A stretch of 64,000 nucleotides of DNA, from contig JAVTVX010000017.1 in the NCBI GenBank assembly GCA_033439265.1, positions 7,276,001 through 7,340,000 on the forward strand, written 5' to 3'. The notes beneath the pieces are model-generated. The model was not told the origin of the DNA and ran no database searches. It saw nothing but the letters and a program-made list of their open reading frames with translations. This DNA comes from Dillenia suffruticosa (Eukaryota; Streptophyta; Magnoliopsida; Dilleniales; Dilleniaceae). Positions 1-64,000 of this stretch are shown here, one piece after another; the first letter of the stretch is position 1; every line of letters starts with the position of its first letter. Both the position numbers and the translations under genes were made by a program.

Positions 1-479
1 CATCTTCTGTAGAACCATCGAGAGCCTCTTGAACCGTTTTAGATTTCTCATGGGGGTATAAAATTTTGGGGTTCGGATCACAGATAAGTTTTGTGAATTC
101 GAGAACACTGTAGGAATACCCATGGCCCAGGGATTACAAAAATATTTTTTGTTTAATTTTCTGATCATGTTTAGACCATGAAACGTCCGATCAAAATTTA
201 CGACCGTACGAACTTGAAAACCTTAAATCTATAGCTTTAGAGGGTGGATCGATGCATGAAAATGTTATAAGTGTATTCCTTGCATCTAGATCTACATCTT
301 CATGTCTTTTATTGTAAGTTTTGGATGCAGGAAACTAGGATTTTCGAATGGCCGCAGAGGGCCGCGACTGGGGTGGTTGAGTTCCACCATTTTTGGGTTT
401 GAATCCTTCTAAAATCAAGTGCAAAATGTTTGGAGGATGCCCACCAATTTTTTACAGTCGAAAAATGTGAGAAAAAACA

Positions 480-1000
480 GTTAGAATTGAGTTTTCCGAC
501 AACCGGGTCAAAAAACCCGTTACAAGACTTGTCAGGCAAAGAAGAGAGGTCCAGACCCGCGGGGCGCGTGCGTCTCACCTGCCCAAAGGCGCATCCAGCA
601 GGTGCATGTACTCACGTGCTACACAGGCGCGTGAAGCGGTCAGTCCCTCGGTTCGGGTCAGACCCTGACCCGGACCGACCCGCAACGAACCCGATTGGGT
701 CGGACCCCGACCTGTTGACTGAATGGTCGGGTCAACCTTGACCCATTAACCGACCCCGGTCTGACTCGGCTCAACACGGTTTAGCGCGGCTCAGCGCGTG
801 AAGGCGGGTGAGCTGCGCGCCGCGACTAGGCGCACGTGAGCTGAGCCGCGCCAGGTGCGTGGCGGCGTGTGTGAGGTGCTCCGTGCGTTTGGCTCGTGCG
901 CTAGGCTGCTGCCAGCGTGTGGCGGCACATGGAGCGCATCGCCGGTGCGTAGCGACGTGTGTGGGTCCCAAGCGGCGCGTCAGGTCGCTTAAAAGTAAAT
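480..1000. other. GC-rich, CpG-rich block next to a retroelement
   Basis: About 500 bases are strikingly GC-rich in an otherwise AT-rich window. They contain repeated GGGTCGG / CCGACCC words in both orientations (about 640-760), then many CGCG, GGCGCG and GCGTG words (about 780-985). Open frames on both strands here are chance products of high GC. The block lies between the unidentified left edge of the window and the gag remnant of a copia element, so it may be the untranslated leader or a captured piece of that element; this is inference. Confidence 0.5.
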
Positions 1001-1539
1001 TTTTTCAATTTTTTTGGGGTCCTATATCCATAAATGTGACTTTTTCTGGGTTTTTGTGTGCCGAATCAAAATCCGAATGATAAGATGCGATTCCGGGTTG
1101 TAGTGTATGGTGTCCGTTGATTCATACGTTCACTTTGGGGTCTGTACTGAAGTCATTTAGTCTTGATGATTCGTAGGGCGTACAAAAATGTGATAATAAA
1201 TATCTCCAAGTAACAAATGTCTCTTTTAATGCGTTGAAAACTGTCGTATTAAATTTTTGCAAGGATAGTAAACTAAATGATGTGATCTGCGAGATTTTAC
1301 ATCAGTAAATTCAGTTTATTCTCAAAAGGCAAAATCTAACGAGAATTTGAGGCACGAGATAATGGGTCCTAGGGTGGGCACCGCGCCTCAGGATATACGA
1401 GATAAAGAGATTTATCATTCATGGTAGAAAAGAATTGCCAAGTTAGGGCAATTCTTATCAGTGGCATGCACAATGACTTAATCTCATTCTACGAGTCATA
1501 TCTTATGGACATGTCGGTTCGACTCGCCCCATAAGAGCA

Positions 1540-2890
1540 TTGTGTTGCTCTCTTCAGCTCCTAATGTGAGGATGCAGAAGAAAATGACTGATCATACAAT
1601 GAGGCAAATGTCGAGTATGATCACCCAGTTAAGAAATACGGACGAACAAATTTTGGATGGAATTTATGTACTGGATGTGATCCAGTTTTTATCTGATTCA
1701 TGGGAAACCGTGAAATCCTATCTCACACTTGACGAAAGTATTCGTACTTTCGTTGACGTAAATACGAATTGTGAGCTCGATGAGAAACACCTAGAGACGA
1801 GTAAGCCACATTCGAGTCATGCTAATTCAGAGAAGTTAAGTAAAGACTTCCTTGACGCTAAGCCAATAGCATAAGCATGTGAACGAGACTTGAGATATAG
1901 GTAATAAAAATCATCCGAGAAAACCGACAACGAGGTACAATAACGCAAAAAGAAGGAATTTGATTAGACCAATGTAAATTGCTACGTTTGAGGTAGATTT
2001 GGTCATTTCACTCGTGAGTGTGACGAGCAGAAATTAATATCTTTCTTTTTTACGTGGTTTGAGATTTGTCTCATTCACTATAATATTCGCTGATTTCTCT
2101 CATTTGTAATCAAGAGCAATCGATCACGTAACTCGAGACAGGAGTACGTAAATAGAGTTCCGTCAAGTGAATCCTTAAGTTTGGAGGATTTACGTCAAGA
2201 ACAGAACATTTGTCGTTGTCAGAGAGAATGACACTTGCCATGACGTTCTTAATACTATTGGAATTTGACGAATCTTTAATTTAGTATCTTGTCTAAGATT
2301 GACTAGGATATGTATAAAAATCATCATTTTTTTAATAATACGAAAATTCTATGAATTGTTCTGGTTTTAATCTATGATGAATTGTATGCACCAGGTGTTA
2401 TTCCTTATAATGGTTTCTTGTCATTCTACTATTGTCTTTACATCTGATTGCGTAGATGATGATATAAATGAATGACATAATAGATTTAGACATATGGGGT
2501 AAGAGATGATGAATCGGTTAGTAGCGAGAAGTTTATTGGACCCGCTGACCAGATTCGAGTTACCCGTATATGAGTTTTGCCTAACCGGCAAAAATAACGA
2601 GAAAACCATTTGGCAATGTAATGAGAGCTGGAACTTCATTGCAGTTAGACCATTGTGTCTTTCCTTTTTTTGTGGTCTTACGAGCATGAGAGCCGTAAAT
2701 GAAGTTGTATAGATAATTATAGACGTTTACGTGCGTTTCGGTTCATTTATCTGATCTCGCATAAGTCTGAGACATTAGACTGTTTTAGGAAGTTTTTAAG
2801 CGAGATTGAAAATCAGTTAAATTTGAGAGTAGAGATTCTCAGAACTGATCAGGGACTCAAGTATTTGTCTAAACTACACATGGAGCTCTG
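1540..2890 (+). pseudogene. Decayed Ty1/copia retrotransposon, gag to integrase
   Basis: Plus-strand remnants of a copia-type gag-pol polyprotein. From 1542 to 1874 an open stretch resembles the helical gag domain of plant copia elements (MSSMITQLRNTDEQI, then SWETVKSYLTLDESIRTF). At about 1975-2035 a CCHC zinc knuckle is readable (NCYV, stop, GRFGHFTREC), with a TGA where the second cysteine belongs. At about 2100-2215 comes protease/pre-integrase debris (DHVTRDRSTYVNRVPSSES). At 2503-2880 the integrase zinc finger and core start are clear: MNRLVARSLLDPLTRFELP, later YLISHKSETLDCFRKFLSE and ENQLNLRVEILRTDQGLKYL. Multiple stops and frameshifts separate these blocks, and no reverse transcriptase or RNase H follows. 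The element is therefore truncated at about 2890 and cannot be autonomous. The family-level call is secure; the lineage within copia is not. Confidence 0.85.
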
Positions 2891-3600
2891 ATACCGATGT
2901 TGGATTTAATCGCACATACGGAAGCGTAAATTAAATAGATCGGAATTCGAAAATTTTGGGATAAATACCTCTACAGGGCGACCTCCAAAATCCATCGTAT
3001 CGCGATATCCCTCGAACGGATCGCACGGTCGGATGGTGATCACATCGAACCACCACCGCAAATCCACGACGTCACAACCCTCATATCTGGTGAATCGTTT
3101 GATAATGAGAGATTTTCATATGCGAAAATTTTTAACCCTCATAATGTTTCTCTCTTTAGAGAATGTGCAATAACCTTGGCCCCCTTCTTTTTCTATGGCT
3201 ACTGTTCACTCGGGAATGGAGGAAGAAAGGGTCACACCTTCACTTTTGGTACGTGCACTTGATTTTAGATAAGCCATTATTAGAGAGTTAATTAAGTGGT
3301 TAGTAGAATAATAAGAGTTACCCCATTATCTTTAATGTACCAAAATGTCCCTTTTGGACACACTAATCTACACAAATAAATCTTAAAATGGGAGCCACAT
3401 TTTTGGAAGTTGATGTTATAAATATCTTCTGGTTGAATAACTTCCATATCAGGAAAAAAGATGAGAAAATCACCTCTCTGAGTTATCTTCTTTTGGATAA
3501 AACTAATCTAAAACAGTGAATAAAGAGGATTACCATGAGGAATATTATCAAGTTCTTGGGTTTGCACTTCATGTGGCTATTTTCATCTGTCACACTCCCT
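2884..3600 (-). mobile_element. Possible LTR edge of a second, minus-strand LTR retrotransposon
   Basis: At 2885-2895 the plus strand reads GCTCTGATACC, the complement of the initiator-Met tRNA primer-binding site used by most plant LTR elements. Three bases later comes TGTTGGATTT (2898), a typical LTR start. Read on the minus strand this is LTR end followed by primer-binding site, so a second element pointing left would have its 5' LTR from 2898 rightwards. The other end of the LTR and a target duplication were not found, and the internal region to the left is instead the plus-strand copia remnant. The extent beyond 2898 is a guess. Confidence 0.35.
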
Positions 3601-4800
3601 CGCATAACCACTTGCCATAATCTTTAACTTTTTCTACTGGTACATAGCATATGAACAACATGTTCATTGTCCGGTTCTTCACAAATTTGTACGTAGTCAA
3701 ATGATCATGACGTGAGATACTACAGGATAGTTTTGCAATGACTTGATTCTGATAGGATCATAGTCAAGGACAAAGGATAAGCGAATGAGGTTCTTCAATC
3801 TTAGAGACAGCTCACTTGGAACCACTGTACCCATGTCGGCAACTGTTTATAGTAGGGTAGTACTAGGAATACCATCTTCTCAGATATGCTCAAATCGTAC
3901 TAATTTTTAGGATTACATGACATGTTTTTAATGGATAAGTCAGGTGATGTGGGTTAGAGTCATTTTTTCCACTTGGTGTGACAGTACTCCATTAAAGGTG
4001 AAATTCCTTTCATCAACAACACTTGCCGACTGAAAATGGGTTTAGATTAACATATGTTTTATCGTTTTGTCATGTATATTCCTCCATGCCATAGAAAATC
4101 TCTTTCACAATCATCCTTTACGCCAAAGGAATGGAAGCTTCAAATTAAAGTTTCCATGTTATTCTAGTCCACAATACTTTACTCCTTTTCAAAGGAAAAA
4201 AGATTGGGGCAGAGTACCAGTTGGTTCTGAAGTGATATGATTTTTGATCAAAGACTTTTTAAGTGTTATCCTCCTAATAATTTTCAGATAAAAATTATAT
4301 TACCAAAACCCTTCTCTAATCTTGACTAAACAGAAAAGGTATAACTTTGTGTTGGATCCCTCCTCCTACATACAACAAATGTGAACCCCCGATGAGAAAT
4401 GTATCATTTTTAGGTTTAAATCTAGGCTACTTAGCTCCAATTAGAATTTTTCTTTCTTTTTATTATGTCAAGTTAAAATGTTAAGAGGGATATCGGCATA
4501 GGTTCTGCGTCCTGTGGTTTTTATAAATTAAAAGATATTAAACAAAGTCCAAAATATTATTATTTTTTAATTGGCAATTAAAATTCTAATTTAGGACTAA
4601 ATTAGAATTAAAATTTTAATTGAAAAAAAAATCTTTGAAACTATTTAAGAATTGGGGAAAATTTTCCAAAACCATATCACGCTTTAAGCATGAGGTCTCT
4701 CCAAGCTCAGTAAAAATAAATAAACACACTGGTCTTGGATTTGCCTTGCCTTCTGTATTTAAGAATATCGGCGATTGAGTTCAGAGTTCGAATTTACATT
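3600..4800. other. Gene-free stretch
   Basis: AT-rich sequence with no open frame of note on either strand and no recognised repeat. It is probably old transposon debris next to the copia remnant. Confidence 0.4.
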
Positions 4801-4804
4801 TTTT

Positions 4805-5035
4805 CTTTTTTTGTTGTTTCAGGTGAAATACCAAATGGGTTGAAATTAGGATAAATGGTTATTAATCCAAAAACATATGCATACATGGTACATCAAAATC
4901 CCTTTTTACTTTTTTCAGTCACCATAGATCTTTTCAAAGAATTTTTTTTTCCCTTAAAAAAGAATTATGTATACAAATCATTAATTAATTTCCCAAACAT
5001 TATAAAGATTTTGAAAATTAGAACTTTCTGGAATT
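4805..5035 (+). repeat. Dispersed direct repeat, copy 1
   Basis: Contains GTGAAATACCAAATGGGTTGAA near its left end and AACATTATAAAGATTTTGAAAAT near its right end. The same two blocks, in the same order and spacing class, recur at 7122-7382. This is probably a non-autonomous transposable element; termini were not resolved. Confidence 0.6.
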
Positions 5036-5061
5036 CCGGCCCCCCCGCCGTGGGGGGGGGG
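5036..5061. other. C-run / G-run hairpin
   Basis: Seven C, the spacer GCCGT, then eleven G form a near-perfect inverted repeat in an AT-rich context. It could form a GC hairpin or, through the G-run, a quadruplex. It sits at the right edge of dispersed repeat copy 1. Confidence 0.6.
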
Positions 5062-7110
5062 GATGCATCGGGCAATCAACTTTGTTTGATTGCGAATTGA
5101 ATTGAAATTGATGTATCATGTTTAAATAAAATTAGGGATTTGACCTAACAAGTTTAACTGCTTTGCAAAACTCGAAGACAATTTAGTTTCCTCTTTTTAT
5201 TTATTTATTCTTTTCGGGATATATAACAATATTTGACAAAACATGGTCTAAATCGTCTGCTCTGTTCCTTAAAGACAAAATCAGAATAAGAGGATTGGTA
5301 AATTGACCGAAAAGAAAAAAATTTCGAAGCGAACTCTACAAGAATTTTCGGTTTTTAGATGATTTTTATAAATGTTATTAGTAAATTAAACTCTAATAAA
5401 TTTGGTTGTTCCTAGAACATAAAATATAGTATTACAGAACATAAAATATAGGACAACAGAGAGAAATACACATCAGAATTTTTAAGAAATAAATAACGTT
5501 GTAAATAATTTTATGATATTTTAAAGATTTTTACTGTATTTTTTTTTTTTCAATTTTAACGGTGATTCTGAGTAAATAGTTCTAAAAGTAAACCTTTAAT
5601 AGCATCCGTAACCGTAAGTCATTTTGCGAGACACTACTAAAAATGTGCCCCGCTACTCCAGGCCATAGCCACCTCAAACAAACTCAAAAAAATAAAAATA
5701 AAAATAAATAAATAACCGTATATATATATATACTGAGATTTGAATCCAAAATCATTAGATTGAGAGAAAGTGATTATAACTATTAAACTGTTATCTTAAG
5801 ATAAAAACCGAATATTTATGATTCTAAGGTAGCTTTCGGTATTTGAGAACAAGGGTCCAAATTTTCTAAGTTAGAGAAGAATGAGGTTTATTGTTTTAGT
5901 TATTTTATAATTTTATACGATTATTTATATAATAAATCAGATGGATGACCCGTGCTCATTGCCATCGAACTAATTTGGTGTTTATATAAATCCCTTAATT
6001 CAGAATTTATTATCCCCACTTCCGCCGGCAGAAAAGATTGCTTAATGATCAAAATATGAGTTTATAAAAAGCACCACAAGCCGAGGGAAAATAAATACGG
6101 ACGTGACATTTGGTTGGCGCTTAAAAATCTAAATTGAATTTGAAATTAAGAATTTTAGAAATAAATTTCAAAAACTCCATAACCCGATTAATTAAAACAA
6201 GTCATATAAATTTTAATCTGATTTTTTATTTCTATTCACTTTAATCAAGTGATCTTAAGATTACAATCACATTTCTCTTCTTGTTCTTGTTTAGAAATTT
6301 GGAAATTTTGCTTAGTAACAAAATTGAATTTTGTTTTATTATTTATTTAAATTCCTAATCCCTAGTCGAATTTATATAGCTAAACAACGTGGGTCCATTA
6401 AAATTTTCAAATTATAATCAAACTAATTTTTGTGACCCTGAGGCACTATTATATTAAGAAAACTTGATTTGGGATTCCAAGTGTCTTTCCCTACTCATTG
6501 ACGAAAAGAACTGGTTAATAGTAATGTGCACAAAGCACGCTTGGTTTCTAAACACCGTAAAGGTCCTAATCCTGAAAGCAATTAAAAATAGGTTAGCCCA
6601 AGTGAGTGAAAAAGTAATGAAATGTTACTTTCCAAAATAGCCTTTAGTGTGATCGAAGGATTAAAGCACTTATGGCCACTTTTGTGTGTGCATGCATGCG
6701 TGGATTCTCTCTTTCTCTTTGTTGCAAGTGAATCATTTTGGTTTCTCAAAGGAACTTTCGTCTTTCACATCTAAAGTCTCCGGTAATATGTAATGTCACC
6801 TCGAAAACATGTGGATTCTTCACTTCTCTCTTTTTTGTTAATTCTTTAACCATTTTCAACTTTTCACTTTATTTTTTATATAAATCGATCAAGAATCATA
6901 TTCTAATTAGTCTTATTATCGAACTCAATTTATGAAAATATCTTTTAACGTAAATTTTTTTTTAATTTTAAATTTTAAATTAAGAATTTTATTAAAAATT
7001 TTAATATTTTTAATTATTAAACTGACCGTTCGTGAATCAACTTTTCACCTTATTCCAAGTCAAATTCCTTACTAATTTTATATGAAATTCCTAGTGATTT
7101 TTCTTTTTTC
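5062..7110. other. AT-rich intergenic DNA
   Basis: No gene seen. It holds homopolymer and (TA)n-like stretches. At about 5738-5815 is a segment whose TTTGAATCC word resembles a tRNA-type B box and could be an old SINE, too weak to claim. Confidence 0.4.
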
Positions 7111-7121
7111 TTTCTTTTTTT

Positions 7122-7382
7122 TTTTTTGGGTGAAATACCAAATGGGTTGAATTTAGAATAAACTGTGTTAATCCCAAAATATCTACACCCATCAAACAAA
7201 AGACTTTTCCTTCATTTTTATCGTGATTTTCGCATGATTCTTGAAATCATCCGGAGCACTTTTTGCTAAGCAAAATTATTTTTAGCCTAACAAAAAGTTT
7301 ATTTTCTTTAGAAAAAAAAATATGTATGCAAACCATTCATTAATTTCCGAAACATTATAAAGATTTTGAAAATCGCGAGAAC
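7122..7382 (+). repeat. Dispersed direct repeat, copy 2
   Basis: Second copy of the repeat at 4805-5035: GTGAAATACCAAATGGGTTGAA on the left and AACATTATAAAGATTTTGAAAAT on the right, diverged in between. The copies are about 2.3 kb apart in direct orientation. Confidence 0.6.
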
Positions 7383-9223
7383 TAAATTCGCGAAGCCCCA
7401 TGAGATTTTTTACTCAGTCTCTGCTTGAGTTTCATTTTTTGGGTGATTTAAAGCTTGTTAGCTCCTTTTTGAATAATTGCATTAAATAAGTGTTGGTGTG
7501 TTAGTATATACATATGGTATTTAAGATTATACATTTTTTTAAAATCAATTTTAAATTCTGTTAAATTTATTAATTCAACTTTTAGCTTATGAAATGAAAG
7601 GGGAGAAAAAGTATTGTAATATGTTTTACAATTTGCCAAATTCAATCAACTAAGTCTTGTTATTAATCATTTTGAAGACACTGATAGGATGGTGGAGCCA
7701 AGTTTAGTTCACATGATTACAGGCAAACCAAGTAATCATTTCAAGAACTGTTTGATAATAGCTACTGTAACTCATATTCCTCAAATGCACTCATCAACAC
7801 CACTAATCATGAGGAACAAGACCTCTCTGGTTGGACCCAAAATCAACTTTAGCACACAAAATGATCTCCATCAACATCTCATTAAAACCCTCTTGTACTT
7901 CATTTAGTTTTTTTTTTTTTTTTTAAATAATGATGGGATTCATTATGATAAAGTATCATTACAAAAATCAATCAGACTCGCACCTAAAATATAATATGAT
8001 TTTGTTTTAAGATTTCAACTAGCTTTTGTCTTTCGACAAACACGTTCGCTTCTTTTCCTCTTTTTCATATTAAGTTGGTGTCTTTTATTTTATTTTATTT
8101 TTTGGGTCAACTTTCTAAAGAAAACAAAGAATTCGTTTCAATGGGATTGGCATATTTGCATCCACGTTTGGGGCGGAGGTAGGGCCAACCCAGGTTACAA
8201 AGTCTTCTTTGAGTTGGTATTCTTCGCCTTTTTGTCCCCATCAGGAGCCTCTTTGAACTCTGAATGTGACCTTCCCTTTTGCCTTTGTCATTAACCCGCC
8301 ATCCCAAACTCCTCCTTCTCCATTATTATTCTAAGCTTATGTTCATACCATAAAAGGGAATGCGATCACACCACCAATTACGTGCGCAAACTTTGTAATA
8401 AAAAGTAATTAGGATTGAGTTTGAGTAAACATAATTATTTGTGAAAGTGGGTTCCTGGAGAAATTTGCAATTGTCTAGTCCTATGAAATTGAGATAATTG
8501 GCTGGTTTACTCAAAACTAATTCGATTCAAATTAGATATTTACAATAATTTGAGATTTTTATTATAATCTATAGAGAAAGAAGTTATAGCAATGCTTTTC
8601 CTTCACCTTTTTAAAAAAGAAAAGATTCATATCATTGATACAAAGTTTTTAGATTTTTAGTTATAAGCATGTATAAATAAGAAAAATTAACATCAAAATA
8701 ATGAGTGTATTTCAAAAAAAAAAATTATTTAATTTAAAAAATCTATTTTGAATAGGAGATTGACCGTTATTTAGGGGAGTGATAATAAAATAATTTAAAA
8801 TCTTAATCCTAGCTCAAAATCATTGCACACCCTTTAAACCACTCTCAACCCTTGAAGCTTTCTAACTCCTAATAGGACCTCCATTTTTCTTCGTCCTCAA
8901 TATTCTAGTAGGTACACGTTCATACCATAGATGATGGGAATGTGGTCAAACACTTGTATTACAGGAAAAACTGTTAGAGCAATGAGAATATTCAATATGT
9001 ATTTATGTGTAAGTGTGTCTATATATATGTCTATATATTATCTACAAATCTACATACATATATATAATGAAACTTGTAGCACACGACAAGAACGATACAC
9101 AGAAGAAGAAATGAGTGTCTAGTTTTATTTATGGCATTAACAAATAGTAGTTGTATTCATGTTGTTCATGATCACTTCAATCGCCATACCTAAGCAACAA
9201 GGGTTGCGTTTCCTATTTCATAC

Positions 9224-9227
<4 letters not shown>
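7383..9227. other. AT-rich intergenic DNA
   Basis: No convincing gene. Short open frames here (for example 7689-7907 and 8107-8307) match no family I recognise and have no supporting splice or promoter context. Confidence 0.4.

Positions 9228-9273
<46 letters not shown>
9228..9273. repeat. (CT)n microsatellite
   Basis: About 23 uninterrupted CT units. The open frame across it is an artefact of the Leu-Ser dipeptide repeat. Confidence 0.95.
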
Positions 9274-9277
<4 letters not shown>

Positions 9278-12200
9278 GCGATCACGTTGTGTGATCTTTT
9301 TGTTCGTAGTTATGTTTCTTATCTATAAAAGAAGCGACTACAAGCTACAAATCAACTTTGTCTACGTACCCCATAATTAGCATTCTCTTCAAATGCCCAA
9401 TATATCCATTTAATGAAGTTTAATAACATCATTTTATTGCTTCTTTTAGAAGAAAAGTATTTCAAATTTCACTTTCTTTGCTAAAAAGTCGAGGGAGTAA
9501 GTAACATTACCTACGACAACTTTTGACTTAACAATAACAGACTTTCATATCTGAACATGTAGACAAAGAATCCGGAGGTAAAGAGTGATACTATTCATAT
9601 ACACAAATTACACATCAGTACATATGCAGAAGATTTTATGCATTCGTTATATACTTTACAGTTTAGATAATAAATCACAAACTGTACAATTGGACGTAAC
9701 ATTTAAGAGCATAAATTGCTTTATATTATATATATATATGGAGAGAGAGAGAGAGACATTAGATATACTAAAATATTATGACTTGGTGCAGATGGGGGGT
9801 TGGTTGGGAGTTTTTTCATGTGCATTTGGAATGTGATTGTTTTTGTCTTTAAACATTTTGTGCTGAACAAATCCCTTTCAGCGCATGCATACCAATTGAG
9901 CGCGCTGGCGGCCCCATTGGACCCAATAGATTAATGCATTATTATTTCTCCTTCTATGCTAGTGGACCGCCCTCTAGTTGCTTGGACCAAATGGTTCAAT
10001 GTCCAAGACCCATGTTCCTTTCATAATGTAGAATCAGAAAACTACCATTTTAACTTTTTTTTTCTATTATTAGGAGTTGATGTTACAAATTCTGATTTTT
10101 AGTGTCCGTCAAATTTGAAGAAGAAAAAAATAGTTAGTTGGGACCCACTTAATGTTAAGAACAATGTTTCGTTATTTCTATTGTACAAAAATTTTGAGAT
10201 TTACGGTCCCAATTTTTTTTTTTTTTTTTTTTTTGAGATTTGTAAAAGAATTGAGCAACTATAATAAAGGAGCAGCTTATCTATATGTTTTTTAAGCTGT
10301 CATTTTTTATTTTATTTTATTTTTACTTGATCATTGATATGCAAAAACTTTACTAATCAAGTTTGAACATATGTGAGATCGAATTTAAGCCGCTAACTCT
10401 CTTAGTGTTTTTTTTTTAAGCCCTCTAGTTTACGGGAAATTCTTGAAAGTAGTCCTTTTGTAACTTACGCAGAATTCTGAGTCATGCTTTCAAGAATGAC
10501 GATTCTTTCCATACTTGTCCATGAATTCAACGAGGATCAACCCCAAACCAACTAAGGATGGTGGATTCAATGAGTCATTGCTTACAATATTAATGTATTA
10601 GTTTCTTTAGTATATGGGAATTACTAAAAACTCACGTGGAAGAATAGATTTTAAAATTAAAATTAAAGAAAAAAACAAAACAAAAGGGTTTTACAGGAGA
10701 GTGCGAGGTAGGTGTGTTGCAAATGAGATGTGGAGCCGGAGCTACCACATCTTTGGATACGCATGACCACAACACCTCAGATCAGATTATTGAAAAGGGT
10801 AGTCGGCAAGGCATCGGCTCAATTCCCTCGTGCTAAACATGTCGACCTATCTCAAGTTTGTCAAATGATTTTTCTTTTTCAGGAAATAAAAAAAAAAAAA
10901 AAAACTCATAATTTTTAATTATTTTAAACAACCCCCGAATCGAATTTACTATAGTTTATGAATCTAAGGGCAAAGGTCTAATGTGAAACATGCTGCGATG
11001 GGATTTCGGATCTGTGAAAGCGCCCCGTTTACACGTGGCATTGTTATCTCAAAGGTTTGAATATAACTTTTTTTGTCTCGTCTAACAAAAACTTTTGAAT
11101 CTACTTTACAGTTGTTTTGATTATGAAAGTCAAATTAGATCAGAATTTTTGAATTACATAAATAAATATTTCTAGCTTTTATTACTTTTTTAAATAGATA
11201 AAATCTGTATTCTAATAATAATTTTTGTTTATTTAGTAACTATAGAATAAGAGTTGCTCTTATTATTTAATTTTAAATTTATAATTTTTTTTAATATTAT
11301 TAAATTTCTCTATAAAAAGATTAATATTATTATTGTATCAATATATTTGTATTTAAAATTTATTTAATTTTAGTTTCAGTTTAAACATAAACATAATGAC
11401 AAGTTTCAAAGCCGTAATCGGTCCTTGCAGAGAATCATGGTCTCAGTTGAGAATCATGGTCTTACACTATATTACTAACTGTAGTCAAATTTTATCTGCT
11501 ACATATTTTACTAGCATGCCTTCCCACCTAAAAGTTCTTGGTTTTTTTTTCCCTCCGGTGGCAGAAGGGATAAGGGTTGAAATTAGAAAGGGTTCAAAGA
11601 TTGTTGACCAGAGTTCAAATCAAATTGGCGATTCAAAATCAAAACTCAAAAGCTCTATTTAATACCAACAAGAGAGAGGGGGGATGGGGGAAGGAAAAAG
11701 AAAACCTACTTTCGGCATAACCGGGAAGCTTCCATGAAGGACGTGCGTGCGGGAAGCAATTAAATTATTAAAGCGCACGCTTTTTCTCATTAGTTTACGG
11801 AATATGTTCAACTTGGTCTGACCCAAAAAACGATTATATGGGACCCAATTATTAAAAATCTTATAAGAAAGCTAATTTAGATGTTCTAATATTAGGGATG
11901 ACCCACGCCTCGTAGGCCTCCAGCGTTGGTCCATTTTAAATTTAAATTATTTGTTAAATATTTAATCTCATTTAAATAAGATTTAATCAAATTCACTTGT
12001 GATTTATAAAAAAATAAAGAGAGGAAAAATTCAAATGTCAATAAATAAATAAATAAATATCATAAAATTATAATTGTATGTGGTATAAAAATTTTAAATA
12101 TTTGTGGCATGCATTTTTTGGTGGCATAAGAAATAATTCTTTTGTAGCTTTTTAACTCTTTTCAATGGAATTGAGGTTGGATCATAGAAATCTTTGGTAA

Positions 12201-12664
12201 TTAAGTGATTTTGTTGAGAGAATTTATTTTCTTGCTTTGTGCTAGAAATAAAGAAGAAAAAAAAAAGAAAAGAAAAGAGATCGATTGAGAAAATCACACA
12301 TAAATTTTTGTAAAAATTTTCAAACCAGGGTAAAGGGTCACGGGTAGAGAAGAAAATTTCAAATACAATAAAAGTTTACCATCATACTAAAAAATATTTT
12401 TGCCTGTTTGCCTTTAGGTTGATTAATTAAATAATGCAAATAAATCCGTGTCAAAGTGAAATTCGTAGGGCATTTGGCTAATGAATTTGTTCGTGCCCAA
12501 GCAAAAACCGCATACCCCATAAAATTTTATTAATATTTTTCTTGAGGAACAAAGCATTATTTTACAAACATTTAGGTAGCTTGTTTAGACAATATTACAA
12601 AATAACTTGCTGAATACTGCACTTCGTCATAAGGATCAAGATGATTGACTTGTGGAGGTCGAGG
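9274..12664. other. AT-rich intergenic DNA
   Basis: No gene recognised on either strand. It contains T-tracts (about 10210-10235), A-tracts, a short (GA)n at 9741-9756 and scattered small open frames without family resemblance. Confidence 0.4.
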
Positions 12665-12666
12665 TC

Positions 12667-12880
12667 AATTTTTTTTTTTTTTTTTTTTTTGTGTTATATT
12701 GATCGGTATTCGGAATCATACTCTGATTAATCTAGTTCGGGACTTGTAGTGGTCTATTAAGAGAGTTACTCTCCCAATATAGTTTTTTTTTATACCCAAA
12801 CCGCGAGTCGAATTCAAAAATTTGGTTAAGAGATCTAGCGTTATATACTATTAGACCAATTGTCTGTTGATAGATCGAGT
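12667..12880 (-). mobile_element. SINE, family 1, minus orientation
   Basis: The T-tract at 12669-12690 is the poly(A) tail read on the other strand. Read on the minus strand, the element starts with a tRNA-like head including GAATTCGACTCGC as a degenerate B box (pol III promoter). The family body follows (GAGTAACTCTCTTAATAGACC, then AGATTAATCAGAGTATGAT), then the A-tail. The same body words recur at 26600, 58225, 58540, 58985 and 60338. SINEs are pol III-derived non-coding retroposons moved by LINE machinery. Exact target duplications were not resolved. Confidence 0.7.
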
Positions 12881-14477
12881 TTATTTTCGCTACCCTCTTG
12901 TTGGCTATGAAAAAAATTAATAAATAAACAAAAGATACTTGAGTTATGCAATCTTATTAAAAGACAATAAAATACTTGACTTTGCAATAAATAAGACCAT
13001 GCGTTGCTAATAAAAAGAAAAAGAGTCGGTTAATGAATGAACCAAAAATCTTTTGGGTCGGCTCGCTACAAGCTCTCTCAACTCATTTTGCAATTTTTTT
13101 CTGTTGTTTATATATTTTTATTATAAAAGATATAAAAATTATAAAAATATATGTAATTATGAAGGTCCAAATAGTAGATCATAGGAAAGATTCAAATACT
13201 AGACCATGAAAAAGATAATTAAATAAGAGTGTTTTGTGGTTCGGATGTTCTTACAAAAAAGTTGTTTATATTTGTTTTCACCTTTTGTTGCCTAACATTG
13301 TAATTAATTAACGAAGGCACGTCATGGAAAGGTTGACCAAAATCTGGCACGGTTGACATAAAATGAAACGTGGCACATGACGATCACTTTCAGAAAACCA
13401 TTTTCTACTTTGCAATTAAACTCATTCCAAATGGCGCAGATCTCAAACTTGAATACAACAACTTCCACCGAATTATATAGAGAAAGACAACAACTCCCCA
13501 CCTCGTTTCCCCTATCTCCATTTTTCTTTTCTTTTTTCTTCGGTTTTTGCTTCAAAATTCGAAAAAAAAAAAGGAAGAAAGATTAACAAAATGAAAGAAT
13601 TATAAATAAAAATAGGAGAAGAATTGGGGATAGGCACAGGGATCACACAATTTGGCAACTAGAGTGGAGAGGCACGTAGAAGGGTAGGCTTGGTCGAACA
13701 TTTCCATGGAAGTAAAACCTTGCACGGCGCTGTCTCGGTTTGAATTTGAGATATTCAATTTTGGGTTGAATTTATTATTATTATATTTTTGCAGTCAGTC
13801 GTTTCACTTCTGAGGATTATTCGACTGTCTGGCAGGACTTGCATCTTCCGAAGAAACGTGCCTTGACCGTACAACCGCAGGAACAAGTTCAGTCTCAAAA
13901 ATACTAAAAAGACTACTTTATTTACTTATTTACTTTCTACCCTACCCAGGCAAAATGCTCCACAACGGAGCTTCTAGACCAATTTGGGAAGATGTCCTTC
14001 TCTTTAAAATAAAGAAAATTATGTTCAGAGCAAATGTTAGCAGAGGCCCATGAACGGTTGAACCCAAACTTAAAACTGCCCATTTTGTTATCCAAAACCC
14101 AATGTTTTTAAACCCGTCAGAAAAAACAAAATCACGTCGGTTCCTGGAAAACTAACTGATCCTCTGTTTCTTTCCTCTGCTCTTTATTATTATTGTTACT
14201 ATTATTATTATTTTTCATTTCGTAACTTGGAGGCGAAATGAAAGAACAGAAACTCTTTCAAAATTGATCTTCTCTAAAACACCGACATTCTTATCTGAGC
14301 TTCAAGGGCTAGCCCATAACTTCGATCAGTCAATACATAGTGTGAACATACCTAAAGTCGGCATCTTCCTGGTTAGCCAAATTTATTCGGCGAAAACACA
14401 CCTAAAATAAAAGGAAGAGAGAGAAAAATAAAAAATAACGAAAAAGAGGAGAAATTAATTTCGGATAAAAGTTAGCC
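12881..14477. other. Upstream region of the ERF gene
   Basis: No coding feature recognised. The open frames at 13322-13586 on both strands overlap a purine/pyrimidine-skewed tract and look like noise. This stretch holds the promoter of the ERF gene that starts at 14702. Confidence 0.4.
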
Positions 14478-14485
14478 TATAAATA
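14478..14485 (+). promoter_or_regulatory. TATA box of the ERF gene
   Basis: TATAAATA about 220 bases upstream of the chosen ATG (14702). No better TATA element lies closer, so a leader of about 190 bases is implied. Confidence 0.55.
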
Positions 14486-14701
14486 ATTTGCAGAATTGTT
14501 ACAAGCTTAGAAGGGTTGGCAAAGCAGAGGGAGAGAGGACAAGATGAAACTGTTGTATTGGCGTCCACATATCTGAATCAATCCAAACCCGTTTATATAC
14601 CCGATTTTAATTTCACATCAAGCTCAAAAGGGTTGATAGGAAACCTCATATATAAATCTGGGTTAGTCTTATTTTCTCAAAATTTTCAACTCAATAGGTA
14701 C

Positions 14702-16901
14702 ATGATCTTGCTCAACGTGGCGAATCCACGAGAAACAGATGAATACGTCAGATTTCCGTCTTCCGGAGGTGGCGGAGAAGATGAGAGAGAAGGGGCGTCC
14801 AAGCAGGCAGCGGAGGAAGTGAATAGAGAGATGTTAATTATGGGGCAGAGTAGAGAGAGAGAGATGAATGCTATGGTAAGGGCTTTGACTCGCGTGGTTT
14901 CGAGTAATAGACTTGGTGAGTCGGTCTATAGCACTGAATCCGGAACGGTGTCTTCTTATGGGGTTTCATCGCCGTCTTCATCGTCAGGGTCGTGGATTGG
15001 ACAGAAGAGAGGAAGAGAAGAGGAAATTACTGTTGGTGGTGGTAGTCAATTTGGTGAATCATCTGTTTGGAGATCAGTTGACAGAAGTTTTGGTGATTTT
15101 AGAGCCTCTAATCCACGTGGAGAGTCCTCTTCTGGTGCAACAGGTATTCTCTCCCTCTCTCTCTGTCTCTATCTCTAAGAAGAATTATCAGCTTTCTTTA
15201 TTCTTCTTTCTTTCCTTCTTTCTTTCTTATGGTTACCTTTTCTAATCTGAATTTCTTCAATTTCAATTCATTTAAGAAGGTGGTTGTGTTGTTTTCTCGT
15301 TCACTCCTTTGAAATTAGTCATCTTGTTTTTTTCTTATTTTTTGGCTATAATTTGTGGTTATATATTATATCTTCAAGGTTTTCACAACTTGTATTCAAA
15401 CATTATCAAGTTCAAAATGAGCGTTCATTTACCTTCTTCTTCTTCTTCTTCTTTTTTTTTTTATTTTTTTTTTCTAACTCTCTATTCTTGATTGATCTTT
15501 ATCAGAAAACAAGATTTCTAACATTTTATTAGTTTACCATTATCATTCTATATTGTAACTCTTTTGAATTTATAAATACATCCTTGCAAGTTTTTGATTA
15601 CATGGTGATAAACGTTAAATCCACTTCAATAATTTGTTTTTTAAAAAATATAGTTTCATGCATACATTCTGTTAATCTCTCCTTCCTCCTCCAGATATAA
15701 GGTTTCTTGTACCAAAAATTATGGTTCAATGCCCGAAAAATAAAAGGCATCAAAGAAGAAATAAATGGATTGTTATGTAAAGTCCATTTATTTCTCTTTC
15801 TCCCCTTTTCTTCTTTTGAATGATCTTCGTATTGTCTTGAAAGTATTCCTCCATTCTTCTCCAATGATCCTGTCCTTTTCATATTTTTCCTCTCTTGGGG
15901 GTTACATTATAGCATCAATTCATTATATTTTTATTCCGAATTCCATTTATTTATGAGGTCGTGGCAACTGATATTTGCATGTAATGAACAGTGCCCTACT
16001 AAACTATGTAATCTAGAAATCTGTGGTCCCATTTAATTAAAAATCATTTCATGATTTCATAAATCATAATTATCTAAATAAATTAAAAAATAGTTTATAA
16101 AAATTTTCATCATACGTATCTCTAACTCCATTGATTCATGTGACAGCAGCAACGACAACCACCATAGTAGCACCAACAACAGCAATACCGCCATCGACAA
16201 CCACAACAACAGAGTCCTCTGTTTCTTCATACGACGAAACCGGAGGAGAGAGAAGAAGAAGATACAGAGGAGTGAGACAGAGACCTTGGGGAAAATGGGC
16301 AGCTGAAATTCGAGATCCACACAAAGCAGCGCGAGTTTGGCTAGGCACATTCGACACAGCCGAAGCTGCCGCGAGAGCATACGATGCAGCTGCTTTAAGA
16401 TTCAGAGGTAACAGAGCAAAGCTAAATTTTCCTGAAAACGCTCGACTCGTCACACCAATCTCGAGTTCTCCGGCGAACCAGTCGGCCATTTCCGATTCTC
16501 CGGCAACCCTTTTGCCGGCTCCGCCGTCCACGGCTGAGTTCTTCCAATCTCCGGCGTTTCAGCCGCTACAGGGGAGTGAAGTTGCCAGAGACTATTGGCA
16601 GTATTCGCAGCTTCTTCAGAGTGATTTTCAATTCCAACAACAACCAACGAATTTGTTAGAGCAGATGTTTTATTCTTCGTCGTTGCGTTTACCAGATTCG
16701 TCAACGTCCTCATCGGCATTGCAATCTTCTTCTTCATTTGCTTCCTCTGTTCCAGCGCAGACTTCCTCTACACATCCTCTGTTATTTTCTGATCCACATC
16801 TTGGTGTTTTCCGACAGCAGGAGAATCAGGATCAGGGTAGTAGTCCGGGTTTTCCGGCGTCATGGTCCGGTTCTAGTCATTACCCTTCCACTTCTAGTTA
16901 A
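14702..16901 (+). CDS. AP2/ERF transcription factor, ABR1/ERF110 type
   Basis: Nuclear ethylene-response-factor transcription factor expected to bind GCC-box (AGCCGCC) promoters in stress and hormone signalling. Exon 1 is 14702-15143, the intron 15144-16146 (GT-AG), exon 2 16147-16901; the spliced protein is 398 residues. It starts [11 protein letters not shown]. The open frame extends upstream to 14516 but has no earlier ATG. A single AP2 domain spans about residues 187-244 ([19 protein letters not shown], then [18 protein letters not shown]). The Ala in WAAEIRD and the Asp in GTFDTAE mark the ERF rather than the DREB class, and the [15 protein letters not shown] core with PENARL after it is like ABR1/ERF110-113. 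An acidic, Ser-rich N-terminus and a Gln/Ser-rich C-terminus flank it. It stands alone, with no neighbouring gene within 14 kb on either side. Class is certain; the exact orthologue is not. Confidence 0.93.
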
Positions 16902-18600
16902 TTTTTGTTTTTCTGTTTTTGTTTTTTTTTTTTTGTTTTTTTAATACCTGGCTAGTATATTACATTGTTTTAATAAACACTTATTATTATTCCTTAATAA
17001 TTTTATAGCATAATTTTTTGCACCATTCAAATGATACGTGTATGTTCTTATTGTTCCTATTATATTTGTAAAAGTTAAAAATAACAAGATTTAGTTATTT
17101 TTCTAGGCTTAATTATTATTATTTTAAATTTTATTATGTGTAATTAATTAATTCTTTTACCATGCCTATACAAGTAGGTGGGCTCTAGTAGAATCAGGAT
17201 CAGGTTGCCTACTATCTCAGAATTATTTACTATAAAGGTTTAAAGGAAAAAAAAAAAAGATTCAGAGTAAGGACAAAAACAGTAAATGAGCATTCAATTA
17301 GGTTTGGACCTTGAATATTAGGATGTGGTGTCTAGGTTCTCTTAATCATCGATGGAAACATGTGGAAGCCGTCAGCTTTACAAGTTGTCTGGTCTTTTGT
17401 TTACACTAGCACATTTTTTAATGTTTGTATTTTTTAAACCAGGTTCCTTATGTTCACATATTCGTCCTTTTCCTCAAGGGGTGTTTTGTCCGGTACATAA
17501 CTCTTTTTCTGCCGCTTCATAACCTCTTTCCGTTCATGTTTATGTTTTTCTTTATACCGTCGTTATGTTTATGTTTATGTTTATGTTTTTTGTAAATAAT
17601 AGTTAAAAATCGATCCTTTTCTTATTCAATACCTCGAAATGCAAATATTAATTAAAAAAATTATCGATTGTGTTTGTTCTTTCTTTTTTCTTTCCCGATT
17701 TTTTTTTTTTATTAATTCATGGGAGCCTATTTGGATTGAAGGTTTCCAGCAATTTTAATTTTATAGATTCAAATGGAATAAGTTGGTGTTGTATGTACAA
17801 ATTATTTTTTTTTGAAAATTGGTAGATCACGCCGAGTGATGTCAAACAAGCGATCGAGTATTCATCCAACTGAAGTGGAATGAAAAGAATAATCAAAGGC
17901 GCGCATTTCACATCACAGATGTACTAACTTATATGAAAACAATACCTTTTGGATATTTAACTTTGCTTTAGTGTATAAAGTGAAAAAAGACCTTCTTTCT
18001 TTCTCCCATAAGATCGAGCCAACCAGATACTTACTCTTCTTCCTCTCCTCCATTTTCTAAAAATTTTACGATTTTAAATGTGATTTTTACCATTATTATT
18101 ATTATTATTACTTTTTTATTTTTTGCAATTGAAGTCTTGGATTGAAAAACTATTGATCTGATATAGCCCCACTTTTTCCAGAATTATTATTATTTTTTAC
18201 ATAATAAATAAAAATTTAGAGACACTTAAAAAAGTTTTAGTAGTGAAATCGAAGCCTTGTCCTTGGTTAAAGCGAAGGAACATGTCTTAGACACCGTTAG
18301 GAAGTAAATATTAAAAAACGTGGTGTCCATTTTCTTTGGTTTGTTCCAAAAGTTTATTCGGGGTGGGGGCAGAATATTAAAATCAAAAGACAAAGAGGGT
18401 CATTATTGATCGAGTGGGTTTCCTATCTAATTCCGTAGCATGTTTTAAGAACTTGACAAAATTAGATTTGAAGAAGAAGAAGAAGAGGGTAGCAAAAACA
18501 CATGGGTGAGGTCAATGATGATCACTTAACATAAAACAAAAGATGGAAACTTTTTCCATCTAAAATTTTTAAGCCCGTTGGATTACTTGAGATTGAAGGT
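16902..18600. other. Downstream of the ERF gene, gene-free
   Basis: 3' flank of the ERF gene (T-rich, with AATAAA-like words near 16970), then AT-rich DNA. A short GTTTAT repeat lies at about 17563-17590. No gene seen. Confidence 0.45.
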
Positions 18601-18656
18601 TACGTCTCAAAGAAGATTTATGTCTCTCTCTTTCCTCCAGATTGTCTCCTCTTCGC

Positions 18657-18660
<4 letters not shown>

Positions 18661-18700
<40 letters not shown>
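18661..18700. repeat. (GA)20 microsatellite
   Basis: Forty bases of perfect GA, followed 240 bases later by a CT-rich stretch (18935-18969). Confidence 0.95.
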
Positions 18701-18701
<1 letters not shown>

Positions 18702-18747
18702 GTTATCTCTCTCTTTTCTCTTTTACGTTTAAGAATACGTCATTGTC

Positions 18748-18923
18748 CACGTGAGAGTACACGTGACAGAGTCTAAGATTTGGTCAAAGATTACGCATGG
18801 TTTTTGAAGTTGACGGTACAAAACCAACGGAACCTTTTACATCGAAGGGGCACTTCAATCTTCATACGTGGAGCCTTCTTAGCCCCTCAAGATGTACTAA
18901 GCCAAATTCTTTTACGCCACGTG
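18748..18923. promoter_or_regulatory. Cluster of three CACGTG G-boxes
   Basis: Perfect CACGTG palindromes at 18748-18753, 18760-18765 and 18918-18923, set between a (GA)n and a (CT)n tract. G-boxes bind bZIP and bHLH factors in plant promoters. No coding sequence follows on either strand, so this is either the promoter of a lost or non-coding transcript, or chance. Confidence 0.4.
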
Positions 18924-18934
18924 CTTTATTTCCC

Positions 18935-18969
<35 letters not shown>

Positions 18970-18971
<2 letters not shown>

Positions 18972-20200
18972 GTTTGGTTTACCGAAAGAGGTGAAAGAAA
19001 TGTAAGCGTTACAGCTTGCAACAACAGTGGTTCTCCACTTTAGGGTTGGTGTTGTATACTAACGGTATGTTTGACGGGCAAATAAAAAATTATTTTTTTT
19101 AAAAACAAAATTAAAAATTATTTGATATTTTTATTTTTAAAAACTATTTTTATATTCTATTTTTAATAAAATTATCATAAAAGATATACGCATAAAATAT
19201 AATTTTTTCTTCCAATATCAATCGATTAAAATTTATATATTTATATTTAAAAAATAAAAACTATAAATACTAATAATTAAAATAAATTATTTTTCTTAAA
19301 CTATTAAAATTAAACATTTATAAATATAAAATCATTTTTATATAATATAAAAAACTAAGAAATTTTATGAAGAGTCCAGATTTATAAGAAATGAGGGCTG
19401 ACAAATAGATGACCACATATATGAGATCAACATATTTGAAATTTCGTGTCCCCAAGGGAACAGTTTAGTGATACAAATCTCATTCTTTCAACCTGATAAT
19501 CCCATATTCAAATTGTTGTAAAAAAATATATATATTTGAAATGAACATAAATAAAATAAAAAAATTATAGTTTTGAAAAATGTGCGCATAAAAAAAAGAA
19601 GAATAAGAGAAAACTGCTCACAAGAATTTCTTCTTTAAATCTATTTTTTTCTATTTTTTCATAAAAAAAATATTTTTAAAAGAAAAATTTTATTTAGTAA
19701 GATTTTTTCTGAGCACTAAGATCCCTTACCCTTTATGTGTTAATTCATTTAAAGGAGTTTAGTTTTCTAAAATGTGAATTTTATACTAAATTTTCGAATA
19801 AGAGATATTTTGGTTAATGAACTGAGTGGGACGTGGAGTAAAAGTTCAATTTTCTCCTACTATGATTTCGAATAAATTATGTTCATTAAATTAAGCAATA
19901 AGTATGAAATGAGATAACAGATATAAGATTACAGTTTAATTTGAAGTATGAAATTAGAAAAATTAGAAAAATAAAAAAGGGAAAAGATGAGACAAAAGAA
20001 ATATGAGGCTACACAAACTTTAAAAATGATCGGTTTTTCTATTTTCATTCATCCTCATATCCCTTAAAAATAATGTACAATATTTGACTTATTTTTATTT
20101 CAAAAACAGATACAATTTTTAGTTTTATTTCTATTTCGACGGATCAAATAAGGCGATTTCATTTTCTGTCCACTATTTTGATATTTATTTTCTAACTTTT
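18970..20200. other. AT-rich intergenic DNA
   Basis: Very AT-rich, with many A- and T-tracts. Nothing recognisable. Confidence 0.4.
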
Positions 20201-20217
20201 CGACATTTTATAACCAT

Positions 20218-20606
20218 CACTATATGACGGAGCGATAAAAGAAAATTTGTTGGACAAAATGTCAGGACCTTTTCTACATATATTTAAAAAATGTGGGGCA
20301 AATCATCTGCATTTGTTGACGTTTAGGACAAGATAAACGTTAGGAAAGATGAAATCTCTTTTATGTTTATGCTTAGAAGTTGGCAAATGTTGAAACATTT
20401 GCAGACGTATGTTCACTAAAATGTCGACAAATATTGAAACCTTTGTATACATTGTGTAACTGAAAGGTCGACAAATCTATGTGCATTTAATAACATTTTT
20501 TGATCCCAAATGTCGAGAAAAGTTGGTACTCTTTTGAAAGATTTGTTTTCTTTACAAATGTTATCAAAAATTGTCCCAAAACTTACTTAACAAATATCTC
20601 TCGACC

Positions 20607-20645
<39 letters not shown>

Positions 20646-21815
20646 CATCCATATTTCATATTTCATCTACACATAACGATCCAAACATCCATCAATAATA
20701 TTTTAAATATATGATAAACAACCGTTAACCATTAATATAATAACCTCAAATGTTTTTTTTTTTCGACCAATGACTCTTTTAACATATCAATAGTCACAAT
20801 GACTACATATTATTTGTGCATAATCAATAGTATCTCTCTTTTTTTTTTTGTTTGTAAAACTGTTCAAAAAGTTTGCACAAATTTATAAAATATAATACCA
20901 AAAATTTTCAAATAAAATTAAGTTACAACCAAAACATATAAGATAATAATAAATTAAAGGATATCTCAATAGAACCTTTAATATTTACCAATATAATTGT
21001 TTTGTAAATTTCACTTCTAGATGGATATGTATGTGCAGATATAACTTTGTGCAATATTACTAAAAGTGGTCTCTTGTAAAGTGCAATTTTCATTTACATT
21101 TAGACACTTATCAATAATTGTTCACGATACTTTTTTAAATGTTTTCATAGTTCTTATATGTTTTAGTTTTGATAAACAAATTATAAATATAAATTTGAAA
21201 ATTGCTCTTCAAATATTAATAAGAAATATATTTGAGTAAAAATAATTCTGAATATAAATAATTCAATACAAATTTGAAAAATACATATAGAGAGATACAT
21301 AAAGAGTCAAGAATATGCTAATCACCATATAAATCTTCTGTTACACCATTCCAATCCCAAGTTGAGTTAAAATCTCTATCTATATTTTCTTTTAGCGATT
21401 GAACCAAAAAAAAAAAAAAAAGCATTCACAATACTTCTGAACTCTAATCCTATCCTAATTATACTTTAATTTTTCCCTAATATTACCACAGTATAAAGTA
21501 ATTTAACCCTAATTGTTACAATGCCTAATCTTCCCTCAAGTTTTGCTGACGTTTAAACAAAAAAAAAATATATGTCGGAAAAGCTTAAAATTTTCGTCGA
21601 CCTTTGGTACTAAAACGTCACAAAACTTCCAATCACCACTAATTTTTGCATGTCAACAACTTTTTAAGACGTTTTGGCACCTAAACATCACCGAAAACTC
21701 TGCTTTTCAATTTTTTTTTTTTTTTTTTTTATTGAAAACATTGCGTAAAGAAAAAAATTGATGACACAGTGTTTAAATGTCAGGAAAGACTATAATTTTT
21801 GTAGTTGTCTTATGC
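20218..21815. mobile_element. Possible CACTA-like non-autonomous element
   Basis: Both flanks of this segment carry repeated short words of the ATGTCGACAAAT / ACGTC type (20245-20530, and 21570-21790 with TTTTCGTCGACCTTTGG and AAGACGTTTTGGCACC). Such words are typical of subterminal repeats in plant CACTA elements. CACTATATGACGG at 20218 and the ATTTTTGTAGTTGTC end at about 21797-21811 are candidate but poorly matching termini. No transposase was seen. A (TA)n microsatellite lies inside. Low confidence. Confidence 0.3.
20608..20643. repeat. (TA)n microsatellite
   Basis: About 18 uninterrupted AT units. Confidence 0.95.
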
Positions 21816-24800
21816 CTGCATATATTTTATTCTGTATATTATTTTAAATACTAGCTAAATAATTATCATTTTGTGGTTAACTTTGAATTAGTTTATTTAA
21901 TGTGGTTTGACTTGAAATGATAATATCGTGTAAAATAATCAATTGGAAATATGTTTACATAACTCTTATATAGTACCAATATAACATTAACATGATATTG
22001 ATGTCGTTGTTCAAATCATTTAAATATAAATAATATGAAAATAATTTTAAAATGAAAAATATTTGAGTGAGTTTAGGCTCCTATCTATGGTGGAGCCGAA
22101 AAATTAAAACTTTTTCCTAATTTGGATCGACTGTCCAATACCAGTACGAGGCTAGTCGAAGATATTTCAGATTAGTCATTCTCCCTGTACGTAGCCTAAT
22201 CTCAGCTTTGCTCACCTCTAGTCCAGAGTATATTCGATGTATTAATTACACATTAAAGTGTTTCATGGAGTTGAAAAAGTATCGATTGATTATAAGAATG
22301 GTAAGAATGGAAGACTATTTGCCCGAGAAAGAGTGTTATGCCCAATTGATTCAGATAATGGGCATATCAACCAAAGATATTATCTTGTGGTGCAGGGTTG
22401 GAGATGAGATTTGGTGGCTGTAATATAAAGAAAGGACAGACATTAGGTTTTCGCCAAATGTGAAGTGGGTAAGTCTTGGTTATAATAAAAAGGAGATGGT
22501 AGCTGTCTAGAAATTGTGGGACATGTTGGGAGTGAGACGGGTATAATCTTAAGTTAATAATGTTGCGTGAGACACTTGATGTTTGCCTAAACTATAGTCA
22601 GAATCTAATCCTTAAATATTATAAAGCATCTGGATAGGTCTTGATCCAAACTTCTATGTGTATGATAGACACCAAACTTGGTGGAGATAATTATATGCAT
22701 AATTGGCAATGCGGGTCCATTCAAAAATTGGATGTCTACTCTTTCTCTCTCTCTCTCATATAATTTTTTATATTTTTAAGTTTTGAATCTAAATTTTAAT
22801 TAAAATATATAATATATTTATCAATTATATTAACTGTCTGTTAAAATCTCTCACAGATGACCTTAGGACAAACCTCTGGTAGGAGGATTTCTAGGGAGTC
22901 ATTAGTCATCCTATACCATGGAAAGGATTCAGATCGGGACACATTTAACCAACCAATTGCTTTCGTTCGATGTCATTATAAATTAGCACTTGACCACAAC
23001 CTACCTTTATTCCTTTTCTTCTCCTGTTTTTTGGTGGGTATTTTTTGACTTCTTAGTTCTTACACATTTGTTAGGCCACCTATCCGTTCAGTTATTGCCT
23101 TGATATGTTTTTTTTTTTTTTTTTTTTGAAATATTCATGTTCCTAACACACACGTAGAGATAGACCTTACTTAAATATTTCCTAGGAGACTAAAACTAAT
23201 ATAATAATATATAGAGAAAAATAATAATACGGTTGCTTCTCTCTACTCTTTTACGTAATAAGAAAATAATAAATAAAAAGAAAAATTTTCAATTTCTTAT
23301 AAAAAAAAAGAAAGAAAGATCAAAGATGTGACATTCGTTTTGAGGACAAAGTTAGGGCCATAAGACACGAATGAGGGAGCGAATGTGAAAACCAACCATC
23401 AATAGTGACAAGAGCCTAAGCCCACCATAATTCACTTCTTTGAATTGGATAGCCACACCAATCACAAAGATTAAAGTGCCGTACACCATTCAAAATTGTT
23501 GATTTTAGAATAAATAATTTGTGCATAGTTTGAATTTATAAAAAGTTTAATTTTTATTTACAAAATCGTATAATCTGAAAAATATTAAAAATAAAATATA
23601 AATTGAAATAAATTAAGATTTTTTTTTAAATATACAAACCTTGAGCTCCTACCTACCTGCAAAACAATTAAACATAATTTAGAGAGAGGACAAGAATTTT
23701 TGTTAATAAAGTTTTCCAAGAGCCTTACGGTTTTATTAATAAAATTAGTCACAGTAGTCCCCCAACGATGTCCTTTGGGTACAGTTTAAGCGATAAGATC
23801 TTTATATTTTTAATTTTTCTTTTTCAATTTAATTTCGTTCGATTATATTTTTATGTACCTAAAAAAAATTGGTGGATCAGTCAACTCTGTTTCATTCCTT
23901 GTAATTGACACGAGCAAGTCACGCAACTGATGGCGTTTCGTGTTCGGCATGGAAGTGCACAAAACCAAAATTCAGCATTGGAAAGTTTGAAAATGATATT
24001 AAAAATATAGATAATTTTGAATTTCAATGCCACAAGTTGATTGAGTATTCACGTCTTCGGTAATTAGTAGCCAGGTTTACGCAATGATGCAACAATTATG
24101 TTTAAAGATGGATAATTTCAACCCAATGTGATCTTTTCATAACACAGGCGATTATAGCTGATTTGCTTCTTAAATTTTAAAAATTTTAAATTTGAATCCT
24201 TTTTTTTTTCATATTAAAAAAAAATGAAAAGAATCATCGAAAATAACCAAATAATTAATGCTAATTTGGACCGTCAATCGCTCACAAAGAGTGTATTTTG
24301 GTATAACCCTTAAGAGTGTTTTTTGCTCTTGGCTTTTCCCAGGGGACCAATTGATAGCCGACGAGCTCATTATTCAAAAGTTATAAAAAAGTAATCAATT
24401 ATACAAAATCATTTTTAATTCTTAAAAATCGGTTTTGTATATATATATATATATATATATATATTTTACTATTTACTCATCATACATAAATGACAAAAAA
24501 TACCAAATTTTCTATTTCTCCATCTCTCTCCTTCTTCAGGATTCATTTAATTTTTCTATAAAATAAATTTTATTTAAATTATTATTATGTTATGTATTCA
24601 GATTAAGTGATTGCTTTTTTAGTAGTTAAAAAAATTATCTTTTCTTATAAAAATATGTACATTTATCTATTTGCAACAATTTATTTTTATAATATGTGTT
24701 TGAATTCATTATTTTAAGATTTTATATTTTTATATGTAGTAATAACATAAAAAAATATTTTTACAAAAATAAAACAGATTAACATAAAATAAACTTGTCC

Positions 24801-26379
24801 ATTTAATTATTTTATATATAAATACCAACTATTATTAATTAAATAATAATAATAAATTAACAATAATTATCGGCTATTGACCATCAATTTTCAGTCATCA
24901 ATTATTGATCATCCGTGACATCACTCATCAATTAAATTTTATTAATTAAACCAAACATAAGATTGGTATTCTTTTCTTACATTTATTTTTAACCCAAGTG
25001 TAGATTGGGTTCGACTTTTGTATCTTTTACCCTTCAGCTGACCCACGTTAAGTTATGCCCTTCTTGATTCTGCATGGCCATAGAAAATTTCTTGTGAGTG
25101 AGGAGAGCATTTGTAATTATTTTTTTTTTATTATTGTTTGAATATTTGCGAAGTGAACTAGTAAAATATTTGGAGGCTTTAGACTCACATCACAGAGTAG
25201 CCACACAACTTGTCCACATGCAAGAGTCCATATTTCTTTTCAATGGCGATTTTTCTCCCCACACGACTAAGTCATAATTAGATTTGCTTTTCATCCAATT
25301 GCATTTTCGATATGGATCACCTCTTTGGAATGTGTCAACAATAATCTTGGTCAGTCTTGGCCTCAGCTCGCAACCGATCTACTAGTGAGTCAGATATGTA
25401 TGATGTCTATGCGTGTCGGCGCCTCTATCTCTCATACCATCCTCATCCTCAAATTTCAATGAGAAAAACTTTAATGTGTTGTATGTCGTGAAACTAGGAA
25501 TGAGTTGCGTGTGTTGTGTGGTGTGAGTCAATTAATTTATCAATTGGTTGTGAATGTTAGTGTTTAAGTCACTTATCAAACCCGCATCAATCCATACATT
25601 TTACCGATCAGATTACAAATTAGATCCTTTATATAATCAATTTGTATAAATTCACGGGTCAACAGTGGGTCAACTCTCAATCCATGTGATCTACGAGTTT
25701 TTACATATTAAAATAATAAAAATATAGAATTATATATTTTTTAATTTTAAAATAATATACAATATCAATGATTAAATCAATGACTTAACAGTTCAATCGA
25801 TCGAACTATAAATTTCAAAATACATATATCAATGCGTAGGTCGAGTTTAATAATATTATGGTTTAAGTACTATCTAACTAGACGTTGCCCATAACTTGCC
25901 ATTTCGGAGATCTTATGACAACCCCTCTTTTTATTTTCTTCGATATTTTTTTTAAGGAAATCGTACATGATCGGTCTAATTCAGCAGCTCAATCTGCTAT
26001 TGATATAATACCACTTCATTTTAGTACATATATATTGTCAGTTTGGTTGCCCTACTAATCAAATTTGAAAGGTTGGATCAAAAATGTTTAGCCCTTTTAC
26101 ATATTAAACACTTACAAAGGGGTCCGACAAGGATATTCAAACCCCTATACGACATAGAGTTTCTTCTAAATTATCCCCAATAATGTTTTTCATTCCCCTA
26201 ATCATTTTTATCACATCAGGTTTTCAAAATTCAAATTAGTATCCATTGCACTATCTTGAACTTGAGGGAGGAGTTAAAAAATATTAAAAATATTCCTCTT
26301 GTCTCATATAATTCATGCACATCTTATGTTGGATTGCTCTACAATAATTCAATCTCATTTGCATCTAGAATCGCTCTTT
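21816..26379. other. AT-rich intergenic DNA
   Basis: No gene recognised. Small open frames at 22208-22423 and 22857-23048 have no family resemblance. It includes a T-tract (23107-23127) and a (TA)n tract at 24440-24464. Confidence 0.4.
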
Positions 26380-26545
26380 CTTTTTTTCTTTTTTAATAAA
26401 TCATCGGTATCTATAATTACGTTGAATCTCACTAAATTCAGTTCGAATCAAGTTAAATTAAAAAAAAACAAAATTCTCCTAACGTATACATAAGATTTGA
26501 ACCGAAATCCTTACTTTAATAATACACAAATACCCTGTGACCAAG
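26380..26545 (-). mobile_element. Possible SINE, family 2, minus orientation
   Basis: A T-rich start is followed by ATCGGTATCTATAATTACG, and near the right end GATTTGAACCGAAATCC, the complement of a tRNA-like B box (GGTTCAAATC). A related layout, T-tract then CCACCGGCATTAATTACATTG, occurs at 27290-27400. Suggestive of a second tRNA-derived SINE family; weak. Confidence 0.35.
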
Positions 26546-26599
26546 GCATTGGTGCATTTAGAATGCCTACAATACCTATAAATACAATATTAAATATTT

Positions 26600-26772
26600 T
26601 TGGGTTGAGTGGTAGGATACTCTACCCCCTTAATTAGAAATCTCGAATTCGAGTTCTGAGAATGACAAAAAAAAATTTGAGAGAGCCAATCCTCAAAATG
26701 GGCTCTACAATATTCAAACCAGATTAATCAGACAAAATACAGATACCGGTGGTAAAAACCAAAAAAAAAAAA
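26600..26772 (+). mobile_element. SINE, family 1, plus orientation
   Basis: Best-preserved copy. The tRNA-like head GGGTTGAGTGGTAGG (A-box region) and TCGAATTCGAGTTCT (B-box region) is followed by the body words GAGAGAGCCAATCCTC, GGGCTCTACAA and AACCAGATTAATCAGAC, and an A-rich tail ending at 26772. It provides the plus-strand reference for the other copies in this window. Confidence 0.75.
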
Positions 26773-27289
26773 CCTATAAATACAGTTAAAATTAGTCTTA
26801 CTCTAGTTATTTTTATTAATAGTATAAAAAGTTTTTTTAGTCTAAATAACATATGAAATGTGGTATGTGGCACTGAATTAAAGGTAAATTTGATTATTCA
26901 ATAAAATATAAAATAAACTTATAATATTTAGGTGACCGACATTTATCGTAATTAAAAGAAGTTACTTTAGTATATTCGGTGTAGGAATCATGCCTATCGG
27001 AGGGAAAGTGGCTTTGTTCACGGTGTCCTACCCAGATAAAGCCTAGCCTCCTGTTGTTTATCTTACAAGAATGAATTACTGTACAAAAATGTCCTCATGT
27101 TCTTCCTGATACACATCTTGCATGTTAATTGATCCATCTCAGGATATTGTTTCAGTTTACAAGCCAACCATATCCTTACATATTTTCTCTTCGGTTTATG
27201 TTAATTAATTTTTTTTATAGGCACGCAGAATATTATACAAAATCTTTCTTAATTATGGACCAAAGTCCACTCGCCTATTACAATTTTCA

Positions 27290-27400
27290 CTCTTTTTTTT
27301 TTTTTTTGATAAGCCACCGGCATTAATTACATTGACCCTGATTAAATCCAATTCAAATTGAATTGAACTCTTAAGAAACAAATCTCTCTTAATGCATGTT
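27290..27400 (-). mobile_element. Possible SINE, family 2, fragment
   Basis: A 14-base T-tract is followed by CCGGCATTAATTACATTGA, resembling the tail-proximal part of the 26380-26545 candidate. The tRNA-like head is not visible. Confidence 0.3.
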
Positions 27401-27779
27401 TGCTTTATATATAAGAATTGAATTTAAAATTTTGATTAAAGAGGATAAATGCACGTGGATATGTACAAAAAATTAGAGAAGCAAATTTGTAGCTATGACT
27501 GGATTTCTCTTCACTACCACCGCAAAAAAATAAATAAATAAAATGAAAATCTTATTATGAGACATGGATACGTCTTCTAAGCCACTCGTTTAAGGAATTT
27601 TTTTAAAATAAATTATTGATATCCAATAATTCCATCATCTACCACTAAATTCGGTTAAAGTAGATTGGATTTTTAAATGATAAAACTCTTTTAATATCTA
27701 TTTTTTAATATATAAAATTTAAATCCAAAATTATATTTAAAGGAAATCGTTATGGGTACAATTTTCACCCTGGTTTGTA

Positions 27780-28118
27780 GTTGGGATTTATTTACATGCT
27801 CATTGGCATCCTCAGAGATCTTTTTAATCCCCTCTACGGCCCCATCGAACTCTTCCGACCCGAGTCTTCCGCCTGGCTCCTTTCTACGTGGGTTTTATCT
27901 CAAATGCAATCCCATCTCGAATCACTGAGCCTGTTTGCCGTGCCTACAAAGGGACCACTCAGCCCTTCAGTGACTCCAACTCGTTGTTCCGCTCCACTTT
28001 GCCATTTTTCTCCTGTCACTCGGTAGCTCTATATCTCAGCAATTTACATGATTCTCCGTATTCTTTTGAAGACAATTTCAATAAATCGTTCTTTGAGGGT
28101 GGAAATAACGCAGTTTAA
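27780..28118. other. Unidentified GC-balanced segment, possible gene fragment
   Basis: About 340 bases with near-even base composition and two overlapping open plus-strand frames (27781-28026 and 27888-28118), standing out from the AT-rich surroundings. The translations (for example GILRDLFNPLYGPIELF) match no family I recognise. It could be a captured gene or organelle-derived fragment. Confidence 0.25.
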
Positions 28119-30952
28119 TCCAAAAGTAAGATGATCTTTCTGTTGAGTTATAATTTACTGACATAGTAAAATGATCTAAATTAAGGAGTCGGGGCATAAA
28201 CAAACTAGGAAAATCCGTTGAAACAATCTTTTTTCATGCTGAGCTTTAACCAAATTTAAGCCCTTTTATTATTTGACTTCCCCAATTACACTAAAACAAA
28301 ACTAGGAAAAAAGAGTCCAATCAAATCTGGTATTTGACATATTTATATTTAATTATATTTTCAGTCAAAGAAATGCATGGAAGAAGATTAAAATCCGTTG
28401 GTGGACACAGAGTTAGGGGCCCAGAGAAACTAGTGTAATTATCAATTTTATTTACATTAAAACTAACCATCAGGTTAGAAAAGGTCCGATTTATTGAAAA
28501 TAAAAAAAAAAAAAAAATCTGAAATTGAACAATTATCTTCAAAATTAAAGAAAATTGTCCAATATAATTTTCCAAATTTATTAATATTAACTTAGTCAAA
28601 GATTTAATCTCTTGCTAGCTGACAAAAAAAATAGTGTTATCAAACGAGCCATCTCTTCGACTTTTGCCGGGTCACACCAAATCACTAACAGTTTACAAGT
28701 TTTATTCTCATTGTGTTCGTGTTGAAGACGCAACGCTAGGCCAAAAGCCCAGTACGGATTCACATAAGGTTTTCTCTTGACACACACAAACGTCATAAGT
28801 TAAATGTAGAAACCCAATTCATGCCAAGACTCAAATAAATCATTTTACTTTTGAATGGCCAAATTGTGAGACAATTTTTAGAAGGGCAAATTTTTATCAG
28901 ATCATAAATAACTTAGGGAGCTAATAATCTCTCTGGATGAATAGAATAGTTGCTAAATCATTTTTGTTGGCATTATGCCTAACCAAAGTTTAATAAGACT
29001 AGAACGGTACAAAGAAACAAAAGGAGCAAACAGTCCAAGGTTTTATGCTTTCGAATAAAGTCTCAGACATCCAAGGAAGGATAAAAGCAGCACAAGCCCT
29101 CGAGCCTGGCGAAGACGAAAGCTCTTAGGCGGCCACTGCGAATGTTTTTGAGAAACAAGCCTTCTAAGATATCATCACAGACTGACAAAGAAACACCTTC
29201 CAAAACACAAGACCAAATAAGAAAAGGAATAGACCCGTTAACACATTTTAAGCAATTATCTATGCAATTGGACAGCTCAAAAATTAGTACCGGATGAAAA
29301 GCTATGAAATACCAAAAATAAGGGAAAGGGTATGTGCAAATTTTGAGTATTCAAAGTTGGTCTCAGACATCCAAGGAAGGAAAACCCTTCTAAGATATCG
29401 TCGTGGATCCAAATCATAGAGACGGACCCATTTCACATTGTATTACGACAAATGCAGCAGATCAGGGGCTAGGGATTGGGGCATCCAAAGGGAAAAAGGG
29501 ACTGATGATTTGAGGGGAGAGGTGGGATCATGGTGTAGTGTGGCCCCATACATATAGAGCCAACAAAAGAAGCAGAGGAATTAGTGTTAGGGTTTCAGGC
29601 CTCCCCGCGTCCTTCCCCTGCGGAGATTATTTTGCCGCCTGGCGTCTAGAAGTTTCGAAATGATTGTGGGCTGGTGGTAGAATGCTGTAAAATACATGGA
29701 TATCCAATCAAAAGCTGCCACGTGTCATGAATTTGGTGCAAATTATGAGAAAATATTATCTATTATTATATGATTTATGATAACATTATGACGTCAATTA
29801 ATGGACAAATTTCTCAATATATTCGCCCATACTGGTACGGAAGTATCAGGTAAGAAGTATTTGTTAATTCAAATAAAAAGAAAAAATATATATAAAAATG
29901 TATCTGATCGAAAATAAATAGCCCCTGAAACATTAAAAAATACAAAGGCCCCCATCAAGTCTTCTGAAAATCATAATTTTAATTATTTCACCATGGAGTT
30001 TGTTAAAATTTAGCATTAAAGTCAAGACGATGGCATTAGACATGGTCACAATTCCGAACTGCTGGTTTCAATTTTAGAATCGATGATTCCCAATTCTTAA
30101 TTTAGAAGAATGGCAACACAAATTTAAAAGCAGTTCCGATTCTGATTTAGAATCGCTGGTTTTGGTTCATATTCTAGAACCTTAACGGTAAAAACTAAAA
30201 TATAAAAATAAATGTCAACACTTTCTTTTTAAAAATATATATAAAAAAAAATATGAGTAATTAATGACAAAATAAATTTCATTAGAAATTTATCGAATCT
30301 TTTTTATTGACAAATCTTTTTATTCAATTCATGAGTAAGCATTTAAAACTATTTTACAGTAACGTATAGAGGTCGAGTTATTTATATGTAATAATTTTTT
30401 ATGATAAATATTTATTATCTCCATTAAATTTATAAAATAATTTATTAAATTAGTTTTTTAATATAAAACTTCTATACAGTTTCATAACTTAATTTTAGTA
30501 ACTATATTATATTCAATATTAATTTAAATAGAAAAATTTTTATTTTTATTTACAAACTAATAATAAGAGTTTTTTTAAATTATTTTTAATTTTAATATGA
30601 CTTATTTTTTAGTCAAAAATTAAAAGATATATGTTTTAAAAAAAAATGGATTGAATCGAGGGTTTTTCATGGTTTGAATCAGCGGTTCAAAATGAAAATC
30701 AACAATTTTTTGCTAGTGTCAAATTGGAAGAGGGGCACACTGTACAAATGAAGGGCTAAAAGTAATGAATTCCAGCATGATGCACAATGTAAAATGCAAT
30801 TTCGAATTGCATCATCAGATCTTTTTTTTTCCTATCATCTCTTCTCCTTTTTCTGTGTTCCCTGTTACCACCATACTTAATAGGTCAAATTTGAGTTCAC
30901 CATAAACTGAACAAGGTCATGCATGATGCAAACTCAATACTTCAACGACATA
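28119..30952. other. Gene-free stretch downstream of the SET-domain gene
   Basis: AT-rich. It contains a short diverged duplication: GTCTCAGACATCCAAGGAAGG at 29060-29080 and again at 29360-29380, each followed by CCTTCTAAGATATC, the second copy lacking about 80 bases between the two words. A perfect CCACGTGTCA motif lies near 29720. No gene recognised. If the SET-domain gene were transcribed, its 3' UTR would fall just left of 30953. Confidence 0.4.
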
Positions 30953-33900
30953 TCAGAACCGCAAGCTTTTCCAGCAGCACATAAAAGCCAGGTAAGATAA
31001 GAAAAATGAATACCTGTCGTCATCATCTTCCCATAGATAAGTATCCTCCCGTTAAAGGTGTTGCATGAGGTGGAAAATTTTATACATTAGAACCGCAATA
31101 GCCAAAGAATGTAAAATCACAAATGATTACTCAACCATTCAGGCAGGATTAATCAGTGCAACAACAATGCAATCATTAAATATGACAATAAATATTAAAA
31201 ACATGCAAAAAAAATAAGACATTAGATAACAAATATGTTGAATATAATTGATCACAAAAGAACTACATTCTCAGAACCTGCTGCAAACATCTCAAGAGAA
31301 TAAACAAACATCAAACAAGGATTTAGTTTACAACGTATAAGGGCAGTATCTTGATGAAGCTGTAGCCAAAAAATTCAGACTCAAAATCTTAAGCTAATAA
31401 CATTTGCCTCAGGCAGTCAATTTTTAGTCTGACAAATATGGTTATTATCATCGCTGAACAGCCAACAAGCCATCATGGTTCATGTTTCAGGGTTACAATC
31501 AAATATTGATTCCGTGAACTAATACAAACATAAACAACAATTTTGATCTCAATCCCAAATTTTGGGATCGGTCGAACTAATACAGACATCTGTTTCATAA
31601 ATGATATTTGAACCTACGAGGAGAGTGGATCTAAGATTTATGCCATGATTCTACTCAGCTTTTCAGCTCACCTGGAAACCACAAGACTTTGCCCCAAGAA
31701 AACCAGAACGGCTGGCAGCCCCACACGGGCAGCGCACTCTGGTACCCCCATGCCATTCAAAATTGTAATCATATCCTAGTTCAGTTCCAATAGGTATATC
31801 ATACTTTGCAAATATGCCAACCCTAACTTCTCCTAAAATGTCCCACTTCCTCGTCTCACAATTAGGTTGGCTGCAAACTACTCAAACTTAATCAGTCCAG
31901 CTAAAAAATAATCATCGCGGTCTTAAATATTCACTCAACATATCAGAGCATCTCTTGAATGTATTCATAACTAGCGTAAGGCATCTTACCATGAATGATC
32001 TATAAACGTGGCAAAGCTTCCCTTCATGGTTGCATCAATTGATTCATGAGAATCAAGAGAAATAATATATGCATCCTTAAGACCTGAATTGCCACAAAGA
32101 GAGGGTTAAAGCAATTTATACAAAACATTAATGAAACAACTAACAAATATACATATAAGACTACCTTGAGTTTCATAAGATTGGGACCCACTCTTTGCTT
32201 CTTTCCAAGATATTAATTCTCCACAGTACTCGATAATAAAACTTCCAGCCTAAATTGGATTAGATCAAACAAATTACAATGAATTGTCATCAACAAACAG
32301 AAAATATTGATCCATCCTTCACTATCTGCCATTAAAAAGTTACATGCCAAGTCAGAGGCTAGATGCTTGTTGAGACCCATTATCAGCACAATTCTCAGTC
32401 AGCAAGCATTATCAAGATTATCGATACAAATACATATTTGATTAATAGAAACACAGATCCAGTAGAACGATTGGTGCACTGGCCACTCAATTGTGAGTGG
32501 ACAAAGAACTTACCCTTGATCAATGGGCTTTTTAAATAACTGATCACAATTCCCTTGCTTGATCCTTTTAAAAGCACCAGGCACGTCAAAAAGTTCATGC
32601 TGCCACTGATTAGAACTCATTTGTTGGTTAAGATTACATCTAAAGTGGGAGACTGACATTTGCATTTTAAACATGAAAATAGTGCGACCAAGGATATCAC
32701 TATCATCACCAAGGAAGCCATTAAGCACTTTATGAACTTCAAGCAAGTCACCAAGCCAAAAATGAGCAACAAATTCAATCTAACCAATATCCTCCTAGTA
32801 GACACATGCAAAATATAGCATGTACTTGTAATGAACATATTTATCATTAAAAACATTTATGTGAGCCATTGATTTCTGATTTTGAATTCTGGGACTCCTT
32901 GTTTCCTTTCTTGGTGACAAGGAAGGGCTATGCCCTTGGGGAAGGGGGGATAGATGTGAACCCCAATATAATGGCTGGCGCATTGTGTCAACTACCACAC
33001 CAAAAGGCTTGTGGCAAATTAAAAAAAAAAGGAATAAAATGGAGGGGTTCATGATGTGATGTTAACTTTGCAGTCCACAAAGACTAATTGCCTTCATATT
33101 CTCATCAGCCAGGGCACCCCAACCTTGACCCTCAGTTTTGAGCAACTTTATTCTGGCATAATCACATTTCTGAAACCTCAATGAGGGGGGGGGGGGCACT
33201 ATAAGCTCTTAGGTAGAACTTAACTTCATCATGTCTAGCGTTCAATTACAAAGATGGCTTAGGAAGTTGGTCCTTTTTTTTTCCACGAAAAGAAGTATCT
33301 TAGAAATCCTGTGAGTTGTTGTTTTATTCTTACTTATAACACATTCATATGTTTGTTATCTTAATCTATGCAATTGGTGATGCAAGTTTGATTTCACTTC
33401 CTGTATAGGATTTGTACCAATATTTTCCTAATGACAATGGTTGGGAGAAAAAAGAAGAAATATTTAAGCAAAGAGAGATTAGATCTTGGTTCAATAGAAC
33501 TCAAACAATGGGATTTTCGCAAAACAGTCAAAGAAAAAACAAAGCATCTTTAAATACCAAACTTCATTAAACACAGCCAAATCTCTACAAAAGAGCATCT
33601 GTGTTTAACCTTTGTATAATTATTCCCATATGCTTGCAGACTTGCAACAAAGGTCATCATCGCCGTAGAATCAATGTTGGCCAATAACCAACACTAGATA
33701 GGTGTCACCGGTCTGAGTGGCGGATAGAACACTTAATGACAAAAAGCCAACAGAAAATGGATGTAGATACAAAATGTATTATGTTTTGGACATGCCTCAA
33801 ATGCAAGAGCAAGCACATTCAAGTATATAAAAGCAGTTATAAAATTTTTATAATACCATATCATTGGGGAGAAAAACCAAATTTCTGAATGAAATAAATA

Positions 33901-35167
33901 TGAGTACAGAAAAGAACTTGTACTTTGCAATGAGAGGCTTAGACTTGAACATAATGAATGGGAATGATGAGAATGAAACTTACTTCCGGTACAAGAACTC
34001 ATTTTGATGTATCTCTATGAATGGAGGCAGTCCTTCCATTGGTATTCCCTGCATAAACACATGCACCTCATTACCACTCATGACAAGAATTATACCACAC
34101 AGATACAAGAAAAATGGATATGTTTTCAGATGAACAACATATAATCCAGGAAGCTAAGGTAATATAAGTATGAAGCAAATTAATAAAGAAACTATGGTCA
34201 AGCAAAATCAGATAATGAGACATGTAGACGGGTACACAGCAGATTTCCAGAACAAATAACACTTGAAGGAACACACTTGTATATACCGTAAAGTATTAGT
34301 AGCATCATTAGTAACCAAAAAGCCTGTAAGGTGGGCTGGTTTATATATACATGCATATAAGGCGTTTACCTGTTTTCTCACTTCTAATGTTCAAATTTTG
34401 CCTGGACTTTGGCTTAGTGGCTCAAATAACATTTGAGATTCTCATGCCTCATATAGCAACATTGCTTCATTGCCACTTTAATATTCATTACTTTTCGAGA
34501 CTTCCAAATTTGAGAATTGTAGCATTGGTATTATCCTACATTTTCCATTGGATATTCTGAAAATTTTCAATTCTTTTTTTTTTTTTTTTTTTTTTTTTTC
34601 CAGTAGGATGCTTTTGATATATCAATGTATTTTTGCTTGCAACGGGAAGGGGGACAAGACTCAATCCAAGGCCTTTATTGTGATAAGGATTTCAAGCAAA
34701 GCTCTTGGTCTGGAATGCTACTTCTATAGATTAGCTTTAACTAACAACAATGCAATTGTTCCAAACTGCAGTTTTCTTTTCTAGTAAAGACTTGCAATAC
34801 AAAGACAAAAATGTTAATATGAAAGTATCTTAGGAAGATAATTTTTTTAGCCTTCCCAAGAAATTTAACTTACGAAAAACAAGAGGTCATCTCAATCAAA
34901 CATTTGCATTTTCTAGAGAAGTGAACATTGAAAGCACGTATTATGATAAGTAGCAATATAAAAAAAATTACTAAAAACCAAAACAGGGTTCTATTTCCCC
35001 TTTCAACAAGTTCAAAACCTAATTTCTACAAAAGAGAGAGAGAGGTTCGCAAAGACAAACTTCAATAACGAATATAAGTAGTTTCTCTATCAACCCACTC
35101 TATACCATCATTGACGCACGCATCAATCAAGAAGTTGAGAAAGAGATTCGGATACCTGGGAATTCAT
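30953..35167 (-). pseudogene. Degenerate ASHH1 (SDG26)-like SET-domain histone methyltransferase
   Basis: Seven minus-strand exons were found by reading the translation: 35156-35167, 33984-34048, 33092-33176, 32165-32249, 31990-32083, 31672-31870 and 30953-31045. Phases agree throughout and give 210 residues. ASHH1-class proteins are nuclear H3K36 methyltransferases acting in flowering control. Homology is clear: GLPPFIEIHQNEFLYRK, FQKCDYARIKLLKTEGQGWG, EYCGELISWKEAK, LKDAYIISLDSHESIDAT, CETRKW, EVRVGIFAK, YDYNFEWHGG. Damage: no exon for the Cys-rich AWS domain was found between exons 2 and 3, and the flanking phases join in frame; the invariant NHSC is DHSC, with ATF for ARF before it; the third post-SET Cys is Arg (CPCGAASRS); the protein stops soon after WEDDDDRYS, about half the family length. 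The 32165-33092 intron needs a GC donor, and the last acceptor is weak. Probably a decaying paralogue, though a transcribed AWS-less form cannot be excluded. Confidence 0.8.
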
Positions 35168-36700
35168 CGTTTATCAGAGCAATGCAGCCCTAAGGGGGAA
35201 GGCAGAGATGACGACTGTGGCCAAAAGTTGCGGTAACAGTGAAAAGAGTTGCTCTCTTTTCGCCCCAATCAACCACGATACGAGAGAGAAGAGGAGAAAT
35301 GGGGCGTTGCAGAACCAGAAGTTGCGAGGATTTTCAGTTCCAGAACGGGTCCTGGTGATCGGAACAGGGGGGAGAGAAACAGAAATTGAGATGCCTGGAT
35401 TAACTGGGTTTAACAGTTAACTAGTCAAACTAGGTTTACTCTAGGGAAATTAAAGATTTGGATAGAAAGACAATAAGATTTAATGTTTGAGAATAAATAA
35501 GAAATCTAATAAACAAGCTGAGATTTTATTATTCTGAATTGTGGAATTTTTCTGAGAAAATAAATACTCCTAGTACCATTTTTTAAGTTGCAGAACTTTA
35601 AAATGGTGATTTCGACAATTATCTGGCGTCAGAGGAGAGAGAAAGAAGAGAGATGCGAGAGAAAAGACGAGAGAGAAGGGAGAAAAAGCGGCGAAGACGG
35701 AGAGAACGTGAAGGCGGAGATCGAGAACAGAGAGGGGAGAGAAGAGAGAACCGAGGAGCTTTCTACTGAAATAGTTTGTTTTTTTAAAAAAATTTAAAAC
35801 AACTTCGTAAATAAAAATAATTCTAAATTTAACACCGATACTCTCAACGTAATACCATTTACCAAATGGTATTACTGTTTATCAAACGGTATTACTGTTT
35901 ATACCGATCTTATATCTTATTTTCAACATACACTAGTCTTGAAAACTCGAAAAAGTATTATTTAATGAATAATATTATTATACATGTCAAGTCAAGACTC
36001 TACATGTGTTAGATTTGATATTTATACAAATGCGTTGTTTTAAAAATTTTTTTTTTAGGATGATGAACGGAACAAAATTCGAAAACCGAGGGCGGAGGAG
36101 AGAAACAAGAGGGGAAATTTTTTTAAGGGTAGTCCTGTCTTTTTCAAAGAATATCCATTTTCAATGGCTAGGGATAAAATTTGAAAATAAAACACTAAAT
36201 TAATTAATAATTTTATATCTAACGGACTAACACTATTTAGCAACAAAAAGAATGATTCATAATAATATTCTAATAAATAATTTATTTTTATTTTTGATTT
36301 TTTGATTTTTTGATTTCTATTAAATTCATTTCACCTTATTTTTATTTCTTTATAAATCCACGATCTTTTGTATAATTTCTAATTAAGGTCATTCTGAAAC
36401 TCACTTGTGCTTGGAATTGGAATAACGCCGAAATGATCTCTCAATTCCTTCTCTTGTATTTTCAAGAACCATAATTAAACCTTAAAAAGAAAAAAAAAAC
36501 AAAATTAGAAAAAAGAAAAGTAAAATGGAAACAAGGAAATACTGGGAGTGGCAAAATAGTCATTGTAATATTCACACATTTTTTATTTTTGAAAGAAATT
36601 TAGAAATCGAGTGATTGACCCGTAACCACATACCTTTGTGCAGGAAGCACTCCACAGTCGGAACTTTCAATTTCTTCTTACAGAACCGTCAAATCTTAAA
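35168..36700. other. Divergent intergenic region between the SET-domain gene and the S-acyltransferase gene
   Basis: Separates two head-to-head genes. The part at 35620-35760 is purine-rich on the plus strand, like a CT-rich leader on the minus strand. At 35851-35873 is a perfect 10-bp inverted repeat (AATACCATTT / AAATGGTATT) overlapping a 20-bp near-perfect tandem repeat (35864-35903). No coding feature. Confidence 0.45.
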
Positions 36701-36717
36701 TCACAAATAAAACCTCT

Positions 36718-36778
36718 TTCTCTCTCTTTCTCCTCCCTCCCTCCCTCACTCTCTCTCTCTCTCTCTTTCTCTCTATCT
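36718..36778 (+). promoter_or_regulatory. CT-rich leader of the S-acyltransferase gene
   Basis: Long pyrimidine tract (CTTTCTCTC and TCCCTCCCTC units) about 225 bases upstream of the ATG. This is typical of plant 5' leaders and initiator-proximal Y-patch elements. Confidence 0.5.
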
Positions 36779-36921
36779 CATTTTTGCATCTCAACCACTA
36801 AACCCCTCACACAGTAGTGAATCTCCTCCCCCCCAAAAAACCCAATCACATCCTCTTCTTTTATTTATCAATCCAATTTGAGTGGGTGTACCTATTTGTC
36901 TTGGAAGGTTTTTTGTTGGAG

Positions 36922-36966
36922 ATGAGCAACCACAAGTTCCAAATCTTCGACTCTATTCCCGCTTAA
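36922..36966 (+). other. Upstream ORF in the S-acyltransferase leader
   Basis: A 14-codon ORF (MSNHKFQIFDSIPA, stop) ends 37 bases before the main start codon. A second minimal ORF (MIIN, stop) follows at 36975-36989. If these bases are in the mRNA, both upstream ATGs would be met before the main start and should dampen translation. Transcript extent is inferred. Confidence 0.5.
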
Positions 36967-37003
36967 TATCTCAGATGATTATCAACTAAAGTCCTTACTT
37001 ATC

Positions 37004-40000
37004 ATGGCACAACGCATTTACCAAGTCTGGAAAGGAAGCAATGTAAGTCTTCCCATTTTCAACTTTCTGCCTCGTTGATTTTTGTGATCTGGGTATGCTT
37101 TATTTTGTTAGGGTTGTGGAAATAATAGTGGGATTTGATGGATTTATTGAATTTTCAAAGTGGGGATTTCTTTAATTAGGTTTTCCTGCTTTATTTTGTG
37201 TGCATTTTACTCACTTTCGGTTTCCAAATACAGCTGCTGTAATTTATTTACTGATTTTCTTTTTGGGCGTTGGAGTCTCTGAGCTTGTGTTTTGAATTTT
37301 GCTTAGTTCGATGGTTCTGAATTGTGGGGGTTGAGAATCTCTGCTATACTGTTTGTTGTTGAAGTTGCGGAGGGATATTCCTTGAATATTCGGTTAGCCA
37401 AATATGCACGTGTAGTGTTTGTGTTTTGGCAACCATGTTTTTTTAGGTGGCTAATGTTTTATTTATAAGGTCTATGGCTTCGAGCATCAGAACTGAAAAA
37501 AGTTTTTTGAAAGCGAAACATGCTCTTTGAAGTGTTACAGATATGCTGACATTAAAATGTTGACTATAAAACCTGTTTCCGGAATTGTTTATGTCAATAT
37601 TACCTAGAAGGTTATAGAATAATTAAGGTGGACTGATTTTTAGAACCTCATCAAGGCTGGAACAAGTGACTCTATATATCTTTAAGATTTGATGATCCAG
37701 ATGAGGTTCCAAGGTGGGGATTTTATTCCTATAATACATGATTCTAAAAAAGGACTCCAGTTTGAATAAGGATCTCAGTGGGGAAAGCAATTATGCATGG
37801 TGGAATTATAGGTGCCATCAATGTTATTTTGACTATTTTTTCTGACCCCTGCTTATCTACCATCATTGTGTCATGTGGTGTCAAGGTTCTCAATAACACG
37901 GAAGTCATGTTGTCCTCAATCCTATCTCTATCTGTTTTTTTGGACCTCCATTTATCTAGTATCCATTGACACTCTTGTATCTGGGATGCGGCATTTTGCA
38001 AAAGAGAAGATGGGATGAGATGCTTTTAATCAGGATCATTTTACTGACTTTAGAAAGCTGTCTCCTTGTCCTGTGAACCTTTTCTAACTTTCTCAATAAT
38101 TGAGCTTCATTACTATCTCCCAATAGAAACTTGAAAGCAGAAGCTAAAAATGACCCATCCTTTTGCTTCTAGAAGCAAGCTAAAAAGGAATTGCATCTGC
38201 TCTGATGCAATAAAATCCTACCCCTAGAGTGTAAATAAAATCCAATTCATCTATAAGTTGTTCTTGTGAGAATTGGAAACTTTTTCTAGCCATTCAACAT
38301 GAGTATTTGAAGCTTTACCTAGAGAAAAAAATGTACCATTGGATTAATTCTCTCTATGGTACTTTAAAAGTACTAGTGTTCCCATCATTTTTCTTTGAAG
38401 TCAGCTTTTTTTTTTATATATTTTTTAATGTAAACTGATAAGATATATTGTTCTGTAGAGAAAAATAAATCTATGTTGTGGGAACCTATAAAAATCTAAA
38501 ATTGGTGCAGCTTTCATTGGTTAAGGAGGCTTTTGTAAGTTTATATAGTATCAAAGTTGATCACAGGAACATGAATGGTGTAAGGAGCTTGGTGGCTTGA
38601 TGTAGCCTTAAGGATTTGAAGCTATCTATGGCCTGTTTTACTTGGTTACTCTCGTAGGAGGAGATGTAACTCAATTTGGAGATCCTGCCTAAATTCATAT
38701 TTAATGATCTGTATCCCCCATGAGTCCTGTCTAGTGAAATGTGTCAAAGAATATTATTATATTTAATGCTCAAAGTCCTTGGCTAGTCTTGTAGTAGTGC
38801 ATACATATAATAGCCCAGTTTGGGAATCCTGTCTAAACTCATTTTTGATGATCTCCATTCGTCGTTAGTCCAGTCTAAGTAAATTGAATCCCATCCCATC
38901 TCCGTTTGGAGAATTTCTGGTTGGTACATCATTTATTTTTACATCTTGATCTGCTTTCGAAACACAAGAGAATGATCCTGTTTAAAAAACTTGGCGGATT
39001 TTAGAGCTGAAGATTGGTGGGTTCAAGTTTGTTTGTATATCTTAAATGAAAAAAAAAAAAGGATCCTTGAAGTCTTTGGCAGCTGTTAGCTTTACGAAAT
39101 TGGTGTTATACACACTTTTATTAGGTTGGCATTGGGAGCTTCATATAAACAGATACTAAGAGAACTCTTATTTAGGAAAGTTTTGTTGTGTTTGGTGAAT
39201 GAAGTGATGGGATGAATTTCTACTATAGATTCCAAAAAACAAATTGGCTATTTTTTCTTTCATCTGAGGAGAAATACGATCAGGAGGGGCATAATGACTC
39301 ATTCAGGAATGAGAAATTGGAGTTGATGAATATCAATGCAATGAGTCTGTTATGAGGATGGCAATGCTTGTTGGATTCAGGTTGATTGCAGTTGAAATCA
39401 CCTATTTCTATGAAAATCTCTACGTGAGAAAATAAGTTTCAATTAATTATTGTAGTGCTGGACTGGAATCTGATTCTCATGTAAGGCAATATGGCTACTG
39501 GTTAGAAAGAGATCTTGATGTTAAGCAGATCAGTAAGCTATCTTTACGATGGAAATGTGCAAGGTCTTAAGTGCAAATGGTTTTACGATGACATTTTCCA
39601 GAATTATTGTGATATTATGAGGTCAGGTTTCTTTATGGTCTCTCGTGAATTTTTATGCTCATGTTATTAAAATGGAAAATGTTCATCACTCATTTTATTT
39701 TTTATAAGAATGAAAACTACTACTAAAAGGTCCTAAGCGGTACTACTAAAGTTTACAAGGTAAGGAGGAGGAATTTAGGCCCTTTAGCTTGACCTAGTGT
39801 GTATAGAATTGTGGCTGTTCTCATCAACTGTTCGAGCATTGTTCTGGGAGAGACTTGAAGTGCTTATTTGGAGATTGGAAAATTTTGGATGCATCTTTAG
39901 TGGCTGGTAAGGTTGTTGAGCAATGAGAAGGAATAAGGGCAGTGTATTTTTTCGTTTTAATTACCCTAACCAAATTATGGAAACCATTTTTTATGCTAGA

Positions 40001-43000
40001 TTTTGAGATAGACTATATTTGAGTATGTGGTTTTACTTTATAAGAAATCACCAGACAAAGTTTTAGCATCAAATGGAGGAGGTTGCATACAGTCTGCTAT
40101 GTTTATTGGTGATCATTGATGAGGTGGCTATCTTAGTTTTGTCCATCCGAAGGAATTGAGCAAGGTATCCTTTTTTGTCTCTGTTTTTGTTTGCTTTGGT
40201 GGTGTTTTGGCCATGGTGGTGGATAAGGAATTTGAGAGGCGGTTGGGGTTTAACGTTAACTTTGAGTTGCTCCCGTGGCACTAGCGATTTGCTGAAGGTA
40301 CCTTGCCATGTTATGTTGTGTCAAGTATTTGAAAAGAGTTCTGGGTCTTAAAACCATTATTTTAGCACTAGAACATTGGTATTGATTTGGATGATGACAT
40401 CATCTTTGATATTGCAATTTGGGGTGATTGTAATGAAATCATTTGCTGTTTCATGACTTATTTTTCAGAGTCCCTATAGGCAGAAACTTCTATCTCATTT
40501 TGGGATTTCATTATATGCTTATTCTAAAATCAACAAGAGATGGATGACAAGGGACCTTTGTAAAATCTGGAGCATAGACTAATACTCTGATGCAGTCTTA
40601 CTTATAGTTATTTTGTTTTGCCAGTCTTTTTTCAATATATCTATTGGGGTTGCTGAGTTGATTGAGAGGGTTACGACATGGTGCAAATTCTAAGACTAGA
40701 TTGTAAATTGAAACCTTTTTTGCAAAACTTAATTGGAAGGTTAAGATCTTAGTGATCTGGCATCGAAGAGCACTACTCAAACAAGAAAGTGATTGTGTTA
40801 ATTATTTTATAATCAATTTGTGTGCCATATGTTAGCTAGAGCAGGTTTAACTCTCAACAGAGTGGAGTGATGTTCAGCTGTTTTGAATGTCAATTCATTT
40901 CCTTCTTACTTGTTTCAATAATTCTCATGTTTGATTATAGGAGTTCAAGTCGTCCTCTTTTAGAGTCTTTCCTTATGCTTTGTGTTTGTAGTGTTTTTAA
41001 GCCCTTTAAAGGCTCTTATCCCCACTGTTTTGGGAAATTAAATGATAAGGAGGCATGCAAATTTGATTTTATTATTCACTTGCTTGATACCTGCCACATT
41101 TCTTCTAGTCTTGACTGGAGGCTTTAGATTGTCCTTATTCTTGCAAATCCATTAGATTTCCGCACCCGGAGACCTAATCATCCTTAGTTTCTTTTAATTG
41201 CACTAAACTTTTTTCCCAAAGATCAAAGTCGCCTTTATCATAAGATTGTCATCAGGTCAGTATTTTAAATGGAATTGATACAAATGACTCGTTGTAGATC
41301 AGATGACCAAATAGTTCTCTTCGCAATTACTCCATCATTCGTAAGCGTTCTAGTGAATGTATCCCACCATTCACCCTTTTGAGTTTCATAGAACAAAATT
41401 TTAGCATATCTAGATTATGTTGCCTTGAAAATCTTGAGGATTTCCTAAGCTGATTGGTATCAGTGGAACATGAAGGTGTTTCCAGAGCAGTGAAAGGAAA
41501 CCACATGATGCATGTGGTGGAGTTCCTTGCTTTCATGGATTTTAGTCGTCAGTTGACTTGCTTATGGAAAAATTTATTCTCGGTTGTGTTTTATGCTTCA
41601 TCATGAATGTTATTCGTAAAGTATCCTGGAATTTCAATTGGTTTTAGTATGTTCCTTATTTATATTTGATTATTTGTAATGGAAGGAGAATATCCTCGTC
41701 TGGCCTTTTTCTTCTGTGGTTACATCTACTGGCCTTTTCTCAAGTCATGGTTTGGTATGTCTTTTGGGATGAGACTGGTTGATGTAGGATTTTATGGTTT
41801 GGAATGATGAATAAACAAAATAGAAAAGTAAAATAACCCAAGCAATCACACTTAGGTTTCTAGGAATAACTCGCTAGAAGAAGGCATCACACCTTCTAGG
41901 TTTGAGAGAACTCAAGCAATTTTGCTGAAAAAAAATTTAGAGTCATATACTTCTCAAAATAAGGTTACAAGTCTCAACTAATCTCAAGAAAATAGAAATT
42001 GCTACTAAGACCAAAATCCACAAACTCCTAAATGGTTCCAAGTTTACCCAAATGATAAATTTTGAAAATTTTTCTAAATACTATTCAAATAAATTATTAT
42101 TCTTGCTATTCTTGAGCTACACCAATTCTCCTGGGGTTAAAGAACTCTTCAGAAGAAGGCATGGAGGCAAATCTGCTAGTGTCTCAAACTCTGGAATACT
42201 TTGATAACGACATAAGTGCTTACTATTAATAATTGGACAAATAATTTCATTTATAGGTAAATTAACTAATAATTTCATTTATAGGTAAATTAACTAAACT
42301 AACATGAGATCCATTGCAAATTGAGGACGAAAAGAAAATTGTTCAACAATCAGGAGAAAATGCCATTTTCAATAATGGATTGAAAATTTCCCAGTCTTTT
42401 CAAAGTTTTACAAATTTAATTTTAAATTTCTCTTGCTTATTTGTTAAAGATTGGAGAAAGGTAGGATCTGAAGGCTTGATATCTTGGGGTTCAACAAAAG
42501 GTTCATTCTTGGCTTAGACTATCAACATATGGTGAAACCTGAATTTTATGTTGAAACATGAATTTTGGACTAAACTTTTGAGGGCTTAAAGGGAATACTT
42601 TCAGGAGTTTTTTTAGTAGATTCGGAAAGCGATTATTTAATATGAATGAGACACAATTTTAACTTGCTTGAAAGTTTGAAGTTCTTAACAGACTAGTCAC
42701 CTCTATTAAGTGACTCAAGAACTTTCTCATTGGAGGTATCAAGTCTAGGGTTTTTGGTTTCTCTCTGAGGCATAATATCGGATCTATGGCAGTCTAAGTA
42801 ATTAACATTGGAGTCCTCATATATGTCATTTTTATTATCTGGCACACATTATAAATTGATATGCTACATATAGATCATCATAATATGGATCCTTATAAGA
42901 ATATTCATAGTTAATATAACACAGACTGTAATTATAACAACCCACATAAGAATCTGATGGACCACAATGCAATTTATTCAATTTAAACCTAAAAACAAAA

Positions 43001-46000
43001 TCACGTATCAAAAATTCAGAATGTGTTCCCAATGCATGAATCAGGCTGAAATTAATTGAAATCGAGGCCCGAATGGATCCAAAAAAAATGTAGAACTGTA
43101 TGAAAATCCCCACAAAAGTGTTGGACTGGAACCAAAAACCCAGTAAACTGCAGGAAATTGTCTCAATACATCTGAACAAGAATGAATGAACCCAAGAGCA
43201 ATAAAAGATATCAAAAACAAGTTCGAAATGCACATTTATGGTGATTTTCTTTTGCAAAGATTTTTTTTTTCAGTAAATTGTGAACTGTACTTGCACGAAC
43301 AGTAACCCATGAACAATAACATGGAGAAGATGAGAAAAAAAGATAGTCATGTGGTTAGGCTTTGATACCAAATATGATGTAGGATTTTATGGTTTGGAAT
43401 GATGAATAAACGAAAGAGAAAAGTAAAATAACCCTAGCAATCACACCTAGGGCTTTTTAGGAATCACTCACTAGTGGAAGAAGGCATCACAGCATCTAGG
43501 TTTTGAGAGAACTCGAGCAATTCTGCTTTAAAAAAAAAAAAAATCATTCTTACTCTTCTTCTCAAAGTAAGGTTTCAAGGCTTAAATAAACAACTATTTA
43601 GAAAATAGAAAGTACTAATAAAACAAAAGGTAAAAACTCCCAAATAATTCTAAGTCAACTCAAATAAAAAAAAGAAAAAATTACAAGCAAAAGTAAAATT
43701 CGGACACTCCTAACTAAATAACTACTGAAACATAGAAAATCCACTAATAATAGAAAACTAAATATTTTGAAAATTTTTCTAAATACTAACAAATAAAATC
43801 TTATTTTACTTTTCTTGAGCTACATCACCAGGTAGTGAAAACATCAAAAGTGGGGGAAGAGGGGGCCTCTGGTTTGTTAATATTTGGCTCAAAGTATACA
43901 GGGATTCAAAGTTCTTGTCTTAAAAGGAGGGAGATGGGGTAATTTAATATTGGACAGTTTGCTGGTTGTGTTGAGTTTAAAGTTGAAAAGCTTGAGAAGG
44001 TATCAGTCATCAACTATGTGCAACATTAGGTAACACTTGTTGTCAGCCGCTGATACTAGATAAGCGACAAGGTGATGTTCTTGTTGTGTTTGTTCTTGAT
44101 GGTGGGTTGAGACTTAAAAATTCAAATTGTCATAGAACAGTAACCTCAAAACATGGTAGAAGTTAATATAAGCCACCAGTGCTTGCCTACCTCCTTAATA
44201 CCTATGGGAACAATATCCCAACATTAATTCACTACCTAAAGCATTCTCTCTCTCTCTCTCTCTCTCTCCAACCTAATATAATTTGAAAAGGGAGTGGGAA
44301 GCTTGTCAGGGTCATTGAATAAGGATAATGAACCTTGTCATGGAGAATAAAACTATTGACTGGAGTAGGCTATAATGGTCTATTAGAGTCTTGCTGGAAT
44401 GAAGGAAAGAAGTAGTTAAGGTAATGGGGCTGGTGGAAAAGCTTAATGAGAAGAATTTAGAGCCATTTGGCTTACACTCCGCTTGGATAATACTATGTAT
44501 TCTTATTTTACATTATATAGTAATTTTACAAAAATGAATTTTATGAGCGGAAAATGAATTTTGAAGTTGTATTTGGTTCAAAATTGTAAAACATTAGTTT
44601 TTGAAGACAATAATGCTTTACAATTTATAGTAATATTATAGTTAATAAATAATTGACAATTTATACTCTACTGAAATTGTTCTTTAAAAATAGCATTATA
44701 TTTGTGTTCATTGTTACAAATGGTAAGTTTTTTAAACTTAGAGATTGGGGTGCATTAGGACCTATCTTAAAAGTGTTGGGTGATAATGAACTGCAATAAC
44801 AGTTCAGGGGTTATTTGCAAGTAGGTCTAAAATTATGGGTTATTTGTGGTTTTGACCAATAAATAAGAAAAAAATTCATTTGTACTCCTTCATTTTGTGT
44901 TCCTGGTTTCTATGCTGCATTTGTTTTTAGTCATGACCATTTCCTCAGCTAGGTCACGAGCGTCTAATTTCTTTCTTTGCCTGTTTTGTGCAGAAATTTG
45001 TATTTGGTGGGCGGTTGATATTTGGACCAGATGCTAGGTCCTTGCTTGTGACATTATTGTTGATTATTGTCCCCATGACTGTATTTTGTGTATTTGTTGC
45101 AAGGCATCTTCGGCACCAATTTTCTTCATTTAAGGCAGGATATGCAGTCCTGGTGGTAGCAATTGTCTTTACCATCTATGTAAGTTCTCTTAATCCCTTT
45201 TGATCAAACATAATGATATGAATTTTTCTTGTGAAATTTGGGAAACTTAGTATTTGTGTGGTGAAGCTGGCTGCGTTGTTAATCCAAATTTTTATATTGA
45301 CTTTGCCATCCAGCTGAATGGCTATGTTCTGACTATGTTGTTTTTTTGTCATTTCTGCTTGGCATGCTGTCTACGGTTGTTAGTCCACATATATGATGGC
45401 TTTCATATATCAGCAATATTTATAACTTTCCTTGTTAAGCATTATTTTGCTAGGACCATGCTGCCAATGTGGTTCTTAAGTAGAAAAAGTTGATTTTAAA
45501 GACGAATTTTGACCCCATACAGCGACAAATATGCCCACACACAAAATTTAAGCTTGAATTAAGTGTTTTTCAACGTTCCTAAACTGTGTCCCCTTTTTCT
45601 ATTCACACAACAGACTGCTTTGTTGGGAGTCTTTAGACATATGGATTGGCTATATGGTGCTCTGTAGTGTGCCCTTATATTCCTTGTGAAATCCCATCTT
45701 TGAGTTTAACGTTTTAGTTGGTGTTTGATAGGTATTGGTGCTTCTTCTTTTAACTTCAGCTCGGGATCCTGGAATTATTCCACGGGCTTCACATCCACCA
45801 GAAGAGGAGTTCCACTATGAATCTGCAGCTTCAGCTGAAGCTTTTGGAAGGCAAACTCCCAGCCTTCAATTTCCTCGTACAAAAGAGGTTATGGTCAATG
45901 GAATGCCAGTGAGGGTAAAATACTGTGATACATGTATGCTATTTCGCCCTCCTCGTTGTTCACACTGCTCTATATGCAATAATTGCATCGAGCGCTTTGA

Positions 46001-47602
46001 TCACCACTGCCCATGGGTGGGTCAGTGCATTGGATTGGTAATTTCTGATTCTCATTCAGTTTTAAACTTAATGAGATCTCTATAATCATTACTGATCCTA
46101 GCTATATATTTGTTATGCAGCGGAACTACCGATTCTTCTTTTTGTTTGTTTCGTCTTCAACTCTTCTTTGCATCTATGTGTTCGCCATGTCAGCATATTA
46201 CATTAAGGTTGAGATGGATAATCATCATGGTACAGTCTGGACGGCTATGAAAGAATCTCCTGCTTCTGTGGTACTAATGGCCTACTGTTTCATTTCTCTA
46301 TGGTTTGTTGGTGGTCTAACCGGCTTCCATCTGTATCTTATAGGCACAAACCAGGTGAGCATGTTTCTTTTTCCTCTTTTGACAATTGATATTACTGTAA
46401 ATGGCCTATGAATAATTGTCCAAGGTTCTATGTTTGTCTGCATTGTGATTGCCTGTGAACCAATGGTTACTCTCAGTTTATCGCCACCGACTCATCTCAG
46501 AATTGCCATACTTCACAGAGCAGCCACACTACAATGGAGGCATGCTAATATAAATCCTAGGCTGACTGCTGACATCAAAAGGAACAAGGATGACTGGGCA
46601 ATATTTATGACCATGTGGCAATATGCCTGTGATAACGGTTGATATGATAGAAATTGTTTGCTTAACTTACAACTAGAGGGAAAATTCTGACAGCTGAAAA
46701 TCTCTTTGTGCTGTATGTGTCATGGGGAGAGGAAAAAAAAATAAAAGAAAGACAAGGTGCGGACTATAAATTTGTCATCAAAGCTGTGTCTTCAGACTGG
46801 TGGATTTTATGGGGATGCACCTGTGTCTTGGGCCAAAAATCCTTGTGCTCCTGTCTTTCGTCCTTAATTATTAGGGAAAAAAATTCTCAACAATGGGTAA
46901 AAGGTCTAACGTGGCTATTTCACGGACAGTGAGGATTATGCAATTTTGTGAGGATTCATCTGTAAATTAGCTGGTTTCTTGCTTCTATTTAGTCTGTTGA
47001 TTGCCATGATACTCTTTGCATGTTTGGGATAACGTATGGAACTGTCCACACTATGCTTCTAATTTCAATTTCCGGCCACATGTTTCTAGACGACCTACGA
47101 GAATTTCAGATACAGAGCTGAAAACAGGTTAAATGTCTACAATAGGGGTTGTTTGAGCAACTTTCTTGAAGTATTTTGTACAAAAGTTCAGCCTTCTCGG
47201 AACAACTTTCGAGCTTTTGTACAAGAGGAAGTACAAAGGCCTTCTCTTCCTTCCATGCGGGAAGCAGAAGTAGATGATTCAGGTGGGGAACCACGCTCTA
47301 AAGTAGAAGATGATCTAGAGCTCGGTGGAGATCTTCTGAAGATTTCCCAACGCCGTAACATAGAAGACATCGATGACGAAATCCGCAGCAGAGGGAACAA
47401 TGGGCCACACCACAATGCCTCTCAGACTGAACTTACTGTCTTTGGATCAGAAACCCAAACACCCGCTGCCCGGTCAGACATTCGACACTCAAGTTGGGAT
47501 AGGAGAAGTGGAAGCTGGGAAATATCACCAGAGACACTCGGACTGAACCCTTCGGTTACTGAAAGCAGAAGCCATGGAAAGCCAAAGGAAGCCCAACAGT
47601 AA
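37004..47602 (+). CDS. DHHC-type protein S-acyltransferase, PAT08/PAT09 type
   Basis: Membrane enzyme that palmitoylates cysteines of target proteins on endomembranes or plasma membrane. Exons: 37004-37042, 44994-45179, 45732-46037, 46121-46354 and 47090-47602, all phase 0 with GT-AG introns, giving 425 residues. It starts [13 protein letters not shown], as in the plant PAT08/PAT09 group. Four membrane segments lie at about 29-51, 62-83, 181-205 and 228-252. The DPG motif is at 87-89. The Cys-rich domain (140-174: [18 protein letters not shown]) contains DHHC at 165-168, with catalytic Cys168. The TTxE motif (TTYE, 256-259) begins the last exon. A hydrophilic C-terminal tail of about 150 residues follows. 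All catalytic features are intact and length is normal for the group. The oddity is the 7951-base first intron after only 13 codons, which contains a retroelement. No other gene shares the locus. Confidence 0.96.
37043..41779. other. Left part of the giant first intron of the S-acyltransferase gene
   Basis: Bounded by GTAAGT at 37043 and the CAG acceptor at 44991-44993. No coding remnant recognised in 37043-41779; small open frames on both strands are uninterpretable. The intron continues past the LTR element described below to 44993. Confidence 0.6.
41780..43827 (-). mobile_element. Short non-autonomous LTR retrotransposon inside an intron
   Basis: Two direct repeats, 41780-42124 (345 bases) and 43375-43827 (453 bases), share TGATGTAGGATTTTATGG at one end and TTGAGCTACA(T/C)CA at the other. 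Outer ends TGATGTAG and CTACATCA are inverted, as LTRs require (TG...CA). Next to the right LTR, 43358-43370 reads GGCTTTGATACCA, the complement of TGGTATCAAAGCC, close to the initiator-Met tRNA primer-binding site. The element therefore points left and the right repeat is its 5' LTR. The internal region of about 1.25 kb has no gag or pol that I can recognise. The layout fits a TRIM/small LARD dependent on another element. Unequal LTR lengths and unclear target duplication suggest age. Confidence 0.75.
42240..42295. repeat. 28-bp tandem duplication inside the LTR element
   Basis: Two adjacent identical copies of a 28-base unit containing ATTTCATTTATAGGTAAATT. Confidence 0.85.
43828..44993. 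other. Right part of the first intron of the S-acyltransferase gene
   Basis: Contains a (CT)n microsatellite at 44245-44268 and ends in a TTTTGTGCAG acceptor. No coding feature recognised. Confidence 0.6.
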
Positions 47603-48950
47603 CCCCGTGCAAAGCAGAAGCTATGTTTGTTGTGCCATCTACCGCCATTTACACCAACATTCTTTAGTGCTTGTGAGGGGGATTAACTGTGGAGTTGAGA
47701 GGAACGTTAGCGCCGCCGGAACAAAATGTAACTTGCATTCAGGTACAAGACCTCCATGACCTTTGTGACAGTCCTAGCTCTTCCCCGTCTTCTTTTGGGA
47801 AATATGGTAAGGGGTGTGTGTTTGTAATTGTTGAAGATAAGAATATAGTGTTTCCGGGCCCCGCCCTTTTTTTATTGGTTTTGTCTGGTCCTGATATTGT
47901 GCATATATTATGGACTACTGAATTTTTTTAATCACTTTCTTTATTCTTTGTGTAAATGACCCCTGCTTCAAATTGGTAAAGGGTCTTCGATTACCAGTCT
48001 TCAGAAATAATCTTCTATTTCTTTAATTACTCAAGTTATTTATAGTTTTACACGTAGCAATTCTTCGGACCAAGTCAAATGATAACTTGCTGATAAGGTT
48101 TTTAGGATACGATGGTTTCCAATTTCTTGTCTGACCTCCTGCAGCAAGTTATGTGTTTTCTTTCTGCCTGTAGCTTTTGGGTGACCTTTTTGACCTTTTA
48201 TATTTGTCTTGTAGTGGTAGGGTGACTAGAGACCGAGAAACCAAACAAAGGAAAAGCAAAGGGGGGGTCTTTGTCTTGATGGGCCCGCCATTAATTCAAG
48301 GGTTTTAATTATTTGACTCCCTGTTTTATTTTGTCTTGGATTCTAGGTAGCCATTTTCCTGGTGGGGTCCCATTTTGATGAGGACGACCAGCGACCTGAC
48401 ACTGACCGGTGACTTCGACTAAAATAAAGAACCTTTTTTGCCCATTTGATTATTAAAATTTCCAAGTCACTCAAGGACTACTAAGTCTAGCATGGTATTT
48501 TTCTAGCAATTTGTGATAAATAATTAATTTCTTTTATATAAATTTAAACTTACAACTCCCAAGTCCGACTTTGCTCGGGGTTTTTTAAAAGCAGTGAGGG
48601 ATGTGGCTCACGTCATTCCGTTACTTTTCCTGGTTTTTCCGTTTCCGAACCCATTATCCCAATACAATATCTAAAACTTTTCGTTTGCTAAACGTGGTCG
48701 TTTTTCTTTCTCCTCCTTGATATTTTTATTTTTCTACTTTTTTTCTTCGGTCCGTCCTCACTTAAAGGCGTTGCTCTAGTTATCTCTCTTTCCCTCACTC
48801 TTTCAGAACTGAAAACTCGAGGGAGAGGCAGAGAGATGGGACTGGGATTGATGCCCTCTTTCTCTAGCATAAGCTCTGAAGAAGAAAAAAAATTCCTCCA
48901 TTTTTCTATTAATCCTCGCTCTCTCTAATTCACAGTAGAGGGGAAAAAAT
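47603..48950. other. 3' flank of the S-acyltransferase gene and intergenic DNA
   Basis: Likely 3' UTR to about 47950, then unassigned sequence with no recognised coding region. Confidence 0.45.
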
Positions 48951-48956
48951 GAGGGT

Positions 48957-49260
48957 CTGAAAAGGTCTGAAAAGATCTGAAAAGATTAAAAAAAAAAAAA
49001 AAAGAGATGCGAAAACATTTGCAATGTGAAGGTCTGGGAAATGGAAGACAGAGAAGCAAGTGAAACCGAGTCGATTAATCGTTGAACGGATCAAGGCAAT
49101 CAATCACAGCACAACTGAGATTAGAAATCTTAGCCATCGAGAGTGAAAAGAAAAGCAGATCTGAGAGCAAAAACAGAGGAAAGGGAAGAAAAGCGAATCT
49201 AATAGCGAGAGAGAGAGAGAGAGAGAGAGAGAAAATGAAAAGAAGAAACAGATTCCTGCC
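48957..49260 (-). promoter_or_regulatory. Possible minus-strand transcript leader with a 20-codon ORF
   Basis: Read on the minus strand, a (CT)n tract (49205-49231) is followed by a pyrimidine-rich leader. A short ORF at 49075-49137 follows (MAKISNLSCAVIDCLDPFND, stop), then a T-tract and three tandem TTTTCAG words (48957-48987) that look like an intron 3' end. No main coding sequence follows before the S-acyltransferase 3' end, so any transcript would be non-coding or the remains of a gene. Confidence 0.3.
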
Positions 49261-49629
49261 GCCCGGAGATGTTCGTGATGCTCGGTTTGTGGTCGTGCAG
49301 CGGATTAAGGAAAGGGGTATCGGCGGCAGCGTCCTTGTGCGGCGGCGTCCGATAGACAGAACGACACGGACGGCAGAGAAGGAGAGAGAGATGTCATAAT
49401 TATAATCGGGTGATTTTCCTTTTATTATTATTGTTATAGACCAAAGTGACACGGCCGAAAGCCCAAAAGCATGAAATGAGAAACAAGCTACAGACGACAA
49501 CCAAAGGAATTAGTTTTATTAATAGAAAAAGAGTTCAGATTTGGTTAGGGCAAGTCCTGTATAGTCCCTCAAAACCCAAAAAAATAAAAATGAAAAATGA
49601 AAATAGGTTTTTTCAACTTAGGAAAATGT

Positions 49630-49633
<4 letters not shown>

Positions 49634-49668
<35 letters not shown>

Positions 49669-49676
49669 GATTGCTT
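49634..49676. repeat. Poly(A) tract
   Basis: About 43 consecutive A, the longest homopolymer in the window. It may be a retroposon tail, but no element body was identified to its left. Confidence 0.9.
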
Positions 49677-51229
49677 ACCACATTAACTAATAGAAAATTA
49701 ATTTTGTCCCAATATTATACGAGAAAGGGGGACATCCTACTATAATTCAAATAAATAGTTTATTTTGTATAAGCCACTAAGCACGAATTATGCAGGTCAT
49801 CTTAGCACAATAGCCGTCGATCACTTTGTTTCATTTTTCTTTTCCCGCTTCACGTGTCTAGACAACAAGGTACGATGAAAGAAAATTTTAACATTATTAT
49901 GATATAATAATAATAATAATAATAATAACAATAATAAAAATAATAAATCTTAATAACCTATTATTTTAATCAAATATTACAATACGTTCAGTTTATATAA
50001 AAAATTTTATTATTATAATAACATAAATATATATTAAAAATATAAAAATAAATAGATTAAATATTATTAAAATTATATTAATAATTGATTCGATTTTGAT
50101 ATATAATATTTTTAAAAACATTTGGAATACGTATACATTTGGAATGCATTTTTCTGGCCCCCAAATTTAAGGCAGCTACAGTTGCTTTTTGTTCTTGACA
50201 CGTACCAATCATGACGTTTCGCGCACTTCACGAATAATTTTCTGCAAGTAGGTGAGTGTAATTTATACCCTATTTTAATTTAAATTAAATTCAATCAATT
50301 GAAATGAGATATATAAATATGTATATGTATATATAAACCGACCAAAACACTTGTGCATGTTCTCTTTACTATATAGATAGATAGGTTAACTAATAATTTA
50401 AATAATATTATCACTAGATTGGACCCAACCCAGGTACCATAGGTGTCTCCGAATTCAACTCTGTAATGCAGGGAATGGTGCCGTTGCCTCCAGGGTAAGG
50501 CCCAAACTGTATCCGTGTTATGGACGAGAAATCTCTCTCGCTTTATTTCTCCCCCACTGGTGGCTTTGGATAGAGTGAAAATTACCGGTATCGATTTAAC
50601 GAGTGAGTGGAGTCGAGTGTAAGAAGAAGCACATCCTTGGCCTTGGAGACAGACACGGCATGGTAGCTATGTTGTCCCCTCCCGCCATCAATGAATGGGC
50701 CAACCACTCGAGGTTAACAGGGAAAAATCTCACCTGTCGTTTAATTGGATTAACTTGTACCTATTTCATTTGATAATAAATTTTAACTAAGTTAAAAATA
50801 AAAGAAAATATATAATTTTAAAAATAAAAATTAATTTTTTTTCATGAAAAAAGAAATTATTATGTTGAAAATTTAATATAAATTCAATAAACTTTACTAC
50901 GAATTTTGGATATGAACTGCGAACGCGTAAATATAGAATTAAGAAGACCACAAAGTCGGGTGGACCCACGCAGAAAAATTCCAAACCTCATACGCAAGAA
51001 ATTTCACCCAGCAAATCAACCACCGTGAATTCGGAACGAGAATTGCATTGTTAGTCTTTGTTTTGTTAAGACTAACTTCTTGATATCCCGACTCCCTACA
51101 GTAATAAACCGTTGACTTCTTCTGAGTTCCACTCTCTCTCTCTTCCCCGCAAACACACCTCACCTTCCTTGAACCTCCTTTAATGGCGGCTATTGCTCCC
51201 CTCCTGACAATTCGTCAAAGTCAAGCTCC
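49677..51229. other. Upstream region of the receptor-like kinase gene
   Basis: AT-rich with an (ATA)n-like stretch at 49903-49950; no coding feature recognised. The last few hundred bases should hold the kinase promoter. Confidence 0.4.
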
Positions 51230-51278
51230 TTGCTTTTTCTCTTTTCTTCTCTTCCTCAACTAAAACTAAACAAATTCA

Positions 51279-51279
<1 letters not shown>

Positions 51280-51312
<33 letters not shown>
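51280..51312 (+). repeat. (CT)n tract in the kinase 5' leader
   Basis: About 16 CT units ending 17 bases before the kinase start codon, so very probably in its 5' UTR. A polymorphic repeat here could alter expression. Confidence 0.85.
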
Positions 51313-51319
<7 letters not shown>

Positions 51320-51329
51320 AAACGAGGCC

Positions 51330-52457
51330 ATGGATCAAGTGATCCAAACAATTCTGGCCGCGACTATCGGCTTCTTCATCGTAACCTTAATCTTCGCAGT
51401 AGTCTCTGTCATCTGCAAAGGAATCAAGAAGCGCAAGCGTCAGACTCGGGTCACCCGATCCATTTCCAACCTGGAAGCGCCTTCTAACACCTTCGACGGA
51501 AGCGCTTCCTTCGACCCATCTCTGAACCGAATCTCCATGACGGAGCTTATCCATGCGACCAGAAACTTCTCCGCTAGCGGAATCATCGGCGACGGCAGTT
51601 TCGGCATGGTCTACAAAGCCAAGCTCGCTAACTGCGTCACCGTCGCTGTTAAAAAGCTCGACAAGGATGCCTTTCAGGGTTTACGTGAGTTCCGTGCCGA
51701 GATGGAGACGTTGGGCAAACTTCGTCACTCTAACATCGTTAACCTGCTGGGTTATTGCGTTTCGGGTTCGGATCGGGTCCTGATTTATGAGTTCATCGAG
51801 AGGGGAAGTTTAGACCAGTGGCTTTACGACATCTCGTCCGAGGATAACGTGGCACTTTTCGTTTCGTCTCCGTCAACGGCGTCGTCAACCTACCGTGCGC
51901 CGTTATCTTGGGAAACGAGGAAAAAGATCATCATAGGAGTTGCGAATGGATTACGTTACTTACATGGATTGGACACCCCGGTTATCCACAGAGATATCAA
52001 GACCAGTAATGTGTTGTTGGACTCAAAATTTGAGGCCCATATTGCGGATTTCGGGCTTGCTAGGCAAATTGAAGCCCCTCACACGCACGTGTCAACCCAA
52101 GTGGCCGGCACCATGGGGTACATGCCACCGGAGTACCGAGAAGGTCTGACGACCGCGACAGTGAAGGTAGACGTGTACAGTTTTGGGGTGTTGATGATCG
52201 AGGTGGCGACAGGAACAAGGCCTAATTGGCCCGTGAAGTTGGACGGGAAAGACGTCGGGCTGGTGGAGTGGGCCAGGAGAATGGTGGGGCAGAGTAGAGT
52301 AATGGAGTTGTTGGATGCAATTTTGTCAAAGGATGGACTAAAAGAGGATGAGGTTAAAGAGTATTTTAGGATTGCATTTTTGTGTAGCAGTGAGGAGCCG
52401 AAAAAGAGGCCAAACATGCTTGAGGTGGTTGACATGTTGAATAGGATTTCCTTGTGA
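51330..52457 (+). CDS. Membrane-anchored receptor-like kinase with minimal ectodomain
   Basis: Intronless, 375 residues. Residues about 7-30 form one hydrophobic segment (ATIGFFIVTLIFAVVSVI) followed by a basic stretch (KGIKKRKR), so the kinase should face the cytosol with only a few residues outside. The kinase domain is complete: glycine loop GDGSFGMVYKA (88-98), ATP-binding Lys108 (VAVKK), alpha-C Glu124, HRD at 220-222 (HRDIKTSN, an RD kinase), DFG at 240-242, and PPE at 266-268 at the end of the activation segment. It belongs to the plant RLK/Pelle superfamily, and the kinase resembles those of LRR receptor kinases. Without a ligand-binding ectodomain it probably acts with a co-receptor; that is inference. 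The start is the first in-frame ATG, just after a (CT)n leader. Pseudogenisation is unlikely because every motif is intact. Confidence 0.92.
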   Translation: MDQVIQTILAATIGFFIVTLIFAVVSVICKGIKKRKRQTRVTRSISNLEAPSNTFDGSASFDPSLNRISMTELIHATRNFSASGIIGDGSFGMVYKAKLANCVTVAVKKLDKDAFQGLREFRAEMETLGKLRHSNIVNLLGYCVSGSDRVLIYEFIERGSLDQWLYDISSEDNVALFVSSPSTASSTYRAPLSWETRKKIIIGVANGLRYLHGLDTPVIHRDIKTSNVLLDSKFEAHIADFGLARQIEAPHTHVSTQVAGTMGYMPPEYREGLTTATVKVDVYSFGVLMIEVATGTRPNWPVKLDGKDVGLVEWARRMVGQSRVMELLDAILSKDGLKEDEVKEYFRIAFLCSSEEPKKRPNMLEVVDMLNRISL

Positions 52458-52857
52458 ATGAGAATGTGATCACAAGAAGAGATTTGATAAAGAGAAGGTG
52501 AGTGCTCAGTTGATGGCTCACCATATAACTCGTTGCGAGTGCTTTGTAGGTTTTTAGGGTGAACGTAAATCTCATATTTTATGTATTGTTTTAGTTATTG
52601 AAAATCAAAATGGGTAAAGTGTAAAATTAGTGATCATAGAAGAACAGAGATTATAGTTTGTCTATGATCATTAGTCACTACCCATTCAAGTTGTTTGAAG
52701 ATTTGGCTAATTGAATGTATATAAATGAAAAGCAATAAATTTCCCTTTTTTGCAACTGATCCTGCTTCGGTGTCCTCATAAGAGTTGTCCGGTTGGTGTG
52801 TTTCGCTGGCATCATCAGACCGGCCCTTAAATAGCGTACTTGTTTAAAAACCCAGAG
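52458..52857. other. Kinase 3' flank up to the hAT insertion
   Basis: Likely 3' UTR of the kinase to about 52740, then unassigned sequence. The hAT insertion lies 400 bases beyond the stop codon, probably just outside the transcript. Confidence 0.5.
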
Positions 52858-52865
52858 GGTATCAA
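52858..52865. repeat. hAT target-site duplication, left
   Basis: GGTATCAA, identical to 56411-56418. Eight bases is the hAT superfamily target-duplication length. Confidence 0.93.
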
Positions 52866-52980
52866 TAGACAAGTAACCGGCCGGTTTGGGCCCGAAACCG
52901 GCCCGTCTGGCCCGGGTAAAGCTCGGACCCGGAACTGGCCTGCTACAGTAAACCGGCACAGAACCGGGACCGGAACCTGC

Positions 52981-53084
52981 CCGGAACCGGCTGGAACCGC
53001 CAGTTCAGGCCCGGAACCGGCTAGAACCGCCGGTTCAGGCCCGGAACCGGCTAGAACCGCCGGTTCAGGCCCGGAACCGGCATG
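52981..53084 (+). repeat. 30-bp tandem repeat in the left subterminal region of the hAT element
   Basis: Three full copies and a partial one of a 30-base unit starting CCGGAACCGGCT and ending GTTCAGGC. Each unit contains inverted CCGGTT/AACCGG-type words. Probable transposase-binding array. Confidence 0.85.
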
Positions 53085-53425
53085 GCCCGGGCCTGAACCG
53101 GCCCAGCCCGGCCGGCCGGTTCCGGTTCAAATTTTCCCCCTTTTTTTTGAATTTTGAAATTTTTCTAATTTTACTCCTTCCAACATCTATAAAACGGTTA
53201 CTTTTGAGATTATTTTGGTCTATAGGGTCAAAAAATTTTCCTATAAATACCTTATACCTCATTTCCAAAATTTCCACAACAAAATCTTTCTTTCTCTCTC
53301 ACATCTATATTCTCTCAATATTACTACATTTTCTCAATTTTCATTAATTTTCCATTATTATTTCCTTTCTATTACCATTTTTTATATCATTTCCATCATT
53401 TTCTACACCATTTCCAATTTTTCAT

Positions 53426-53650
53426 TTTCATTTTCATTTTCTCCATTATCTACATTTCCACCATTATCTATATTTTCACCAATTTTTACACCATTTCAAT
53501 TACCTTATACCCCATTACCTACACCATTTTTTATACCATTTCCATAAATTTCTATACCATTTCCAATTTTCTATTATCATTTTCTCCATTATCTACATTT
53601 CCACCAATTTCCACACCATTTTCATTACCTTATATCCCATTATCTACATT
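53426..53650 (+). repeat. Imperfect tandem duplication in the hAT 5' leader
   Basis: About 100 bases containing TTTTCTCCATTATCTACATT recur about 135 bases downstream with small changes, in a region built of ACCATTTCC-type words. Low-complexity leader between the left end and the transposase start. Confidence 0.6.
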
Positions 53651-53901
53651 GATCAAGATTTGACAGGATTTGAAGATTGGGAGTTCATTCAAGATTTTAC
53701 GAAAAACAACTGCGATATTCGTCAAATCGGTACATTTAATTTTTTTGCATATTTATTTTTTTGCATTTGCATTACATTTGTACTACCTTTTTAAAAAATT
53801 TAAATTTTAAATTTTTTAAAAAAAATTTAATCTTAAATTTCCTTTAAAAAATTTTATCGTATATATTATTTTAAAATTTTTAATCTTAATTTTTTTATAA
53901 A

Positions 53902-55899
53902 ATGGCCGGAACACACTCTTCACAATCTTCTCAACAATCTCCTTGTTCTCCATTTTTTGAAATTCCCGATAATATAGATATTAAAACTTTTTTGGAAAAA
54001 ACTGAATCTAGTAATACTGAATCTAATACAATACGAACTAAAAAAGATGATTTTAATATATGGACATTTTTTAAAAGGAAAAATGATGAACAAAAAGCAA
54101 TTTGTAAAATTTATCATCAAAAATATAAATTTTTAAAAGATTTGGGGGTAGACACACCTAAGAGACACTTAGTGAATAATCATCCAGATAAATTATCATA
54201 AACAAAACAAACACAAATTTCTACAGGGGGAGGTAATATAACTGATACATTTAAATATAATTCGGATAAAGAAAAAATTTGACAAATAGAATGACTAGCA
54301 AGAAAAAAATTATCATTTAATATAGTTGCATGTCCTGTATTTGAAAAATATGTACAAACATATTTATAACTCGGTTATAAAAAAAGTAGTAAAAAATCCG
54401 GTAGAAAAAGATTATTAGATAAATATCAGGAATTAAAAAATTGTATACTTACACAATTTATGACTAGCCAATGTAAATTTTCATTAATTTCGGATAGTTG
54501 GAAAAGTGAGCATAAAAAAAATATCATATTGTAGTAACATATTATTGGATAAATAATTAATGGTCTTTAGAAACAAGAATTTTAGCTTTTCAACGTTGGG
54601 AATTTCTACATTCCGGTGCACATATAACTAGAATAATTTCAAATGTTGTTTATGATTATGGAATAAGTGATAGAATTTTTTTTATTTCTTTTGATAATGT
54701 TTCGGCTAATACTACTGCGGTTAATAGTTTAAAAATTTATTTAAAAACAATTTTAAATTGAACTTTTTTTCATATTAGATGTGCATGTCATATAATTAAT
54801 TTATGTGTTAAGAATGGTTTAGCAATAGGAGAATTATTTTTAAAACCTATTCGCGATTTAATTCATCAAATAAGAAATTTTTCTGTAAAAACTCAAGAAA
54901 TGAGACAATTATATATTTTACATAACAAAAAATATAAAAAATTTAAAATGGAATGTGACAGTAGGTGGAATTCAACATATAACATGTTACAAGGTATTCT
55001 TCATTTTCAAAATATTTTAATTGAATTTGCAAATTCAAATTACGAATATGGTTTTATTGATAATACCGTTTTTGAATTTGCGTTTATACTTACAAAATTA
55101 TTAGAAATTTTTTATTTATGTACAAATTTATTTTCTGGATATTATTATCCAACTATTGATTTAATACTACCAAATTTTTGTAAAATTATTTATGTATTTA
55201 ATGAATTTAAAAATGAATAAAGATATGGTGAAATTGTTCTTTCAATGAAAACAAAATTTTTAAAATATTAAGAAAAAATTCAAATTTTATATTTAGTTGC
55301 AGGTGCATTAGATCCACGTGTTAAGGTTGAAGGTGCTGAAATGTTAATAGATTATTTTGTACAAGGTTTTCCATCAGAAATATCTATTAACCCATATTTT
55401 TTAAAACAACAAACATCTCATACTTTACAATCAATATTTAAATTATATGAAAAGGAAATTAATAATTTAAATACTAATAATGTAGCTAGTAGTAGTAGTA
55501 ATAGTATTCAATTATCTTCATTTTCATTTAATCCCTTACACATGTTAAGAAAAAAACAAAAAACTTCTTTATAATCATTTAATGAATTACTTTTATATAA
55601 ACAAATACCTAAATTAGAAGGTTTTGATGATATAAATTTACATGATATATTAGGTTGGTGGAAAAATAATGTATTGTATTATCTAATTTTGACTCAAGTG
55701 GCTAAAGATGTACTAACCCTTTCGGTATCCACAATACCATCCGAAAGTGTTTTTAGTGCAGATGATCGAGTGTTAATCGAAAAACGTACAAATTTAGCGA
55801 ACGACACTTTAAAAACTTTAATATGTAATTAAAGATTGGAATGATGTAGAAAGAATTATCAAAGTCTCGGAAGATGATGAACAAGAAGTAGAAGAATAA
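53902..55899 (+). pseudogene. Broken hAT transposase (BED zinc finger / RNase H-like, RICESLEEPER-DAYSLEEPER type)
   Basis: DNA transposase reading frame with several in-frame stops and at least one frameshift. It starts MAGTHSSQSSQQSPC. The N-terminal part (WTFFKRKNDEQKAICKIYHQ ... KRHLVNNH) is a degenerate BED zinc finger, with the first Cys pair incomplete. Middle blocks include CACHIINLCVKNGL and DSRWNSTYNMLQ, both hallmarks of this hAT group, and LVAGALDPRVK. The C-terminal dimerisation domain (hATC) is clear at about 55650-55830: WWKNNVLYYLILTQVAKDV, then STIPSESVFSADDRVL. Stops occur at 54199, 54282 and later; a one-base shift near 55829 precedes the final DWNDVERIIKVSEDD stretch. No functional product is expected. 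Confidence 0.9.
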
Positions 55900-56227
55900 G
55901 AAGAAAAATAATAATAATATTAATATTTTTTTTTTGTTTAAAAGTCATTTTAAATAGAAAAAAAAATCAAAGTGATGTAAAAATTAAAATAATTTAACAA
56001 AAAATTAGTGGATTTTAAAATCCAAGTGATAAGTTTGGTAGTGGACGTACACTGAATTCGGTGGAACCACTCTAAAAATTTTGTGTCTCTAATTTTTAAT
56101 TTATTTTTTTATCAAAAGTGAATTAAAAAAAACAAAGTTAAAAAACAGGAGTTATAAAATTAAAATGGAATTAAAAAATAGAGTTACAAAAAAATTATTA
56201 GAAAAATGCAATAGAGGAAAAAAAAAT

Positions 56228-56400
56228 GGGCCGAACCGGGCCCGGCCCGGCCCGTCCGTTCCGGTTCAGTGGGCCGGTTCCACAAGAAAAAAATGGAACC
56301 GGCCCTGCCCGAACTGGCCTAGGAACCGCTGCCGGCCCTGCCCACGGTTCCTTGAATCGAACTTGAACCGGCCAGGGGCCCGGGCCTGGCCCGGCCCGGT
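56228..56400 (-). repeat. Right subterminal GC-rich region of the hAT element
   Basis: GGCCCGG and CCGGTTC / GAACCGG words in opposite orientation to the left subterminal block; likely transposase-binding region. Confidence 0.75.
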
Positions 56401-56410
56401 TACTTGTCTA

Positions 56411-56418
56411 GGTATCAA
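56411..56418. repeat. hAT target-site duplication, right
   Basis: GGTATCAA, matching 52858-52865 exactly. Confidence 0.93.
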
Positions 56419-58220
56419 AGGTGTGCCATTTGTGGCCCCCCAAAAAGCGCCTTTATACGGAAAATACCAAAACGCATTCTGTTCGTCTTGGCTATCAGCA
56501 TAATTACAATTTTGCTACTATTGCTACTATTCATTCATCTGCTACGTTATTACTTGTACAAAAGGCGACGGTACATGCTCCGACATCTCATTAATATAAA
56601 AATCAGAGACTGTAAAATCCATTGAAGTCATAATTGTAAAGCCTATAGACAACTAAGCAGATCTCTAGGATAGTCCATTTGCTAACCATCCACATGATCA
56701 AACACTTTTATTTATGTCTCTCTACCATCTCGGCAAAATCCTCTTAGATAAGCCACTCATTCATCTATCGGTCTAACCCTCTCGACTACTATTAAATAGT
56801 TTTCAACAGATAACACTTATCGAGAAAATCAAAATTATGATCATCTAACATTTGAATCTACTGAGAGTAATCTCTCCCAATGAGAAAAAAAATCTCTATA
56901 ATCACTTCTGATAAAATATAAAATTTCTGTGATAATTTAAATTTCTCTTAATTAATAGGATTTTGAATCTCGTAAAGATTTTTGACTCATTCCTTGTTTT
57001 TTCAAAAAATTTTCAACAATCTCTCCATAAGAAAACTAAAATTTCAACACCATTCAACAGAAACTTACCATGCATATGTTATATATATTAAGCACACAAG
57101 ACTGGTCAACTATATTCAATAACTTTATACTTATTATATAGAGATTATACAGTACTATTCTACAACTCGACTCAATCTATTTCTCTTTCATTCATTATTG
57201 ATCTTTCTAATTTGAACGTCAAAATTTTCTCCATCGAAGCCATCTTTGCCGGTATTTGCAAGTCTTATCATTTATGAAGTCCCATAAGACTCATCAATTT
57301 CGGTTCTCCACACAGGTCAGCTAAGCAATTACCTATTGAGCAAAAACTCACTTCCAACAAAAGAAATTCAATTTTATTTTATATTAATTGACATTGATAT
57401 CGGAATATTTTCATTCTACTTGTATGAAATACGTATATTTTAAAATTTAATAGATGAAGATTTTATATATTTTGAAAATATTTAACAATGATAGAAAATA
57501 TTATAAAGATGTTAATTTCTTTTATTTTTATATTTGTATATTTATAAAAATAAGTTTTTTTATATAAATTGAAACAATGAATCATTGGATTTAGTTTCTC
57601 ATCTCCAATATGCCATCAGAGTTATGTTTGAATATTGTTTATATGATATCACAGTTATATTTTAATGGTTTAAAATTATATCAAGATTTAAGGGTTTTAA
57701 TTAGTATAATTCTAATTTTGTCATTCTTTTATTATTTTTTAAACAGAATAGATGAATTAAATATGAAATATTTCGGTCATTATTTCATTAGAAAAATCTG
57801 AGAGTTTAAACAAGATGTAATTTTGTTTTTCTTTATTCAAATTTTCGAAATAATAGTAAATATCCCGACTAGATGGGGCAAAACGTTTTAAGTTATTATC
57901 CCGTAGATTATTAGCGTTCATCTAAACCTCGACTGGGTAAACACAGCTCCTACCATGAGCTTGACAACTACCTGGGCCAGAGATTTGAGTTGCCATTTGA
58001 ATGCTCGTGCATGGTTTAGGCCACATCGCAAAATGGGTGGCTCTACCTCTCTCTGATCTTTTGACAGTTGGTGCTTGCACAATTGTCGTCTCTGATTTGT
58101 CCATGGCTAGAAATTCCCACTTTATGATCTTCTTCCTTTCCTCCCCCCCCCCCCCACCCACCCAAATGATTGCAACACTCCGCTACAATTAGTGCGAGAG
58201 CATTCAAGCCGAGCATCAAG
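56419..58220. other. Gene-free stretch right of the hAT element
   Basis: The first 200 bases (continuous with the sequence left of the hAT insertion) are compositionally balanced and open, with a hydrophobic frame at 56470-56550, but no family was recognised. The rest is AT-rich. A C-run lies at 58143-58156. Confidence 0.4.
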
Positions 58221-58224
58221 AGAT

Positions 58225-58390
58225 TTTGGGTTAAATATCAAACTCTTTTAAGTTGAATAGTTGTACATTCTATTATCTTAATTGGAATTCTCAAATTTGA
58301 GTTTTGAAAAAAGAATTTAAGACAATCAACTCTATAATGGACTCCACAATGCTCAGGTTGGATTAGTCAGCACAACCGGCTAAAAAAAAA
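58225..58390 (+). mobile_element. SINE, family 1, plus orientation (diverged)
   Basis: Shows TGGAATTCTCAAATTTGAGTT (B-box region), then the body words ATGGACTCCACAATGCTCAG and GGATTAGTCAGCA, and an A-tail at 58382-58390. More diverged than the 26600 copy. Confidence 0.6.
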
Positions 58391-58534
58391 GAGAGAGAGA
58401 GAGAGAGATTTTGGGCTAGACTCGAGGAGTGTTGGTGGATGGTTTTTGGGCTTGGGCCTATGCTAAGCCTACATTCCAGACTCGAAGCCCAAGCAGTCCA
58501 ACGGTGTAAATGGATCTCTCTGGGACTTGGAAGA

Positions 58535-58735
58535 CATTGATTTTTTTTTTATCGTACTATAGATTGGTATATGTAATCATACTCTAATTAACTTTTTTTG
58601 AGAACTTATAGTGGCCTATTTAAGGGGGCTACCCTCCAAACATATTTTTTTCATACTCAAACCGTAAGTCGAATTCAGAAATTTGATTAAGGAATTTAAC
58701 ATCATATTTCACTAGATCAACCGTCGATCGATTTG
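58535..58735 (-). mobile_element. SINE, family 1, minus orientation
   Basis: T-tract (58541-58550), then complements of the family body: ATCATACTCTAATTAAC and CTTATAGTGGCCTATTTAAG. Then AAACCGTAAGTCGAATTC, the complement of the tRNA-like B-box region. Very close in layout to the 12667-12880 copy. Confidence 0.7.
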
Positions 58736-58984
58736 AAAGACATTGATGAATTCTAGGCTCAACCCCGGGAAGGAGCGTCATCTCTTGTATAATATCAACT
58801 ATATAATCAATCATCGAATCCAAGAGGAGTATAAAGGATTTCGTAGGGGGCTGTACAAATACGACCATTTGGTGAAACAGATGTTTTGAATGGGTAACTT
58901 TGAAGTCTAGTTTGGATCCTAAATGTGAGTTGAACTCTGCTATGTTTTAAGACAATGATTTATAGATTTGAAATAAAATTCTTA

Positions 58985-59175
58985 TAAATTAATGAACAAT
59001 TTGCTTAATCGGATACGGTGATAGATCTTTTAACTAAATTCTCGAATTCGACTCATAACTTGAGTATAAAAAAAACTATGTTGAAAGAATAGTTTTCTTA
59101 GTGGACCACTGCAAGTTTCAAACCAGATTAGTCAGAATATGGTTTCGAATAACGATTGATATAATTTAAAAAAAA
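58985..59175 (+). mobile_element. SINE, family 1, plus orientation
   Basis: Head TCTCGAATTCGACTCATAAC (B box), then AGTGGACCACTGCAAGTTTC, AACCAGATTAGTCAGAATAT and an A-rich tail ending near 59175. The third of four copies within 2.3 kb. Confidence 0.7.
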
Positions 59176-59297
59176 ATAAAAATAAAAATCTTTTAGGAAA
59201 ATAATAGGTTTTAGGATTAGAGTAGTGCATATTTTTTTAAAAGAAAAATGTCAAAAAACGTTTCGTAAATGACATTTCTTATTAAAAAAACTGTAAC

Positions 59298-59325
59298 TCG
59301 ATCTTAGCCAAAAGGCCTAATATTC
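59298..59325 (-). pseudogene. Truncated U2 snRNA-derived insert
   Basis: The complement of 59300-59317 reads GGCCTTTTGGCTAAGATC, identical to the highly conserved 5' segment of U2 spliceosomal snRNA. The 28-base insert is flanked by 13-bp direct repeats, AAAAAACTGTAAC at 59285-59297 and 59326-59338, which look like a target-site duplication. Only a short piece of U2 is present, so it is not functional. The U2 identity comes from remembered consensus, not a search. Confidence 0.6.
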
Positions 59326-59339
59326 AAAAAACTGTAACA

Positions 59340-60335
59340 ACACGGTTGTCTTTGGGAGGATGCTTTCGATTCAACAGTACAATTATTCAGAAATGTCTCT
59401 GCCATGTTGTGGGCGGAAAGCTAAAGATGGAAGAAAATGGATTTGAATTATGCGCAGGCTGCTGGCCTGCTCGTGCCCACAGAAACTACCCTTCTTGCTT
59501 TTTTCAACAAGGAAGAAAAAGTCGTTGGCAATTGGTAGGGCAAATTCCTAAGCAGCAGACGTAAATGATTTTGATTACAAGGCCCGAAATGTCCATTTCC
59601 ATTGATTTGTGGTTTCCCCTCACCTAAATTACATCGTAAATTCTTACTTTTGCCGTTTTTGTTTTATGTAATAGATATTATAATAATTTTTTTTTATTAT
59701 ATAAAAATTTGAAATTGAAATTATCGGAAGAGACTTATACCATTAGGGTATCCTCTTAGGAAAAAGTATTACAGTAATATTGCTTAAAACTAAAGAAATA
59801 TTTAACAAGAAGAATAATAAAAATTTGGTATTATACAACTCTATTGATTATTAAGAAAGATAAGATACAACCTTTCGATATTATTTATTTCAGAAACACA
59901 ACAAATTATTTATAGTCATATTGAATGCGCAAAGCAATCAAAATAAGAAATAACACAACTGATCCTTATGGTCGATAGCCAGTAGGTCAAAGGGCTACCG
60001 TTTGGGAGCGCCTAGGGGGGCCTGTTTAGAATAGAGACGCCGGGCTCCAAACCATGACCAAAGTCTGTCTACGGTCACTCGATAGCTTTGTTTCCATGGA
60101 TGATTTCATTGTTAGAACAAAGCATTTGCTACGTCGACAAATTTTACAAATTTTTTATAAAAAATAAGCTTATGGCAGGTCCACCCCCAGCACCAGCACC
60201 TGCACCTGCGCCAACAACAATGCGCCCGTAAAGAAGGATCCGTCAAGATGGTCTTGTCTCTCATTTGAATATCCAAGTTTGTAGGAAGCTTGGCATTTTT
60301 TTTTTCCTCGATCACGTTAGCGCGTGCAAGTTTTT
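59340..60335. other. Gene-free stretch with two GC-balanced patches
   Basis: Patches at 59345-59570 and 59960-60110 are less AT-rich than the surroundings and may be old transposon or captured sequence. No protein family recognised. Confidence 0.35.
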
Positions 60336-60337
60336 TC

Positions 60338-60530
60338 TTTTTTTTTTTTTAACTATACTGATCGATATTTTGAATCATATTTCGATTAATTCGATTCAAA
60401 ACTTACAATAACCTATTTAAGGAGTTACCCTTTTAATATAATTTTTTTATACCCAAATCACGAATCAAACTTAAAACCTTAATTAAAGGATTTAAAATCA
60501 TATTTTTCTAACTTAACTATTCGTAAGTTT
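60338..60530 (-). mobile_element. SINE, family 1, minus orientation
   Basis: T-tract (60338-60350), then ATACTGATCGATATTTTGAAT, CTTACAATAACCTATTTAAGG and CAAATCACGAATCAAACTT, the complements of tail, body and tRNA-like head in that order. Best compared with 12667-12880 and 58535-58735. Confidence 0.65.
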
Positions 60531-62020
60531 CGTGCAAGTTCTATATCCAAGACAATTGGGAGTACTTAGGTCTCACTTTTTGGAAAAGTTAAATTTAGTC
60601 ACATCCGAATTTGTATAAGATTTTTTTGATGTAATAATTTGTTTTGTTATAGAGAGATATGATATGTATTTACAAAATTATGTGTTTCATATAAAATATT
60701 ATAAATAAAAAGCATGTTATCATAAATTAAGATATATTAAAATTGGAAAATGCAAAACAATTAAAAATAAGTAACTGAATTTCCAAACTACTCATTGAAA
60801 AAAAGAAAAAAAAAAGAACAAAAAAACAAAAAAGGTTAAATCATTGAATTGTTGTGATCACTCTCGCTGTTTTCTCTGGTTATCTCCATCTTCTTCTCCT
60901 AATCTCTTTTTTCTATTGTCTTGATTGATCTGCACTTAGGTTAGATGATCTGCACTTGGTTTTGTCTCCATGCTGATTTCTATTTCACACGATGGCGACC
61001 TTTCTCCGTCTCTTCTTCTTTTGATTTGCCCGCACTTTTTTTCACATCGATCTCTCCATTTATAATTTTTCTTTCTCGACGAGGATTGATGTGGCGGTGA
61101 AGACAGGAGAAGATTTGAGTATCTACTGGATGAGAGAGAAAAAGGGTAGGACAGATCGGATCTATCGTTTCTTACAAAATCACTGTCATTGATAGATTTG
61201 ACGGAGCTTCCTCGTGTTTTTCATTTCCCAGGCGGAGTATGAAATTTTAGGAACTTGATTTTCAGGTTTTGGTCATTTTCCCAATTGAAACAAAACCTAA
61301 GGATTTGCCCACACATGCCAAAGACCAAAATAACATGATTGGCATGTAGTACCATTCTTGGTTGTGGCAAATTTCATGGTATTTTGTTCTGTTTAGGATA
61401 GCTTGGCATTAAACTCAAATAAGTTAACAGTATTCGATATAAGAATTATTAAAAACAATAATTTTAGCTTTTTTTATTAAAAAAATAAAATTCAATTTTT
61501 TAATTATAAAATTTTATATTATTTGTTTTTCATTTTAGTTTAAAAGTAGTATAAACACAAAGTAAACATAAGTTAAATCCAGGCTACTCCATCTCAAAGG
61601 AAATAAAATTTTGCAAATAAAATTACTTATTATAATTTGGAAAGAAGATAATATTCCAATTTTTGAATTGAAATTTTCGCTGAGATTGTGTAATTCTTTT
61701 GTAATTTAATCTCTATTAATTTCCTGAAAAGGTAACTTTGTAAAAAGCATTTTCTCTATTTTTGGTGTTTATTTGGTGAGAATTTATATTTTGGTTAACG
61801 AAAATTACTAAAACGAGAGAGAGGGAGATAGATCATTTTGCAGCCTCCCCAGTACTTTGGCAAATAGAGATATTTTTAGAGTCTCAATAACACTGGTACA
61901 AGAACTATCCTTTATAAAGTATTTGTTTTTCTTAGTCACTACAAATACATTGTTTTTTTGTTACCTGTATCATAGAATTTGAAGAAAAAATTGTGATTAC
62001 TAGATTATTCCATTGGGACG
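60531..62020. other. Gene-free stretch
   Basis: Contains a pyrimidine-rich patch at 60850-61080 resembling a plant 5' leader, with ATGGCGACC near 60990 that meets a stop after ten codons. Otherwise AT-rich. No gene supported. Confidence 0.4.
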
Positions 62021-62029
62021 TCACTACAA

Positions 62030-62440
62030 ATACATATGATTACTCAAATATCGGTTTTGCAATAGAAACTTTGGTTAGACATATTAAAAACTTAGATTAC
62101 ACGATCCATTCATGAGTGAACAATCTCAAATTATTAGAACAACATTAAAATGTCCTTCTATCTCCTAAGGTTTAGGTTTCAGAGATGAGTAACCTGTTTA
62201 TCAAAAAATCAATAACATAATAAAATTCAGTGAAATGTAATTTTTCAATATTATTTCTTATCAAATGTTAAGCCGCCTATTCCATAGTCTTATTAGTTAT
62301 ACAAAAGTTGATATATTTAGCCATTTTTAGATATCAACATTAAAATGTCCTTTGTTTCCCTAGTTAACATTAAAATATACCAACCTCTGTATTTATATGG
62401 ACCAGCCTAATTAAAGAATAGTTATAGTGTGTGAATAGAA
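62030..62440 (+). repeat. Duplicated promoter-region block, copy 1
   Basis: Contains TTTTGCAATAGAAACTTTGG, CATTCATGAGTGAACAATCTC, CAACATTAAAATGTCCTTTG and TATGGACCAGCCTAATTAAAG. Diverged versions of all four words recur in the same order at 62780-63520. Confidence 0.6.
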
Positions 62441-62779
62441 TCGAAGGGAAGGAGGGATCTCCCCCTTCAAATTTTAAGAAAATTTGCAAATATAATTTTA
62501 AAAAGTATTACCAAATATTATTTATCTTTCAAAATTATAATCCATATTTTTTAGAAATTATTACTCAAAATGTACGTTGAATTTTACTCCCTAACATAAA
62601 TCTTTAACGATCAGGTCAAAAGCAAAATGATTAATCAATCAGTATAATAATGTACCAAAAAAGGAAGTCGGCAAGTGTATTAATATCATTGATATAATCT
62701 GTCCCAAATGATGACCGAAAATGATAGCTCAAGTTATTCTTCGCAAAACAAATGAAAGCTTGAGTAACTCAAATATTTT

Positions 62780-63520
62780 TTTTTTCCATAAATATTGATT
62801 TGTGCAATAGATACTTTTGGGTCAAACATATAAAAAACTTGGGCAACATGAATTTACATTATCGATTCATGAGTGAATATATATATTGAGTACAATTGGA
62901 CTAGCTGAATTGGTAAGTGACCCTACTTATATGCTGTTCCAGGTCCTATATTAGGTTAAAGGATGTTCACAATGATCTCAAATTAAAATTTTATTTGGCA
63001 ATGGAGGCCAACCCCACGTTAGTAATAATGTGAATCCTTAAAAACAAGACCTATCGACAATCCTATGTACCCAATTATATGAACTAGTCTTCGAAACTCT
63101 ATAGATAGATCTCAGACGTCGTGACCCATATGACCATCTCATGCATCCACATCTAAGTGAATTGCGTAATGCCCTTTTTCTTCCCTTTTAGGTTGCATAT
63201 GTCAGAAGCACGAAAATTTCAAAACAGATACTATTTACCTTATTTTTTCAAAACAGATACTAAAATTTCATAACAGATGCTATTTACCTCAATTTTTTTT
63301 CTCCTTGTTAGGTTTGCATATGTCAGATGTTAGGGTTGCCCTTTTTCAAAATCTTCTTTTTAGCCAATTTTTTAGATTTATCAACATTAAATGTCTTTTT
63401 TCCCCCCCAAATTAACAACGAAATGTCTTAAAACTAGATATGTTTTAGCCATATACTAGTACCGACCTCCATTAATATGCACCAGCATGAGTAAAGACTA
63501 GTTGGTGTGTGAGCAACCTC
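62780..63520 (+). repeat. Duplicated promoter-region block, copy 2
   Basis: Second, longer copy: TTGTGCAATAGATACTTTTGG, GATTCATGAGTGAATAT, ATCAACATTAAATGTCTTTT and ATATGCACCAGCATGAGTAAAG. Longer than copy 1 by several hundred bases of inserted sequence, and ends about 365 bases before the secreted-protein start. Confidence 0.6.
63213..63289 (+). repeat. Short tandem repeats
   Basis: AAAATTTCAAAACAGATACT followed by ATTTACCT recurs with two changes 49 bases later; a further partial copy lies between. Confidence 0.75.
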
Positions 63521-63528
63521 CTTTTTCC

Positions 63529-63670
63529 AATGGGAAGGACTATGAATTATATCTCCTTTGCACCACACGAGTTATTGAAAAATCAAATAAGATAAAAGGG
63601 AAGGGGGACCATGAATTGTATCTCTTTTGCACCACAAGTTATTGAAAAATCAAATACGATAAAGAGGGTG
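63529..63670 (+). repeat. About 70-bp tandem duplication near the secreted-protein promoter
   Basis: Two adjacent copies containing TTTGCACCACA, then GTTATTGAAAAATCAAATA and GATAAA, ending in G-rich stretches. Located 215-355 bases upstream of the start codon. Confidence 0.8.
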
Positions 63671-63833
63671 GGGGGGAGTCAATAAATTGACCACGTGAAA
63701 AAGAACCAGCAAGTCGCAGATAAGAATTGATCCTTGTACCAAAGTAAGATTCCAAACCCCACACGCATAGACTTTTCAAATTTATCAATTCAAAAGGTGT
63801 TTGGCTCAGGCTTCTTTTTCTTTTTATTTTGCC

Positions 63834-63840
63834 TATAAAT
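63834..63840 (+). promoter_or_regulatory. TATA box of the secreted-protein gene
   Basis: TATAAAT 45 bases upstream of the ATG, so the leader is probably very short (about 15-20 bases). Confidence 0.7.
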
Positions 63841-63884
63841 AAAGTGCAAACCGTACTGGGTTTGATAACAGGATTTCCACAACA

Positions 63885-64000
63885 ATGGCAAACATTTCTT
63901 TAACCTGCTTCCTTCTGATCTCTTCTCTGTTGATTGTTTCTTACTCTGGTGTTGTCTCCGAGGCTAATGACTATGGTGAAAGCTCTCATCATATGGTGAA
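63885..64000 (+). CDS. N-terminus of a small secreted protein, cut by the window edge
   Basis: An ATG in good context (ACAACAATGGC) opens a frame that runs off the window after 38 complete codons. Residues 1-27 (MANISLTCFLLISSLLIVSY, then SGVVSEA) are a classic secretory signal peptide with a hydrophobic core and a probable cleavage after SEA. The mature part begins NDYGESSHHMVK, too little to name a family. A close TATA box and short leader support it being a real, expressed gene, probably for a cell-wall or apoplastic protein. Nothing more can be said without the rest. Confidence 0.75.
   Translation, partial: MANISLTCFLLISSLLIVSYSGVVSEANDYGESSHHMV

Follow-up and report, generated by a model that had tools for sequence, protein, structure and literature searches.

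The stretch of Dillenia suffruticosa DNA analyzed here (the window), 64,000 nucleotides long, belongs to contig C17 of a genome that totals 596 Mb and is assembled as 37 contigs. Seven exons on its minus strand, between 35167 and 30953, join in consistent phase across the junctions proposed in an earlier sequence-only reading, giving a single open frame of 210 codons whose stop ends at 30953. Their positions, together with the lesions recognized by comparison with a second copy of the gene on contig C20, are as follows.

35156..35167, minus strand: exon 1 (MNSQ), with an intact GT donor; C20 counterpart at 7884641-7884630
33984..34048, minus strand: exon 2 (GIPMEGLPPFIEIHQNEFLYR plus AA), 64 of 65 nucleotides identical to C20
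33620..33622, minus strand: breakpoint at which about 1372 nucleotides of C20 (7883163-7881792) are absent
33179..33180, minus strand: destroyed acceptor of the exon following the AWS exon (C20 has AG, this copy TG), with the frame restored by the nearest AG, 2 nucleotides downstream
33092..33176, minus strand: exon 3 as bounded in the sequence-only reading; the homologous exon starts at 33178
33090..33091, minus strand: donor after exon 3, GT in C20 and GC here
32165..32249, minus strand: exon 4, N-terminal part of SET (AGSFIIEYCGELISWKEAK), from the translation and comparison with C20
31990..32083, minus strand: exon 5 (FATFIDHS-), with R108T and N111D relative to C20
31672..31870, minus strand: exon 6, C-terminal part of SET and post-SET, with C168R in the post-SET Cys cluster
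31049..31050, minus strand: destroyed exon 7 acceptor (AG in C20, GG here); an AG 3 nucleotides downstream keeps the frame with the loss of one Glu
30953..31048, minus strand: remnant of exon 7 (EDTYLWEDDDDR), continuing into the former intron until the stop, from comparison with C20
29819..30709, minus strand: 0.9-kb segment in the place of 3.6 kb of C20, about three quarters of it matching a dispersed repeat

The predicted product matches the Pfam SET domain (PF00856) at 3.3e-20 with a score of 72.9, the cut-off being 22.4 bits, and has no Pfam match to the AWS domain (PF17907). A comparison with PDB returned 118 distinct sequences at E<=0.001, and among the best 60 of these 118, which were the matches listed, the closest relatives are NSD2 (1.3e-40) and SETD2 (1.5e-38). 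The SET core reads FATFIDHSC, the codon of its Cys being split across exons 5 and 6, and the post-SET region reads CPCGAASRSG; the DHSC in place of NHSC and the Arg in place of the third post-SET Cys, both noticed in the sequence-only reading, are thus present as written. An additional open stretch (32513-32779, minus strand) lies in the intron that separates exons 3 and 4; it is similar to C20 in two pieces of 78% and 92% amino-acid identity, and the part of it searched gave no Pfam match. This may be an old gene fragment residing in an ancestral intron.

A whole-genome search with the window protein yielded 43 matches, of which 5 fall in the window locus, 5 in the C20 locus and 33 elsewhere. 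The last show only 30-56% identity, against 86% amino-acid identity for C20 in window exon 6, and whole-genome searches with the window protein and with the AWS exon and exons 9 and 10 of C20 found no third close copy. The gene model on C20 (7884641-7872909) comprises 10 exons with canonical splice sites and encodes 505 amino acids, with Pfam matches to AWS (3.5e-14) and SET (8.3e-25). The earlier reading had suggested looking for an intact ASHH1 paralogue in the genome, and this intact-looking gene in a collinear block provides one. The assignment of the pair to ASHH1 is putative and follows the Arabidopsis protein and that same reading. The architecture of the C20 partner, AWS and SET lacking CW, PHD or Tudor domains, is compatible with the description of the ASHH1 subfamily. 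An excerpt of PMC11508336 characterizes ASH1-group proteins by AWS plus SET, with ASHH1 lacking the CW, PHD or Tudor domain of other branches. Measured against this group, the window product retains SET and lacks AWS, the NHSC motif with its preceding Arg (TFIDHSC here) and a complete post-SET Cys cluster. In the C20 gene, about 3.2 kb of intron (about 7880175-7876990), located between the exon ending in HS- and the next SET exon, is absent from the window copy; from the translation read, its broken frames look like a LINE-type reverse transcriptase.

The similarity extends well beyond the gene itself, with a fetched 40-kb stretch of C20 collinear with 14-46 kb of the window at 71-90% identity; 25 of 29 alignment rows are in order and the other 4 are local repeats. 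An open frame at 14483-15175 and an ERF/AP2-like gene at 16131-16901, the latter named by reading its sequence, likewise have collinear C20 partners, with dS values to them of 0.16 and 0.26 respectively. When the whole-genome SET searches were read by eye, other SET loci also appeared to fall in contig pairs (C16/C34, C2/C5, C12/C27, C29/C37, C1/C11 and others on C17/C20). The window and C20 genes are two ASHH1-type copies from one old, large-scale duplication, and the pairing of several other SET loci suggests that it was probably a whole-genome one. With its introns kept, a collinear duplicate elsewhere and lesions that are disabling by comparison with the intact-looking C20 gene, the window locus has the structural features of an unprocessed (duplicated) pseudogene.

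One of the lesions is the loss of the AWS exon. In C20 this exon is 157 nucleotides long (7882628-7882472) and lies within the 1.37-kb segment missing from the window copy. The sequence-only reading had held that it was absent between 33984 and 33176, and this is borne out by the lack of a Pfam AWS match, by the alignment gap and by a tblastn search of the whole window with the C20 AWS exon, which gave nothing significant (best E 0.76). We considered whether the exon might be hidden in the intron at 33177-33983 and rejected this, as the C20 AWS peptide has no match in that interval and a gap appears in the alignment. Throughout the genome, at E<=1, the exon has no close match except C20 itself, all others being distant. 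As 157 is not a multiple of three, a shifted frame would be expected from loss of the exon by itself; the reading frame is retained because the acceptor of the next exon has also been destroyed and the nearest AG lies 2 nucleotides downstream. The in-frame joining of exons 2 and 3 reported earlier is thus real, its cause being this acceptor shift and not a lost exon of a length divisible by three. We take the rescue to be a matter of chance (about one in three) rather than of selection on the frame.

Altogether three splice dinucleotides have changed relative to C20, namely the acceptor after AWS, the donor of exon 3 and the acceptor of exon 7. Plants can use GC donors, and the GT to GC change need not by itself be disabling. 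The bounds given earlier for exon 3 are real, its two altered splice sites (acceptor TG, donor GC) having been overlooked, and the start of exon 7 has to be moved from 31045 to the homologous position 31048, where the acceptor AG is GG at 31050-31049. Further downstream, the last two C20 exons (9 and 10), within about 3.6 kb, are lost, in agreement with the earlier observation that the C-terminal half is gone; the C-terminal part of C20 gave nothing significant by tblastn against the whole window (best E 3.7). Relocation of this half elsewhere in the genome was rejected, exons 9-10 of C20 having no close non-C20 match at E<=1. The repeat now in this region is AT-rich (30037-30698) and 69-85% identical to pieces at no fewer than 39 other genome places, a lower bound set by the scoring of 40 out of 185 candidates. 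A search of segment 29819-30709 for terminal inverted repeats found only short AT-rich pairs, and the segment is left unclassified.

The window product differs from C20 by 16 amino-acid changes, including R108T, N111D and C168R, which strike residues common to C20, NSD2 and SETD2. Thus, beyond the Asn change already pointed out, the Arg of the RFINHSC motif has been lost (Thr108), and the post-SET CPCGAASRSG stands against CLCGAASCSG in C20, this Cys being present also in NSD2 and SETD2. The polarity of the changes was judged against alignments with human NSD2 and SETD2. The two human proteins have the same residue at 73 aligned positions; C20 shares it at 51 of these and the window copy at 46. 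Among the 51 positions shared by NSD2, SETD2 and C20 the window differs at five (75, 108, 111, 125 and 168), and the reverse case does not occur; at four of the 73 (38, 43, 47 and 124) the two copies differ and neither agrees with the human pair, making these uninformative. The motif could be read at 24 SET loci in the genome, and the position of the NHSC Asn is occupied by Asn in 21 of them, by Ser in 2 (the C1/C11 pair) and by Asp in the window alone. The pattern used in this survey saw only nine residues at this position, other-frame and other-strand matches were dropped by eye, and at another 7 SET places that were fetched the motif was not readable. Counting from construct ends, we take SETD2 R1625 to correspond to Thr108 of the window product. 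Excerpts of two papers state that the R1625C substitution in SETD2 abolishes activity (PMC8294582) and that it also destabilises the protein (PMC9116022). Given that loss of activity, a working methyltransferase would be very unlikely to be made from the window copy.

The two copies can be compared over 191 codons (573 nucleotides), in which 25 differences, 16 nonsynonymous and 9 synonymous, give a dS of 0.081, a dN of 0.036 and a dN/dS of 0.44, the ratio between paralogues that the sequence-only reading had proposed computing. Intron sites differ at 513 of 3517 (14.6%), with 46 gaps, and the exons have diverged far less (16 of 456 nonsynonymous sites; p 1.4e-13). No stop, indel or frameshift is seen in the shared coding sequence. 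Had it evolved neutrally since the duplication, 3.75 indels would be expected and the probability of none is 0.024, rising to 0.15-0.33 if 30-50% of the time was neutral; in simulations of neutral substitution no stop arose in 0.37-0.64 of trials with 10-24 substitutions and in 0.16 with 46. In view of these probabilities we judged the open frame alone too weak as proof of constraint. The absence of indels and stops together with exons much closer than introns does argue for constraint on the window copy during part of its life, and it was probably retained for some period before being lost. The dS of the shared exons also lies below the intron divergence of 0.162 (p 0.043, raw counts) and below the values of 0.114, 0.161 and 0.256 for three neighbouring pairs of open frames or exons, which were chosen by the analyst and are not annotated genes; beyond small numbers, this low dS is unexplained.

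Alternatively, the copy might have been retained as a non-catalytic SET protein of 210 amino acids, spliced with the shifted acceptors and the GC donor, that would serve intact ASHH1 as a partner or act as a decoy. Its frame is open throughout and survives both the AWS loss, with its +2 acceptor shift, and the +3 shift at exon 7, and ASHH1 self-interaction is reported, according to the title of a paper cited in PMC4657036. Against this, three splice dinucleotides are changed, 5 of the 51 conserved positions including the post-SET Cys are lost, exon 7 runs into a former intron with the last two exons gone, and keeping the frame by chance is fairly probable (by the analyst's estimate about 1 in 3 per event). 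We accordingly regard retention of this kind as improbable, and a shade more so its specific form, in which the shortened copy would be spliced in frame into a putative SET protein without AWS or catalytic activity that binds and dampens intact ASHH1. Less probable again is a non-coding function, such as regulation of the C20 copy by RNA from a putative expressed pseudogene, even with exon sequence staying near that of C20 (25 differences in 573 nucleotides). That a normal gene was altered by errors of assembly or sequencing is just as remote: the introns differ from C20 by 14.6%, and the lesions are numerous and varied (a deletion, a repeat and scattered substitutions), so that the window gene is not a misassembled C20 copy.

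Based on these observations we propose with high confidence that the window gene and the intact-looking C20 gene form a homeologous pair of ASHH1 (H3K36-methyltransferase type) genes, of which the window copy is the one in decay. The collinearity, the lesions and the intact-looking partner agree with the decaying duplicate that had been preferred from the outset, and an ordinary broken duplicate is the most likely identity of the window gene. A large-scale, probably whole-genome, duplication would have created the pair on C17 and C20, after which the C17 copy probably remained constrained for some of its history before its function was lost. An intron-to-intron deletion would then have removed the AWS exon, the C-terminal exons would have been lost and their site is now occupied by a repeat, and mutations would have accumulated at three splice sites and at residues of SET and post-SET; the order of these losses is our conjecture, and it is likely that no functional protein is made from the copy. 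The locus provides a well-resolved case of one duplicated chromatin-regulator gene decaying while its partner stays intact: exons were deleted, splice sites lost and catalytic residues substituted, and the 3' end disappeared next to a repeat. It also counsels caution in annotation, as the in-phase open frame here depends on broken splice sites; beyond this the finding opens no new question.

Compared with ASHH1/SDG26, an H3K36 methyltransferase of the plant ASH1 group for which C20 stands in here, the window copy shares seven exons, the N-terminal GIPMEGLPPFIEIHQNEFLYR and the SET core, and differs in lacking the AWS and C-terminal exons, in R108T, N111D and C168R, and in its three splice changes. 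The human SETD2 R1625C mutant has lost the same Arg of the RF(M/I)NHSC motif that is Thr in the window; unlike the window copy, the enzyme described in PMC8294582 and PMC9116022 is complete apart from this point mutation, which comes from cancer. A further parallel is Brassica rapa after its genome triplication, for which an excerpt of PMC4657036 describes SDG duplicates losing critical domains, as SET-domain duplicates have here, calls four genes pseudogenes and considers nonfunctionalization to be possibly on-going. The two of those four that are named in the excerpt differ in being SUVH and SUVR genes, and expression was tested there. Loss of SDG duplicates after polyploidy has thus already been described in Brassica rapa, and the window gene is a case of the same kind.
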